From positions 65,560 to 129,559 of the forward strand of contig CACLAN010000002.1 in NCBI GenBank assembly GCA_902604905.1: a DNA stretch of 64,000 bases, in the 5' to 3' direction. Under the pieces are notes generated by a model. It was given only the letters and a program-made list of their open reading frames with translations, was not told the DNA's origin and did no database searches. The translations under genes were made by a program, and so were the position numbers. The DNA comes from an uncultured Alphaproteobacteria bacterium. GTDB lineage: Bacteria > Pseudomonadota > Alphaproteobacteria > HIMB59 > GCA-002718135. Positions 1 through 64,000 of this stretch are shown piece after piece; position 1 is the first letter of the stretch; each line of letters begins with the position of its first letter.

Positions 1-1
1 T

Positions 2-721
2 AAAAGTAAACTACGATACACTTCTTCTTTTCACACCCGTTTTCCTGATTATATTAAACAGAGAGCTTATATTCCCAAAAGTTTTACATATTCAATATTA
101 AGAAGACTTCATGATAATTCTGTAAATGTACTTGTTCCATCGCTTTCCATGGTCGAAGAATTAGAGCGGTATAATTTCAAAAATTTAAAAGTATGGAATA
201 GAGGAGTTGATACTGAATTATTCAACCCAAATAAAAGAAATAGAAATGATAATGACATTCAACTGACATATGTTGGAAGAGTTGCTATTGAAAAAAATAT
301 TGAAGAATTTTTAAAACTAAAAGGAAATTATAATAAAACTGTTGTGGGTGATGGTCCTGAATTACAAAAATATTTAAACAAGTATCCTGACGTAAATTTT
401 GTTGGGTTGAAACGAGGTAAAGAACTTGCAGAATATTATGCGAATGCAGATGTATTTGTTTTCCCATCTAAAACGGATACTTTAGGAAATGTAATACTTG
501 AAGCTCTTGCTTGCGGAACACCAATTGCTGCATTTCCTGTTACTGGACCAAAAGATATTCTAAAAGATTCTAAAATAAATACACTTGATGACAGACTAGG
601 TAATTCAGTAGAAAAAGCTCTTAAAGTGAATAGAAATGATTGTCGTGAATTTGCTATGAAATTTACGTGGGAAGATTGTGCAAATGAATTTTTAGATTCA
701 CAAATTGATTCTAAAAATTAA
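2..721 (+). CDS. Glycosyltransferase family 4 (group 1), 5'-truncated by window edge
   Basis: Frame of the 149..721 ORF is open to the window start and encodes TSFHTRFPDYIKQRAYIP...VLVPSLSMVEEL; downstream WNRGVDTELFNP, VGDGPEL, FVFPSKTDTLGNVILEALACGTPIAA are GT4 motifs. Confidence 0.85.
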   Translation, partial: KSKLRYTSSFHTRFPDYIKQRAYIPKSFTYSILRRLHDNSVNVLVPSLSMVEELERYNFKNLKVWNRGVDTELFNPNKRNRNDNDIQLTYVGRVAIEKNIEEFLKLKGNYNKTVVGDGPELQKYLNKYPDVNFVGLKRGKELAEYYANADVFVFPSKTDTLGNVILEALACGTPIAAFPVTGPKDILKDSKINTLDDRLGNSVEKALKVNRNDCREFAMKFTWEDCANEFLDSQIDSKN

Positions 722-729
722 TAACTTTT

Positions 730-957
730 TTAAACAAATAAATAGACGTACCCAAAAAGAAAAAGAGGTAATTGTAATCCAAAGTTTGTTAATAACGCTT
801 TATCTCTCGTCATATAACCAACCACTGACCAACCAACTGCACCTGTTCCATGTATAATAATATTATATGGATATGCATTTAAATTAGTCAGTAGTATTCC
901 AGACAAGATTAAAAAGGTGCTAAGCCACTTAATTCTATTAATTGATATATCTGTCAT
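730..957 (-). CDS. Small multi-TM membrane protein (about 75 aa; internal Met start preferred over the 1041 start)
   Basis: Three hydrophobic segments in MTDISINRIKWLSTFLILSGILL...GYVYLFV; upstream residues of the longer ORF look non-coding. Confidence 0.5.
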   Translation of the reverse strand: MTDISINRIKWLSTFLILSGILLTNLNAYPYNIIIHGTGAVGWSVVGYMTRDKALLTNFGLQLPLFLFGYVYLFV

Positions 958-1078
958 AAAACTCCTATTTTGTGAAAATTTCATTAATATATGTAACCTA
1001 AAGATAAAGATATTAATCAAATTGTAACGAATTTTTAACATTTCTTTATTTTTTTTTGAAAAGTTCTATAAGCACGCC

Positions 1079-1741
1079 ATGTTTGGACTAAAAAGTGCAT
1101 CTTTATTTGGTGATACCAAGAAACTTGAGAGGGAAATTGATGAGTTTGTCGATATTGTCTCTGAAGTAGGTTTAGTATTTAAATCGATAGTTCCAACTTA
1201 TCTCAATCATTCTGCCAATGGTAAATTTGAGGAAATGGTTGAAAAAGTAAAAGAAATGGAAAGTAAGGCCGACAAAATTACAAAAGATGTTGAGCATACT
1301 CTTTATGAAGAAACACTAATCCCAGATGCAAGAAGTGATGTGTTACGACTTCTAGAACACATCGACGAATTAATTGGAATGTACCAAGGGAATTGTTATC
1401 ACTTCTCTATTCAAAAACCTAATTTTCCAAAAGAGTTTCATCAAGATTTAATTGAGTTAACAGAGACTGTTGTAAATTGTGTTGAATCACTTTGTTTGAC
1501 TGTCCGATCATTTTTTAGAGATATTAAATCTGTAAGAGATAATGCTCATAAAGTAACTTTTTATGAAAAAGAATCTGATATAAAATTTAGTTCTCTTGCA
1601 AGAAGAATTTTTGATTCTGAATTACCTCTAGATCAAAAAATGCATCTTCGATATTTTGTAGAGAAGATTGATCGTATTTGTGATCAAGCAGAAGACATAG
1701 CTGACGAAGTTCAAATTTACGCTATTAAACGTTCCGTTTAA
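1079..1741 (+). CDS. DUF47 / PhoU-like phosphate transport accessory protein (TIGR00153-like)
   Basis: All-helical protein with PhoU-like spacing, immediately upstream of PiT permease. Confidence 0.85.
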   Translation: MFGLKSASLFGDTKKLEREIDEFVDIVSEVGLVFKSIVPTYLNHSANGKFEEMVEKVKEMESKADKITKDVEHTLYEETLIPDARSDVLRLLEHIDELIGMYQGNCYHFSIQKPNFPKEFHQDLIELTETVVNCVESLCLTVRSFFRDIKSVRDNAHKVTFYEKESDIKFSSLARRIFDSELPLDQKMHLRYFVEKIDRICDQAEDIADEVQIYAIKRSV

Positions 1742-1747
1742 TTTTCA

Positions 1748-2800
1748 ATGGAAATTACAATTCTAATTTTTTTATTTGGTGGTCTTTTTTTAGGTTGGTC
1801 ACTTGGTGCCAATGATGCAGCAAATGTTTTTGGAACTGCAGTTGGAACACGAATGGTTAGTTTCACAAGTGCAGCAATAATTTGTAGTGTCTTTGTTATT
1901 CTAGGTGCAATTATTAGCGGAGCAGGTACAACAGAAACTTTAGGAAAGTTAGGTGCTATTAATGCATTGCCTGGTGCTTTTGCAGTATGTGTTGCTGCAG
2001 GAATATCTGTTTATTTAATGACTAAAGTTGGCTTGCCTGTTTCAACAACGCAAGCGATTGTTGGAGCAATTGTTGGTTGGAATTTATACACGGGATCTTC
2101 AACTAATCTTCAAGTTTTAATTACTATTTTAGGAACATGGATACTATGTCCTATCATTGCAGGATTTATTGCAATGGGTTTATTTACTTTTACAAAAAAA
2201 GTTATACTCAATAGAAAGTTACATATTCTCAGACTTGATGCCTATACAAGAACAGCTTTACTTTTAGCAGGTGCTTTTGGTGCTTATAGTTTAGGTGCAA
2301 ACAATATTGCTAATGTAATGGGTGTCTTCGTACCTATATCACCGTTTACTGATGTTACTATTGGAAATTTATTTGTGTTTTCCTCAAAAGAACAATTATT
2401 TCTTCTAGGTGGTTTAGCAATAGCTGTTGGTGTTTTTACTTACTCGAAAAGAGTTATGTTTACCGTTGGTAATGATCTCTTAAAAATGACACCAGTGGCA
2501 GCATTTATTGTTGTTATATCACATTCTATTGTTTTATTTTTATTTGCATCCCAGGGTATAAGTGCTTTTTTACAATCTATAAATCTTCCCTCTATACCTT
2601 TGGTACCAGTATCAAGTTCCCAAGCTGTTGTTGGCGGCGTAATTGGAATTGGTCTTTTAAAAGGAGGAAAAGAGGTTCAATGGTCAATTGCAGGAAGAAT
2701 TTCTTTGGGTTGGATGACGCTACCTATAATTGCAGCTTTAATTTCTTTAATTGTTTTATTTATTCTAGAAAATATTTTTAATTTAACGGTCTCTTTTTAA
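1748..2800 (+). CDS. pit: Inorganic phosphate transporter, PiT family
   Basis: GANDAANVFGTAVGTR and GANNIANVMG repeats, multi-TM. Confidence 0.92.
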   Translation: MEITILIFLFGGLFLGWSLGANDAANVFGTAVGTRMVSFTSAAIICSVFVILGAIISGAGTTETLGKLGAINALPGAFAVCVAAGISVYLMTKVGLPVSTTQAIVGAIVGWNLYTGSSTNLQVLITILGTWILCPIIAGFIAMGLFTFTKKVILNRKLHILRLDAYTRTALLLAGAFGAYSLGANNIANVMGVFVPISPFTDVTIGNLFVFSSKEQLFLLGGLAIAVGVFTYSKRVMFTVGNDLLKMTPVAAFIVVISHSIVLFLFASQGISAFLQSINLPSIPLVPVSSSQAVVGGVIGIGLLKGGKEVQWSIAGRISLGWMTLPIIAALISLIVLFILENIFNLTVSF

Positions 2801-3321
2801 TTAACTGCTCGATAAGAAAAAATAAAATCTTCCTGGATTTTAGATTCAATAGCCCCTTTTCTTCTTGATCGCACTAGATCGATAGCTTCTTGTTTTTGAT
2901 AATTAAATTCAACAAGTAAAATAGCAGCTATGGTGCCAGCCCTTCCTTTGCCTCCACGGCAATGTAAAACTATATTTTTTCCATCTATCAATTCGTTCTT
3001 TAATAAAACTTTTGTTGTTTCCCATTTATATTTAAAATCTTTATCTGGTGCTCCCATGTCATAAATGGGTAAATGGTACCAATGTAATTTATGTTCATAA
3101 ATATTTTTGACAAACAAAGTTTTATCACACAATTTTTCAAATTCGCTATCTTCAACAAAAGAAGTAATAGAACTACAATTATTATTTTTAAATATTTCTA
3201 ATTCGTTTGCTAAAATTGTTTCTTCAAATAAACCATTAGAATTAAGACCTGGGAAAGAAGTTAATATAATTTTGCCTGCAAATGACTTAGATTCAATAAA
3301 ATCATAATTGCTAAATTGCAT
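2797..3321 (-). CDS. Protein tyrosine/dual-specificity phosphatase family protein
   Basis: HCRGGKGRAG (HCX5R) P-loop preceded by conserved Asp (YDMGAPD). Confidence 0.75.
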   Translation of the reverse strand: MQFSNYDFIESKSFAGKIILTSFPGLNSNGLFEETILANELEIFKNNNCSSITSFVEDSEFEKLCDKTLFVKNIYEHKLHWYHLPIYDMGAPDKDFKYKWETTKVLLKNELIDGKNIVLHCRGGKGRAGTIAAILLVEFNYQKQEAIDLVRSRRKGAIESKIQEDFIFSYRAVN

Positions 3322-3891
3322 TTACGCTTGTTTAGCTAAAAAAGACTGTCTTGCTTCTTCTAAATAGGAACGAAAATGTTCAACATCGGGAGTTTTTTTA
3401 TCTAGAATTTTTGCTAAATCATCAAATCTTCTAAGTTCTACTGCTTCATCCATAAAAGGTTTGCTTATAAACGCTTCTGCTTCTTCTTTTGAGAAAGGAC
3501 CACCTTGAACTTTTAACGAAAGTTTCGATGCTTCTGATAGACTATCATAATAACCCTCTTCAACACTTGATAAATATCTTTTTGAATCTACATGTGCTCT
3601 GATTGGTAAAATAACATCCTCACCAAAATATTTTTTTAAAAAATCAGCACCTAAATTTTCATGATGACCATCTTTCCCTTCATGAATGGGATCGCCGTCC
3701 TCATAGATAAGGTGGCCAATATCATGCAGTAATGCTGCAGCAATTGTTGGTCCGGGTAATTTATGTTTTTCAGCAAGTTCAGCGCATTGGAGTGCGTGCT
3801 CAAGCTGAGTCACATCCTCATTACCATATTGAATATCTGCACCTTTTGTTTTCAAAAGATCTAAGAGATAATCCACGATATTTTCTTGCAT
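3322..3891 (-). CDS. HD-domain mixed-valence diiron oxygenase, PhnZ/TmpB-like
   Basis: YGNEDVTQLEHALQCAELA...AAALLHDIGHL...ENLGADFLKKYF...IRAHVDSKRYL; the Y-x2-E upstream of the first His resembles the PhnZ substrate-binding pair; adjacent and divergent to phnW. Confidence 0.8.
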   Translation of the reverse strand: MQENIVDYLLDLLKTKGADIQYGNEDVTQLEHALQCAELAEKHKLPGPTIAAALLHDIGHLIYEDGDPIHEGKDGHHENLGADFLKKYFGEDVILPIRAHVDSKRYLSSVEEGYYDSLSEASKLSLKVQGGPFSKEEAEAFISKPFMDEAVELRRFDDLAKILDKKTPDVEHFRSYLEEARQSFLAKQA

Positions 3892-3985
3892 TCTAATTTA
3901 TAATTAACTTATTAGAAATTAAATTCAATTCCAACTTTAATAAGATTGATCAAATTTATAATAATATTTATTAAGTAAACATTTA

Positions 3986-5083
3986 ATGGATAAAAAATTA
4001 TTAACCCCTGGTCCTCTTACGACATCGATGTCAACAAAAGAGGCTATGCTCCATGATTGGGGTTCAAGAGATACAAAATTTATTGATCTCAATGCATCAA
4101 TTAGAGATTCCCTTGTTAAATTAATAGACGGTGAAGATAAATATCAATGTGTTCCAATGCAGGGAAGTGGAACTTTTGCTGTAGAGTCGATGGTGAGCTC
4201 TCTTACTCAAAAAGATTCTAAAATTCTGATTCTGATCAATGGTGCTTACGGACAAAGAATGAAAAAAATGTGCACTTATTTAGGGAGAGATTTTATTGAA
4301 TATGAAGTTGCTGAACATGAAGTACATGACATCAATAAAATTGAAGAGTTAATTGATAGCAACAACTTAACACACGTCTTTGCTGTATATTGTGAAACAA
4401 CATCGGGTATTTTAAATCCTATTGAAGAGATTGCAAAATTAGTTGAAATGAAAAACTTATCGTTATTCATCGATGCAATGAGTGCCTTTGGTGCATTACC
4501 CTTAAGTTCTAAAACAATTACTTTTGATGCTGTAGCCGCTTCATCAAACAAATGCTTAGAAGGTGTGCCAGGTGTTGGTTTCATTCTTGTTAAAAATGAA
4601 GTTATTCAAAATGCAAAAGGCAATAGTCACTCACTAAGTCTAGACTTATATGATCAATGGCAAGCAATGGAAAAAAATAAACAATGGCGATTTACACCTC
4701 CAACACATGTATTGGCTGCATTCAATCAAGCGATTGAGGAACATAAAGAACAAGGCGGTGTAGAGGGACGAGGCAAAAGATATAAAAAAAATTGTGAAAT
4801 TATTTGTAATGGAATGAAAGAGTTGGGATTTGAGCAACTACTTCCTGATAATTTGCAAGCACCAATTATTATTACGTTTAAACAACCTAATGATCCTAAA
4901 TTTAACTTTGATAAATTTTATAATGCTCTTAGTGAAAAAGATTTTTTAATTTATCCAGGAAAACTTACAGTGGCAGAAACTTTTAGAATTGGGTGTATTG
5001 GTAATTTAGATGAACAAGACATGATGGATACAATAAAAGCTGTAAAAGAAGTCGTTACTGAATTGGGATTAACATTAAACTAA
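3986..5083 (+). CDS. phnW: 2-aminoethylphosphonate--pyruvate transaminase
   Basis: LLTPGPLTTSMSTKEAMLHDWGSRD N-terminus, SSNKCLEGVPGVGF PLP-Lys region, RIGCIG C-terminus. Confidence 0.93.
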   Translation: MDKKLLTPGPLTTSMSTKEAMLHDWGSRDTKFIDLNASIRDSLVKLIDGEDKYQCVPMQGSGTFAVESMVSSLTQKDSKILILINGAYGQRMKKMCTYLGRDFIEYEVAEHEVHDINKIEELIDSNNLTHVFAVYCETTSGILNPIEEIAKLVEMKNLSLFIDAMSAFGALPLSSKTITFDAVAASSNKCLEGVPGVGFILVKNEVIQNAKGNSHSLSLDLYDQWQAMEKNKQWRFTPPTHVLAAFNQAIEEHKEQGGVEGRGKRYKKNCEIICNGMKELGFEQLLPDNLQAPIIITFKQPNDPKFNFDKFYNALSEKDFLIYPGKLTVAETFRIGCIGNLDEQDMMDTIKAVKEVVTELGLTLN

Positions 5084-5090
5084 CAAAATA

Positions 5091-5723
5091 ATGACAATTA
5101 AAATTGAAATACCTTTAGTTAAAGCAACAAATGAAAATCTTAAAGGATATGGGTATTTAATCGATAGTTTTGAAAATAGTGATATTGAAATTGTTACTTG
5201 GCCAAAACAAGGATGGCGCGACATAGAAGAGGGAACAGGAAATGAAGGTGGAACTACCGAAGGTTCTTTTGATACCTGGTGGCAAGGTGATGTGCTTTAT
5301 GGACAAAATAATGCTGTCCAACATAAAAGTGATTATGAAGTAGATGGAAAATATATACTGGGTTATGCCAATAATCCTGATCAAGAATTACAAAAAGATA
5401 AATATTCAGATCCAACAAAAATATTTCTATGGCATGCAAATTATCATCCTGATGGAGGTCAGCTTTTCTTTCCTGAAGAAAATAAACCATTTATTTGTCC
5501 TTTAGCCTTACCGACAGACGACATTGAACCAGAACATTTTAAAGCATTTTATTGTGATGGATCAAAAGGTTTGTATATTCATCCAAACATTTGGCATGAA
5601 GGGGTGTTTCCAGTTACAGAAAAACAATCGTTTCAAGGAAAACAAGGTAAAGTACATGCAAGAGTTAGCATCGACTTAAAAGAGGAATTTAATAAATATA
5701 TTTATTTTAAAACTGCGATCTAA
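5091..5723 (+). CDS. Ureidoglycolate lyase (AllA)-like cupin protein
   Basis: N-terminal KATNENLKGYGYLID and C-terminal KAFYCDGSKGLYIHPNIWHEGVFPV resemble the AllA family; 8-bp gap from phnW. Confidence 0.65.
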   Translation: MTIKIEIPLVKATNENLKGYGYLIDSFENSDIEIVTWPKQGWRDIEEGTGNEGGTTEGSFDTWWQGDVLYGQNNAVQHKSDYEVDGKYILGYANNPDQELQKDKYSDPTKIFLWHANYHPDGGQLFFPEENKPFICPLALPTDDIEPEHFKAFYCDGSKGLYIHPNIWHEGVFPVTEKQSFQGKQGKVHARVSIDLKEEFNKYIYFKTAI

Positions 5724-5743
5724 TTATAAATTTATATTTAATA

Positions 5744-6532
5744 ATGAAAATTATTCACCTTTCAGACCCCCATATTTATATAGATAAGATTCATGGCATA
5801 GATCCTGTCAGTAAATTTAAAAAAGCATTAAGTCATTTAAAAAATAATCATGGTGATGCGGATTTATTTGCCATCACTGGTGATATTACAGACTTAGGTG
5901 ATAAAGATTCTTATCAGTTATTTATAAAAATAATTGATGAAGCAAATCTGCCAAAGAATTTAAATCCTCAATTAATTATAGGTAATCATGATAACAGAGA
6001 TGAGTTTAAAATAAACTTTCCTAATATTGAGACCGATCCAAATGGATTTATTCAATACTTTAAGGATATAGATAATAAACGTTTAATTTTTATAGATACT
6101 AATCTGATTAATACTCACCAAGGACATTATTGTGAAGAGAGGCAAGAATGGTTAAATAATATTTTAAGTAAGACTAATATGGATACGTACATCTTTATGC
6201 ATCATAATCCACTAGCATTAGTAAAAGAGGAAAGTGATGGAATAGGATTACAACAAAAAAAAGAGTTTCAACAAATTTTAACTAAAAATAATAAGATAAT
6301 AAAACATATTTTTTTTGGTCATCAACACATTACAAGTTCTGGTTCTTATTGTGGTATTACTTTTTCCTCCCCAAGAAGTACTTGGTCTCCTCTAATACCT
6401 AACTTTTCGAATGAATATCGTTTAGGGACAGCAAATACAGATACAAATTATAATGTTGCAATAATTCGATCTGACGCTTTAATTATTCATACCGAGGATT
6501 TTTTAAAAACAGAAGTTAATTGGTTTAAATAA
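5744..6532 (+). CDS. Metallophosphoesterase, GpdQ/CpdA-like phosphodiesterase
   Basis: HLSDPH, GDITDLGD, GNHDNR, FMHHNP, FFGHQH: complete binuclear calcineurin-like motif set. Confidence 0.88.
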   Translation: MKIIHLSDPHIYIDKIHGIDPVSKFKKALSHLKNNHGDADLFAITGDITDLGDKDSYQLFIKIIDEANLPKNLNPQLIIGNHDNRDEFKINFPNIETDPNGFIQYFKDIDNKRLIFIDTNLINTHQGHYCEERQEWLNNILSKTNMDTYIFMHHNPLALVKEESDGIGLQQKKEFQQILTKNNKIIKHIFFGHQHITSSGSYCGITFSSPRSTWSPLIPNFSNEYRLGTANTDTNYNVAIIRSDALIIHTEDFLKTEVNWFK

Positions 6533-6535
6533 AAA

Positions 6536-7642
6536 TTATTTTTTTTCGATTACAAATATTTCATTGTTAAAATAAAGACCTTTATTTTTAGCAACAATTT
6601 TTTGAACTACCTTTTCGTAATTTTTTGTTTTTTCTACTTTCATAACTTTATCATCATCCATTTGATTGACATATATGGAGGCATTCCAAGCAGAAAAAAT
6701 TAAGGATGTCGCTATACCTCCACTGATTTCTGTTGGTAGAGCTCTCAGTTTGCATTTAATAATTCTTTTTTTTCCAAAAGATAAAGTGCTTAATAAATCT
6801 TTATCTAAATTTTTCTTAAGATAAGAAATGATACTATTTCCCAGAGAAGGAAATGGGTCTTCTTTTGGCCAAATTTTACGAATTATTTCATTAGCAGGAT
6901 CTTTTCCTGAAGCATGAATAGTTAATAATTTCCCTTTTGATTTTAGCGCTCTAATCATTGGTTCAATGACATATTTTGATTTCTTTTCTGATGAAATTCT
7001 TGAACGATAAGGCTGTGAAGCAATAATAAGATCAAATTTATTATCTGATTTTTTTTTGGTAGGGATTAATTCATTAACATTAAATTCTTGATCTTCGCGG
7101 TAGATAACCATTACTGAAGGCTCTTTATAAGTATGATTACCTGACTTTTTATTAATTTCTATATTCCATTTTTTTTCTAAAAATTCATTTTGTTTTCTTA
7201 ATTGTTGAGCAAATTCAAGAGAAGTGTCACCTTTTAATTTAATAATATTCCAATTAATTTTTTTCTGTTTAACTTCATTTTTTGATTTTAGGTTTGCGGC
7301 TTCCGCGTAGTGTAGATTTGAAATGACAAAAACAGTATTCTTATGCTCAACAAACCTATCGGGTAATTTTTCTAAACCTAATCTTACATCTTCTATGCTT
7401 ATTTCTTTTGTGCAAACTAATAGAGGTACGTTAGGCCTAGCTTCGTGGCACTGACGCATTACATTCATAAGTAAAGAACCATCCCCCATACCAGCATCAA
7501 ATATTTTTAAACCAGGTTTTTGAGGCTTAATTTTATTTACGTGAGGACGTATCGCATCGGCAATTTGATTTTTTTCATTTGTTGTAGTTACAAATAATAA
7601 ATATTTTTGTCTGTTATCATAAAACCTGAAATTTTTTTTCAT
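6536..7642 (-). CDS. SAM-dependent methyltransferase-like protein of unknown function
   Basis: IFDAGMGDGSLL motif I, FDLIIASQPY motif IV-like. Confidence 0.6.
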   Translation of the reverse strand: MKKNFRFYDNRQKYLLFVTTTNEKNQIADAIRPHVNKIKPQKPGLKIFDAGMGDGSLLMNVMRQCHEARPNVPLLVCTKEISIEDVRLGLEKLPDRFVEHKNTVFVISNLHYAEAANLKSKNEVKQKKINWNIIKLKGDTSLEFAQQLRKQNEFLEKKWNIEINKKSGNHTYKEPSVMVIYREDQEFNVNELIPTKKKSDNKFDLIIASQPYRSRISSEKKSKYVIEPMIRALKSKGKLLTIHASGKDPANEIIRKIWPKEDPFPSLGNSIISYLKKNLDKDLLSTLSFGKKRIIKCKLRALPTEISGGIATSLIFSAWNASIYVNQMDDDKVMKVEKTKNYEKVVQKIVAKNKGLYFNNEIFVIEKK

Positions 7643-7644
7643 TA

Positions 7645-8757
7645 CTAATAAAGTCCCATTGATTTAGCAGAAGAGATGAAGGCTTCTTTATTGCCAATAA
7701 AGTTTTTACCTCGTTCCCCTAAAAACGCATCATCTACTATATTATTCCATTCTTGAACAGGAACTTTTATTTCATTTAAGTTAAGAGGAACCTCTAAAGA
7801 ACGCATAAATTCACTCAGATGATTTGCGGCATTCTCTAGGTTATCGTTAAAAATTAATTTTAGTCTTTCTTCAGCTACACTATCAATTCCAACCATACTT
7901 TTAGTAATCATCGGTAAAGTAAATGAACAAGCAATACCATGCTGAATACCGTAATTAAGTGTCACAGGGTATGATAGATTGTGCGCAATAGCAGTTTTCG
8001 TATTGGAAAACGCTAAGCCAGCATGAACGCACGCCAATGCAATCTTTGAGCGTAATACAACATTTCTTAAATCTTTAGTGAGAAGTGGTAAATTTTCTAA
8101 TACTAATTTTGATGCTTGTATTGCATGAGAAGCAGAAATTGGGTTCGCATTAATATTCCAAATACTTTCCATCGAATGGGAGAGAGCATCTAAACCAGTT
8201 GAAATGGTCAAGCCTAAAGGCTTATCAACCATAATAGATGGATCAATAATTGCTTTTTCAGCATAAAGAGATTTCTGAGCCAAAGATAATTTGTTGTTTT
8301 TTTCTTTATCCCAAATTGTGGCCCAACACGTAAGCTCACTTGATGTTCCTGAAGTTGTAGGTATTGCAATAATCTTAATTGGATTTTCGACTCTTGGACT
8401 TTTCTTATTGCGAACGAAATCTGTTAGGTATTCTTGTTTATCTTTAAATGCAGCAATTGCTTTAGCTGTGTCTGTAACAGAGCCACCACCTATAGCTAAA
8501 ATATAATCTACCGATTCATTGATTAAAGAAAATTTTTTTTGTAGCTCTAAAATATCCTTATAATCTGGATTAGGCTGAACATCCGTCATAATGGATAAGG
8601 GTGGATTTGAAGAAGATTTTAATTCATCGCTATATTTTTTAAAAATTTCTTCTGGATGAGTGATAATGATGTAGTTCTTATTTTTAAGAGCATCATGTAC
8701 TTCTTTAAATCTATTTTCTCCAAAGATTATTTCAACTGGGTTAAAATAGTTCCACAT
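7645..8757 (-). CDS. Iron-containing alcohol dehydrogenase, phosphonoacetaldehyde reductase-like
   Basis: MWNYFNPVEIIFGENR start, AIGGGSVTDTAKA, AIPTTSGTSSE, metal-binding GLDALSHSMES / HNLSYPVTLNYGIQHG. Confidence 0.8.
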   Translation of the reverse strand: MWNYFNPVEIIFGENRFKEVHDALKNKNYIIITHPEEIFKKYSDELKSSSNPPLSIMTDVQPNPDYKDILELQKKFSLINESVDYILAIGGGSVTDTAKAIAAFKDKQEYLTDFVRNKKSPRVENPIKIIAIPTTSGTSSELTCWATIWDKEKNNKLSLAQKSLYAEKAIIDPSIMVDKPLGLTISTGLDALSHSMESIWNINANPISASHAIQASKLVLENLPLLTKDLRNVVLRSKIALACVHAGLAFSNTKTAIAHNLSYPVTLNYGIQHGIACSFTLPMITKSMVGIDSVAEERLKLIFNDNLENAANHLSEFMRSLEVPLNLNEIKVPVQEWNNIVDDAFLGERGKNFIGNKEAFISSAKSMGLY

Positions 8758-8761
8758 TATA

Positions 8762-9841
8762 TTAAATTGATTTAGCAGCTTTTGTTAAAATAGACATTTT
8801 TTCAATTGCTTGTTCTCTTGTAAAAAAACCTAATCCACAATCAGGAGCTGCAATTAAACGATCTTCATCAATATGCTCTAAAGAATCTTTCATACGAACT
8901 CTAACTTCTTCTACTGTCTCCATTCTGCTTTTAGCAATGTCAATAAATCCAAAAATAACTTTTGTTTTTGTAAATTTTTCTAAAAGATTTAAGTCATTAT
9001 GTCTGTGGGAGTCTTCTAAGGATACTTCGTCAATTGTAGAGTCATCTACTAAAGTAGCAATTCTATCATAAGCATCTAATTCTGCTTTCTTGTATCCATG
9101 AGAATCTAAGGAATTTGGATAACCACAACAGATATGACAAACTCGTTGAACTTCTTTTGGAATACCATGCATCATTCTTTCCAAGTTTTCCATACCATAA
9201 GCATTGGCCTCATCGGGTTTTCTTGCAAAAACTGGTTCATCAATTTGGATATATTGACAACCAGCATCAGCTAGAGCTTTTACCTCTTTGTTTAGAGCCA
9301 AAGCTAAATCAAAACCAAGTTTTTTCATGTCATCATAGTAATTGTTGGCAATTGAATCTGTAATTGTCATTGGTCCAGGTAGCGTAATTTTAACTGGGTT
9401 TTTTGTAAATTGTTGTGCACTCTTCCAGTCTAGATGCATACGTATTTCTTTACTTGAAATTGGAGCTACTATCGTTGGAAGATCAGCTTCAAAGGCTCCT
9501 TGCCGTACAGATTTATGAGTTACCTCTTTAAAACTTACACCATTTAAAAAACGACATTGATATAAGACATAACTTTCACGTCTTACTTCTCCATCAGTTG
9601 GAACATCAATTCCCGCATTTACCTGATCAATAATAACTTCTTTAATTGCTTCTAAAAATAATTTTTCTGCTTCTTCACCTGCTGACTCTAATGCCTTTTC
9701 ATAAGCACCTGGAGACCAATTAGATAAAAGTCCTTTTGAAGCTTTTCTCTCTTCTTCTGATTTTGTCCCTAAAAACCAATCTTGAATGGGTGTTTGTTTC
9801 GGTTTTGGATATGCACCTATAGTAGTAGTTGTAAGAGGCAT
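8762..9841 (-). CDS. MetE-like cobalamin-independent methionine synthase, catalytic (C-terminal) domain only
   Basis: TTTIGAYPKP start, QIDEP, HICCGY, SLEDSHRHND, APDCGLGF Zn-ligand motifs; 359 aa, no N-terminal MetE domain. Confidence 0.85.
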   Translation of the reverse strand: MPLTTTTIGAYPKPKQTPIQDWFLGTKSEEERKASKGLLSNWSPGAYEKALESAGEEAEKLFLEAIKEVIIDQVNAGIDVPTDGEVRRESYVLYQCRFLNGVSFKEVTHKSVRQGAFEADLPTIVAPISSKEIRMHLDWKSAQQFTKNPVKITLPGPMTITDSIANNYYDDMKKLGFDLALALNKEVKALADAGCQYIQIDEPVFARKPDEANAYGMENLERMMHGIPKEVQRVCHICCGYPNSLDSHGYKKAELDAYDRIATLVDDSTIDEVSLEDSHRHNDLNLLEKFTKTKVIFGFIDIAKSRMETVEEVRVRMKDSLEHIDEDRLIAAPDCGLGFFTREQAIEKMSILTKAAKSI

Positions 9842-9871
9842 GACTTATTCTCCCAAATATCTTAAAATAAA

Positions 9872-9896
9872 ACAGCGGCTTTTATAAAGCCGCTGT
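9872..9896 (-). terminator. Perfect 11-bp inverted repeat between SBP gene and metE-like gene
   Basis: ACAGCGGCTTT-TAT-AAAGCCGCTGT; on the minus strand followed by a T-rich run. Confidence 0.75.
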
Positions 9897-9923
9897 AATA
9901 AAAAGTTAACAATAAAGTAATCT

Positions 9924-11177
9924 CTATAAAAGATCCTCTATTTCTTCCATCATCTCCTCTTGGAGATCAGCCATATTGTCTGCACTACCTGTAGCAATTT
10001 CTTCAGTGTAATCATAGATTACCTGAGTTATTGCTAGACCGTTTTCACCAGGATATGCAAACCAATCAGCCAATAAAGGTAATTGATTTACTGCAGTTAG
10101 CTTGTTTGGATTTTTAGTATAAAAATCACCTAACAAATCATTGGCTGCTTTATTTGGTGGAACATATCCAGTAGTTTCAGCAACTAAAGCTGCACCTATA
10201 CCAGAAGTGATAAACTTTAAGAAAGTCCATGCAGCATCTACTCTAGCTGGATCATCAGATGTAGAAACCAACATCGCAGCATTTCCACCCGCTGGAAGTC
10301 TCGCTGGGGTTCCTCCATTTACACCTGGCATTCCTGGAAATGGTGCTGTTTTAAGTTCAAAATCTGCTTTGGCTGCGTTCACTGAACCTAAGCTTGATGT
10401 TGACCAGAAAAACATACCAATTGTGCCTGCATTAAATGCAGCTTGACCGTCAGCAATTGAATAGTTTGGCATATTACAACCACTCATTATGTCATGCATT
10501 TGTTGTAAAGTTGCTAGACCAGCATCTCCACCCATATTAACAGCACCATCTTTTACCATTGGAACATTTTGGGTATGCATTAATGCTTGGTGAAACCAGT
10601 TACCTGTAATATTCCAACCAAAATATAAAGTTCCTTTACCTGCTGCTTCCAATTTATTACAAGCTGCGATAACTTCGTCCCAGTTAGTTGGGATGTTATC
10701 TATACCTGCTTCAGCTAATAGATCCATGTTATAGTATCCAACTGGTGTTGATACAGAAAATGGTAACCCATATACGTCACCACCAAAGGTGGATAGACTT
10801 AACATAGCAGAGTGATAACCATCTTTTTCAAAGTCAGCTTCTCCTGCAATAAAAGGCTCTAATGATTTTGCAATCCCTTTATCAACAAGTGGTGCTTGTC
10901 TGTTAAGACCTTGCATTGTTACATCTGGTAAATTACCTGAAGTAGACTCTCTGAAGATTGTTGCAGTTGCATCTTCATAGTTTTCATAAGTTGCCCTAAA
11001 TTTAACTTGAATATCTGGATGTGCTTTTTCAAACTCTGGCATAATAGCTTGAAACGTAACGTCAAATAATCCAGAGTAAGGATAAGCTACTTCTATTTCA
11101 ATAGACTTAGCTGAATTAACAGAACCATAAAAACCAAAAGCTAGTACGGCTGCCAATCCTGTAATTAATTTTTTCAT
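9924..11177 (-). CDS. ABC transporter extracellular solute-binding protein, UgpB-like (family 1 SBP)
   Basis: Signal peptide, EVAYPYSGLFDVTFQAIMPEFEKAHPDIQVKF, PARLPAGGNAAMLV. Confidence 0.85.
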   Translation of the reverse strand: MKKLITGLAAVLAFGFYGSVNSAKSIEIEVAYPYSGLFDVTFQAIMPEFEKAHPDIQVKFRATYENYEDATATIFRESTSGNLPDVTMQGLNRQAPLVDKGIAKSLEPFIAGEADFEKDGYHSAMLSLSTFGGDVYGLPFSVSTPVGYYNMDLLAEAGIDNIPTNWDEVIAACNKLEAAGKGTLYFGWNITGNWFHQALMHTQNVPMVKDGAVNMGGDAGLATLQQMHDIMSGCNMPNYSIADGQAAFNAGTIGMFFWSTSSLGSVNAAKADFELKTAPFPGMPGVNGGTPARLPAGGNAAMLVSTSDDPARVDAAWTFLKFITSGIGAALVAETTGYVPPNKAANDLLGDFYTKNPNKLTAVNQLPLLADWFAYPGENGLAITQVIYDYTEEIATGSADNMADLQEEMMEEIEDLL

Positions 11178-11316
11178 TTAATCCTCCCGATTGAATATAA
11201 TAATATTAATCTAACATGTAGCTTGAAAAAAGGTTACAATTTTATTACGAAAATATAACTAAAAAATAAGCTTATTTTTCCACAGGAATACAAAAATTAG
11301 AGAAAAACTAGTTATT

Positions 11317-12759
11317 TTACCAAGGTAGTGAAAAGGTTTTTACATTAGTAAAACTTTTCATTGCTTCAATAACACCCTCTTTGTAACCAAGACCTGAATC
11401 TTTAATTCCTCCGAAAGGAGACATTTCAATTCTGTAGCCTGGAACCTCCCAAATATTTACCGTACCAACATTTAAACCTTGAATATATTTTTTTGCTCGC
11501 ATGAAGTTGTTTGTACATACTCCAGATGATAATCCGAATGCGGTTGAATTAGATATTTTCATTACAGCTTCATCGTCATTAGGTACTCGAATAATTGGGA
11601 TAACTGGACCAAATGTTTCTTCTAAAACTAATTCACTTTTAGGATCAACATGATCTACAACTATTGGAGGTAACAAAGCACCTTTTCTTCCAGGGTGATA
11701 TAAAATTTTAGCGCCATCTTCTTCAGCCATAGAAACTCTTTTATCAAAAAGTTCTGCTGCTTCAGCATTAACAACAGTACCTAAGTCTGTTTCCAAATTC
11801 ATAGGATCGCCAAATTTAATTTTTTTAGCACGCTCAAGAGCCATTTCGACAAATTGATCTGCAATAGATTCTTGCACTAATATCCTTTTAACAGCTGTAC
11901 AACGTTGGCCAGAGTTTTTCGTTGCTCCAGTAACAGCTAGCTCAACAGCTTTTTTAAGATCATCATCATCTAAGTCATTTAAAACAATTAATGGATCATT
12001 ACCACCAAGCTCGAGAACTGTTCTTTTGTATCCAGCTTGTTCAGCAATTAGTTTTCCTACACCTACACTGCCTGTAAAAGTAATGAGATCAATATTTGGA
12101 TTTTTGATCATTTCAGATCCAATATCTTGTGGCCATCCAGTTACAACTGAAAACATTTCTGGTGGCAAACCTGCTTCATATAAAACATCAGCGAGTACCA
12201 TTGCTGTTAAAGGTGTTAATTCTGTCTGCTTACATACTGTACAATTATTAGTAGCAATTGAAGGCGCAATTTTATGCGCTACCATATTCAAAGGATGATT
12301 AAATGGAGTGATTGCTGAGATTGCCGTTAAAGGTTCTCTTATGGTAAATATTTTTCTGGCTTTTCCATGTGGAGTTAAATCACAAGAAAATATTTCTCCA
12401 TCATCAAGAATACAAAGTTGAGCCGTTAATGAAAATACATCGAAAGCTCTTCCTACTTCGTATAGAGAATCTTGTTTTGAGATACCAAGTTCTAAAGTAA
12501 TAATATCAGAAATTTCTTCTTTTCTTTTAACAAGTACTTCTGCAGCAGTTTGAAGAATTTTTTGTCTCTCATATCTTGTAAGTTTAGGTTGGTAATTTGC
12601 AGCAATATCTAAAGCCTTTCTTGCATGCTCTGCAGTACCTGCTGGAACCGTTCCGATTACTTCACCTGTAAAAGGGTACTCAACATTTATTGTTTTATCT
12701 GAAGTAACTTTTTCTCCAGCTATACGCATTGCTTCATTAATCATTTTTTTGTGCATCAT
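11317..12759 (-). CDS. phnY: Phosphonoacetaldehyde dehydrogenase (ALDH superfamily)
   Basis: [60 protein letters not shown]: pattern of the phosphonoacetaldehyde dehydrogenase subfamily; 4-bp overlap with phnA. Confidence 0.88.
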
Positions 12760-13997
12760 AGGGCTCCGTTAATTGCATAATAAAATGCATCATAGTTATA
12801 TAATTGTCTGCTAGTATCTATATTTTGTAATTTTAAATTTGATATGAATGGCACTTCTCTTTCATGAAGTCCACCGTGTGAACGTAAAGGTTCATTTAAT
12901 CCAGAAAGATTGTGTTTATCTTCAGATGAACCAATGGTCATAAATTCTGAAGACATACATATTATGTCTCCCATTCTATCAGGGGGTAAGTTATAAGTAG
13001 AGCATCCTTCGTCTTTTGTTAAAACAACTTCTATATCTTTTATTTCTTTGATAGCATTTACAACTGAATCTACCTTACTTTTGTCTTCTAAATAAATTGT
13101 TGCAAAAGAACCAAGTGAACCATGATGCACGACATATGGATCTGTAATTGGTAGAATAACTTTAGCCATGTTTGGTTTAAATTTATTATCTAAATAATCT
13201 TGTAAAAATATTGCATTAGGTGAACCGTCTTCTTTTGATTTTGGTTTCATACCGTGATCTGCTGTAATGATTATAGAAACATTCTCCTTATTTAAAAGAC
13301 CAATATATTTATCAAACATTGCATAAAATTTATTTGCTGTTTCATTTCCTGGTGCATATTTATGTTGAATATAATCCGTAGTCGATAAATACATGATATT
13401 TGGTTTGAACTCTTCAAGAAGCTTTACACCTGCAGCCATTACAAATTCAGAAAGTCCTTCAGAGTATACTTCTGGCACTGGCATTCCCAACCAATCGTTT
13501 ACATTATCTATACCATTGAGATCTTTTGTTGCTTGATCAGATTTTTCGGCAGAAAAACAAATAGCTCTCTCATCATCAAAACTTAATCCGTTTCCTAAAA
13601 GTGTTCTCAGCTTATCTTTTGCAGTAACAAGAGCAATTTTAGAACCAGAATTGTAAAATTTTTCAAAAATAGTTGGTGCTCGCATATATTTTGGGTCATT
13701 CATCATTACTTCTTCACCAGTCTCGGGTGTATAAAAAAAGTTTCCGCATATACCGTGAACAGAACTTGGCTGCCCAGTTACAATGGAAATATTATTAGGA
13801 TTTGTAAAACTTGGAATAGCGCTGTGAACAAGTAGATTTTCACCACTTGCAATTAGTTTATCAAGATTTGGTGTAAGATTTGATTTTGATGCTTCGTCGA
13901 GATACTCTTTTTGACTACCATCAAGACATATAACAATAGCAGTTTTTGAGAAAGAGCTTGGATATTCTCTTTTATTAATTTCTAAATTATCGGACAC
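12756..13997 (-). CDS. phnA: Phosphonoacetate hydrolase (alkaline phosphatase superfamily)
   Basis: [58 protein letters not shown]. Confidence 0.9.
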
Positions 13998-14174
13998 GAC
14001 TTCAACTAATATATCATTAAAAATAAGAATTTATAGTTATCTGCTAGTTAAACTCAATCATAATTTGAATATTTGTTAATAAAATTGAAATAAAACTGAA
14101 ATAATTAGATTTATAATATTCTCAAATTTAATAAAATTTTGTAGATTAGATATAATTATAAGAGGGGAGATTAG

Positions 14175-15314
14175 GTGGGCACAATATCACTTAAAAATAT
14201 TTCAAAGTCATTTGGATCTACGCAAGTATTAAACAATTTAAATGTTGATATACAAAATGGCGAATTTTTAACATTAGTTGGTCCATCTGGTTGTGGTAAA
14301 TCTACGTTACTTCGAATCATTGCAGGATTAGAACAGCAAACTTCAGGCGATGTATTAATTGATAATAAGAATGTAAATAAAATTAGAGCCAGCGAGCGAG
14401 ATCTTGCAATGGTATTTCAATCATACGCTTTATATCCACATTTAACGGTACGAAGAAATTTAGAAACACCTCTAAGACTGAGAGATTATAATGCTTTTGA
14501 ACGCCTTCCTTTAATAGGGAATTTTTCTCCAAACAAAAAAAGTAAAACTGAGTCTATCAATAAATTAGTTAATAAAACATCTGAAACACTTCAGATTTCT
14601 GAACTACTGGATAGAAAACCAGGACAATTATCAGGAGGTCAAAGACAAAGAGTAGCTCTTGGTCGCGCAATGGTAAGAGAACCTGTTGCATTCTTAATGG
14701 ATGAACCGCTGTCAAATTTAGATGCCGCTCTAAGAGTGCATATGCGATCCGAATTATCGGAACTTCACAATTCACTTAAAACAACATTTGTTTATGTAAC
14801 GCATGATCAAGCAGAAGCATTGACAATGTCTTCTCGTATGGCGGTAATGATTGATGGAAATTTATTACAACTGGATACACCTCAAGAAGTATATGATAAT
14901 CCTTCATCATTAAGTGTTGCTCAATTTGTTGGTAGTCCTAAAATAAATATTTTTAATGGATCTTCAGATTCTAGTGGAACTGTTAATTTTTTAAATGTTA
15001 ACCTGAAAAGAAAAAGTTCTGAAAATAATTCAGATTTACACATTGGAATTCGACCAGAACATTTAGAAATTACTAATGATAAAAATGAAAACACATTTAG
15101 TGGAACTGTTGCTTACAGAGAAAATTTAGGATCAGATATATACTTCCATGTTAATATAGAAGACAACTCAAAAAAAATAATTGTAAGGGGCTTACCTCAA
15201 TTTACACATCAAATTACAAATGGTTCAAGTGTGAATATCAAGAGAGATTCAAATAAAGCATTGTTATTTAATCAAAAAGGGATGAGGATTCATTTTAATA
15301 ATGCAATGGTATAA
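14175..15314 (+). CDS. ABC transporter ATP-binding protein, UgpC/MalK-like (GTG start)
   Basis: GPSGCGKST, LSGGQRQRVALGRA, MDEPLSNLDA, THDQAEA and C-terminal TOBE region. Confidence 0.9.
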   Translation: MGTISLKNISKSFGSTQVLNNLNVDIQNGEFLTLVGPSGCGKSTLLRIIAGLEQQTSGDVLIDNKNVNKIRASERDLAMVFQSYALYPHLTVRRNLETPLRLRDYNAFERLPLIGNFSPNKKSKTESINKLVNKTSETLQISELLDRKPGQLSGGQRQRVALGRAMVREPVAFLMDEPLSNLDAALRVHMRSELSELHNSLKTTFVYVTHDQAEALTMSSRMAVMIDGNLLQLDTPQEVYDNPSSLSVAQFVGSPKINIFNGSSDSSGTVNFLNVNLKRKSSENNSDLHIGIRPEHLEITNDKNENTFSGTVAYRENLGSDIYFHVNIEDNSKKIIVRGLPQFTHQITNGSSVNIKRDSNKALLFNQKGMRIHFNNAMV

Positions 15315-15329
15315 GGATAACATTTACTA

Positions 15330-16286
15330 ATGCATAATTCAAAGGCTCATCTATGGTTTATTGCCCCTGCAATAATACTCATGATAATTATTTTAATCTT
15401 TCCTCTTTTTCTTGCAGGTGGAATTTCCTTTACTGATTATAATTTAGGCAACAAAACATTTGAATGGATTGGGTTAGAGAACTATGACAAAATGTTTAAC
15501 CGAAAAACTTATGTGAAGATGATTTGGGCAACAGCCACGTATGTAATTGTTGTGGTGCCTATTTCAGTTATACTTGGTTTATGTGCAGCGATGCTCTTAA
15601 ATTCTCTACGATTTGGTGCTGACATATATAAAACTATTTTCTTTCTTCCAGTTATGGCGACGCTTCTGGCAATGGCTATTGCTTGGGAATTCACTCTTCA
15701 CCCAACTCTTGGGATAGTAAATAATTTTTTAGCTAATGGTTGTGGTGGTGCAAGAGAATTTATTTTTGGTTTTCATTGGTTGCCATGGGTAGACTCTGAA
15801 CAAAGTTGGTATGCAGTGGCGTGTGCAAATAACATGGACTTTCCTTATTGGTTAAAACAAAAAAATACTGCAATTTGGACTGTTTGTTTTATTGGAATAT
15901 GGCAAGCCTTTGGTTTCAATATGGTTTTATATTTAGCTGGATTAACAGGTATACCAAGAGAACTATATCAAGCTGCAGAAATGGATGGAGCTAAATCAAC
16001 ATGGGAACAATTTAAACTTGTAACATGGCCAATGCTTGGTCCAACAACTTTATTTGTTGTAACCATAACGACTATTAGAACCTTTCAAGTTTTTGATACA
16101 ATTGAAATACTCACAAAAGGTGGTCCATCTAAAACAACCTACGTTATGATGTATGCAATTTTTGAAAAAGCTATTCAACAAAATTTAACAAGTATTGGTG
16201 CAGCTATCACAGTTGTCTTCATTGGATTTATATTGATATTAACTTTCTTCCAAAGATATATCATTGAGAAAAGGGTTCATTATTAA
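15330..16286 (+). CDS. CUT1-family ABC transporter permease, UgpA-like
   Basis: Multi-TM, EAA loop QAAEMDGAKSTWEQFKLVTWPMLGPT. Confidence 0.88.
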   Translation: MHNSKAHLWFIAPAIILMIIILIFPLFLAGGISFTDYNLGNKTFEWIGLENYDKMFNRKTYVKMIWATATYVIVVVPISVILGLCAAMLLNSLRFGADIYKTIFFLPVMATLLAMAIAWEFTLHPTLGIVNNFLANGCGGAREFIFGFHWLPWVDSEQSWYAVACANNMDFPYWLKQKNTAIWTVCFIGIWQAFGFNMVLYLAGLTGIPRELYQAAEMDGAKSTWEQFKLVTWPMLGPTTLFVVTITTIRTFQVFDTIEILTKGGPSKTTYVMMYAIFEKAIQQNLTSIGAAITVVFIGFILILTFFQRYIIEKRVHY

Positions 16287-17179
16287 TGGAAGCTAAACAG
16301 TATATTGGTGAAGGTTGGAAACATGCAATATTGATTATTGGTGCAATTGTTGTGTTGTTGCCTTTTTATATGATGGTTTCAATGTCATTAAAATCTCAAC
16401 AAGAAATTCAATCTATTTCTGGAGGTCTCATTGGTGCACAAGAAACTCAAACATTTCCCGTATGTGTAAAAACTGGATACTCAGAAGAAGAATGCACAAT
16501 GAAACCATATAAATACAACTATTGGTTTGCTTTCGAAAAGGCTCCCATTCCAAGATACTTGATGAATGGTGTTATTGTAACTTTATCAATTTTTATCATT
16601 CAGGTTCTTGTAGCCTTACCGTGTGCCTACGCTCTGGCCAAACTTAGATTTTATGGACGAGAGTTTGTTTTCTCCATGGTGTTATTTTGTTTACTCATCC
16701 CAGTGCATGGAATTGCACTTCCACTTTACGTCATGCTTGCTCAGGCAGGTTTGGTCGATACCTATTCCGCCTTAATACTGCCCTGGACAATATCGGTGTT
16801 TGGAATTTTTCTAATGCGGCAATTCTTTATGACAGTCCCAGATGAATTAATTGACGCCGCCAGGATGGATGGAATGGGAGAGTATGCTATAGTCTGGAAA
16901 GTAATGCTTCCAACTGCGATACCAGCATTACTTGCCTTTGCTATTTTCTCAGTAGTTGCACACTGGAATGATTATTTCTGGCCTCGAATGGTAATTACTG
17001 GAAATAGAGATCTCTTTACACCACCTCTTGGTATCAGAGAATTTAGAGGTGGAATTGATAGTGATGAGTTTGGTCCAATGATGGCTTCAATTGTTACAGT
17101 TACAGTACCTCTCATTGTTGCTTTTATAATCGCACAAAAAAGATTTATTGAAGGAATTACTTTAACAGGAATGAAGTAA
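16286..17179 (+). CDS. CUT1-family ABC transporter permease, UgpE-like
   Basis: EAA loop DAARMDGMGEYAIVWKVMLPTAIPAL; 1-nt overlap with previous gene. Confidence 0.88.
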   Translation: MEAKQYIGEGWKHAILIIGAIVVLLPFYMMVSMSLKSQQEIQSISGGLIGAQETQTFPVCVKTGYSEEECTMKPYKYNYWFAFEKAPIPRYLMNGVIVTLSIFIIQVLVALPCAYALAKLRFYGREFVFSMVLFCLLIPVHGIALPLYVMLAQAGLVDTYSALILPWTISVFGIFLMRQFFMTVPDELIDAARMDGMGEYAIVWKVMLPTAIPALLAFAIFSVVAHWNDYFWPRMVITGNRDLFTPPLGIREFRGGIDSDEFGPMMASIVTVTVPLIVAFIIAQKRFIEGITLTGMK

Positions 17180-17188
17180 GATAGTCTT

Positions 17189-18031
17189 TTGTCTATCAAT
17201 TTTATTTTTCTTTTAATTATTTTATCTGCACTGTGTCACGCTATTTGGAGCGCCATAATTAAATCAAGTAAGAACCCTTTATCGTTAATGGGTATAACGT
17301 CTGTCTTAGAGGTTACTATTTTTTTACCTTTAACATTTACTGTTCCATTTCCAACTTTAGAGGTTTGGTATTTTTTAATTGCAACCGTTATCATTCATGT
17401 TTTTTATAGATTGAATGTAATTTATTCTTATAGGTACGGTGACTTGTCCTACATTTATCCAATCTCTAGGGGAAGTTCATGTCTATTTGTTGCTATCATT
17501 AGTATTTTGTTTTTAAGTTCAGATATTAGTGTTGCTGGCTTTATTGGAATATTAATTGTTTGTATTGGTTTATTTTTAATATCGTATTCGAAAAATTTAT
17601 CTTTTAACTTTAGAGGTTTTGCTCTTGCGATTTCAACTGCTATTTTAATTACTGCATATACTTTAGTTGACGGAGTCGGAGTTAGGCTTTCGGAAAATGG
17701 TTTTTCATATATTTATTGGCTCTTCGCACTTAATGGAATACCTTTACTAATTATTGGTTTGATCTCGAAAAATGGTTTACGAAAAAGAGAAACATACACA
17801 TTTAGATCAGGGATTGCTGCTGGTGTATTTGCAACAAGTAGTTACGCAATTGTTGTTTGGAGTATGCAATTTATAGAAATAGCGTATGTCTCTAGTATCA
17901 GAGAAATCAGTATTGTTTTTGCCGCTATTATTGGAATGGTTTTTTTATTTGAAAGAAATGCTAAATCGAGAATAATCCCATCTATTTTAATAGTAAGTGG
18001 TATTTCGGTGGTTTATTTTCAAATTCTTTAG
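17189..18031 (+). CDS. EamA-family (DMT) transporter (TTG start)
   Basis: About ten TM segments in two repeats. Confidence 0.75.
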   Translation: MSINFIFLLIILSALCHAIWSAIIKSSKNPLSLMGITSVLEVTIFLPLTFTVPFPTLEVWYFLIATVIIHVFYRLNVIYSYRYGDLSYIYPISRGSSCLFVAIISILFLSSDISVAGFIGILIVCIGLFLISYSKNLSFNFRGFALAISTAILITAYTLVDGVGVRLSENGFSYIYWLFALNGIPLLIIGLISKNGLRKRETYTFRSGIAAGVFATSSYAIVVWSMQFIEIAYVSSIREISIVFAAIIGMVFLFERNAKSRIIPSILIVSGISVVYFQIL

Positions 18032-18066
18032 TTAAAAAACATAGACATTTTGGGTTAAGATTTTAT

Positions 18067-18237
18067 ATGAGTTTTATGGCGGATAATATTGTTGAGGTTG
18101 ATCCAAAAACCGAAACTATCTCTTGCGATGGTGGTGAAGATGGTTTAGGACATCCCGCAGTTTATTATACCTTTAATAAAGAGAATAAAATTGTCTGTGG
18201 TTATTGTGGTAAAATATTTATGAGAATAGAAGAGTAA
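18067..18237 (+). CDS. Zinc-finger (CHCC-type) small protein, below the ORF-track length cutoff
   Basis: ATG at 18067 to TAA at 18235; MSFMADNIVEVDPKTETISCDGGEDGLGHPAVYYTFNKENKIVCGYCGKIFMRIEE with C-x8-H-x14-C-x2-C. Confidence 0.85.
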   Translation: MSFMADNIVEVDPKTETISCDGGEDGLGHPAVYYTFNKENKIVCGYCGKIFMRIEE

Positions 18238-18239
18238 AA

Positions 18240-18593
18240 ATGTATAAAGCATCCTGGGGTAATAAAAGAACGTGTCCTTGTAATAAGATACAGTATTATG
18301 ATCTTAATTTAGATAAAATGGATTGTCCTGAGTGTGGTAAAGAAATTGAAGTATCAACTCTAGCTAGACCACGTAGAGGTAGAAAGCCTGGAAGTACAAA
18401 TGCGGCGCCTCTCGCAAATCCAATCCCTCCTAAACCAAAAGAAAAAGATGATGATCTTGACATTGATAGTTTGGATGTAGATAATAATGAAGACAATCTT
18501 GAGGATGATACTGTTTTACTAGAAGACGAAACGGAAATTGATCCAGTGGCTGAAGGAATTAAGCCTAAAGACGACGGCGAAGAAGAATACTAA
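18240..18593 (+). CDS. FYDLN-acid / TIGR02300 family protein with two CxxC-type motifs and acidic tail
   Basis: KRTCPCNKIQYYDLNLDKMDCPECGKEI then Asp/Glu-rich C-terminus. Confidence 0.8.
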   Translation: MYKASWGNKRTCPCNKIQYYDLNLDKMDCPECGKEIEVSTLARPRRGRKPGSTNAAPLANPIPPKPKEKDDDLDIDSLDVDNNEDNLEDDTVLLEDETEIDPVAEGIKPKDDGEEEY

Positions 18594-18615
18594 AATTTCA
18601 ATAAAAATTTAGAAG

Positions 18616-19854
18616 ATGTTTAAGGTACTACAAAACACTTGGGCTCTTTTTTTTGGCTTTGCTTTAATTAGTCTTGGTCACGGTCTGCAAGGAACACTTA
18701 TCGGTGTTCGTTCTGTTTTAGAGGGTTTTAGTTTTTTTGCATCAGGACTTATTATAGCTGGTTATTACGTTGGATACTTAACTGGTGCGTTAACAATTCC
18801 CATTTTTTTACAACGTGTTGGTCACATAAGAGTTTTTGCCGCTTTAGCATCGCTTGCTTCTATCGCTATATTATTACATTCAGTATTTGTTCATCCCTAT
18901 TCATGGATGTTTATAAGAGTATTAACTGGCTTAAGTCTTGCTGGGATTTATGTAATCATGGAGAGTTGGTTAAATGAAAAATCAACTAATCAAACTCGCG
19001 GTCAATTACTTTCCGTTTACATGATTATTACTTTTGTATTTGTTGGAGCAGGACAATTTTTATTAAATTTAGGCGATCCAGCTAAAGTTGATTTATTTAT
19101 TTTAGTATCAATCTTATTATCATTCGCACTTCTTCCTATTCTTTTGTCTTCAACAGAACAACCTAATACAGAAAGTCCTAAATTTTTTTCTTTAAGAGAA
19201 TTTTATGCTGTGTCACCTTTAGGTTTTGTTGGCGCATTAGCAACTGGTTTATCGCATAGTGCGGTTTTTGGGTACGGTGCAATTTACGCATCATCTATTA
19301 ATTTAAGCTTATTTGAAATTTCTCTCTATATGATGATTATAACGTCAGCTGGCGCCCTATCTCAATGGCCTATTGGATATTTGTCAGATAGAATAGATAG
19401 ACGTATTATTCTTATTGGTGTTTCTTTTATGGCTTCAGGTTTGAGTTTATTTTTTGTTTTTGCAAACTTTATGCCGCTAACGTTATTCTTAATTTTTACT
19501 GGTCTTTTTTCAGTTGCTTGTTTACCAATGTATTCACTTACGGTTGCTCATACAAATGACTTCTTACAACCTAATGAGATAGTATCAGCAAGTGCAACCT
19601 TTGGTATACTTATAGGTATTGGATCAATTATCGGACCTTTGTTTGTTTCTGGATTCATGGAAATTTTGGGGGCAGTAGGTTTTTACATCTATTTATTTTT
19701 AATACATGGACTGCTAGGACTGTTTGGTTTGTATAGAATGACGCAAAGAACTAAACCACGCGATCTTGAATCACAATACAATCCTTTACCACGAAATATT
19801 AGTCCTGCCGGTATGGAAATGAACCCCGTTACTGAGCCAACTGAGGACGAATAA
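18616..19854 (+). CDS. MFS transporter
   Basis: 12-TM pattern, GYLSDRIDRR loop. Confidence 0.85.
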   Translation: MFKVLQNTWALFFGFALISLGHGLQGTLIGVRSVLEGFSFFASGLIIAGYYVGYLTGALTIPIFLQRVGHIRVFAALASLASIAILLHSVFVHPYSWMFIRVLTGLSLAGIYVIMESWLNEKSTNQTRGQLLSVYMIITFVFVGAGQFLLNLGDPAKVDLFILVSILLSFALLPILLSSTEQPNTESPKFFSLREFYAVSPLGFVGALATGLSHSAVFGYGAIYASSINLSLFEISLYMMIITSAGALSQWPIGYLSDRIDRRIILIGVSFMASGLSLFFVFANFMPLTLFLIFTGLFSVACLPMYSLTVAHTNDFLQPNEIVSASATFGILIGIGSIIGPLFVSGFMEILGAVGFYIYLFLIHGLLGLFGLYRMTQRTKPRDLESQYNPLPRNISPAGMEMNPVTEPTEDE

Positions 19855-20434
19855 GTTTTTTAAATATTCTATGAAGTAATAAGAGAATAATTATTCCCAT
19901 ATAAATGACTGGTTCAGTTTTATCCGCGCGAACTAAAACATAAAAATGCATACTAGCTAGAATGGCTACTGGGTAAATTAAATAATGAATTTTCTTCCAT
20001 AATTTAAAACCTAGTCGTTTAATCATATTGTTTGTTGAAGTGCTAGCAAGCGGGATTAAAAAAAGAAAACTTATAAAACCAAATGTTATAAATGGTCTTT
20101 TTATAATATCCTGAATAATAAATTGTATATCTAAAAAATGATCTAAAACTATGTAAGTAGAGAAATGCAAACAGACATAATAGAAAGCAAACAGTCCAAT
20201 CATTCTTCGTAATACAACTATCGATTTTAAAGGTTTAATATTTGATAGAGTAGTAATCATAAGGGTTATTATTATTAATCTGAGTGCCATTAGACCTAAC
20301 TCATCCATTAGTTTTTCAATTGGATTTACTCCAAGATTCCCAGTAACAAATTGATACGCCCAGAGTAGACTAGGAAATAGAATTAAAATAAATAAGACAG
20401 GTTTACTGCGATTAAAATTTCTTGTTGAAAACAT
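19829..20434 (-). CDS. msrQ: Heme-binding membrane subunit of methionine sulfoxide reductase
   Basis: Ferric-reductase-like TM protein directly downstream of msrP; RRMIGLFAFYYVCLHFSTY, HYLIYPVAILASMHFY. Confidence 0.85.
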   Translation of the reverse strand: MFSTRNFNRSKPVLFILILFPSLLWAYQFVTGNLGVNPIEKLMDELGLMALRLIIITLMITTLSNIKPLKSIVVLRRMIGLFAFYYVCLHFSTYIVLDHFLDIQFIIQDIIKRPFITFGFISFLFLIPLASTSTNNMIKRLGFKLWKKIHYLIYPVAILASMHFYVLVRADKTEPVIYMGIIILLLLHRIFKKLIRPQLAQ

Positions 20435-20437
20435 TCA

Positions 20438-21355
20438 TTAATAAAATTTAGTCAAATCTAAATCTTTATAGAGATGTGCTACTTCTTCTCCATAGCCATT
20501 AAACATAAGTGTTTCTCTTCTTTTAAACTCTCCAATTCGTCTCTCTGTTCCTTGACTCCATCTTGGATGATTAACGTTAGGATTAACATTAGCATAAAAA
20601 CCATATTCCCAAGGAGCTAAAGTTTCCCAAGATGTTTCAGGTTGAGTATCTAAGAATCTAATTTCCACAATTGATTTAATTGATTTAAAACCATACTTCC
20701 ATGGAACAACTAATCTTATGGGCGCGCCATTTTGATTAGGCATTTCATGACCATACAATCCAGTTGCTAATATTGTTAGAGGATTCATTGCTTCATCCAT
20801 TCGAAGCCCTTCTCTATATGGCCAAATTATTGTTCTCTTTTGCTGACCTGGCATTTCTTCCGGTCTGAACACAGTTACAAATTGAACATACTTTGCTGAA
20901 CTTAAAGGTTCAGCCATTTTTATAAGTTCAGATAGTTGAAAGCCTTGCCAAGGAATGACCATGGACCAAGCTTCAACACATCTTAATCGATACACTCTAT
21001 CTTCTATCGTTACATTTGATAAAATTTTTTCTAAATCAAATGTTTGAGGGTTTTTCACAAGACCATCTATTTTTATTGTCCATGGTCTTGGTTTAAAATT
21101 TCCAGAATTTAAATGGGGATGTTTTTTATGAGTCCCAAACTCATAAAAATTATTGTAGGTTGTGATTTCTTCGTAAGAATTGAGTTTATCATTCTCATTT
21201 AAATATGTATTATAAACTGAAGAATTATTATCATGATTAGCAAAAGCTGATGAAGATACTGTTGCCAACAAGGCGCTTGCCAATGAGCCCTTAATAAACT
21301 TGCGTCTATTTAAATAGGTTTTATATGGTGTAATCTCAGAGCTTAAAATCTTCAT
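20438..21355 (-). CDS. msrP: Periplasmic methionine sulfoxide reductase catalytic (molybdopterin) subunit
   Basis: Tat-like NRRKFIKGSLASALL, RCVEAWSMVIPWQGF, WKYGFKSIKSI. Confidence 0.9.
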   Translation of the reverse strand: MKILSSEITPYKTYLNRRKFIKGSLASALLATVSSSAFANHDNNSSVYNTYLNENDKLNSYEEITTYNNFYEFGTHKKHPHLNSGNFKPRPWTIKIDGLVKNPQTFDLEKILSNVTIEDRVYRLRCVEAWSMVIPWQGFQLSELIKMAEPLSSAKYVQFVTVFRPEEMPGQQKRTIIWPYREGLRMDEAMNPLTILATGLYGHEMPNQNGAPIRLVVPWKYGFKSIKSIVEIRFLDTQPETSWETLAPWEYGFYANVNPNVNHPRWSQGTERRIGEFKRRETLMFNGYGEEVAHLYKDLDLTKFY

Positions 21356-21441
21356 ATTTTAGATATATATTAATAAATCTAAAATTGTAGTAATGTTAAG
21401 AACATCTTTATCAAATCCATTTAAATTGTTAGTGTAAATCT

Positions 21442-23232
21442 ATGAAAAATCTTTCGATCTTACTACTTATTTTTTTCATATTTTTATTACCTTTAAAGTT
21501 TGCATCTGCAGAAAAAGTTCATGGAATTGCAATGCATGGTACACCAAAATATAGCAATAATTTTACACACTTAGATTATGTTAATCCAAATGCACCTAAA
21601 GGTGGAACAGTAAAATTTGGATCATATGGATCTTTTGATAATCTAAATAGAGTAGCTTTTAAAGGCTCTAAAGCTGCTGGCCTTGGGTATGTTAATGATA
21701 CGTTAATGAGAAGAGTATGGGATGAAGCATTTTCTCTCTATGGTTTAATAGCTGAAAAAGTAGAATTGCCTGAAGATAGATCATCTATAACTTTTTATTT
21801 AAATGCAAATGCAACTTTTCATGATGGCTCACCAATAACACGCGATGATGTATTGTTTAGTCTAGAAACGTTTCAAACAAAAGGTACGCCAAACCAGAAA
21901 AAAACATATGGCAAAGTTATTAAAACTGAATTGATTAGAAATAATGGAATAAAAATGATTTTTGAAAATAATGAAGATAAAGAATTACCTCTTATTATTG
22001 CAGGTTTTCTTCCTATCATTCCAAAAAAGTTTTATGAAAATCTTGATGTTACAAAAACATTTTTAGACATCCCTCTAGGTAGTGGCCCATACCAAGTTGA
22101 TGGTCTCGATCCAGGACGTCAAATAAAATACAAACGGGTTGAAAATTATTGGGCAAAAGATTTACCGGTAAATAAAGGTCTCTATAATTTTGATACAATT
22201 ATTTATGATTATTACAAAGACTCAAATGTCTTAGTTGAAGCTTTTAAGGTTGGTGAATACGACTTTAGAAGAGAGTACAATGTTAAACGTTGGTTATCAG
22301 AATATGATTTCAAAGCTGTTCAGAATGGAGAGGTAATACTGACAGAAATGAATAACGATAGACCCGTTGGAATGAATGGTCTTGTGTTGAATACAAGACG
22401 TGACATATTTAATAATAGAAATGTAAGACTTGCTTTAAGTTATGCCTATGATCATGAATGGATTAATAAAACAATATATCAAAATGCATATGTGAGAACA
22501 GATAGTTATTTTGATAATTCTCCATTAGCTTCTTCAGGCTTACCATCAAAAAATGAGTTAGAATTGTTGAATGTATGGAAAGATGAAATTCCAGCAGAGG
22601 TATTTACAGAAACATTTACTCCACCAATTACGGATGGCAGTGGTAATGACCGTAAAAATTTATTGAAAGCAAAAGAAATACTCGAAAAAGAGGGATGGTT
22701 TGTTGAGAATGGAAAACTGGTAAAAGATGGAAAAGAATTCAAGTTTGAGTTCTTGATTGTCAGTCCATCTGATGAGAAAATTGCTTTAGCCTATCAAAGT
22801 AATTTAAAAAAACTTGGTATTACAATGGATGTAAGGACTGTTGATTCATCACAGTATCAAGAACGTTTGTTAAGTTATGATTTTGATATGATTAAAAGAT
22901 ATTGGGGAGTCAGTTTAAGCCCAGGAAATGAGCAACAATTTTATTGGGGATCAGAAGTTGGTCAAAAAGATGGAAGCAGAAATTATCCTGGTATCAATAG
23001 TCCAGTAGTTGATGCATTAATTGAAAAACTAATTAGTGCAACAAATAGAGAAGAATTAACAACGACGATCCACGCACTTGATAGAGTGTTGTTATGGGGT
23101 CACTATGTCGTTCCTCTTTATCATAGCAACAAAGACAGAATTGCTTATTGGGATTTTTTTGAGTACCCAGACGAAATTCCACTTTACGGAATTGTAATTG
23201 AGTCTTGGTGGATTAATAAAGATAAACAATAA
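21442..23232 (+). CDS. Peptide/YejA-like extracellular solute-binding protein (family 5)
   Basis: Signal peptide, HGIAMHGTPKYSNNFTHLDYVNPNAPKGG, NRPVGMNGLVLNTRR-like region. Confidence 0.85.
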   Translation: MKNLSILLLIFFIFLLPLKFASAEKVHGIAMHGTPKYSNNFTHLDYVNPNAPKGGTVKFGSYGSFDNLNRVAFKGSKAAGLGYVNDTLMRRVWDEAFSLYGLIAEKVELPEDRSSITFYLNANATFHDGSPITRDDVLFSLETFQTKGTPNQKKTYGKVIKTELIRNNGIKMIFENNEDKELPLIIAGFLPIIPKKFYENLDVTKTFLDIPLGSGPYQVDGLDPGRQIKYKRVENYWAKDLPVNKGLYNFDTIIYDYYKDSNVLVEAFKVGEYDFRREYNVKRWLSEYDFKAVQNGEVILTEMNNDRPVGMNGLVLNTRRDIFNNRNVRLALSYAYDHEWINKTIYQNAYVRTDSYFDNSPLASSGLPSKNELELLNVWKDEIPAEVFTETFTPPITDGSGNDRKNLLKAKEILEKEGWFVENGKLVKDGKEFKFEFLIVSPSDEKIALAYQSNLKKLGITMDVRTVDSSQYQERLLSYDFDMIKRYWGVSLSPGNEQQFYWGSEVGQKDGSRNYPGINSPVVDALIEKLISATNREELTTTIHALDRVLLWGHYVVPLYHSNKDRIAYWDFFEYPDEIPLYGIVIESWWINKDKQ

Positions 23233-23253
23233 AATAAGTAATCAAATATTTTT

Positions 23254-24138
23254 ATGAGTCATACAAGAGCTAACATACTCATGTTAATTGCCTCACTTAT
23301 ATGGGGAACAGCTTTTGTAAGCCAAACTACTGGGATGGGAGCCATAGGTCCTTTTACTTTTAGCTTTGGAAGATTCTTTTTTGCATTTTTAACAGTAATT
23401 CCATTTGCAATTTATCTAGAACAACAAAATATTTTTAAAATATTAAGTGATAGAAAAAAAGTTTATCTTTGTTTGGCTACAGGTTTTTTTCTTTTTGGTG
23501 GTATGGGTCTTCAACAATATGCTTTACAAAAATCATTAATATCAAATGCTGCTTTTCTTAGCACTCTTTACGTGCCCTTTGTTGGTATAATTTCAAGATT
23601 CATAATTAAAAAACAAGTACACTGGATTATCTGGATTGCCATTTTACTTTGTTTGTATGGATCATATCTTTTGTCCTCTAATCAATCAGTTGAAATTCAA
23701 CAATCAGATTCACTATTGTTTATTGCTGCTTTGTTTTTTGCCTTACATATTATTTGTATCGATATTTTTATGAAAGAACTTAACAGTCCTTTTTTATTTG
23801 GAAGTATTCAGTATTTTATTGTTTTTATTTTATCTATGATCTTAGCTTTTATGTGGGAGGAACCAAGACTGTCAAATATGCAAATTGAATGGTTTGAAAT
23901 TTTATATACGGGTATTTTTTCTGCTGGCATTGGATATACACTTCAAATTATTGCTCAACATAAAGCTAATCCTGCTCCTGCTGCTATTATTTTATCAATG
24001 GAGTCAGTCTTTGCTGCAATAGCAGGTTGGATACTTTTAAATCAAGTTTTAGACACACAAAAAATACTTGGATGCCTTGCAATATTTATTGGAGTCATTA
24101 TAGTACAATTAGTACCAATAATTATTAAACAAAAATGA
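23254..24138 (+). CDS. EamA-family (DMT) transporter
   Basis: ASLIWGTAFVSQTTGM, 10 TM. Confidence 0.85.
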   Translation: MSHTRANILMLIASLIWGTAFVSQTTGMGAIGPFTFSFGRFFFAFLTVIPFAIYLEQQNIFKILSDRKKVYLCLATGFFLFGGMGLQQYALQKSLISNAAFLSTLYVPFVGIISRFIIKKQVHWIIWIAILLCLYGSYLLSSNQSVEIQQSDSLLFIAALFFALHIICIDIFMKELNSPFLFGSIQYFIVFILSMILAFMWEEPRLSNMQIEWFEILYTGIFSAGIGYTLQIIAQHKANPAPAAIILSMESVFAAIAGWILLNQVLDTQKILGCLAIFIGVIIVQLVPIIIKQK

Positions 24139-25109
24139 GTGATAAATTAGACGTAATTGGAATTGGAAATGCTATGGTAGATGCCATAATTCCTTCCAAT
24201 CAAAGTGAAATTGAAAAACATGAAATTAATAGAGATTCTATGAATCTTATTGATGAAAACTTAAAAAATAATTTGCATGAAAGTTATTCTATCAGAGAAA
24301 TGGCTGGTGGAGGTTCCCTTGGTAACTCCATGTTTGGAATCACCTCTTTTGGCGGTAATGGAAGTTTTATTGGAAAAATTAAAAATGATGAAATTGGAGT
24401 TTACCTTCAAAAAGATATGATCCGGGAAGGACTAAAATTTCCATTAGGATTTACATCTCCTGATATTTCAACTGGATGTTGTACAATTTTTGTTGAAGAA
24501 GATGGAACAAGAACAATGTGTACTTTTCTTGGTGCTGGAACATTAATAGGGCCTGAAGATATAAAAGAGGATGATATTAAAAATCATAAGATTGCATATT
24601 TGGAAGGCTACTTGTGGGACAATGATAATGCAAAAAAGGCTATGAAAAAAATGGTGGATATTTGCAAGGCTGATAATCAAAAAATTGCATTTACTTTATC
24701 TGACCTTTTTTGTGTTGATAGACACCGTGACTCTTTTAAAGAATTAATAACTGAGAATGTTGATATTCTTTTTGCTAACGAAGATGAAATCAAAGCAATG
24801 GCAGAAACAGAAAGTTTTGAAGAAGGTCTAGAATATGCAAAATCATTAAATATAATTGCTGCTATTACTAGAGGAAGTAGCGGATCTGTTATTGTTTCTG
24901 GTAATGACATCACTGAAGTTGCTGCAAAAAAAGTAGAAAAAGTTGTAGATACAACTGGAGCTGGAGATTTATTTGCAGCTGGTTTTTTATTTGGTTATTC
25001 GAAAGGTAAAGCAATGGATGAATGTGGTAATTATGCATCAATTGCTGCTGCGGAAATTATTTCACATTATGGTGCAAGACCTTTAGTAAAATTGTCTAGT
25101 TTAATTTAG
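24135..25109 (+). CDS. PfkB-family carbohydrate kinase, adenosine kinase-like
   Basis: GIGNAMVDAI, GGSLGNSMFGI, DTTGAGDLFAAGFLFG. Confidence 0.85.
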   Translation: MSDKLDVIGIGNAMVDAIIPSNQSEIEKHEINRDSMNLIDENLKNNLHESYSIREMAGGGSLGNSMFGITSFGGNGSFIGKIKNDEIGVYLQKDMIREGLKFPLGFTSPDISTGCCTIFVEEDGTRTMCTFLGAGTLIGPEDIKEDDIKNHKIAYLEGYLWDNDNAKKAMKKMVDICKADNQKIAFTLSDLFCVDRHRDSFKELITENVDILFANEDEIKAMAETESFEEGLEYAKSLNIIAAITRGSSGSVIVSGNDITEVAAKKVEKVVDTTGAGDLFAAGFLFGYSKGKAMDECGNYASIAAAEIISHYGARPLVKLSSLI

Positions 25110-26076
25110 CTAATAATTTATTTTTATTTTCGTCATCGCAAAAAGAATATTTAATTGCGTTATGGGTAAGGGAGGTTAGTTCCTTTTCATTTAAACCTAA
25201 ATCTTCCATGACTTTATATTCACCGTTTATTGTAGCATTAAAAAAAGGAGGATCATCTGAATTGACTGTTACTTTTACCCCTTGATCAAATAATGTTTTC
25301 ACAGGATGGTCTACATAATCTTCATAAATCTTAGTTGCAATATTACTTGTTGGACAAGTTTCTAGAATAATATCTTTTTCAATTATTTCTTTGACTAAAT
25401 CAGGATCCTCTATTGATCGAACTCCGTGACCTAATCTTGTTGGATGAAGAAGATTAATAGCATTTCTTATATTTACAGGACCATCCCATTCACCTGCATG
25501 AACAGTAATTGGAAAATTTTCTTTTTTTAACATATCAAATGTTTCAACGAATAAATTTGGTGGAAAATGAAGTTCATCCCCAGCTAAACCAAAACCAACT
25601 AAACAAGGATGAGGATTATTTAAAACTTCTTTTGCAGTTCCTTCTACTGACTCTGGTCCTAAATGTCTGATCCCATTCATTATGTAGCGTGAAACAATAC
25701 CAAAATCTTCTTCAGCTTTTTTGGAAGCTTCATAGACTCCTTCAATAAAAGAATGATAGGTCATCCCTTTTTCTTTAGCATGAGTTGAGGAAATCATCGC
25801 TTCGACATAAAGAACATTGTTAGCCGCACAATCTTTTAAATATTCATACGTTAATTCAAAATAATCTTCTGGCGTATGTATGACAGAAGTAACGATGTCA
25901 TATTTTTTTATAAAATCATAAAAATCATCCCATTGGTATGCGTACTTTGAGCCAAACATTTCTTCAGGTATTTCATAATTATTACGTTTGGCAAATTTCT
26001 TACATAAATCTGGCGTAATGGTTGCCTCTAAATGAACATGAATTTCTGCTTTTTTAACTGAATTAAAAATATTCAT
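25096..26076 (-). CDS. add: Adenosine deaminase (start at internal Met preferred)
   Basis: KAEIHVHLEATITP, VHAGEWDGP, RLGHGVRS, CPTSNI, VNSDDPPFF. Confidence 0.88.
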   Translation of the reverse strand: MNIFNSVKKAEIHVHLEATITPDLCKKFAKRNNYEIPEEMFGSKYAYQWDDFYDFIKKYDIVTSVIHTPEDYFELTYEYLKDCAANNVLYVEAMISSTHAKEKGMTYHSFIEGVYEASKKAEEDFGIVSRYIMNGIRHLGPESVEGTAKEVLNNPHPCLVGFGLAGDELHFPPNLFVETFDMLKKENFPITVHAGEWDGPVNIRNAINLLHPTRLGHGVRSIEDPDLVKEIIEKDIILETCPTSNIATKIYEDYVDHPVKTLFDQGVKVTVNSDDPPFFNATINGEYKVMEDLGLNEKELTSLTHNAIKYSFCDDENKNKLLAKLN

Positions 26077-26105
26077 ATAAATAAAATTACCTATATAATA
26101 ATAAT

Positions 26106-27017
26106 ATGGAAGCAAGAATAAACAGAAGAAGCTTTGTTTTTGGCGCAAGTTGCTCTTTATGTGGTTCAATGATTTTACCTTCTTGTACACAAGTACCATT
26201 AACAAATCGAAGTCAGTTAAATTTATATGATAGCAACCTACCTATAATTTTAATGGGTGGTGGTGTTCTTGGCACTCCTAAAATTTATCCTAATGAAAGA
26301 TCTCTAAATCAAGAAGTTGAAAAAACATATTCAAGATTTTTATCTAAAGCTAAAGAAGATAAAATTCTTTTAGATAACACAAATGAATCAAAAAAAATTG
26401 AAGAAATAGGAAAAGAAATTTATACCTCTCTGGATACGTATTATCTTAATAAGCGTGAAAAAAATCCTGCTGGAAATTTTAATTGGCAGTTCGCTCTTAT
26501 AGATTCAGAAACAAAAAATGCTTGGTGTATGCCAGGGGGCAAAATCGCTTTTTATACAGGTATACTTCCTATATGTAAAAATGATGACGGTATTGCAGCA
26601 GTCATGGGACATGAAATTGCTCATGCATTTGCAAGACATACTGTAGAAAAATTAACTCAAGCTTCTATGATACAAATGGCAACCATTGGAATATCACGAA
26701 GTAGGTATGCAGAACTTCTTAATAAGTCTTTTAGAGTAGGCAATGTAGGTGGTAATGTTTACAACTCAGTTGTTAAATATGGAATCTTTCTTCCCTTTAG
26801 TAGAAAAATGGAAAGTGAAGCAGATTATTTAGGCATGGGATTTATGAATCTTGCAGGCTTTAATATTAAAGAACCTGCCAAACTATGGCAAAGAATGATG
26901 GCAGATCAAGAAGGAAGAATGCCCGAATTTATGGGATCTCACCCAAGTCCAGATAATAGATCCAAAAAATTTCTAGAATGGGAAAGTGAAGTTTTAGATA
27001 AATTTCCTCGTGTTTAA
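26106..27017 (+). CDS. M48-family metallopeptidase lipoprotein
   Basis: VMGHEIAHAFARHT (HExxH), SEADYLGMGFM, lipobox-like LPSC after twin Arg. Confidence 0.88.
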   Translation: MEARINRRSFVFGASCSLCGSMILPSCTQVPLTNRSQLNLYDSNLPIILMGGGVLGTPKIYPNERSLNQEVEKTYSRFLSKAKEDKILLDNTNESKKIEEIGKEIYTSLDTYYLNKREKNPAGNFNWQFALIDSETKNAWCMPGGKIAFYTGILPICKNDDGIAAVMGHEIAHAFARHTVEKLTQASMIQMATIGISRSRYAELLNKSFRVGNVGGNVYNSVVKYGIFLPFSRKMESEADYLGMGFMNLAGFNIKEPAKLWQRMMADQEGRMPEFMGSHPSPDNRSKKFLEWESEVLDKFPRV

Positions 27018-27039
27018 TTTTTAGTGTATTAGGAAAGTT

Positions 27040-28086
27040 GTGTTAGCTGTTGAAGTAAAAAATCTGACTCATGAGATTAATAATAAAAAAATCTTAAATA
27101 ATATTGAGTTCAATCTAACCAAGGATAGCATTTCTTGTATTCTTGGTCCTTCAGGAAGTGGAAAAACTACATTATTAAAACTTATTGCAGGTTTAGAAAA
27201 AGTACAATCTGGTGAAATCTTAATAAATGGCGAAGAGGTGAGTAGTACAAAAAAACATCTACCAACTGAAAAGAGAAAAATTGGATTTTTATTTCAAGAC
27301 TATGCTTTATTTCCACATTTAACAGTCAAGCAAAACTTAGAGTATCCCATAAATTATAAGAATTCAAATTATAGAATTGAGGATATTATTGATTTAATAA
27401 AACTTCCAAACTCTCTAAATAAATTTCCCCATGAGTTAAGTGGTGGCGAACAACAAAGAGTAGCATTAGCAAGATCAATTATTTCTCAACCTGATTTACT
27501 TTTATTAGATGAGCCATTTTCGAGTCTTGATTTGAATTTAAGAGAAGAGGTCAGGGATGATACTTTGCATTTATTACAAAAATCTAACATATCAGTGATT
27601 ATTGTTACTCACGATCCATTTGAAGCTATGTTCATTTCTAATCAAATAAATATTATGGATACCTCAGGATATATTATTCAATCTGGAAGCCCGGCAGAAT
27701 TATATAAAAATCCTAAAAATTCATATGTGACTGAATTTTTTGGTGAAACAAATAGGTTTCATGGAGTAGTTAATAACTCTTTTGTAGATACGCCAGTAGG
27801 AAAAATTAAAGCTCCAAATGAGCTTGAAAATACAAATGTAGAAATACATGTAAGACCACAAGGAGTAAAATTAAAGCAACAACCAACACCTGTTAATGGA
27901 ATAAAAGGTACTGTTATGGCCTCAAAATTAATGGGGTCTTTTAGTTTTGTTCATCTTTCAGTGCTTGATGACAATAATGAGGTTATTCATGTTCATAGTC
28001 ACATGCCTCCAGAATTTAATCCTCAACAATCATCTGCTGTCGAAATTGAGATAGATCAATCTCAAGCTTTTATTTTTAAAAATTAG
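27040..28086 (+). CDS. Fe(III) ABC transporter ATP-binding protein, FbpC-like (GTG start)
   Basis: GPSGSGKTTLL, LSGGEQQRVALARS, THDPFEA; adjacent to fbpB/fbpA-like genes. Confidence 0.85.
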   Translation: MLAVEVKNLTHEINNKKILNNIEFNLTKDSISCILGPSGSGKTTLLKLIAGLEKVQSGEILINGEEVSSTKKHLPTEKRKIGFLFQDYALFPHLTVKQNLEYPINYKNSNYRIEDIIDLIKLPNSLNKFPHELSGGEQQRVALARSIISQPDLLLLDEPFSSLDLNLREEVRDDTLHLLQKSNISVIIVTHDPFEAMFISNQINIMDTSGYIIQSGSPAELYKNPKNSYVTEFFGETNRFHGVVNNSFVDTPVGKIKAPNELENTNVEIHVRPQGVKLKQQPTPVNGIKGTVMASKLMGSFSFVHLSVLDDNNEVIHVHSHMPPEFNPQQSSAVEIEIDQSQAFIFKN

Positions 28087-29696
28087 TTGCTTTCTTTTTT
28101 TTGTGAAACTCTTTGAAGAGTTGTGTTTAAAAATATTACTGGACCAAGACCAACCACAATAATTATTAGAGCAGCAAATGATGATTCTTGTAAAAGTTCA
28201 TCTGATGCATATTGGTAGACATAAGTAGCTAAAGTTTCAAAATTAAAAGGTCTTAGCAGTAGGGTGATTGGAAGTTCTTTTAAAATATCAACAAAAACTA
28301 GAATACCTCCAATTAGGATATTGGTATAAATTAAGGGTAATACGATTACTCGAATTGTATTTAGAAAACCTTTTCCCATTGTTTGGGAAGCATCAACCGC
28401 ATTTGGATGAACTTTAAGTATTCCTGATCGCAGGGCAGCATTACCAACTGCTAAAAATCTAGTTGTGTAAGCAAAAATTAATACTAAGAAACCACCTGCA
28501 GCATAACCCATTTCAATATTAGTTATTGAGTTTAACCATCCAAAAAAGATAACAATGCCAACTGCAAGTATAGTACCTGGTAAAGCATAACCACATGAAG
28601 CTACAAAAATTAATCCTTTTTGAAAAGTATTTGATTTATAATTTGATACAATAATTAGAATTATAGAAACTAGCATGACAGTAGCAGCTCCTGCAAGTGC
28701 AAGCGATATACTTGTTGTTGCAGCAAATATAACTTCACTAAAATTAATTATAGAAAAACCACTTAAAACGAAATTTAAAAGAATGAGTACAGGAATTACA
28801 AATCCAAGAGTAATTGGGGTCAAACAAATTAAAAAACAAAGTAACTTTCCAGAAAATGAAATTGTTTCTGACTGAAGCATATTTTGACCACTACTTTTTT
28901 CAAAATACCTTTGTCTACGTCTTGCTAAATATTCAACAGTTAAAAGGACAACAACAAAAATAAATAAAACTGAAGATATTTGTGCTGCACCTGATAGACT
29001 GTTCATTCCCAACCAAACATTAAATACACCAAGGGTTAGAGTTTCTAGAGCAAAGTATTCAACTGTTCCAAAATCAGAAATTGTTTCCATTAATACAAGT
29101 GCTAGGCCAGCAAATATTCCTGGTCTTGCAAGTGGCAGAGCAACAGAAAAAAAACTGCTTCGTCCATAAATTAAACTTGTTTGATAAAAAGATAAGGGCA
29201 CGGTTAAAAAAGATGCTCTAGTCATCATGTAAATATATGGATAAAGAACACAAGACATAACTAAAATAGCCCCACCCATTGATCGTATTTCTGGGAACCA
29301 ATAATCTTTAACACTATTCCAGTTAAAAATTTCCCTTAGTAGTTTTTGTAATGGACCAGCGTATTCTAAAAAATCAGTATATGTATAAGCAATGATATAT
29401 GCAGGTACTGCAGCGGGTAATAATAGTGCCCACTCAAAAAAATTTTTACCAATAAAGTTATATCTTGTAACTACCCATGCTGAAGAAACACCAAAGATCA
29501 TACTTAGAATTCCTACCCCGATCATGAGCACAATTGTGTTGTAAACATATCTTGGCAGAACGGTTGAGAATAAATGTGGCCATAGACTGGTATCTCCTAA
29601 AAATGCGGAGTAAAAAATAGCAACTATTGGACAAATTATAAAAAGAGCAAGAAAAGTTGCTAACGTAGATGAGCTATTCCAATTATACAAATTCAC
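28083..29696 (-). CDS. Fe(III) ABC transporter permease, FbpB-like (fused two-half permease)
   Basis: Two copies of the binding-protein-dependent permease loop, 537 aa. Confidence 0.88.
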   Translation of the reverse strand: MNLYNWNSSSTLATFLALFIICPIVAIFYSAFLGDTSLWPHLFSTVLPRYVYNTIVLMIGVGILSMIFGVSSAWVVTRYNFIGKNFFEWALLLPAAVPAYIIAYTYTDFLEYAGPLQKLLREIFNWNSVKDYWFPEIRSMGGAILVMSCVLYPYIYMMTRASFLTVPLSFYQTSLIYGRSSFFSVALPLARPGIFAGLALVLMETISDFGTVEYFALETLTLGVFNVWLGMNSLSGAAQISSVLFIFVVVLLTVEYLARRRQRYFEKSSGQNMLQSETISFSGKLLCFLICLTPITLGFVIPVLILLNFVLSGFSIINFSEVIFAATTSISLALAGAATVMLVSIILIIVSNYKSNTFQKGLIFVASCGYALPGTILAVGIVIFFGWLNSITNIEMGYAAGGFLVLIFAYTTRFLAVGNAALRSGILKVHPNAVDASQTMGKGFLNTIRVIVLPLIYTNILIGGILVFVDILKELPITLLLRPFNFETLATYVYQYASDELLQESSFAALIIIVVGLGPVIFLNTTLQRVSQKKESN

Positions 29697-29707
29697 TTGG
29701 TTATAAA

Positions 29708-30727
29708 CTACCAGCCAACCCGATCAATTATCATTTGGGCATTAGGAGCAAGTTCTGCTATTTTTATTATTGGAAGTGTATCCTCTCTAAAGCTACCCCA
29801 GCTTTGTAGTTCTTCTCCAGGCTCAATTTTTTGATTTGCTGGATACTCAAAATTTATTTCTCCGTAGAGTTTTTGTGCTTTTTCACTTGTTAAAAACTCA
29901 AGTAACTTCTGAGCTTCTTCTTTGTTACTAGAATACTTAGCTACCCCTCCACCTGAAATATTTACATGAGCTCCTCTGTCACCCTCAGCTTGATTAGGAA
30001 AAACTAATCTCACACTTTCAGCCCATTTTCTTTGTTCAGGGTCTTCTGAGAATTTCAGTTTTCCATAATAATAATTATTTATAAGAGCAAGTTCACACTC
30101 CCCTTCATGAATAGCTTTAACCTGCGCTCTATCATTGCCTTGTGGTCTTTTGGCAAAATTAGCCACCATAGCCTTAGCCCATTTTTCAGCTTCATCTTCT
30201 CCAAGCGCTGCTAAAACTGATGCCATTATTCCACGGTTATAAACGTGACTTCCAGGTCTTGAGCAAATTTTTCCCTTCCACTTGGGGTCCGCCAAATCTT
30301 CAATTCTAGTTATTTCACCTTCTGCAATCTTCTCTTTGTGAACTACAATAACTCTAGCTCTTTTGGAAAGACCAAACCATGTATTTTCAGGACTCCTCAG
30401 GTAATTAGGAATATTATTTTGTAACTGTTTTGAATCTAATGAAGAAAGTAAATCAAGATCATCATAAATATACAGTCTTCCTATATCTACCGTAAGAATA
30501 ACATCTGCTGGACTATTTTCTCCCTCAGCCTTCAGTCTCTGGGCTAAGCCTTTTTTAGAATAAACAACATTTGTTTTAATGCCAGTTTCCTCAGTAAATA
30601 GTTCTAGAAAAGGGTTAATTAAGAATGGCTGTCTATGTGAATAAATATTTATCTCTTTTGCATTTAAATACGGAGTAAAAATAAATATAAAAAATAAAAA
30701 TACAAAATGTAATAAATTAGTTTTCAT
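29708..30727 (-). CDS. Fe(III) ABC transporter substrate-binding protein, FbpA-like
   Basis: INIYSHRQPFLINPFLELFTEETGI, NNYYYGKL tyrosine cluster, GDRGAHVNISGGGV. Confidence 0.9.
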   Translation of the reverse strand: MKTNLLHFVFLFFIFIFTPYLNAKEINIYSHRQPFLINPFLELFTEETGIKTNVVYSKKGLAQRLKAEGENSPADVILTVDIGRLYIYDDLDLLSSLDSKQLQNNIPNYLRSPENTWFGLSKRARVIVVHKEKIAEGEITRIEDLADPKWKGKICSRPGSHVYNRGIMASVLAALGEDEAEKWAKAMVANFAKRPQGNDRAQVKAIHEGECELALINNYYYGKLKFSEDPEQRKWAESVRLVFPNQAEGDRGAHVNISGGGVAKYSSNKEEAQKLLEFLTSEKAQKLYGEINFEYPANQKIEPGEELQSWGSFREDTLPIIKIAELAPNAQMIIDRVGW

Positions 30728-31727
30728 TTAACGATCTCCTTTTCAGATTAATTGAGCTAAATTTAAGTTTTATTTTTAAAAACTTTCTTAAAAAATAATT
30801 TTTAATTTCAATAAATGGATTTATGTATAAATCTTTTAAATTATGACTTTCATCTTTTTGGTTCTTTTCAATTCCAAGTTCTAAAGTTTCAAATTCAACT
30901 GAATGATGAAGTGATCTAAATAGATAATCCCAAATAGCTAAAGCTGCTCCAAAGTTCTTATCATGGTGTTCTCTTGCTATAGAGTGATGTAATTGATGTT
31001 GGGCTGGAGAAATGAATATATACTCTACCCATCTCCAATATCTAATTCCTACATGCGAGTGTCGTAAATTTGATCCTAGAATATTAAAAATAAATACAAA
31101 AATGTTTACTCCAAGAACTGTATATAAGCTTACTGAATCACCAAATAAAAAAATAAAAGAAGAAATACTTATTGCTTGTGTGATTGAACTTCTAAGAGAG
31201 AAAATTATTCCCTCTAAAGGATGAGTTCTAAAAACAGTCATTGGTGTTAAAACGGTAGCAGAATGGTGCACTTTATGAAGTGACCATAAAATTGGCCATT
31301 TGTGCATAAACCTATGAACTATATATTTGCTAAAATCATCAATAGTAAATTGAAAAGTAGTGAAAGCAATTATCACAAGAATTGGAAGGGCTTCTTTAAA
31401 CATTCCAACGCTTAACCAATCAATGGTGTGAAAATAAAAGTAAAGTGCTGTAGCAATTGTTAATTGAGTAATTAAAAATGGTGAAATAGTCATCATGATT
31501 AATTGGTTGATAAGAAAAACTTTGTAGTCGGATTTTGCTGACTTAGAAAAAAATATTTTTTTATCAAAAATTTTCTTAAATGCTGCAAAAAGAGAATATT
31601 TTCTTAATAAGATAAACCATAGAAATGCAATTAATATTGAGATTCCAATGTATGCTACAAAGACTCTTTTTTTTGGATCAATAAATTGATTACCAATATT
31701 AGATAAATATTCTGTTAAAATTTCCAT
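30717..31727 (-). CDS. Sterol desaturase / fatty-acid hydroxylase family membrane protein
   Basis: His clusters HRFMH, HKVHHS, HxLHH (HQLHHS). Confidence 0.88.
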   Translation of the reverse strand: MEILTEYLSNIGNQFIDPKKRVFVAYIGISILIAFLWFILLRKYSLFAAFKKIFDKKIFFSKSAKSDYKVFLINQLIMMTISPFLITQLTIATALYFYFHTIDWLSVGMFKEALPILVIIAFTTFQFTIDDFSKYIVHRFMHKWPILWSLHKVHHSATVLTPMTVFRTHPLEGIIFSLRSSITQAISISSFIFLFGDSVSLYTVLGVNIFVFIFNILGSNLRHSHVGIRYWRWVEYIFISPAQHQLHHSIAREHHDKNFGAALAIWDYLFRSLHHSVEFETLELGIEKNQKDESHNLKDLYINPFIEIKNYFLRKFLKIKLKFSSINLKRRSLNEN

Positions 31728-31739
31728 TCCAGTTTAGCA

Positions 31740-31763
31740 GTGTGGCTTTATACAAAGCCACAC
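31740..31763. terminator. 10-bp perfect inverted repeat between DUF4856 gene and sterol desaturase gene
   Basis: GTGTGGCTTT-ATAC-AAAGCCACAC; no strong flanking U-tract on the minus strand. Confidence 0.55.
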
Positions 31764-31775
31764 CATAATATTCAA

Positions 31776-33155
31776 TTAATCGTTTTCAGCTGAGTCAGAG
31801 CTTCCCATAGAACCAGCAAGCTCCTCCATTGCAGCTAATTGATCATTGTTTCTTGCAGTAATACCAAACTCATCAACCATCATTTTTTGAATTTTAAGCA
31901 TATGAAGTTTAAACTCACTCCACTCCTGTGCTTGGTCTTTTATGAAATTACCACTAGAGTCAACACCTACAACCTGTGATGCATTTAAGAGAACCGGGCC
32001 AAAACCCATCATTCGGTTCATCTTAACAGCAGTTTCTCCAAGATCTCCAGGACCACACTGTAGAGCTAATGCAAAACCTTTAAGTTCACCCCAATGTTTA
32101 GCATATTTTCTAAAAGCTTCTTCAGTATCACCATTGGCATCCATGATTGTTTCAAGTGCAACAATATCTTTGTAGGTAGATCCAGCATATTTAAAGACGG
32201 ACTCAGCAATAACTTTTTGCCAGTTATCTCTAATCACATCTCTTGCAGCTAACATGTCAGTTCTTTCAGAAAAATTTAAGTTTCTTCCATCAGCATCTCT
32301 AATAACTTTTCGTCCATCAATAAATGCTTGATTAATAGTTGCAAGATAATCAGTCTTACCACCTTTATCATAACTTGAAGCATAGTAAGCGTGTGCAAAA
32401 GTCATCTCAGAATATAGATCAACAACACCATCCCCGTTAAAGTCTGCAGATGCTAAATCTTTTTTCTTAGCAACATTATAGTTGTCCTCAGCTGAGAGAG
32501 TTAGTGCGTGAGCAGCAGATCCCCAATAACCAAATGCCTCATCCCAACTATGCTCCTTACCAGTGTAGTAAGCCCCTTCTTTATAAGGTGCATTATTTGG
32601 TTTTTGACCAATTTCCATTTTACTACCAAGATAACTGTTTACAGCTTGATTATAAAAAACAGCTCCCATAGCAAACTTTGATATTAATTGAGTGTAATCA
32701 AAACCAGTAGATGGATCAAAACCACCTTCAACTTGACTTGCCTTAAGCATCATATGTTCAATAGCTTCTGGACCTGTTAGATTACCCCAACCAGGAATAT
32801 ATCCTTTGTACATTTTACCCGAAAGGTTTCCACTACCTATTTCTGAAACCATGGTTTGTTTAACTGGAAAACCATCAGCAGATTTAGGAGCTATTATTTC
32901 TAAACCATCTTCTCCATTGTAATAGGACATCATTTTATCTAGATCACCTGTTTTCACTAAAGCTTTTAAACTGTCATGTAAAACTTGTCTGGCCATCTGA
33001 CCTGTATATTTCACTGAGTTTGTTTTATCGCCGTCATAACCTTTTAAAGTAATAGGGTAAGGTCCATAAACTTCTGGACCATGACCATCTGCAAAAGATT
33101 TAGAAAAGCTGAAAGAAAAAACTAAAGCAGTAGCAATGAGTAATATTTTTTTCAT
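31776..33155 (-). CDS. DUF4856-like secreted protein with EF-hand-like Asp loop
   Basis: Signal peptide; YTGQMARQVLHDSLKALV; DFNGDGVVDLYSE resembles a Ca-binding loop. Confidence 0.65.
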   Translation of the reverse strand: MKKILLIATALVFSFSFSKSFADGHGPEVYGPYPITLKGYDGDKTNSVKYTGQMARQVLHDSLKALVKTGDLDKMMSYYNGEDGLEIIAPKSADGFPVKQTMVSEIGSGNLSGKMYKGYIPGWGNLTGPEAIEHMMLKASQVEGGFDPSTGFDYTQLISKFAMGAVFYNQAVNSYLGSKMEIGQKPNNAPYKEGAYYTGKEHSWDEAFGYWGSAAHALTLSAEDNYNVAKKKDLASADFNGDGVVDLYSEMTFAHAYYASSYDKGGKTDYLATINQAFIDGRKVIRDADGRNLNFSERTDMLAARDVIRDNWQKVIAESVFKYAGSTYKDIVALETIMDANGDTEEAFRKYAKHWGELKGFALALQCGPGDLGETAVKMNRMMGFGPVLLNASQVVGVDSSGNFIKDQAQEWSEFKLHMLKIQKMMVDEFGITARNNDQLAAMEELAGSMGSSDSAEND

Positions 33156-33190
33156 GTATATTTTCCTTAATTGTAAATTTTTTCTTAGTT

Positions 33191-33265
33191 TAAGGGTGTG
33201 GAGATGAGTTGAAACTCGTTTGGTTAAGATGCGCCCTTACCTTTAAAAAGATTAATCATCTCCAC
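33191..33265 (-). ncRNA. Predicted pseudoknotted leader RNA / structured element
   Basis: GTGGAGATGA/TCATCTCCAC (33198-33207 with 33256-33265) crosses TAAGGG/CCCTTA (33191-33196 with 33234-33239). Confidence 0.45.
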
Positions 33266-33397
33266 GTCCTATTACTAAGGATCTATGATGCTTTTATAAT
33301 AATTTAAAAAACAGATTTTTTTATTTTATTTACCAAGTGTTTATAGGCTATATCGGATGTATTTAGATTTATTCTAATTTAAAGGTTTTTAAAAATA

Positions 33398-33454
33398 GGT
33401 GGTTAGAAATCGTAATATTAAATGTGAGTTATAATGTTATAAAAACTAACCACC
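33398..33454. repeat. 9-bp inverted repeat in noncoding interval
   Basis: GGTGGTTAG (33398-33406) ... CTAACCACC (33446-33454). Confidence 0.5.
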
Positions 33455-33588
33455 ATGGAACGGAAGTAGATTTGTTTATAGGTAAAAATTAATTTTTATG
33501 TCAAAAAAAATTATTTTGATATTATAAAATAGATATTTGAGAATTTTAGAACTATTCTAATTAAAAGTAATAGACTTTAATTCTAGGT

Positions 33589-33606
33589 GGGGCCTCAGAG
33601 GGCCCC
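33589..33606 (-). terminator. GC-rich hairpin 3' of hsp20
   Basis: GGGGCC-TCAGAG-GGCCCC just downstream of the hsp20 stop on the minus strand. Confidence 0.5.
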
Positions 33607-33615
33607 TATCCAAGA

Positions 33616-34053
33616 CTATTTTATAGAAATAAGTCTAGCTTTCTTTTCTTCTGGTATAATTCTCTCAAGATCAATTGTTAAAAGTCCATTAATTAATTCA
33701 GCATCCTTAACTTTGATGTCTTCTGAAATAGTGAACGATCTTTCAAACTGTCTGGTTGAGATTCCTTTATGAATTACTCCATTACCATTATCATTAACCA
33801 CTTTTTCTTTTGGTTTATTTCTAACAGTAAGATTATTTTCTTTTAATTCAATCTCAATGTCTTCTTTACTATATCCAGCAAGAGCAACTTCAATTTTATA
33901 ATTGTGATCATCAACTCTATGAATATTGTAAGGTGGATAGTTTGTATTGTAACGTTCAGTGGATTCTAACATTCTATCAAATTCATCGAAAATCGAATCA
34001 AATCCAACAGAAAATGGTCTTAGAGAATTCCAAACGGATAGGTTTCTAGTCAT
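33616..34053 (-). CDS. Hsp20/alpha-crystallin small heat shock protein (start at MTRNLSVW)
   Basis: NIHRVDDHNYKIEVALAGYSKEDIEIELKENNLTV, GLLTIDLER; AAGGAG Shine-Dalgarno upstream of internal Met. Confidence 0.9.
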   Translation of the reverse strand: MTRNLSVWNSLRPFSVGFDSIFDEFDRMLESTERYNTNYPPYNIHRVDDHNYKIEVALAGYSKEDIEIELKENNLTVRNKPKEKVVNDNGNGVIHKGISTRQFERSFTISEDIKVKDAELINGLLTIDLERIIPEEKKARLISIK

Positions 34054-34057
34054 AATA

Positions 34058-34121
34058 ACTCCTTTATAAGCAAGTATTAATGTCGGCACCCACAATGGCA
34101 TACTGACAATAATAATGTGGG
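34058..34121 (-). promoter_or_regulatory. ROSE-like RNA thermometer candidate in hsp20 5' UTR
   Basis: Minus strand ACTTGCTT-ATA-AAGGAGT can pair around the SD with one bulged G; second upstream hairpin CCCACA/TGTGGG. Confidence 0.5.
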
Positions 34122-34149
34122 GATGATTATGATTAATTCAAGTATGTAA

Positions 34150-34806
34150 TTATTTTTTTCTTATAAAGGATAAGCCATCTGATAACGGTAAAAGAGAAAA
34201 GTCTACACGAGTATCATTTTGGATTTTTGTATTTAACTCTCTTATGGTATTTGTTTGAGAATCGTTTTTTTTCTCATCAGCAACATCACCATGCCAAAGC
34301 ATGTTATCTATAATTATAATGCCGTTTGATGGAACAAGGCTTAAAGATAATTCATAATAATTAGGATAATTATTTTTGTCAGCATCTATGAAGATGAAAT
34401 CATAAGAATGTTGACGGTCTATCATACTTTGCATTATTTCAACCCCATCACCGATAATAGATTCGATTTTTGAACTCATATTATCTAGATCCCAATATTT
34501 TTTAGCTAATGATAGAAATTCGTCTGAATTATCAATTGTTGTGATTTTTCCTTCTGCTGACAAACCTCTTGCAATAAATAAAGTGCTCATGCCAGTAAAT
34601 CTTCCAACTTCTAGACAAGATTTTGCTTTCGATAATTTTGTGATTATTTCTAAAAACTGACCTTGTTCTTTTGCAATTTGCATTTGAGATACACCCCCAA
34701 GCTTAGATGTTTCATCTGCCAGATCGTCAATTATTTTATCTTTTCTATAACCTACGTTTTGTAGATATTTTACTAAGCTTTCATCTATTTTAGTTTGTGT
34801 ACTCAT
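34150..34806 (-). CDS. Class I SAM-dependent O-methyltransferase (CCoAOMT-like)
   Basis: CLEVGRFTGMSTLFIARGL, DFIFIDADKNNYPNYYE, GIIIIDNMLWHGDV. Confidence 0.88.
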   Translation of the reverse strand: MSTQTKIDESLVKYLQNVGYRKDKIIDDLADETSKLGGVSQMQIAKEQGQFLEIITKLSKAKSCLEVGRFTGMSTLFIARGLSAEGKITTIDNSDEFLSLAKKYWDLDNMSSKIESIIGDGVEIMQSMIDRQHSYDFIFIDADKNNYPNYYELSLSLVPSNGIIIIDNMLWHGDVADEKKNDSQTNTIRELNTKIQNDTRVDFSLLPLSDGLSFIRKK

Positions 34807-36119
34807 TAATTAATGTACTCATAAACTTGTGGTAATTTTTTTATTTCTTTATCTGAAATTGTAAAACAATCTTTTATTCTTTCTTCCAATTCTTTTGAAT
34901 CATCTTCTAGGTTTGAGTGTAATTGCAATAATGGTTTCGTGCTATCAATTTTTTCACCAACAGAAATAACACTATCATATCCTACACCATAATTTATTTT
35001 ATCAGAAACTTGTTTACGTCCTCCGCCAAGCTCTATTAAAATTAAACCTAATTCTCTTGTATGAATTTTTTCGATCCAACCTTCTTTATCAGAAAAAATA
35101 TCTCTAACTGTTGACTCATTATGTAAATCTGTTTCGTAAGTTGATAAAATATTTTTTGGTCCTCCCAAAGCTGAAGTCATCTTTTCAAATTTTTCTGCTG
35201 CTTCTCCATTTGAAAGAACCTCTTCAATTTTTTTAAGAGCATCTTCTTTAGAGATTTTATGGACCATCATTAAAAGTGAAGAGATTAATTCATTCGTGAT
35301 TTTTTCTAAGCGATTATCTTTAATTTCATTTTTTAAATATTTTATACACTCTAACATTTCTAAAGTATGACCTGCGCTTTTTCCTAAGACTTGATTCATA
35401 TCTGTAATTATAGCTTCGCATTTAAGCCCGGCTCCCTTTGCAACACTAACTAAAGATTGTGATAATTCTCTTGATATCTCTATAGTGCTATTAAAAGATC
35501 CGTTCCCAACTTTTACATCGAGAATAAGTGACTTAAGCCCAGAGGCAATTTTCTTAGATAAAATGGAGGAGGTAATTAATGGTAATGATTCCACTGTTCC
35601 AACTATATCTCTTATGGAATAAAGTTTTTTATCAGCAGGTGCTAAGTTTGATGTTTGACCAATTATGGCACAACCAACTTCTTTAACTACTTTCTTAAAC
35701 ATATCTAAATTAGGTTGTGTGTTATATCCTGGGATTGAATCGAATTTATCTAATGTTCCGCCTGTATGACCTAGTCCTCTTCCAGAAATCATAGGAACAT
35801 ATAAACCGCATGCAGCTAATATTGGTGCTAATACAATGCTAGTTTTGTCACCAACTCCACCAGTTGAATGTTTATCACAAACAAGTTCACTATCAACCGT
35901 GTCTGACCAATTTATTGTATCACCTGAGTTTGTCATTGCTTCGGTTAAATAAACTGTCTCTTCTGGAATCATGCCATTAGAAAATATGGCCATACTCATT
36001 GCAGCAATTTGAGGGTCAGAAAAAGATCCGTCTGTTAAACCTTTTACAAATTCATTAATTTCTTCTTTTGATAGAGATTTTTTATCTCTTTTTTTTCTAA
36101 TTATTTCTTGAGGAATCAT
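34806..36119 (-). CDS. deoA: Thymidine phosphorylase
   Basis: CDKHSTGGVGDKTSI, SGRGLGHTGGTLDK, GNGSF motifs. Confidence 0.9.
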   Translation of the reverse strand: MIPQEIIRKKRDKKSLSKEEINEFVKGLTDGSFSDPQIAAMSMAIFSNGMIPEETVYLTEAMTNSGDTINWSDTVDSELVCDKHSTGGVGDKTSIVLAPILAACGLYVPMISGRGLGHTGGTLDKFDSIPGYNTQPNLDMFKKVVKEVGCAIIGQTSNLAPADKKLYSIRDIVGTVESLPLITSSILSKKIASGLKSLILDVKVGNGSFNSTIEISRELSQSLVSVAKGAGLKCEAIITDMNQVLGKSAGHTLEMLECIKYLKNEIKDNRLEKITNELISSLLMMVHKISKEDALKKIEEVLSNGEAAEKFEKMTSALGGPKNILSTYETDLHNESTVRDIFSDKEGWIEKIHTRELGLILIELGGGRKQVSDKINYGVGYDSVISVGEKIDSTKPLLQLHSNLEDDSKELEERIKDCFTISDKEIKKLPQVYEYIN

Positions 36120-36927
36120 CGAATTGAACTTCGCGTATAAACTGTTTAATTAAATTTAACACATTGTTCTCTGCTAAGCTTGCGTTTTCTAAAGTTTCTT
36201 GATGGCTTAGTTTTGTTTTATTCATTCCTGCAGCTAAGTTTGTAATTACACTTATTCCAATCACAGGTAAGCTACAATGATTTGCAACTAATACTTCTGG
36301 CACTGTTGACATTCCAACCGCATTTCCACCAATTACTTTTAAGGCATTGATTTCAGCTGGTGTTTCAAAGTTAGGGCCTGAATACATGCAATAAATTCCT
36401 TCATATAATTTTTGATTCGTTTTTTTAGCTATATCAATTAATTGTTCTCTATAAAATTTATGGTATCCATCACTCATATCATGAAAGCGTGGGCCGTAAC
36501 TTTCTGCATTGGCACCAATAAGTGGATTAAAGCCACTCCAATTGATATGATCCTTAATTGCCATTAAACTGCCTGCTGGCATATTCTCATCAAGACTTCC
36601 AGCAGCATTAGTTACAATTAAAAGTTTAGATCCAATATCTTTTAAAACACGTATTGGGGCTGCTAAACTTTGTGGATTATGTCCTTCATAAATATGTGAT
36701 CTACCATACATGCAAACGACATTTAAATTATTAATTTTTCCTAAGACTAACTTTCCAGCGTGTCCTTTTACAGTTGGTTGAGGAAAATCTTCTAATTCCT
36801 CATATGATACTGATTCTATAATATCTTGATCATCAAAAAAATTTGTTAACCCACTTCCTAAAATTACAGCTACGTCGGGCGAATTATTATTTGTTATTTC
36901 TAAAAATTTTTTAGATGATGGGAGCAT
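36097..36927 (-). CDS. Purine-nucleoside phosphorylase
   Basis: AVILGSGL, GRSHIYEGH, VTNAAGSL, YSGPNFETPAEI, VGMSTVPEV. Confidence 0.9.
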   Translation of the reverse strand: MLPSSKKFLEITNNNSPDVAVILGSGLTNFFDDQDIIESVSYEELEDFPQPTVKGHAGKLVLGKINNLNVVCMYGRSHIYEGHNPQSLAAPIRVLKDIGSKLLIVTNAAGSLDENMPAGSLMAIKDHINWSGFNPLIGANAESYGPRFHDMSDGYHKFYREQLIDIAKKTNQKLYEGIYCMYSGPNFETPAEINALKVIGGNAVGMSTVPEVLVANHCSLPVIGISVITNLAAGMNKTKLSHQETLENASLAENNVLNLIKQFIREVQFDDSSRNN

Positions 36928-37343
36928 TAAAGATTTTCTGGACCAAAAGAATCTGGAAGTAATTCTTCAAGAGTTGAAGTTTTCATATGCCCTTTTTCAT
37001 TACACATATGGATTTTAGTATCTAATGACGCAAATTCTCTTAATCGCTGTCTACATCCTCCACAAGGTGAACATAATAAATCTCCGGAACCAATAACCAC
37101 GACTTCTAAAATTTTTTTACTTCCATGTGAAATCATATTGCCAATTGCAGTTGCTTCGGCGCACTGTGATTGAGGGTATGCCGCATTTTCTACATTACAC
37201 CCTGAAATAATTTGGTTATCTTCAGTAAGAAAAGCTGCGCCTACTTTAAAATGTGAATAAGGAACATGAGCTTGTTCTCTAACTTTTTTTGCAGCCTCAA
37301 ATAAGCTATCAAAATTTTCTGAAACCATATTCTTTTTTAACAT
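36927..37343 (-). CDS. cdd: Cytidine deaminase
   Basis: VPYSHFKVGAAF, GCNVENAAYPQSQCAEATAI, CSPCGGCRQRL. Confidence 0.92.
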   Translation of the reverse strand: MLKKNMVSENFDSLFEAAKKVREQAHVPYSHFKVGAAFLTEDNQIISGCNVENAAYPQSQCAEATAIGNMISHGSKKILEVVVIGSGDLLCSPCGGCRQRLREFASLDTKIHMCNEKGHMKTSTLEELLPDSFGPENL

Positions 37344-37369
37344 GAAATTACTAAAAAAATTATTTATTT

Positions 37370-38521
37370 CTAAATCTTAAACAATTCTTGAGACAAATCA
37401 GGAAGTTCATCTCCCCAAAAAACTTCTTTGCGCAAAAATTCTGGATCTTGGTTAAAACAAACAGACATTGCTGAATTATAAACGGCTCTTGAGTCAATTG
37501 TGGAGTTTAGATCTCTTCCTTCAAATAATTCTTTCTTTTTCAATCCAGGCCAATCTGTATAAACTTGGGATTTTTTTAGTAAGCCGCCAGCCATTAGTAT
37601 TGCGCTTCCGTATCCATGTTCAGTACCATAGCCTCCATTTTGTTTTATAGTTCGGCCAAATTCTGTCAAAGTTAAAATTAGAGTATTATCAAACGCTTGG
37701 CCAAGATTTTCATGCAAAATTGTAACAATTTTATTTACCTCTTCAAGTTCATCGGCATGAGCTCCATCAACACCTCCTTGAGCAGCATGGGTATCAAAAC
37801 CATCTAAATCAAACACAGCAACTCGAGGACCACTTTGATCTTTTAATTGTTTAGCAGCTTCAAGAGCAAGTTTTCTTCTATCGTCAGAGTCAGTAGCTAT
37901 TTGCATGGACAATGGTCTTTGTCTAATTGTATCAAGTGTCGATTTAATTAGCTCATTATGCTCACCTTTAAATTCATTATAAATTTGATCTATTAAATTC
38001 GTTTCAACAAAATCTGGTGATGGAAAAAAATTATTATTTTGTGGCACACCTCTTAATAAAAGTGGCATTGGTAATGATATAGCCAAACCTTTTCCTATAA
38101 TATTCGAAGCTAATAATCCCCTTCCAAGCCATCCTGTTTTTTCTTTGTATGGAATGTGAGCTCCGGTTTCCATTAAATTTTGACCATCAAAATGAGATCT
38201 ACCTGTGTAAGGAATATTTGTTGCATGAACAAATGCCGCTTGATTAGTTTGCCAGAGCTTATGAAAAATTTCTAATTTAGGATGAAGACCAAAATCACTA
38301 TTTAAATTAAGAACGTCTTCCAAAATAAGTTTTCTTCTTAATTTTTTTAGACGTTTATCTCCAATTACAGGAACAGCTGTTAAACCGTCCATCCCTCCGC
38401 GAAGTGATATAATAATTAAATTTTTTTTCTGCATTGAAGCAAAACTAATTTTTGGAAAATATCCTGAAAGAAATAGTGTTGTTGATCCTCCAATTAAAAA
38501 ATTTCTTCTTGTGCAGTTCAT
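37370..38521 (-). CDS. DUF1501 protein
   Basis: RRNFLIGGSTTLFLSGY Tat-like start, LRGGMDGL, TEFGRTIKQNGGYGTEHGYGSA. Confidence 0.88.
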   Translation of the reverse strand: MNCTRRNFLIGGSTTLFLSGYFPKISFASMQKKNLIIISLRGGMDGLTAVPVIGDKRLKKLRRKLILEDVLNLNSDFGLHPKLEIFHKLWQTNQAAFVHATNIPYTGRSHFDGQNLMETGAHIPYKEKTGWLGRGLLASNIIGKGLAISLPMPLLLRGVPQNNNFFPSPDFVETNLIDQIYNEFKGEHNELIKSTLDTIRQRPLSMQIATDSDDRRKLALEAAKQLKDQSGPRVAVFDLDGFDTHAAQGGVDGAHADELEEVNKIVTILHENLGQAFDNTLILTLTEFGRTIKQNGGYGTEHGYGSAILMAGGLLKKSQVYTDWPGLKKKELFEGRDLNSTIDSRAVYNSAMSVCFNQDPEFLRKEVFWGDELPDLSQELFKI

Positions 38522-39954
38522 GCTTTCAATACTCCAGGTAAATTACAAATGACTCCATACTTTTGACCTAAATCATAATCCAAAGTGCCAAACCTAAAAT
38601 TTTCAATAAGTGATGCCATATTTTCATGATCTTCAAAATTATTTTTAAGACAAGCTAAAATAAAATCATGGGATCTGTTTCCAGATTTAACATGTATTGG
38701 AAGCTCAACGGAAGAGAACCAAAAGCGACGTAATAATAATTCTGGTGATACCCAATCTGCCTCAAAATCACTCCAACCATTTGGTTGTTTTGCACGATAA
38801 GGTGAATGACCAATTTCTCTAAGTATCCATGATAGTTGTCTTTGTCTTCTATTTGGCTTTGAACTGAAAGAATAATTCATTTTTTCAGAAGAAAGAGGAA
38901 TATTTAAATCAAACATTCTAGATAATTGCATCAACCATATTTCTGGTGGATGAAATTTATGTGTATTCTCATTATGTTTGTAAGCTTGCGTAATAACTGC
39001 TTTGTGAATTTCAATTAGACTTCCATTGGATTTGTTCCATGCTTCTATTACTGGGTTAATCATATCTTCAGTTGGTTCATCTGTAATAAAATGCCTACAT
39101 AATTTTGTTGAAACAAATTTGATACAGATTGGGTGTGTTGCCAAATCATGAATTACTTTTGCAAGTTCTCTTTTTGCATCATTTTTATATTTAACTCCTA
39201 AAACTATTTTGTCTCCTTTTTGATGCATTTCTTGATCAAACCATATGTCTCCTGTCTCTAAATTTTTTCTATCCCATTTGTGTGCCCAACCTGTCATAAT
39301 ATAGGCTAACTGAATAACATCATCCTGAGTGTATCCAGCATTTGGTGAAACAGTATGTAATTCTAGTAGTTCTCTTGCATGATTTTCGTTTATAGTTTCT
39401 CGCCACTCCATTCCTTTTTTAGAATTGGGACCAAAAGATTCTGAGTTATCGAGATGGTGAATCATGCACCATGAAGTAGTAACCGACTGCACCATCTCTT
39501 CAAAAGTTTTAACCATAGTAGGTCTAATAATTTCGCGTTGATAAGGCCCAGTGCTAAACTCTGCCAAAAAATCTTTTTCACTTATTGCAAAGTGATTTCC
39601 CCAAAAAAGCCAAAAACGCTCAAAAACAGGCTGTTTGGAATACTTAGTTTGATAATGACGAATAGCATGTTCATTTAATTCAAAATACCTTTCACCAGTT
39701 TTTATTCTTAATTCATCTTTTGCTTTTCTATAGGCATGTTTGTCATTTTTAAATTTTTTTCTTAAGACTTCTCTGTCTCCGTATACCCACTCTCCATATT
39801 TTTTTCTTAATTCTTTTTCTGTTGGAATTATTCCAGGCCATAAGAGATTAGGTATAGTATTTAGTTGATTTAATGCCCAATTAAGAGGATCTTTATCTGG
39901 TTTATCATTTGGTGATAAACCAAACGCTACTCGTCTATAAAATTTTAATGACAT
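38518..39954 (-). CDS. DUF1800 protein
   Basis: RVAFGLSP, FWLFWGNHFAIS, ENHARELLELHTVSPNAGYTQDDV; overlaps DUF1501 gene. Confidence 0.9.
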   Translation of the reverse strand: MSLKFYRRVAFGLSPNDKPDKDPLNWALNQLNTIPNLLWPGIIPTEKELRKKYGEWVYGDREVLRKKFKNDKHAYRKAKDELRIKTGERYFELNEHAIRHYQTKYSKQPVFERFWLFWGNHFAISEKDFLAEFSTGPYQREIIRPTMVKTFEEMVQSVTTSWCMIHHLDNSESFGPNSKKGMEWRETINENHARELLELHTVSPNAGYTQDDVIQLAYIMTGWAHKWDRKNLETGDIWFDQEMHQKGDKIVLGVKYKNDAKRELAKVIHDLATHPICIKFVSTKLCRHFITDEPTEDMINPVIEAWNKSNGSLIEIHKAVITQAYKHNENTHKFHPPEIWLMQLSRMFDLNIPLSSEKMNYSFSSKPNRRQRQLSWILREIGHSPYRAKQPNGWSDFEADWVSPELLLRRFWFSSVELPIHVKSGNRSHDFILACLKNNFEDHENMASLIENFRFGTLDYDLGQKYGVICNLPGVLKA

Positions 39955-40006
39955 ATTTAAAAAAAAATAGTTTACATATATTTATAATATTTAAAAATAG
40001 AATTTA

Positions 40007-40657
40007 ATGAAAAAAATACCCCTAAAGATTTGTGGCATAACAAATGTAAAATCAGTTGAAGTTGCATATAAAAATAAAATAAAATCATTAGGTTTTGCAA
40101 GCAAAAGTTTAAATGGACCAAACACAGCTAGTGATAAAAAAATTCAATCATTAATTAAAGAGTGTAAAAATTATAAAATAGAATCAGTTCTTTTGACCCG
40201 ATATGTATCATTAGATAAAATAATTGAACAAATAGATTTCACAAAACCAAAGACAATTTCATGTTCGTATCATTTTTCAAAAAAGGATTTATTAAGAATA
40301 AAAAATATATTTAAAAGATTAAAAATTGGGGTTGCTATTAATCCTGAAAATTTTAATAAAAATTATATTGAGTCAATTAAAAAAATTGTTGATGTGGTTT
40401 ATTTTGATATGAATGTATATAGAAAAAAAAGCATTAAAAAATACTCATTGAAGAAAAGTATTAAACAAATAGAATTTATTAAAAATAAAAATATTCCTGT
40501 TTATATTGGTGGCGGTATAGATAAGAAAAATGTTTCGAATATTCTTAAACAAACTTCACCTTTTGGTTTAGATATTTCAAGAGGTTTAAAAAATAACCGT
40601 AATTTAATATCTCAAGAAAAGCTTAAAGATTTGTTAAATCAAATTTCTATAGGATAA
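40007..40657 (+). CDS. trpF: Phosphoribosylanthranilate isomerase-like protein
   Basis: LKICGIT with catalytic Cys, VYFDMN Asp region, GGGIDKKNV, GLDISRG. Confidence 0.75.
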   Translation: MKKIPLKICGITNVKSVEVAYKNKIKSLGFASKSLNGPNTASDKKIQSLIKECKNYKIESVLLTRYVSLDKIIEQIDFTKPKTISCSYHFSKKDLLRIKNIFKRLKIGVAINPENFNKNYIESIKKIVDVVYFDMNVYRKKSIKKYSLKKSIKQIEFIKNKNIPVYIGGGIDKKNVSNILKQTSPFGLDISRGLKNNRNLISQEKLKDLLNQISIG

Positions 40658-41134
40658 TTTTTTAATAATATATTTATTTGTTAATTCTTTAGATAATTGA
40701 TTGATAGATTTTTTTTCAACTGGATGGAGAAGAAAGGGTTTAATATCTAATATAGGATATAGAACAAAATCTCTTTCTTTGGCTCTTGGATGCGGAATAA
40801 TTAGATTGTTGTAATGATACTTACTAATTCCAAAAAAAATTATATCAATATCGATACTTCTTGGTCCGTTAACTATTCTTTTATTTTTTTTTAATTTTCT
40901 TTCAATTTTTTGAATAGAATTGATTAATTGAAGAGGCTGTTGATTCGTTTTTAAGATAATTGCACTGTTGTAAAAGTTTGACTGATATTTATATCCATAT
41001 GGCGCTGAAATATAAATATTAGCAAACTTACTTATGTGCCCAATTTTACTTAACTCTCTTACTGCACTACGTAAATTAAGTATTGAATTACCTACATTTG
41101 ACCCAAGGGCAATGATAGTTTCAGTTTGAAACAC
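40634..41134 (-). CDS. folK: 2-amino-4-hydroxy-6-hydroxymethyldihydropteridine pyrophosphokinase
   Basis: ALGSNVGNSILNL, GPRSIDIDIIFFG, IPHPRAKERDFVLYPI. Confidence 0.9.
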   Translation of the reverse strand: MFQTETIIALGSNVGNSILNLRSAVRELSKIGHISKFANIYISAPYGYKYQSNFYNSAIILKTNQQPLQLINSIQKIERKLKKNKRIVNGPRSIDIDIIFFGISKYHYNNLIIPHPRAKERDFVLYPILDIKPFLLHPVEKKSINQLSKELTNKYIIKKLSYRNLI

Positions 41135-41465
41135 TTACTGATTCTGCTCCATATTTTTTGGCAACAGCTGTTTTATTTATCTTTATTTTTATATTTTTGA
41201 TTTTAAATTTTTTTTCAAGCGCCTTCGATGTTTTAGAAATTAAATGTTCAAGGGTGTGTGACTTTGATTCTTTTATATAAGTCTTAAGAAATTTTGTAAT
41301 GGCAGAATAATCTTTAACATTATTAATATTATTTAAATTTAAAGAGTCTTTTACTTTATAGTCGAAGGATAGAGTAACTTTGAGAAGTTGCTTTTTCTTT
41401 CTTTCAAGTTCTGTGATACCTAAATTTGCACTAATGGATAAATTTTTTATTTCTACTTTAAACAT
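41121..41465 (-). CDS. folB: Dihydroneopterin aldolase
   Basis: ANLGITELERKKKQ, DYSAITKFLKTYI, HTLEHLISK, small FolB-like domain. Confidence 0.83.
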   Translation of the reverse strand: MFKVEIKNLSISANLGITELERKKKQLLKVTLSFDYKVKDSLNLNNINNVKDYSAITKFLKTYIKESKSHTLEHLISKTSKALEKKFKIKNIKIKINKTAVAKKYGAESVSVSN

Positions 41466-42271
41466 AACTTTTTAAAAATTTTTAATGACTGTGAAGTTTC
41501 TTTAACATCATGCACCCTAAATATATCAACACCCTTTTGATAACAATATAAAGCCGAAGCAATAGATCCTCCTAATCTTTCGTCAGCATTGCTTTGATCA
41601 ATTAGATTTATCCAGCTTTTTCTTGAAGAGCCCAGCAGCAATCCGTAACCTTTAAACTTAAACTGCTCAATTTTTTGCATGATCTCGATATTTTGATTTA
41701 AATTTTTGCCGAAACCTATTCCAGGATCAAACCATACTTTAGTTGAAGGTATTCTTAATTTTTCTAATTGTTTAATTTTTTTTAAAAAAATTTTCTTAAT
41801 ATCCTGTACTACATTTTTATAAGAATTAATTTTAGATTGCATTGTCTTAGGTGGAGCAGGTGTGTGCATTAAGATTAAACCTGTTTTGAATTTTTTAGAT
41901 AAATAAAATAAATCCTCAGAACCACCGAACACATCATTAATTATATGAGCACCCATGCTTAATGCATATTCTTGTGTCTCAATTTTATTAGTATCAACAG
42001 AGATAACAAATTTGTTTTTTGGTAATTTTTTCAATATAGGATCTAGTCTTTTAACTTCTTCATTGTAGGTAAGAGGTTCAGAGCCAGGCCTCGTACTTTC
42101 AGCTCCAATATCAATAATATCTGCTCCATTTTCTATCATTTTCTTAATATTATTTAGAGCATCCTTTGTCTTAAAACTCTTTCCACCATCACTAAAAGAG
42201 TCGGGCGTAACATTACATATGCCCATAACTGTTGGTTTATTAAATTTAAAATTATGTTTACCCAATTTCAT
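41453..42271 (-). CDS. folP: Dihydropteroate synthase
   Basis: GICNVTPDSFSDGGK, DIGAESTRPGSEP, DVFGG, GSSRKSWI, RVHDVKET. Confidence 0.93.
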   Translation of the reverse strand: MKLGKHNFKFNKPTVMGICNVTPDSFSDGGKSFKTKDALNNIKKMIENGADIIDIGAESTRPGSEPLTYNEEVKRLDPILKKLPKNKFVISVDTNKIETQEYALSMGAHIINDVFGGSEDLFYLSKKFKTGLILMHTPAPPKTMQSKINSYKNVVQDIKKIFLKKIKQLEKLRIPSTKVWFDPGIGFGKNLNQNIEIMQKIEQFKFKGYGLLLGSSRKSWINLIDQSNADERLGGSIASALYCYQKGVDIFRVHDVKETSQSLKIFKKLCLK

Positions 42272-42272
42272 T

Positions 42273-43022
42273 TTATAAAATTTTTGAATATTCTTTTAAT
42301 ATAGACTTGTACATCTTAAGAGAGGATCTATACCAATTTAATTGATCAATAGAAGAAATACTTACAACTCCCTTGCCAGATCCAACCAGAAGTATTTCAC
42401 TGTATTCATAAAAGTTAGATATCAGAATATCTATTTTTTTAATCTTGTATGGAATTGTTTTAGTTAAATATGATAAAGTTATTCCAAAGTAATATGAATT
42501 CTTCGGAATAAATAATTGATTATTTTTTACAAAAATTAAGTTTGTGGTCGACCCCTCTAAAATCTTACTTTTATTATAAAAAAGAATTTCTTCTTTTTGT
42601 AAATTAATTTTTTTTTGTAAAGAAAGTATTTTTTTATATTGTAAGTTTTTAAAAGAAGGTAAGGTTCTTTGATATCTATAGATATGGGCAGTAAAATTTT
42701 TTTCTTCTTTATTTCTTTTTCGCAAAGATAAAGAAATTAATTTTTTTGTAACTGCCACTCTTAATAAGTGATCATAGTTTTTAATTTTAGAATTAGTATT
42801 TATAAAATTAATTAGAAATTGTTTTGAAATTTTAAAACTAATACCAAAGAAATTTGAATCTTTGTTAAGTTTTTTTAAATGTTGATCTATTAAAACTAAG
42901 TTTGGTTTTTTTCCTGAAATCCTTATGGTTGTAAAAACACCATTATGTCCCCATAGAGAATTAAACTTTACATTTTTTAAATCTTTAACGTGATATGATT
43001 TTTTTAATAAGATATTTTCCAT
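42273..43022 (-). CDS. pabC: Aminodeoxychorismate lyase-like PLP class IV protein
   Basis: SKILEGSTTNLIFVKN; position next to pabA/pabB and folP. Confidence 0.75.
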   Translation of the reverse strand: MENILLKKSYHVKDLKNVKFNSLWGHNGVFTTIRISGKKPNLVLIDQHLKKLNKDSNFFGISFKISKQFLINFINTNSKIKNYDHLLRVAVTKKLISLSLRKRNKEEKNFTAHIYRYQRTLPSFKNLQYKKILSLQKKINLQKEEILFYNKSKILEGSTTNLIFVKNNQLFIPKNSYYFGITLSYLTKTIPYKIKKIDILISNFYEYSEILLVGSGKGVVSISSIDQLNWYRSSLKMYKSILKEYSKIL

Positions 43023-43542
43023 TTGGAGTTAAAAAAGAGTCTGGGTGAAACTGAAATCCATATACTTGATTAATATCATCTTCAATTGCCATTGCCACGT
43101 TTGTTTTTGCACAACGCATTGTGATTGTCATTGATTTTGAAACAAATGGCTCTTCTAATTTAAGTGAATGATATCTACCACCAAGGAGATCTGTATTTTT
43201 TTTAAAAATTGATTTGTCACTTATAATTTTTATACGACTTTGATAACCATGTAAGATATTTTTTTGTTGAACTATTTTACCTCCTTCAGAGTGCACTATG
43301 TGTTGGAAACCTAAGCAGATTCCGAGAATTTTTTTCCTTCCCTTATATTTTTTATAAATCTCTGAAGTTAAGGGGTAATCTTTTGGTTCACCGGGCCCAG
43401 GTGAAAGAACTATTGTTGTAGCTTTACGAAGTTTTTTATAATTAATTTCATAGTAATTAGATACAACAGTTGGCTCGATACTATCTAATAAATGTGCAAG
43501 ATTGTAAGTAAATGAGTCTTCGTGATCGATTAAATAAATCAT
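42985..43542 (-). CDS. pabA: Anthranilate/para-aminobenzoate synthase glutamine amidotransferase subunit
   Basis: IDHEDSFTYNL, LSPGPGEPKD, GICLGFQHI, GFQFHPDSF. Confidence 0.9.
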   Translation of the reverse strand: MIYLIDHEDSFTYNLAHLLDSIEPTVVSNYYEINYKKLRKATTIVLSPGPGEPKDYPLTSEIYKKYKGRKKILGICLGFQHIVHSEGGKIVQQKNILHGYQSRIKIISDKSIFKKNTDLLGGRYHSLKLEEPFVSKSMTITMRCAKTNVAMAIEDDINQVYGFQFHPDSFLTPNGKYLIKKIISR

Positions 43543-44747
43543 TAATTAAACAAATCTAATAGAGATTTAGCCTTTATATAATTTTCATTATATTCTTTTT
43601 TTGCAGTGCTTCCCAATATTACTCCACTAGCAACAGATAATTCAATAGCATTTTTAAAATTAAGTAGTGTCCTTATCATTATATTAAAACGCATATCTCC
43701 ATTCGAATGTATGATACCAAAACTGCCAGTATAAATATTTCTATCAGATTTTTCTTTTTTATTTAAAAGTTGAATGGTGCTTATTTTTGGACAACCAATT
43801 ACTGATCCACCAGGCATTAGCGATGAGATTATGTCATGGTTAGTTATTTTGTTTTTCAAAACACCTTTGATTGTTGTAACGTAATGGAAGAGATCTCTAT
43901 ATTCTTCCACAGTTTTTAATTTATCTATTTTTACAGAACCAGTTTTACAAATTTTTGAAAGATCGTTTCTTTCCATGTCCACTATCATATTGTGTTCTTT
44001 AGTTTCTTTTTCGTTTCTTCTAAAAAAAGCCAGTGCTTTATTGTGATTTATTTTTTTCGTTTTTCTTAAAGTACCTGCAATAGGTTTAGTTTTTATCAGA
44101 TCTCCTTTTTTTAATAACAGTGTTTCAGGTGAGCAACTAATGATACTATAACCTTTATCTCTAATTAGAAAACTTTCAGGAGACTCATTTATTTGCATTA
44201 ATTTCCAGAAAAGATCTATCGCGTTTATATTGCCTTTTTTTGAGTAAGTCTGAGCAATTTTTATTTGATAAGTTTTCCCTTGCTTAATATTTTTTGAGAA
44301 ATCGTCAAACAGTTTAGAGTACTGTTGTAGAGTTAAATTTAAATTAAAATTCTTATTTAATTTCGAGTATTTTTTTGTATTAGTTTTAATATTTCTAAAA
44401 TTGGTTTTGGTACTTTTAATTATAATTTTTTTACCAATACTAATTTTTGTTTTAGGTTTATAAAAAAGTCCACTATAAAAATTTGTAGTTTTTTGTTTTG
44501 GAAGTTTTATTCCAATATTATCACAAAGTAGTTGGTATCCAAAAAAACCTATGTAACAATTTAAACCCTCAATACTTGAGCTCTTTTCTTTGGATTGTAT
44601 ATTTAAAAATTTTTTTATATTTTTTTTATCTACGATTATTTTTTTAGAAAAATCAGTATATACGTCAAAGCCATTATCATTTTTATAAATAATGATAGAC
44701 TTATCAGATTGATATAATTTATCTAAATATTCGTTATTGTTCAGCAC
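43542..44747 (-). CDS. pabB: Para-aminobenzoate synthase component I / chorismate-binding
   Basis: KTKPIAGTLRK, ERNDLSKIC, LMPGGSVIGCPK, YTGSFG, SVASGVILGS. Confidence 0.88.
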   Translation of the reverse strand: MLNNNEYLDKLYQSDKSIIIYKNDNGFDVYTDFSKKIIVDKKNIKKFLNIQSKEKSSSIEGLNCYIGFFGYQLLCDNIGIKLPKQKTTNFYSGLFYKPKTKISIGKKIIIKSTKTNFRNIKTNTKKYSKLNKNFNLNLTLQQYSKLFDDFSKNIKQGKTYQIKIAQTYSKKGNINAIDLFWKLMQINESPESFLIRDKGYSIISCSPETLLLKKGDLIKTKPIAGTLRKTKKINHNKALAFFRRNEKETKEHNMIVDMERNDLSKICKTGSVKIDKLKTVEEYRDLFHYVTTIKGVLKNKITNHDIISSLMPGGSVIGCPKISTIQLLNKKEKSDRNIYTGSFGIIHSNGDMRFNIMIRTLLNFKNAIELSVASGVILGSTAKKEYNENYIKAKSLLDLFN

Positions 44748-44775
44748 TGGATTCTATTATAATTAGGATACTTAT

Positions 44776-45198
44776 ATGAAAACTATTTTAACTAAAATAT
44801 TCTTTTTTTGCTTATCCGTCACATGGTCATCTTATCTTTATGGCCATGGAACAATAATTTTTCCCAATGTTGAACATGGCGAGGGATATATAGATGTTAA
44901 AATATATGACTCCAAAGAGAGTTTTTTAGATGAGGAATTAGCTATTGAGATTGTGAGAAAAAGAGTTCAAAAAGGGAGGGTTGTGGTCCCTTTAAGTAAA
45001 ATTCATGAAGGAAAAATTGCAATAGTTGCCTATCATGATGAAGATTCTAATGGAGAATTAAAGACAGGTTTGTTCTGGCGGCCAAAAGAAGGTTTTGCTT
45101 TTAGCAATAATTATCAGCCTAAAGGCCCTCCATCTTTTGAAAAAGCGGCAATTATTTTAGTTCACGGCGAACCCGTGGTAATAGAACTTAATTATTAA
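44776..45198 (+). CDS. DUF2141-like secreted protein
   Basis: Signal peptide, KIAIVAYHDEDSNGELKTGLFWRPKEGFAFSNN. Confidence 0.75.
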   Translation: MKTILTKIFFFCLSVTWSSYLYGHGTIIFPNVEHGEGYIDVKIYDSKESFLDEELAIEIVRKRVQKGRVVVPLSKIHEGKIAIVAYHDEDSNGELKTGLFWRPKEGFAFSNNYQPKGPPSFEKAAIILVHGEPVVIELNY

Positions 45199-45204
45199 AA
45201 AATA

Positions 45205-46590
45205 TTGATGTCATTACAATTACAGAACACACTAAGTGGTAAAAAAGAATTTTTTAAACCAGTTAATCCTGATCATGTAAGAATTTATGCATGTGGCCCA
45301 ACTGTTTATAATTTTGCACATATTGGAAATGCAAGAATGGCAGTGGTAAACGATCTATTAGTCCGTGTTTTAAAAACCCAATATAAGAAAGTAACATATG
45401 TATCTAACATTACTGATATTGATGATAAAATTATAGATGCATCTAAAGAAACTGGTGAGGACATCAGTGTTATTACATCAAAATATACTGAGATATACAA
45501 TAATGATATGAGTGCCCTTGGTGTAAACCTTCCTGATATTCAACCAAGAGCAACAGATCATATAAAAGAAATGATTGAGTTAATTAAAAAATTAATTGAG
45601 GAAGAGAAAGCTTATGAAAAAGAAGGGCATGTTTTATTTCATGTGCCAGCTTTTGAGAATTATGGAATTCTTTCAAAAAGAAATAGAGATGAACAAATAG
45701 CTGGAAGTCGTGTTGAGGTTGCTCCTTTTAAAAAAGATCCAGCTGATTTTATTTTGTGGAAACCTTCCCCTTCTCCACTGCCAGGTTGGGATTCACCTTG
45801 GGGATTTGGAAGGCCAGGATGGCATTTAGAATGCTCCGTTATGTCAGAAAAATCATTAGGTCTTCCTTTTGATATCCATAGCGGTGGTATTGACTTGGTG
45901 TTTCCACATCATGAAAATGAAATAGCACAAACTTGTTCTATATCAAAAAATAAAGATCCTAAAGATTTTGCAGCCTATTGGTTTCATAATGGATTTGTAA
46001 ATGTTGAAGGTGAAAAAATGTCAAAATCGATTGGTAATATAAGATTAGTTCACGAACTCAATAAAAAATATAAAGGAGAAGTTTTACGACTAACATTATT
46101 ATCAGCTCACTACAAACAGCCATTAAACTGGACTGAAGACATCATTGAACAAAATAATAAAATGATTGATAGACTTTATAGAGTACTATTAGAGCTATCA
46201 GAAGTTGAAGTAGATTCTAAGTTACCTTGTGAGTCAATAATGGAATCAATTTTAGATGATTTAAACACGCCGAAAGTAATTGCAAAACTTAATGAGGAAG
46301 CAAATGATGTCTCATCTTCATCTGATGAAAGAAAAAAAGAAATCAAAAATAATCTCCTTTCAGCTGGAAAAATATTAGGTATTCTTGAGAAAGATCCAAG
46401 AAATTGGTTAGGTTATAATCAAAAAAATGATGAAAATGCTGAAGAAATTGAAAGGTTGATAAATGAACGCAATGAAGCTAGACGCAGTAAAAATTTTAAT
46501 TTGGCAGATAGTATAAGAGATATATTAAAAGATAAAGGTATAGAAATAGAAGATACTGATAAAGGAACGATTTGGCGGAAATCTAAATGA
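45205..46590 (+). CDS. cysS: Cysteinyl-tRNA synthetase
   Basis: [54 protein letters not shown]. Confidence 0.96.
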
Positions 46591-48512
46591 GTGAAAAGAT
46601 AATAATTACATTCCCAGATGGAAATAAAAAAGAAGTTGATAAAGGTATAAATGGTCTAGATTTAGCTTCACAAATTTCTAAATCTCTTGCCAAAGAGTCA
46701 GTCGCTATAAAAATTAATAATGAAATAAAAGATATTAGTTTGCCTATTAATAGTGATGCGTCAGTAGCAATTTTAAAAAGAGATAGTAATGAAGCCCTTG
46801 AATTAATTCGACATGACTGTGCTCATGTAATGGCAGAAGCTGTACAAGAATTATTCCCAGGAACACAAGTTACGATTGGTCCAGCTATTGAAAATGGTTT
46901 TTATTATGATTTTGCAAGAGATGAGCCTTTTACTGTTGCTGATCTTCCAAAAATTGAAAAGAGAATGCATGATATCATACAAAGAAATAAAAATTTTATA
47001 AGAGAAGTATGGTCTAAAGAAGAATCAATAAAACATTTTAAAGGTAAGGGTGAGGACTACAAAGTTGAATTAATAAATGATTTACCTAATAATGAGGAAA
47101 TCAGTATTTACAAACAGGGTGACTGGTTAGACTTGTGCCGGGGCCCTCACATGGTTTCAACTAAACAAATTGGTAAAGCATTTAAATTAATGAAGGTTGC
47201 TGGTGCTTACTGGCGAGGTGATTCATCCAATGCAATGTTAACAAGAATTTATGGAACGGCATGGGCAACAGAAAAAGATCTTGAACAGCACCTTTTACAA
47301 ATTGAAGAAGCAGAGAAAAGAGATCACCGAAAACTAGGACGAGAAATGGATTTATTTCATTTTCAGGAAGAGGCTCCTGGAGCGGTGTTTTGGCATCCTA
47401 AAGGTTGGACATTATTCCAATCCTTAATAAATTATATGCGAAAGAGACAAGACAATGCAGGTTACGTAGAAACGAATACACCAGACATGATGGATAAGTC
47501 TTTATGGGAGACCTCTGGCCACTGGGATAAATTTAGTGACATGATGTTTAGAACTGAAGCAAAAGACGATAAAATTTATGCAATCAAACCCATGAATTGT
47601 CCTGGCGCTGTAGAAATTTTTAAACAAGGATTAAAAAGTTATAGAGATCTACCATTTCTATTATCTGAGTTTGGAAAAGTACATCGTTATGAACCATCAG
47701 GTGCCCTTCATGGATTAATGCGAGTAAGAGCATTTACACAAGATGATGCACATATATTTTGTACAGAGGATCAAATTACACAAGAGAGTAAGACGGTATG
47801 TGATCTGATACTTAGTATCTATAAAGATTTCGGTTTTGATAATGTTAGAATTAAATTTTCTGATCGTCCTGAAAAACGCGTTGGAGATGATGCTGTTTGG
47901 GATAAAGCTGAGGCTGCGCTAATGCAAGCTATGGAAGCAACAGGCCTTGAGTACTCGCTAAATCCAGGAGAGGGAGCATTTTATGGTCCAAAATTAGAGT
48001 TTGTTTTACGTGATGCAATTGGCAGAGACTGGCAATGCGGCACACTGCAAGTAGATTTAAATTTACCTGGAAGATTGGGAGCTACTTATGTGGGAGAAGA
48101 TGGTAATAAAAAAATACCAGTCATGTTACATAGAGCACTATTCGGTTCCTTAGAGAGATTCACCGGCATTCTAATTGAACATTATGCGGGCCATCTTCCG
48201 TTTTGGCTTTCACCATTGCAAGCTGTAGTTGCTACAATTACATCAGATACTGATGAGTATGCTTATGAGGTACAAAAAGTATTAATATCTAAAGGAATTA
48301 GAGCCGAAATAGATACACGTAATGAAAAAATTGGTTATAAAATACGTGAACACAGTAATAGTAAGGTGCCAGCAATTATCGCTGTTGGAAAAAAAGAAGC
48401 TCAAGATAAAACAGTATCTGTTAGAAGAATTGGATCGTCTGAAACAAAAACCTTTAAATTAGAAGATATTGTTACTAGCTTATCTAAAGAAGCAAAATCG
48501 CCAATAGAGTAA
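46587..48512 (+). CDS. thrS: Threonyl-tRNA synthetase
   Basis: TGS domain, [54 protein letters not shown]. Confidence 0.97.
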
Positions 48513-48515
48513 AAA

Positions 48516-49517
48516 ATGAATAACATACAAGGTAAGTTTCCAAGTACAAGACTTAGACGTAACAGAATGAAAGAATTCTCTCGCCGTTTAGTTGCTGAAA
48601 ATACACTTAGTGTTAATGATTTAATCTTGCCTCTATTTGTATGCGAAGGAAACAAGGTTGATGATCCTATTAATTCGATGCCTGGTGTAAGCAGATACTC
48701 TATTGATAAACTTTTAAGCAAAGTAGAAAAAGCTGTTAAATTTAATATTCCTGCTATTGCAATTTTTCCGCAAATTGAAAGTGGTCTTAAAAATTCTGAG
48801 GGAAGTTTAGCTGTAGATGAAAACAACTTGGTTTGCAGATCTATTAAAAGTATCAAAAAAGATTTTCCAAATATTGGTATCTTATGTGATGTTGCGTTAG
48901 ATCCTTTTACGGACCATGGGCATGATGGTTTAGTTATAAATAATAAAATAGATAATGATAAAACTTTGGAGGTTTTGGAACAACAAGCTCTAATCCAAGC
49001 GAATGCTGGTTGTGATGTAATCGCCCCTTCGGATATGATGGATGGAAGAGTTGGAAGAATAAGAACTGCATTAGATTCAAACAATTTAACAGATACCCTT
49101 ATTCTCTCTTATGCTGCAAAATATGCTTCAGGTTTTTATGGACCTTTTAGAGATGCTATAAGTTCTGGTTCTAATTTAGGGAAAGATGGTAAATTAACTT
49201 ATCAAATGGATCCATCAAACAGTGATGAAGCTATTAGAGAAGTTGGATTAGATATAAGTGAAGGTGCAGATATGGTAATGGTTAAGCCTGGTATGCCTTA
49301 TCTTGATATTATTTCTAGAATAAAATCAGAATTTAAAGTTCCAACTTTTGCCTACCAAGTATCTGGTGAATATTCGATGATAAAAGAGTCAATTAATAAG
49401 GGTTGGCTAAATGAAAAAGTTGTAATGGAATCTCTTTTGTCTTTTAAAAGAGCTGGAGCAAATGGTATACTGACTTACTTTGCATTAGAAGTTGCTGAAA
49501 AATTAAAAAATGAATAA
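48516..49517 (+). CDS. hemB: Porphobilinogen synthase
   Basis: [60 protein letters not shown]. Confidence 0.96.
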
Positions 49518-49983
49518 CATTCAATTTGAAAAAAGAAAGTCTATAGAACAAGTTGAGGAGTCAAACGAGCTTGCTCCAAAATTTGATTCAAATGGTCTAA
49601 TACCAGTTGTAACAACAGATTTTTCATCTGGCGAACTACTTATGCAGGGTTATATGAATGAAGAAGCTTTTAAAAAAACTATAAGTTTGGGCGAAGCAGT
49701 TTATTTTTCTAGAAGTAGAAATACCCTTTGGCATAAGGGTAAAACAAGTGGATTAACTCAGAAGATAAAAGAAATAAGAATTGATGATGATCAAGATTGT
49801 GTTTGGTTAAGGGTTGATGTCAAAGGTGGTGCTAGCTGTCATGTAGGATATAGATCATGTTTTTATAGAAGTATACCTTTGGATAATTCTAGCTCTAAAG
49901 TTGTTCTTAAATTTGAAGAAAAAGAAAAAGTTTTTGATCCTGAAGAAGTATACAAAGGTGCCGCAAATCCCACTAAACTATAA
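49510..49983 (+). CDS. hisI: Phosphoribosyl-AMP cyclohydrolase
   Basis: [56 protein letters not shown]. Confidence 0.93.
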
Positions 49984-50573
49984 TGTCAGATAAATTAAAG
50001 TTTATTGAAACTAGTAAACTTCCAACAGATATTGGAGAGTTCACTGTACATGCCTTTACAGATGAAAATGAATCTAAAGATCATTTAGCAATATGTATGG
50101 GTGACTTGCTTACTAATGAGCCAGTTTTATCAAGAATTCATTCGCAATGTATTACAGGAGAATCTTTTTTTAGTATGAGATGTGATTGTAGATTCCAACT
50201 AACTGAATCATTAAAACAAATTGCTCAGATTGGAAGAGGTGTCATTTTTTATCTTCAACAAGAAGGAAGGGGTATTGGTCTCTCAAATAAAATTAAAGCA
50301 TATAGTTTACAAGACAAAGGACTAGATACTGTTGAAGCTAATCATCAATTAGGGTTCAAAGATGATGAAAGAACATATGAAAATATTGCTGGGATGGTAA
50401 AATATCTAGCAATCAAAGAATTAGATTTGATGACCAATAATCCAAAAAAAATAAAAGCGCTTGAAGATATGGGTATCAAAGTAAATCAAAGAGTTCCTAT
50501 TTTCTCAAACACCAATAAGTATAATGAAAAATATATCTCAACTAAGAAAAGTAAACTTGGTCATTTAATTTAA
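49983..50573 (+). CDS. ribA: GTP cyclohydrolase II
   Basis: SRIHSQCITGESFFSMRCDCRFQL, QQEGRGIGL, MTNNPKKI. Confidence 0.93.
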   Translation: MSDKLKFIETSKLPTDIGEFTVHAFTDENESKDHLAICMGDLLTNEPVLSRIHSQCITGESFFSMRCDCRFQLTESLKQIAQIGRGVIFYLQQEGRGIGLSNKIKAYSLQDKGLDTVEANHQLGFKDDERTYENIAGMVKYLAIKELDLMTNNPKKIKALEDMGIKVNQRVPIFSNTNKYNEKYISTKKSKLGHLI

Positions 50574-50978
50574 GTGGAAGCAGATAATTTAATAAAAAAA
50601 CTCCATATGATTAGTCACCCTGAAGGGGGGCATTATGTTGAAAATTTTAAGAACGAAAATGTTAGTCAAATTTATTACTTATTAAAGAAGAATGAAAAAT
50701 CGCATTGGCATCGATTAACAAAAAATGAAATATTACATTTTTATTCTGGAGATCCTCTAGAAGTTTTCACATCGAGTGACGGAGTTAATTATGAAGTTTT
50801 TTCTCTAGGGTCAGATCATAATTATATTTATACCGTAACAGCAAACACATGGTTTGCTATGAGATCTTCTGGTTCATTTAGTTTAATTGGATGCACTGTC
50901 GCACCTGCTTTCGAATTTAATGATTTTGAGCTTGCCCCTGCGACGTGGCGACCTGAAAAATTCAGAATTGACTTATAA
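50574..50978 (+). CDS. Cupin, DUF985-like (GTG start)
   Basis: MISHPEGGHYVENF, SHWHRLTKNEILHFYSGDPLEVF, GCTVAPAFEFNDFELA. Confidence 0.83.
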   Translation: MEADNLIKKLHMISHPEGGHYVENFKNENVSQIYYLLKKNEKSHWHRLTKNEILHFYSGDPLEVFTSSDGVNYEVFSLGSDHNYIYTVTANTWFAMRSSGSFSLIGCTVAPAFEFNDFELAPATWRPEKFRIDL

Positions 50979-51038
50979 TTTTCACTTTTCTTTAATTTAA
51001 ATTCTTTATATATTAGTAATATAAAACGGAGGTTCTAA

Positions 51039-53174
<2,136 letters not shown>

Positions 53175-53193
53175 AATTAGTTTTAATTAGTTT

Positions 53194-53224
53194 AAAAGTG
53201 GAACTTTAAGTTCCACTTTTTTTT
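53194..53224 (+). terminator. Rho-independent terminator downstream of katG
   Basis: AAAAGTGGAAC-TTTAA-GTTCCACTTTT followed by a T-run. Confidence 0.9.
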
Positions 53225-53543
53225 ATTTTGGCATATTCGTTGCACCTGTTTCTAAAGAAACAATTTTACCATTTTCAATTTTAAAAACAGACATTACTGC
53301 CTGAGTGTTGCCGTCATTAAACGTAACAAAAGCATGAAGAACGGCTATTTCGTCATTCTCATATACAATTCTATCTTTATCAGAATTAATATCGTCTGAC
53401 ATAGCCCAACTAACTACATCAGATTTTGATAGAACATTTCCAGACGCATGCATTGTGAATTTAAAATCATCATGCAAGATATCGTTCATTTCATCTTCAT
53501 TTTTATCATTCATGGCTTTTTGGTATCTTTCCATTAAACTCAT
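53223..53543 (-). CDS. SnoaL-like / NTF2-like protein
   Basis: ERYQKAMNDKNEDEMNDILHDDFKFTMHASGNV. Confidence 0.65.
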   Translation of the reverse strand: MSLMERYQKAMNDKNEDEMNDILHDDFKFTMHASGNVLSKSDVVSWAMSDDINSDKDRIVYENDEIAVLHAFVTFNDGNTQAVMSVFKIENGKIVSLETGATNMPK

Positions 53544-53561
53544 ATCTTTTTCCTTTCTTAA

Positions 53562-53855
53562 CTAACCTGAAAAATTCGTGACTGCTTCAGAAGTCATCGG
53601 CGTCATTACTGTAGTTTCCACCATAGCACCAGCTTCAATTCTTCTTTGTGTTAATTCTTCATCATTTTTAAAACCCATCATACCCTCGGGTGTAGCAAAA
53701 TCTAAAATAACAGTTAACTTGTTATCATTATCTTTTTCTGTAGCTGCAAATATACAAGTCATTCCATGTTCTTTAAGTTTATGACCATTTGCAAGAAGCA
53801 TTTCTTTCCATGGTCCAAAACCATTTTTTAAATCTTGTGTTAATTTAACCAACAT
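53562..53855 (-). CDS. Small uncharacterised protein (dimeric alpha/beta-barrel-like)
   Basis: 97-aa ORF with intact start and stop, paired with the SnoaL-like gene. Confidence 0.55.
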   Translation of the reverse strand: MLVKLTQDLKNGFGPWKEMLLANGHKLKEHGMTCIFAATEKDNDNKLTVILDFATPEGMMGFKNDEELTQRRIEAGAMVETTVMTPMTSEAVTNFSG

Positions 53856-53921
53856 ATTAACTCCTTTTTTATTAACTATATAGGTTTCAAAAGACTAAAA
53901 ATTATTAAAATGAAATAATAA

Positions 53922-54893
53922 TTATCTTTCTTTAATATAGGGTTGGCCGATTGCGTTTGGCGCAATAGCTTTACCAACAAAACCTGCAAGTAATACAACT
54001 GTCAATATGTATGGTATCGCTTGTATTAACTGAACAGGTATCTCTCCTATAGCTGGTAGCTCAACACCTTGTAATCTAATTTGAAGTGCATCTGTGAAAC
54101 CAAATAATAAACATGCGATCAAAGCTGTTTTGGGATGCCACTTTCCAAAAATCATTGCAGCTAATGCTAAGTAACCTCTGCCAGCAGACATCTCTCTAAA
54201 AAAATTGGCATTAACTGCAGTTGATAAATGAGCACCGGCAAAAGCAATTACTACACCATTAACCGCAAGGGCCTTATACCTCATAGCAAAAACATTAATG
54301 CCAGCAGTATCTACAGCGCTTGGGTTTTCACCTACAGCTCGTAGACGTAAACCAAAGCTAGTTTTAAATACAATCCAGAAAACAATTGGGACTGATAAAT
54401 AAGCTAAATAAACAAATACATAATGGCCGCTTAAAATATCACTATAAAGTGTTCCAATAATTGGGATATCTCTTACAGAATCTGCAAAAGGTAAATTGAT
54501 TTCTAGAAAACGTTGCTCTTCATTTAATGTTGGTGTCAGACCTGCTTGCCCAAACCACGCAGCTGCTAAAGCTGTTGTTAAACCAATAATTAAAATATTT
54601 ATAGCAACGCATGAAACTACTTGATCACCTTTATGTGTTACTGATGCAAAACCATGTAACATTGATAAACAAACACATACTATAATAGCTAATAATAACC
54701 CAAGCCACGGATTGCCTAAATAATAAGAACCTACAGCTGCAACAAAAGCTGCCATAAGCATTTTGCCTTCTAAACTAAAATCAATTACACCTGAACGTTC
54801 AGCAAAAATACCCGCCATAGCAGCAAAAACTAAAGGGGTTGATATTCTTAATGTAGAATTAATTAAAGAAGCAATGTCAGACAAAAATTCCAT
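53922..54893 (-). CDS. Nucleoside-type ABC transporter permease (BMP system)
   Basis: TPLVFAAMAGIFAERSGVIDFSLEGKMLMAAF, SFGLRLRAVGENPSAVDTAGI. Confidence 0.9.
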   Translation of the reverse strand: MEFLSDIASLINSTLRISTPLVFAAMAGIFAERSGVIDFSLEGKMLMAAFVAAVGSYYLGNPWLGLLLAIIVCVCLSMLHGFASVTHKGDQVVSCVAINILIIGLTTALAAAWFGQAGLTPTLNEEQRFLEINLPFADSVRDIPIIGTLYSDILSGHYVFVYLAYLSVPIVFWIVFKTSFGLRLRAVGENPSAVDTAGINVFAMRYKALAVNGVVIAFAGAHLSTAVNANFFREMSAGRGYLALAAMIFGKWHPKTALIACLLFGFTDALQIRLQGVELPAIGEIPVQLIQAIPYILTVVLLAGFVGKAIAPNAIGQPYIKER

Positions 54894-56014
54894 TATGCAT
54901 TTACCTCTTTATAAAGTCTTCTTACAAAAAAACTTTCAATTTGTGGTCTGAATAAGTTTTCTAACGCTCCGCTAAATAAAATTATCAAGCCTTGAACAGC
55001 AACAAACATGTATCTAGTGATATTAGGCATCTCAAATGTTACTTCTGAACCACCTTGGTACAAAATTCCAAATAAAAATGCAGCGGGTAAAATTCCAATT
55101 GGATGATTTCTACCCATCAAAGCTACAGCGATTCCAGTAAAACCATATCCAGCTGGAAAGCCGGCTTGTATTTTGTGACTTACTCCAAGAATTTCATTAA
55201 CACCAAGCAACCCTGCTAGACCTCCTGAAATGCACATAGCTATAATTATATTTTTGTGTGGAGATATACCTGCATAGATCGCTGCCTGAGTATTGTGACC
55301 AACAGCTCGCATCTCATAACCCCATTTTGTTTTCCATACTAAAAACCAAACAAAGAATAAAGAAGCAATAGCTAATAAAAAAGTAAGATTAAGAGGAGAA
55401 TACCTTATCTTTATGCCAAGGATACCAGAAAATGCTTCAAAACTGGGAAGCCAGATTGCTTCAGGTAGTTTAACAGTATGTGGGGCCATCTGATTGGTAT
55501 CTCTAATTACATCTACTAGTAAAAAAATCATTAATGAAGAGGCTATAAAATTGAACATGATTGTTGTGATTACAACATGGCTTCCTCTTTTTGATTGAAG
55601 ATAAGCTGGTATATAAGCCCAAGCCGCTCCAAATAAGAAAGCTCCACAAATTGATAAAAGCCAGACAATTGGAATTGGAAGAAAACTTAAATTTATAGCT
55701 ACTAAAAAAACACCTAAGCCCCCTATATATGCCTGACCTTCTCCTCCAATGTTGAAAAGTCTACAATGAAAAGCTACAGCAAATGCAAGTCCAGTGAAAA
55801 TAAAATTTGTAGTATAATAAAGTGTATATGCAAAACCTTGGATATAACCGAACGAACCAAAAATAATTAACTTAACTGCTTCAATTGGATTTTCACCTGC
55901 TATAAAAATAAACAGACCTGATACTAGTAATGCTAATGTTAAGTTTACCAAAGGTACGATAACGTTAGACACCCACCATGGTACCTTGGATTTATCAACT
56001 ACTATGTTACTCAT
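54893..56014 (-). CDS. Nucleoside-type ABC transporter permease (BMP system)
   Basis: LFNIGGEGQAYIGGLG, KTKWGYEMRAVGHNTQAAIYAGI. Confidence 0.9.
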   Translation of the reverse strand: MSNIVVDKSKVPWWVSNVIVPLVNLTLALLVSGLFIFIAGENPIEAVKLIIFGSFGYIQGFAYTLYYTTNFIFTGLAFAVAFHCRLFNIGGEGQAYIGGLGVFLVAINLSFLPIPIVWLLSICGAFLFGAAWAYIPAYLQSKRGSHVVITTIMFNFIASSLMIFLLVDVIRDTNQMAPHTVKLPEAIWLPSFEAFSGILGIKIRYSPLNLTFLLAIASLFFVWFLVWKTKWGYEMRAVGHNTQAAIYAGISPHKNIIIAMCISGGLAGLLGVNEILGVSHKIQAGFPAGYGFTGIAVALMGRNHPIGILPAAFLFGILYQGGSEVTFEMPNITRYMFVAVQGLIILFSGALENLFRPQIESFFVRRLYKEVNA

Positions 56015-57534
56015 TACGCAACACCGGCCATAAGTAATCCTAGTTCACGGTCAGTAACATTTTTATTTTCTTTTTCTCCAACAATTTTACCATCAAACAT
56101 AACAATAATCCTATCAGATAAGGACAGTATTTCATCTAACTCAACAGACGCTAATAATATTGCTGCTCCTCTGTCTCGCATATCAATAAGTCTTTGGTGA
56201 ATAAATTCAATTGCACCAATATCTACACCTCTTGTTGGTTGACCTACTAAAAGAACTTTTGGATTTTCATTAAGTTCTCTACTCAAAATAATTTTTTGTT
56301 GATTACCTCCAGAAAAATTTGATGTTATTAAGTTTGGAGAGTTTGGTCTAACGTCATATTCTTGCATTATCTTACTTGAATATTCTTTAATTTCTTGACT
56401 ATTTAAAACTGCAGATTTTGAAAAAGGTTCTTGATCATGATATCCAAAAATTAAATTTTCGTGAGCTTTAAAATCACTTATTAGACCCATTCTTTGTCTG
56501 TCCTCTGGGACATGCGCAAGGCCTTTCTCTTTTAGCATTCTTGGGTTAAGAAAATTGTCTTGGTCAGATATTTTTTCACCGAATAATTGAATATTTCCTG
56601 ATTCCACTTTTCTAATTCCTGAAAGTGCTTCTAATAATTCAGTTTGTCCATTTCCAGTTACACCTGCAATACCTAAAATTTCTCCAGAACGGATTTCTAA
56701 ATTAATATTTTTAACGCGTGCAACATCTAGATCATCTTTGACTGAAAGATTGTTAACTTTAAAAATAACTTCTCCTTTTTTTATTTCTTTTTTGTCGACT
56801 CTCAGCAAGACACTTCTTCCAACCATCATTTCGGCTAGTTGCTCTTTGTTTGTATCTTTAGTTTTTGTATGTCCAACCATTTCACCTTGACGCATAACTG
56901 AAACTTCACTGGTTAGATCCATGATTTCAATTAATTTATGTGTAATTAATACAATTGTTTTTCCTTCATCTTTTAATGATCTAAGAATTTTGAATAATTC
57001 ATCAACTTCCTGTGGTGTAAGCACGCCAGTAGGCTCATCTAAGATTAGAATTTCTGCCCCTCTGTATAAAGATTTTAATATTTCTACTCTTTGTCGGAAC
57101 CCAACTGATAGATCTGCTATTGTTGCATCAAGATCAATATTGAAATTATAAGTTTTACAAAGTTTTTCTAAATCTTTTTTTGCAGTAGCAAGTTTTTCTC
57201 CAAAAACTGTTTCACCTTCAAAACCAAGTATAATATTTTCTAATACTGTAAAATTTTCGACCAACATAAAATGTTGATGAACCATTCCAATACCATTTAC
57301 TATAGAGTCTCTTGGTGATCTTAGGTTTATTTCTTTACCATTAATTTTAATAGATCCTGAATTCGCCTGATAAAGGCCAAAAACTATACTCATTAAGGTA
57401 GATTTACCAGCACCGTTTTCCCCAATTATACCGTGAATTGTTCCTTTATTAATTTTAAGATTAATATTTTTATTGGCCTGAACGTGGCCAAAAGATTTAT
57501 TTATATTTGTAAGCTCTAAGATAGGCGAGACCAT
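56014..57534 (-). CDS. Nucleoside-type ABC transporter ATP-binding protein (dual NBD)
   Basis: GENGAGKSTLMSI, VTGNGQTELLEAL, FSGGNQQKIILSREL; 506 aa. Confidence 0.92.
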   Translation of the reverse strand: MVSPILELTNINKSFGHVQANKNINLKINKGTIHGIIGENGAGKSTLMSIVFGLYQANSGSIKINGKEINLRSPRDSIVNGIGMVHQHFMLVENFTVLENIILGFEGETVFGEKLATAKKDLEKLCKTYNFNIDLDATIADLSVGFRQRVEILKSLYRGAEILILDEPTGVLTPQEVDELFKILRSLKDEGKTIVLITHKLIEIMDLTSEVSVMRQGEMVGHTKTKDTNKEQLAEMMVGRSVLLRVDKKEIKKGEVIFKVNNLSVKDDLDVARVKNINLEIRSGEILGIAGVTGNGQTELLEALSGIRKVESGNIQLFGEKISDQDNFLNPRMLKEKGLAHVPEDRQRMGLISDFKAHENLIFGYHDQEPFSKSAVLNSQEIKEYSSKIMQEYDVRPNSPNLITSNFSGGNQQKIILSRELNENPKVLLVGQPTRGVDIGAIEFIHQRLIDMRDRGAAILLASVELDEILSLSDRIIVMFDGKIVGEKENKNVTDRELGLLMAGVA

Positions 57535-57562
57535 AAATTATTTATCAATCTTTGGTCTCGCC
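57524..57562 (-). promoter_or_regulatory. Intercistronic inverted repeat whose 3' arm begins at the G of the ABC-ATPase start codon
   Basis: Minus strand GGCGAGACC-(21 nt)-GGTCTCGCC, where ATGGTCTCGCC is the gene start. Confidence 0.65.
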
Positions 57563-57579
57563 AATTGTTTATATTTTAA

Positions 57580-58557
57580 TTATTCTTGTGACCAATCAGC
57601 AACAACTAATGCACCACTTGCAATATCTGCAGCAGCTGCATCAGCAGCAGCAGCCATATCAGCAGTTACCATTCCATCTTCTGTTGCGTAACCAAGCATT
57701 CCTTCTGAAAGCCCTAGGATGTTAATTCCTGACTCAAAAGAACCTTTGCCTACATTTTGTGCCTGTTCAAAGATCGTTAAGTCTAATCTCTTCAGCATTG
57801 AAGTAAGCATTGTGCCTGGATGCATCCAGTTTTGGTTTGAATCAACGCCAATTGCCATTATGCCAGCATCAGCAGCAGCCTGTAAAACACCAATTCCCGT
57901 TCCACCTGCAGCTTGATAAACAACATCTGCGCCACCATCAATTTGTGCTTTAGTTAATTCAGCTCCTTTTGTTGGGTTGTTCCATGCTTCGTTTGTAGTT
58001 CCTGTCATATTAGCAATAACTTCTATGTCTGGATTTACATATTGTGCACCTTGCTCATAACCACCTTGGAATTTTCTAATTAGTGGAATATCCATTCCAC
58101 CAACGAAACCAATTGTTCCACTTTTAGAAGCCATAGCAGCCATCATTCCAACTAGGAAAGATCCTTCATGTTCTTTATAACAAGCTTGATAAATATTGTT
58201 GTTTGGATCATCCAACCAACAAACATCAACTGCAACAAATTTTATATCTGGGTAGTCAGCTGAAACTGCTGCAATTGCATCAGCTTGAGCAAATCCCATT
58301 CCTACGATCATTGTTGCTCCTCTATCAGCAATCTTACGCATACCCTGCTCGATCTGATTGTCGTTTGCAGATTCAAACTCAATCATACCCCAGCCAAGTT
58401 CATTTACAACTCTCTCAGCTGTATTGAATGCTAACTCGTTAAATGATTTGTCAAATTTTCCACCTGAGTCGTAAACAACCCCAATTGTGTTTGCAAACGC
58501 ACTTGATGAGAAGATAAGTGCGAAAGAAACTGAAAAAATACTTAAAATTTTCTTCAT
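57580..58557 (-). CDS. BMP-family ABC transporter substrate-binding protein
   Basis: GVVYDSGGKFDKSFNELAF, VGGMDIPLIRKFQGGYEQGA, DVVYQAAGGTGIGVLQAA. Confidence 0.92.
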   Translation of the reverse strand: MKKILSIFSVSFALIFSSSAFANTIGVVYDSGGKFDKSFNELAFNTAERVVNELGWGMIEFESANDNQIEQGMRKIADRGATMIVGMGFAQADAIAAVSADYPDIKFVAVDVCWLDDPNNNIYQACYKEHEGSFLVGMMAAMASKSGTIGFVGGMDIPLIRKFQGGYEQGAQYVNPDIEVIANMTGTTNEAWNNPTKGAELTKAQIDGGADVVYQAAGGTGIGVLQAAADAGIMAIGVDSNQNWMHPGTMLTSMLKRLDLTIFEQAQNVGKGSFESGINILGLSEGMLGYATEDGMVTADMAAAADAAAADIASGALVVADWSQE

Positions 58558-58675
58558 ACTAAATTTCCCCCTTAAATATGAATTATAGATATCTCATTGA
58601 TAACATTTTATTGTAAAAAAAAATGCATAAAAAACTGAGATTATGTTTAAATAATAGGATTTTTTATGGATAACT

Positions 58676-59296
58676 TCAAGTACCCATATACCTATCGCCT
58701 GCGTCACCTAAGCCCGGTACAATGAACTTATTTTTATTCAATTTAGCATCAATGTTACAAGTAAATATATGAATGCCTTTTTGCTTTTTTTGAATATTTT
58801 TAATACCCTCAGGAGCAGCTAGCAAAGACACCAAAAATATATCTTTAATATTAACACCTTTGTTTTTTATTAAATTGATTGCAGCAATTGAAGAATTACC
58901 TGTGGCCAACATTGGATCTAGAATTAACACTTTTTTATTTTTAACTCTTGGAAGTTTAAAAAGGTATTCTACAGGTTCATAAGTTTGTTCGTCGCGATAT
59001 AAACCTATATGACCTTTTTCTGCTTCTGGTAAAAATTTTGCAAACCCCTCAAGTAACCCTAAACCGGCACGTAAAATTGGGACCAAAATTATGGGTTGAC
59101 CTAAGGCTGTACCACTCATTTTTTTTAGAGGTGTTTCAATTGTTTGTTTTTTAAAGGGAACGTATTGAAGAACATCAGAAGCGATGAGGTAGCTTATTTC
59201 ATTCATAGTTTGTCTAAAAACAGTATTCGAAGTTTTTTTATTTCGCAAAATTGTTAATTTGTATTGAACGAATGGTGATTTAATTACTGTAATCAT
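58676..59296 (-). CDS. upp: Uracil phosphoribosyltransferase
   Basis: ILRAGLGLLEGF, LDPMLATGNSSIAAI, PGLGDAGDRYMGT. Confidence 0.95.
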   Translation of the reverse strand: MITVIKSPFVQYKLTILRNKKTSNTVFRQTMNEISYLIASDVLQYVPFKKQTIETPLKKMSGTALGQPIILVPILRAGLGLLEGFAKFLPEAEKGHIGLYRDEQTYEPVEYLFKLPRVKNKKVLILDPMLATGNSSIAAINLIKNKGVNIKDIFLVSLLAAPEGIKNIQKKQKGIHIFTCNIDAKLNKNKFIVPGLGDAGDRYMGT

Positions 59297-59331
59297 ATGC
59301 GATTACATATATAGAAATCCAACTAAGAGCA

Positions 59332-59817
59332 ATGCGGTTATCAATTTATTTTTTAACATTAGTGTTTTTATCTAGCTGTACGACTATTGAAGTTGGAAGA
59401 GAAGTTGTTAAAGTTGGGGCGGTTGTAAAAGATAAAGTTGAAGAAACTATTATAAAAAAAGAGCCAGAAATTGTTGAAGATAAAACTATTGTTGAAGAAC
59501 AACAAATTATCACTGAAGAAAAAGAAGAGGAAAAAACTATAGTTAAAGAGCAGCAAAAAATCGCAGAAATAAATTTCATGGGAAAACAACTTGCTGAGAT
59601 TAAACAAAAACTGGGACAGCCTAATTTAGTACGATCTGATGGCTCGGTGCATATGATGCGATATGATAGTAGTTCATGTAGGTTGTTTATCTTCTTTAAT
59701 ATAAACTCAAATATTAAAAGAGTAGAATATTTTGAATTTCGAGACTCTTTAGGAGAGCTTATAAATACAAAGAACTCGATAGAAGAATGTTATAAAGAAT
59801 ACGACTTTACTAGCTAA
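59332..59817 (+). CDS. Putative lipoprotein with Glu/Lys-rich repeat linker
   Basis: Lipobox LSSC, imperfect EDKTIVEEQQIITEEKEEEKTIVKEQQKIAE repeats. Confidence 0.7.
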   Translation: MRLSIYFLTLVFLSSCTTIEVGREVVKVGAVVKDKVEETIIKKEPEIVEDKTIVEEQQIITEEKEEEKTIVKEQQKIAEINFMGKQLAEIKQKLGQPNLVRSDGSVHMMRYDSSSCRLFIFFNINSNIKRVEYFEFRDSLGELINTKNSIEECYKEYDFTS

Positions 59818-62800
59818 TTTCAACAAGCAAATCTTTGGTTTCCACATTATCACCGGATGCAACATTAATTGATTTGATTGTTCCACTTTTATCAGCGTTT
59901 ATTGTAGTTTCCATTTTCATAGCCTCGATCACTAGTAACTTATCACCTTTAATCACCTTACTACCTGATTGAACAAATATTTTAGCAACTTGGCCTGGCA
60001 AAGGAGATCCAACATGATCCAAATTATTATCATCTGCTTTAGCTCTTTGAGTAATATTTTTTGAAAATTCTTTATTTTCTATATCTATTGTTCTTGGTTG
60101 TCCGTTAATTTCAAAAAACACGGAGCACTTTCCATTACTATTAACTTCGCTTTTCGCTAAATATCTTAAGATAAGGTTTTTTCCTTTATCGATTTCTATC
60201 GTGTATTCTTTATCTTGTTGAGGACCATAAAAAAATAATTCTGTTGAAAGAATCGATGTATCACTAAACTCCTTAAAGTGATCAACATAATCTTTAAAAA
60301 CTTTTGGATACATTAAGTAAGACGCTAGATGTGTTTGATTAACTTTTATCCCTATTTCAACTTCTAAGTTTTTGAATTCTTTATCTAAATCTACTGGTTC
60401 TAAAACTTCCCCTGGTCTTTTTGTGAGGGGTTTTGTATCTCCGAGAACTTTCTTTTGTAATTCTTTTGGAAAACCTCCATGTGGTATACCAATTTCCCCT
60501 TTAAAGAACTCAATAACAGAAGCAGGAAAAGAAATTTCTTTTTTTGGGTCTAATACATCTTCTTTGGATAAATCATTGGCGATCATATAGAGCGCCATAT
60601 CACCTACAATTTTAGAAGAAGGTGTAACTTTAACAATATCACCAAAAAGTTGGTTTACCTCTGCATATTTATTAGCAACCATTCCCCACTTATCAGTTGT
60701 AATTCCCAATGATCTCGCTTGTTCTTTTAAATTTGTAAACTGACCACCAGGCATTTGGTGAAGATACACATCAGAACTACCACCTTTGAAATCGGTTTCA
60801 AATGCATGATAATTTTGACGAACTTGTTCCCAATATAAAGATAGTGTTCTTATAGCCTCTTCATCAAGTTTTGGGTCTTGATGATTTTGTTTCATTATAG
60901 ATACGATTGATCCAAGTGCAGGTTGTGATGTTAATCCGCTCATCGAATCAATTGCAAGATCCACGATATCTACCTTTTCTTCTATAGCAGCCAGAACTGA
61001 AGCTGATGAAGTACCAGATGTATCATGAGTATGAAAATGAATTGGAAGATCAGTTGTTTGTTTGATTTCATTAACTAATTTTTTTATAGCATTAGGTTTT
61101 GCTAATCCCGCCATATCTTTAATAGCAATAATATGTGCTCCTGCTTTCTCTAAATCTTTTACAAGATCAATATAATATTTTAATGTATATTTTTTCTCAT
61201 TTGGATCAGTTACATCATTTGTATAACAGATAGTTCCTTCACAAATTTTATTTTGATTGCGTACTTCATCAATTGCAACACGCATATTATCAATTAGATT
61301 TAATGAGTCAAAAACTCGGAATACATCAATTCCAGCTTCTGCTGATTGTTGAATGAAATGTTTAACAACGTTATCTGGATAATTTTTATATCCAACAGCA
61401 TTAGATCCTCTAAAGAGCATTTGTTTAAGAAGGTTAGGCGCCCTTTTGTTTAATCTTGCTAATCTATCCCAAGGATCCTCTTTTAAAAAACGCATCGATG
61501 TATCGAAGGTTGCACCGCCCCAACATTCTAGTGAGAACAAGTTGCTTAGATTTTCACTATAATATTCAGCAATATTAATAAGATCATCTGTTCTCATTCT
61601 TGTAGCAAGAAGCGATTGGTGTGCATCACGCATCGTTGTGTCAGTAATTAGGGTGTAGGGTGTTTCTTTTATTTTTTTTGCAAATTTTTCTGGACCTAAA
61701 GTTTGTAAATCCTTTACATAATTATTTTTTACACTTTTAGTGTTTGAAATAGGAATTTGAACTTCTACAGTCGAATTATTACTGACTCTTCCAGATACAT
61801 CATTGTGTCCATTTACAATTATATTTCCAAGATAAGATACAATTTTTGATGCTCGATCTTTTTGAGGATTATAAGCATAGAGCTCTCTTTTAGTATCCAC
61901 AAAATTGGTATTGTAATTTCCTTCAAGGAAATCTTTATTGTTTATAAGAGACTCAAGAAATACTAAATTTGTTTTAACACCTCTAATTCTAAATTCTCGT
62001 AAAGCCCTATCCATTCTTTTAATACAGTCGTCTTGATGCTTTGCCCAAGTTGTTACTTTTACAAGTAAAGAATCATAATACGGTGTGATGATCGAACCTG
62101 AAGAAGCATTTGCTGCATCTAGCCTGACTCCAAAACCAGCGGCTGATCGGTAAGTCATTATCTTCCCATAATCTGGCATAAAATTATTAAGCGGATCTTC
62201 GGTAGTAACTCTACATTGAATAGCAAATCCATTTAGATGAATGTCTTCTTGTTTAGGAAGAGCTGGATGATTGCCAATTTTTTCACCTTCTGCAATTTTA
62301 ATTTGAGCTTTTACAATATCAATACCAGTTACTTCTTCTGTTACTGTATGTTCAACTTGAATTCTTGGATTAACTTCAATGAAATAAAATTCGCCTGATT
62401 TTTTATCAAACAAAAATTCAACAGTTCCTGCACCAAAGTATTTAACTTGTTTTGCAATTTTAATAGCAGCTTTACAAATTTCTTCTCGAGTTTTATTTTC
62501 AAGAAAATGCGCAGGTGCTCTTTCAATAATCTTTTGATGCCTTCTTTGAAGAGAACAATCTCTTTCAAAAAGATGTATGATATTTCCATGTTTGTCACCT
62601 AAAATTTGAACTTCAATGTGCGCAGCATCTTCTAAAAATTTTTCTATAAATACTTCATCTTTTCCAAAAGCTTTAAGTGACTCACTTTGAGCAATTGTAA
62701 TTTGATCTATTAATTCATTGCTTGATCTAACAACACGCATTCCTCGACCGCCACCACCCCAACTAGCTTTAACAATTACTGGGTAGCCAATTTTCGAAAC

Positions 62801-63253
62801 TTCTTTTTCAACACTTTTTAAATTTTCTTTTGTTACAAGAACAGATGGAACGGTGTCTACATTTGCTTCTTCCGCAACTTTTTTAGCTTCAGTTTTATTT
62901 CCAAATCTTTTTAGTATTTCTTTACTAGGTCCAATAAATGTTATGTCATTTTTTTCACACTGCTCAGCCAGTTCAGGACTCTCAGATAAAAATCCATAAC
63001 CTGGATGGATAGCATCAACCTTTGCATCTTTAGCAATTTTAATAATCGAGTCTATGTCCAAATATGCTTGAATTGGACCTTTGCCTTCACCAACTAAATA
63101 ACTTTCATCCGTTTTAAATCGGTGAATAGCAAAACGATCTTCTTTAGAATAAATAGCAGCTGTTTTAATACCAGACTCTTCAGCAGCTCTAAAAATTCGA
63201 ATAGCAATTTCACTTCTATTTGCTGCTAAAATTTTACCAATCTTTTTCATCAA
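59810..63253 (-). CDS. pyc: Pyruvate carboxylase
   Basis: Biotin carboxylase N-terminus, carboxyltransferase TLITDTTMRDAHQSLLATRMR, biotinyl motif VIEAMKMETTI. Confidence 0.97.
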   Translation of the reverse strand: MMKKIGKILAANRSEIAIRIFRAAEESGIKTAAIYSKEDRFAIHRFKTDESYLVGEGKGPIQAYLDIDSIIKIAKDAKVDAIHPGYGFLSESPELAEQCEKNDITFIGPSKEILKRFGNKTEAKKVAEEANVDTVPSVLVTKENLKSVEKEVSKIGYPVIVKASWGGGGRGMRVVRSSNELIDQITIAQSESLKAFGKDEVFIEKFLEDAAHIEVQILGDKHGNIIHLFERDCSLQRRHQKIIERAPAHFLENKTREEICKAAIKIAKQVKYFGAGTVEFLFDKKSGEFYFIEVNPRIQVEHTVTEEVTGIDIVKAQIKIAEGEKIGNHPALPKQEDIHLNGFAIQCRVTTEDPLNNFMPDYGKIMTYRSAAGFGVRLDAANASSGSIITPYYDSLLVKVTTWAKHQDDCIKRMDRALREFRIRGVKTNLVFLESLINNKDFLEGNYNTNFVDTKRELYAYNPQKDRASKIVSYLGNIIVNGHNDVSGRVSNNSTVEVQIPISNTKSVKNNYVKDLQTLGPEKFAKKIKETPYTLITDTTMRDAHQSLLATRMRTDDLINIAEYYSENLSNLFSLECWGGATFDTSMRFLKEDPWDRLARLNKRAPNLLKQMLFRGSNAVGYKNYPDNVVKHFIQQSAEAGIDVFRVFDSLNLIDNMRVAIDEVRNQNKICEGTICYTNDVTDPNEKKYTLKYYIDLVKDLEKAGAHIIAIKDMAGLAKPNAIKKLVNEIKQTTDLPIHFHTHDTSGTSSASVLAAIEEKVDIVDLAIDSMSGLTSQPALGSIVSIMKQNHQDPKLDEEAIRTLSLYWEQVRQNYHAFETDFKGGSSDVYLHQMPGGQFTNLKEQARSLGITTDKWGMVANKYAEVNQLFGDIVKVTPSSKIVGDMALYMIANDLSKEDVLDPKKEISFPASVIEFFKGEIGIPHGGFPKELQKKVLGDTKPLTKRPGEVLEPVDLDKEFKNLEVEIGIKVNQTHLASYLMYPKVFKDYVDHFKEFSDTSILSTELFFYGPQQDKEYTIEIDKGKNLILRYLAKSEVNSNGKCSVFFEINGQPRTIDIENKEFSKNITQRAKADDNNLDHVGSPLPGQVAKIFVQSGSKVIKGDKLLVIEAMKMETTINADKSGTIKSINVASGDNVETKDLLVEIS

Positions 63254-63462
63254 GCCACCATTAAATAAGGATTATTACTTAATATTTTTACGGGGATGCA
63301 TCTATATGTTCCTTACTAAATTAGCAAGAGATCAAAGGAATTTAGCCATTTTTTAGGATTTGGAAGCAATTATAAATTGATAATAAAAAGCAAATTATCG
63401 ATTTAATATCTGTGCACATATGTCCCTTTATCAGAAAGGTTATTTTATATTAATGTCAAATT

Positions 63463-63909
63463 ATGAATTCATTAAATGAAAATATAAGACCTTATCAAAG
63501 CTGTTCTAAATCAGTCTTTTTAGTTTTAGGAATTATTTTTATAAGCTGGATTTCATTATTCTCTATTTTTCTTATTGTACAAGGTGCATGGCCTGTATCT
63601 ATATTTCTTGGACTTGAATATCTGATAATTTTTTATTTAATCCGTTTATATTTCAAAGAAAAAAATATTAAGGATGAAATTAACATTAATCAAAAAGAAA
63701 TATCTATTAGAAAATATAAAGGTGATAAACTTTTACATTCATCTAAATTCAGCACTTATTGGTCCAAAGTTTTTTTTACAAAATTTAAAAACACTTCCAA
63801 GTTATCAATAAGAGAATCAGATAAAGAAACTGAAGTTGCAACTTTCTTGCATGCTGATTTAAAGGAAAGTTTGTACTTAAGAATTAAAAGACAATTAAGC
63901 TATTATTAA
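63463..63909 (+). CDS. DUF2244-like membrane protein
   Basis: Two TM segments followed by KEISIRKY and WSKVFFTK region. Confidence 0.65.
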   Translation: MNSLNENIRPYQSCSKSVFLVLGIIFISWISLFSIFLIVQGAWPVSIFLGLEYLIIFYLIRLYFKEKNIKDEININQKEISIRKYKGDKLLHSSKFSTYWSKVFFTKFKNTSKLSIRESDKETEVATFLHADLKESLYLRIKRQLSYY

Positions 63910-64000
63910 AATAACAAATCATTCATATTGAAAAGACCTGTTTTCTTTTTAGAAATAAAGATTGCTGCTTCGATGGCCCCACCTACAAAAATTGATCGAT
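63906..64000 (-). CDS. dapB: 4-hydroxy-tetrahydrodipicolinate reductase, C-terminal fragment truncated by window edge
   Basis: Minus strand reads RSIFVGGAIEAAIFISKKKTGLFNMNDLLF*, matching the DapB C-terminus; not in the ORF track. Confidence 0.75.
   Translation of the reverse strand, partial: RSIFVGGAIEAAIFISKKKTGLFNMNDLLF

Follow-up and report, generated by a model that had tools for sequence, protein, structure and literature searches.

A conserved two-hairpin leader, very probably a structured RNA, upstream of a ferric-iron transporter operon in one alphaproteobacterial lineage

Iron limits growth across much of the surface ocean. The 5' stem-loop of ompA shields the 5' end of its mRNA from RNase attack, and stabilising stem-loops of this type sit at the mRNA 5' end or close to it, have loops that are free to differ, and leave the ribosome-binding site behind them open. 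Other compact leader RNAs that precede a start codon are the pseudoknotted SAM-II and SAM-V riboswitches with their conserved ligand-binding loops, the latter in marine alphaproteobacteria (PMC2704228), and the rpsB, rpsL and ffh motifs of ‘Ca. Pelagibacter ubique’ were found by covariation (PMC2704228). A literature search for an iron leader RNA found none in PMC2704228 and none among the motifs listed by PMC2864571. For other alphaproteobacteria it is established that Irr exerts iron control at ICE-type boxes (PMC3413700). The leader described here precedes a ferric-iron operon in a 64,000-nucleotide stretch of contig CACLAN010000002.1 (the window), is very probably a conserved structured RNA, judging from comparative sequence analysis, and has apparently not been catalogued so far.

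Two hairpins made up the element on the minus strand. Hairpin A (33267-33281), at the predicted mRNA 5' end, paired UCCU (33281-33278) with AGGA (33270-33267) around a 7-nt loop, and was followed, after a linker of one base, by hairpin P1 (33198-33265), in which GUGGAGAUGA (33265-33256) paired with UCAUCUCCAC (33207-33198) around a 48-nt loop. The whole element spanned about 33156 to 33284. The original prediction had placed it at 33191-33265, a segment that contained P1 and missed hairpin A, its most conserved part; the end of that segment was 35 nt from the ATG at 33155, in agreement with the distance of about 36 nt given before. The minimum free energy of 33185-33270 was -23.1 kcal/mol (z -3.6; none of 200 shuffles as low). 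When the intergenic region (460 nt, AT-rich) was shuffled 1000 times, 148 of the shuffles (some 15%) contained a perfect 10-bp stem, so the stem is not decisive alone and conservation has to decide.

The H-type pseudoknot that had been proposed was not conserved. Both of its crossing exact pairs were present in the sequence, the 10-bp pair GTGGAGATGA (33265-33256)/TCATCTCCAC (33207-33198), which is P1, and the 6-bp pair TAAGGG (33239-33234)/CCCTTA (33196-33191), both on the minus strand. The 6-bp pair was kept in 69% of close-relative cells, with one column broken in 9 of 14 sequences, and 70% of shuffled loop/tail pairs contained such a pair, as expected of chance. Two further hairpins of the original prediction fared differently: the inner GGT..AA/TT..ACC hairpin was kept in the window's clade, with G-U changes only, and was absent in the other clades, while GAGT-TTCA-ACTC competed with P1 and was missing from relatives. 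An alternative outer helix (33184-33279, minus strand), pairing CUUAGU (33279-33274) with ACUAAG (33189-33184), excludes hairpin A. This helix was clade-specific, being part of both the RNAalifold consensus and the lowest-energy fold of the window's clade (clade 1), where it replaced hairpin A; it was nearly invariant there, and thus without covariation, and was absent in clades 3 and 4.

Loci were collected through the protein with a DUF4856 domain encoded by the first gene behind the leader, and the element was found in their upstream regions in several forms. The main alignment held 27 distinct relatives and was built with a model trained on clade 2 and its variant L074 only. Counted by cells, that is by sequences and not by events, P1 was paired in 99.5% and hairpin A in 88% of these 27 sequences. 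Changes on both sides of a pair were seen in 9 of 13 pairs overall and in 7 of 8 in P1. Such compensatory changes, the check suggested with the original prediction, support a conserved and probably structured leader RNA ahead of the DUF4856 gene, on the minus strand. Alignment A5, with more sequences including one wrong-strand row, raised the number to 11 of 13. In both alignments, 94.7-95.2% of the cells were paired and the covariation score was 0.47-0.53; shuffles scored 0.255, none of the 500 reaching the observed value, and slid controls 0.03-0.18. The fitting of both alignments, A5 and A6, was guided by the structure. When each clade was folded alone the arms were perfect or near-perfect complements, and P1 was fully paired in clade 1. 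The one-sided changes in clades 1 and 2 numbered five, all of them G-U and none A-C, and therefore selection on this RNA strand is favoured. P1 is looser in clade 3, since five unpaired variants were found there against two G-U pairs.

The P1 sequence was replaced between lineages. In clade 1 the element read AGAUCCUUAGUAAUAGGAC-GUGGAGAUGA..UCAUCUCCAC and in clade 2 AGAUUCUCAAUAAGAGGAC-GCGGGAGC..GCUCCCGC, with single variants in L074 (UGUGGGAGCUAA..) and L077 (UGUGGGAAAGAC..). A compact form of about 43 nt was AGAUUCUUAAUCAUAGAAC-GUGGAGAUA-UUUAU-UAUCUCCAC, and a fourth form with a quite different P1 (L172, L194-L197; in L172 GAGGGUUAUUGAU..AUCAAUAACCCUC) preceded a ferric-iron-binding protein gene. 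Two loci (L076 and L078) kept the iron box and were without a clear hairpin pair. Another locus without a model match (L045) had a strong 15-bp hairpin (z -4.4) in the place of the leader, some 150 bases ahead of the gene start and unrelated in sequence, hinting that P1 can be replaced by non-homologous hairpins. The P1 loop varied from 5 to about 50 nt, with wholly different sequences between lineages; it was 5 nt in clade 3, and about half of the carriers had a 5-nt loop.

These loops bear on the riboswitch that had been suspected from the sequence. A metabolite or metal riboswitch would suit the leader position, the iron operon and the conserved loop GGUAAAGGCGCAUCUUAACC of clade 1, and is nevertheless very improbable: an unpaired core common to the lineages was absent, the clade 3 loop measured 5 nt, the pseudoknot was not conserved, and a scan for intrinsic terminators found none. 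A shared small-molecule pocket is unlikely because the loops range from 5 to about 50 nt and the P1 sequence is replaced between lineages. The failure to match the element to a described riboswitch class was borne out by Rfam, which gave no match at the gathering or E-value thresholds; SAM-II and SAM-V were not found at gathering score, and a SAM-II score of 13.7 bits, on the opposite strand and elsewhere, was at chance level.

Hairpin A was the part with the highest sequence conservation, loop included (AGAUUCUYAAUMA.AGAAC type). In clade 1, AGAUCC..GGAC was identical in all 18 sequences (mean identity 1.0), as were the first 19 nt (18 of 18), with a mean identity of 0.69-0.72 upstream; clade 2 had UUCUC/GAGGA with a U-G pair throughout, and both sides of hairpin A pairs were altered between clades. 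The conservation of hairpin A and its loop next to a P1 with replaced sequence and loop would fit recognition of hairpin A by a regulatory protein, such as an RNA-binding sensor of iron or heme. This is rather unlikely, as no candidate binder was found, a CsrA-type GGA was present in clades 1 and 2 only, and an IRE-type CAGUGN loop was not seen by eye. A further step is improbable, in which the leader would found a new class of iron-responsive RNA on top of Irr, with hairpin A either binding the metal itself or being the target of a factor that senses iron or heme. Equally improbable is a reading in which P1 alone is RNA and the dyad TTCT..AGAA of hairpin A serves as a DNA operator at the start site: the short sequence-conserved dyad lies near a candidate -10, and paired changes also occur in DNA dyads, but the U-G pair of UUCUC/GAGGA was present in all of clade 2 and the spacing between hairpin A and P1 was 0-1 base in every clade but clade 4 (three bases or more), as expected of one RNA unit.

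The Shine-Dalgarno region UUAAGGA (33164-33170, minus strand) was unpaired in most of the leader folds examined, and paired in some longer folds that included coding sequence. Its complement, UCCUUAG (33281-33275), stands at the 5' end, which makes for a candidate anti-Shine-Dalgarno pairing. A two-state translational switch could be built on this pairing, with the pyrimidine-rich 5' arm of hairpin A (UCCUUAG, UUCUC, UUCUU) pairing either with its own 3' arm, leaving the ribosome-binding site open, or with the Shine-Dalgarno sequence after P1, closing it; P1 would be a strut and the iron status or a protein would select the state. The complementarity extended over 7-8 bp in the window's clade (mean -8.4 kcal/mol), against 4-5 bp in clade 2, and of four clade 1 sequences tested, three had a closed state no more than about 2 kcal/mol from the ensemble. 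We consider this switch unlikely, if plausible in clade 1, since the pairing was weak in clades 3-6 (-2.8 to -3.9), hairpin A dominated the ensemble in clades 2 and 4, and non-cognate Shine-Dalgarno sequences paired about equally well, so that the match may reflect the Shine-Dalgarno motif alone. An upstream ORF (MINLFKGKGAS*) from an ATG inside P1 was rejected, relatives having lost the ATG (GAGATAAG) or the frame.

Upstream of the hairpins, a weak candidate -10 hexamer, TATTAT (33296-33301, minus strand), was recognised by reading the sequence and would place the transcription start at about 33288; a promoter scanner did not find a full sigma-70 site on this strand. From this candidate -10 we infer that the leader is transcribed. 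Two ICE/Irr-box-like palindromes were identified by pattern matching, TAGAATAAATCTAA (33363-33376) and TAGAATAGTTCTAA (33546-33559), both on the minus strand. The pattern TAGAATNNNTCTAA had five matches in the 1.0-Mb assembly, two of them before this operon and 170 nt apart, and nearly all relatives had an ICE-like palindrome ahead of the leader. The genus encodes an Irr-like homologue of the Fur family (Irr model E 1.2e-41; 141.8 bits against a cut-off of 170, or 150 for IrrA), and Irr may control this operon. In other lineages, Fur-type (GATAATGATTATCA-like) and GACT..AGTC dyads were found upstream of DUF4856 in place of the ICE-like box (L092, L093, L095-L097, L099-L101, L106, L108, L110, L111, L115 and L123-L125); different iron regulators would then act on one module.

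The operon behind the leader comprised, all on the minus strand, genes for the DUF4856 protein (31776-33155; Pfam PF16148, E 1.7e-10), first in order, a fatty acid hydroxylase-family membrane protein (30717-31727; PF04116), a FutA/FbpA-like ferric-iron-binding protein (29708-30727; PDB 2pt1, iron transport protein, E 6.5e-87), third in order, and an ABC transporter permease (28083-29696; PF00528). A module with the same four members (28083-33155 in the window) was seen by eye in the Marinovum-type locus L120. The DUF4856 protein may be an unrecognised part of iron uptake; a search for a solved relative found none, and none of the papers searched names DUF4856.

The tie of the leader to DUF4856 proved incidental. 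The leader preceded the first gene of a ferric-iron operon in every locus inspected, and directly behind it many genomes had the gene for the ferric-iron-binding protein. The first gene was DUF4856 in the window and that of the FutA-like protein in L150, L152 and others, the leader lying between HSP20 and the operon in both arrangements; the compact form stood directly before the gene of a 337-aa ferric-iron-binding protein, after a methyltransferase gene and HSP20. Because the first genes differ at the same HSP20 locus, the leader belongs to the operon and not to DUF4856. In L172, L194-L196, L070 and L074 the leader was seen, by eye, after the end of a HupE/UreJ-like gene and not HSP20, so that the iron box and leader appear to travel with the operon as one unit.

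A first covariance model (R1) found the element in about 45 further genomes, where it measured about 43 nt. A second (R2), trained without clades 1, 3 and 4, recovered those clades at E 0.001-0.11, and a third (R3) found one copy each in 82 of 102 genomes of the genus and in one genome of a sister genus. R3 gave zero matches in the neighbouring family (HIMB59-type genomes), and covariance model searches gave zero confirmed copies outside the family. One R3 match in a distant alphaproteobacterium of a class-wide sample (G431, E 0.008) lay inside a TssF-like (type VI secretion) gene and was taken as chance. A reading on the reverse strand was also rejected: R1 also scored the palindrome on the opposite strand, at 25-43 bits, but the leader position, the iron box and the G-U bias favour the minus strand.

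Taken as a whole, the explanation that we prefer, a two-hairpin leader by which the iron-responsive transcript of a ferric-iron ABC-transporter operon is stabilised or tuned, falls a little short of an even chance; the role as mRNA stabiliser or translation tuner, on its own, is more tentative still. Transcription would probably start a few bases before AGAUCC, downstream of the Irr-type iron box, and the RNA would fold into the short 5'-terminal hairpin A, one base, the strong P1 and then an open ribosome-binding site. The leader would most likely act post-transcriptionally, by protecting the 5' end against RNase and leaving the ribosome-binding site accessible, and a protein bound to it might make it responsive to iron. 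The variable loops and the free Shine-Dalgarno region are consistent with such a mechanical role. A generic stabiliser, however, would not require the perfect sequence conservation of hairpin A, which leaves room for a bound protein.

That the leader was kept through genome streamlining, despite the exchange of its sequence and of the gene downstream, suggests post-transcriptional control of iron uptake besides Irr. If an iron-responsive RNA were true, some abundant streamlined ocean bacteria would have RNA-level control atop Irr. With the covariance model, the element can be located in metatranscriptomes. The leader resembles SAM-V and SAM-II in being a compact RNA before the start codon (SAM-V: PMC2704228), but it has neither a conserved pseudoknot nor a methionine or SAM gene behind it. 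With the rpsB, rpsL and ffh motifs it shares detection by covariation, streamlined marine hosts and one gene context each, whereas the genes are different and iron is not mentioned in the main text of PMC2704228. Like the ompA-type stem-loops, it places hairpins with variable loops at or near the mRNA 5' end and leaves the ribosome-binding site open after them; unlike them, it is confined to a single iron operon of a single lineage, the sequence of hairpin A is conserved and the stabilising effect is putative. As in Irr/ICE control (PMC3413700), an ICE-like palindrome and an Irr homologue accompany the leader, but those elements are DNA sites of transcriptional control, whereas the hairpins belong to the predicted transcript, downstream of these sites.
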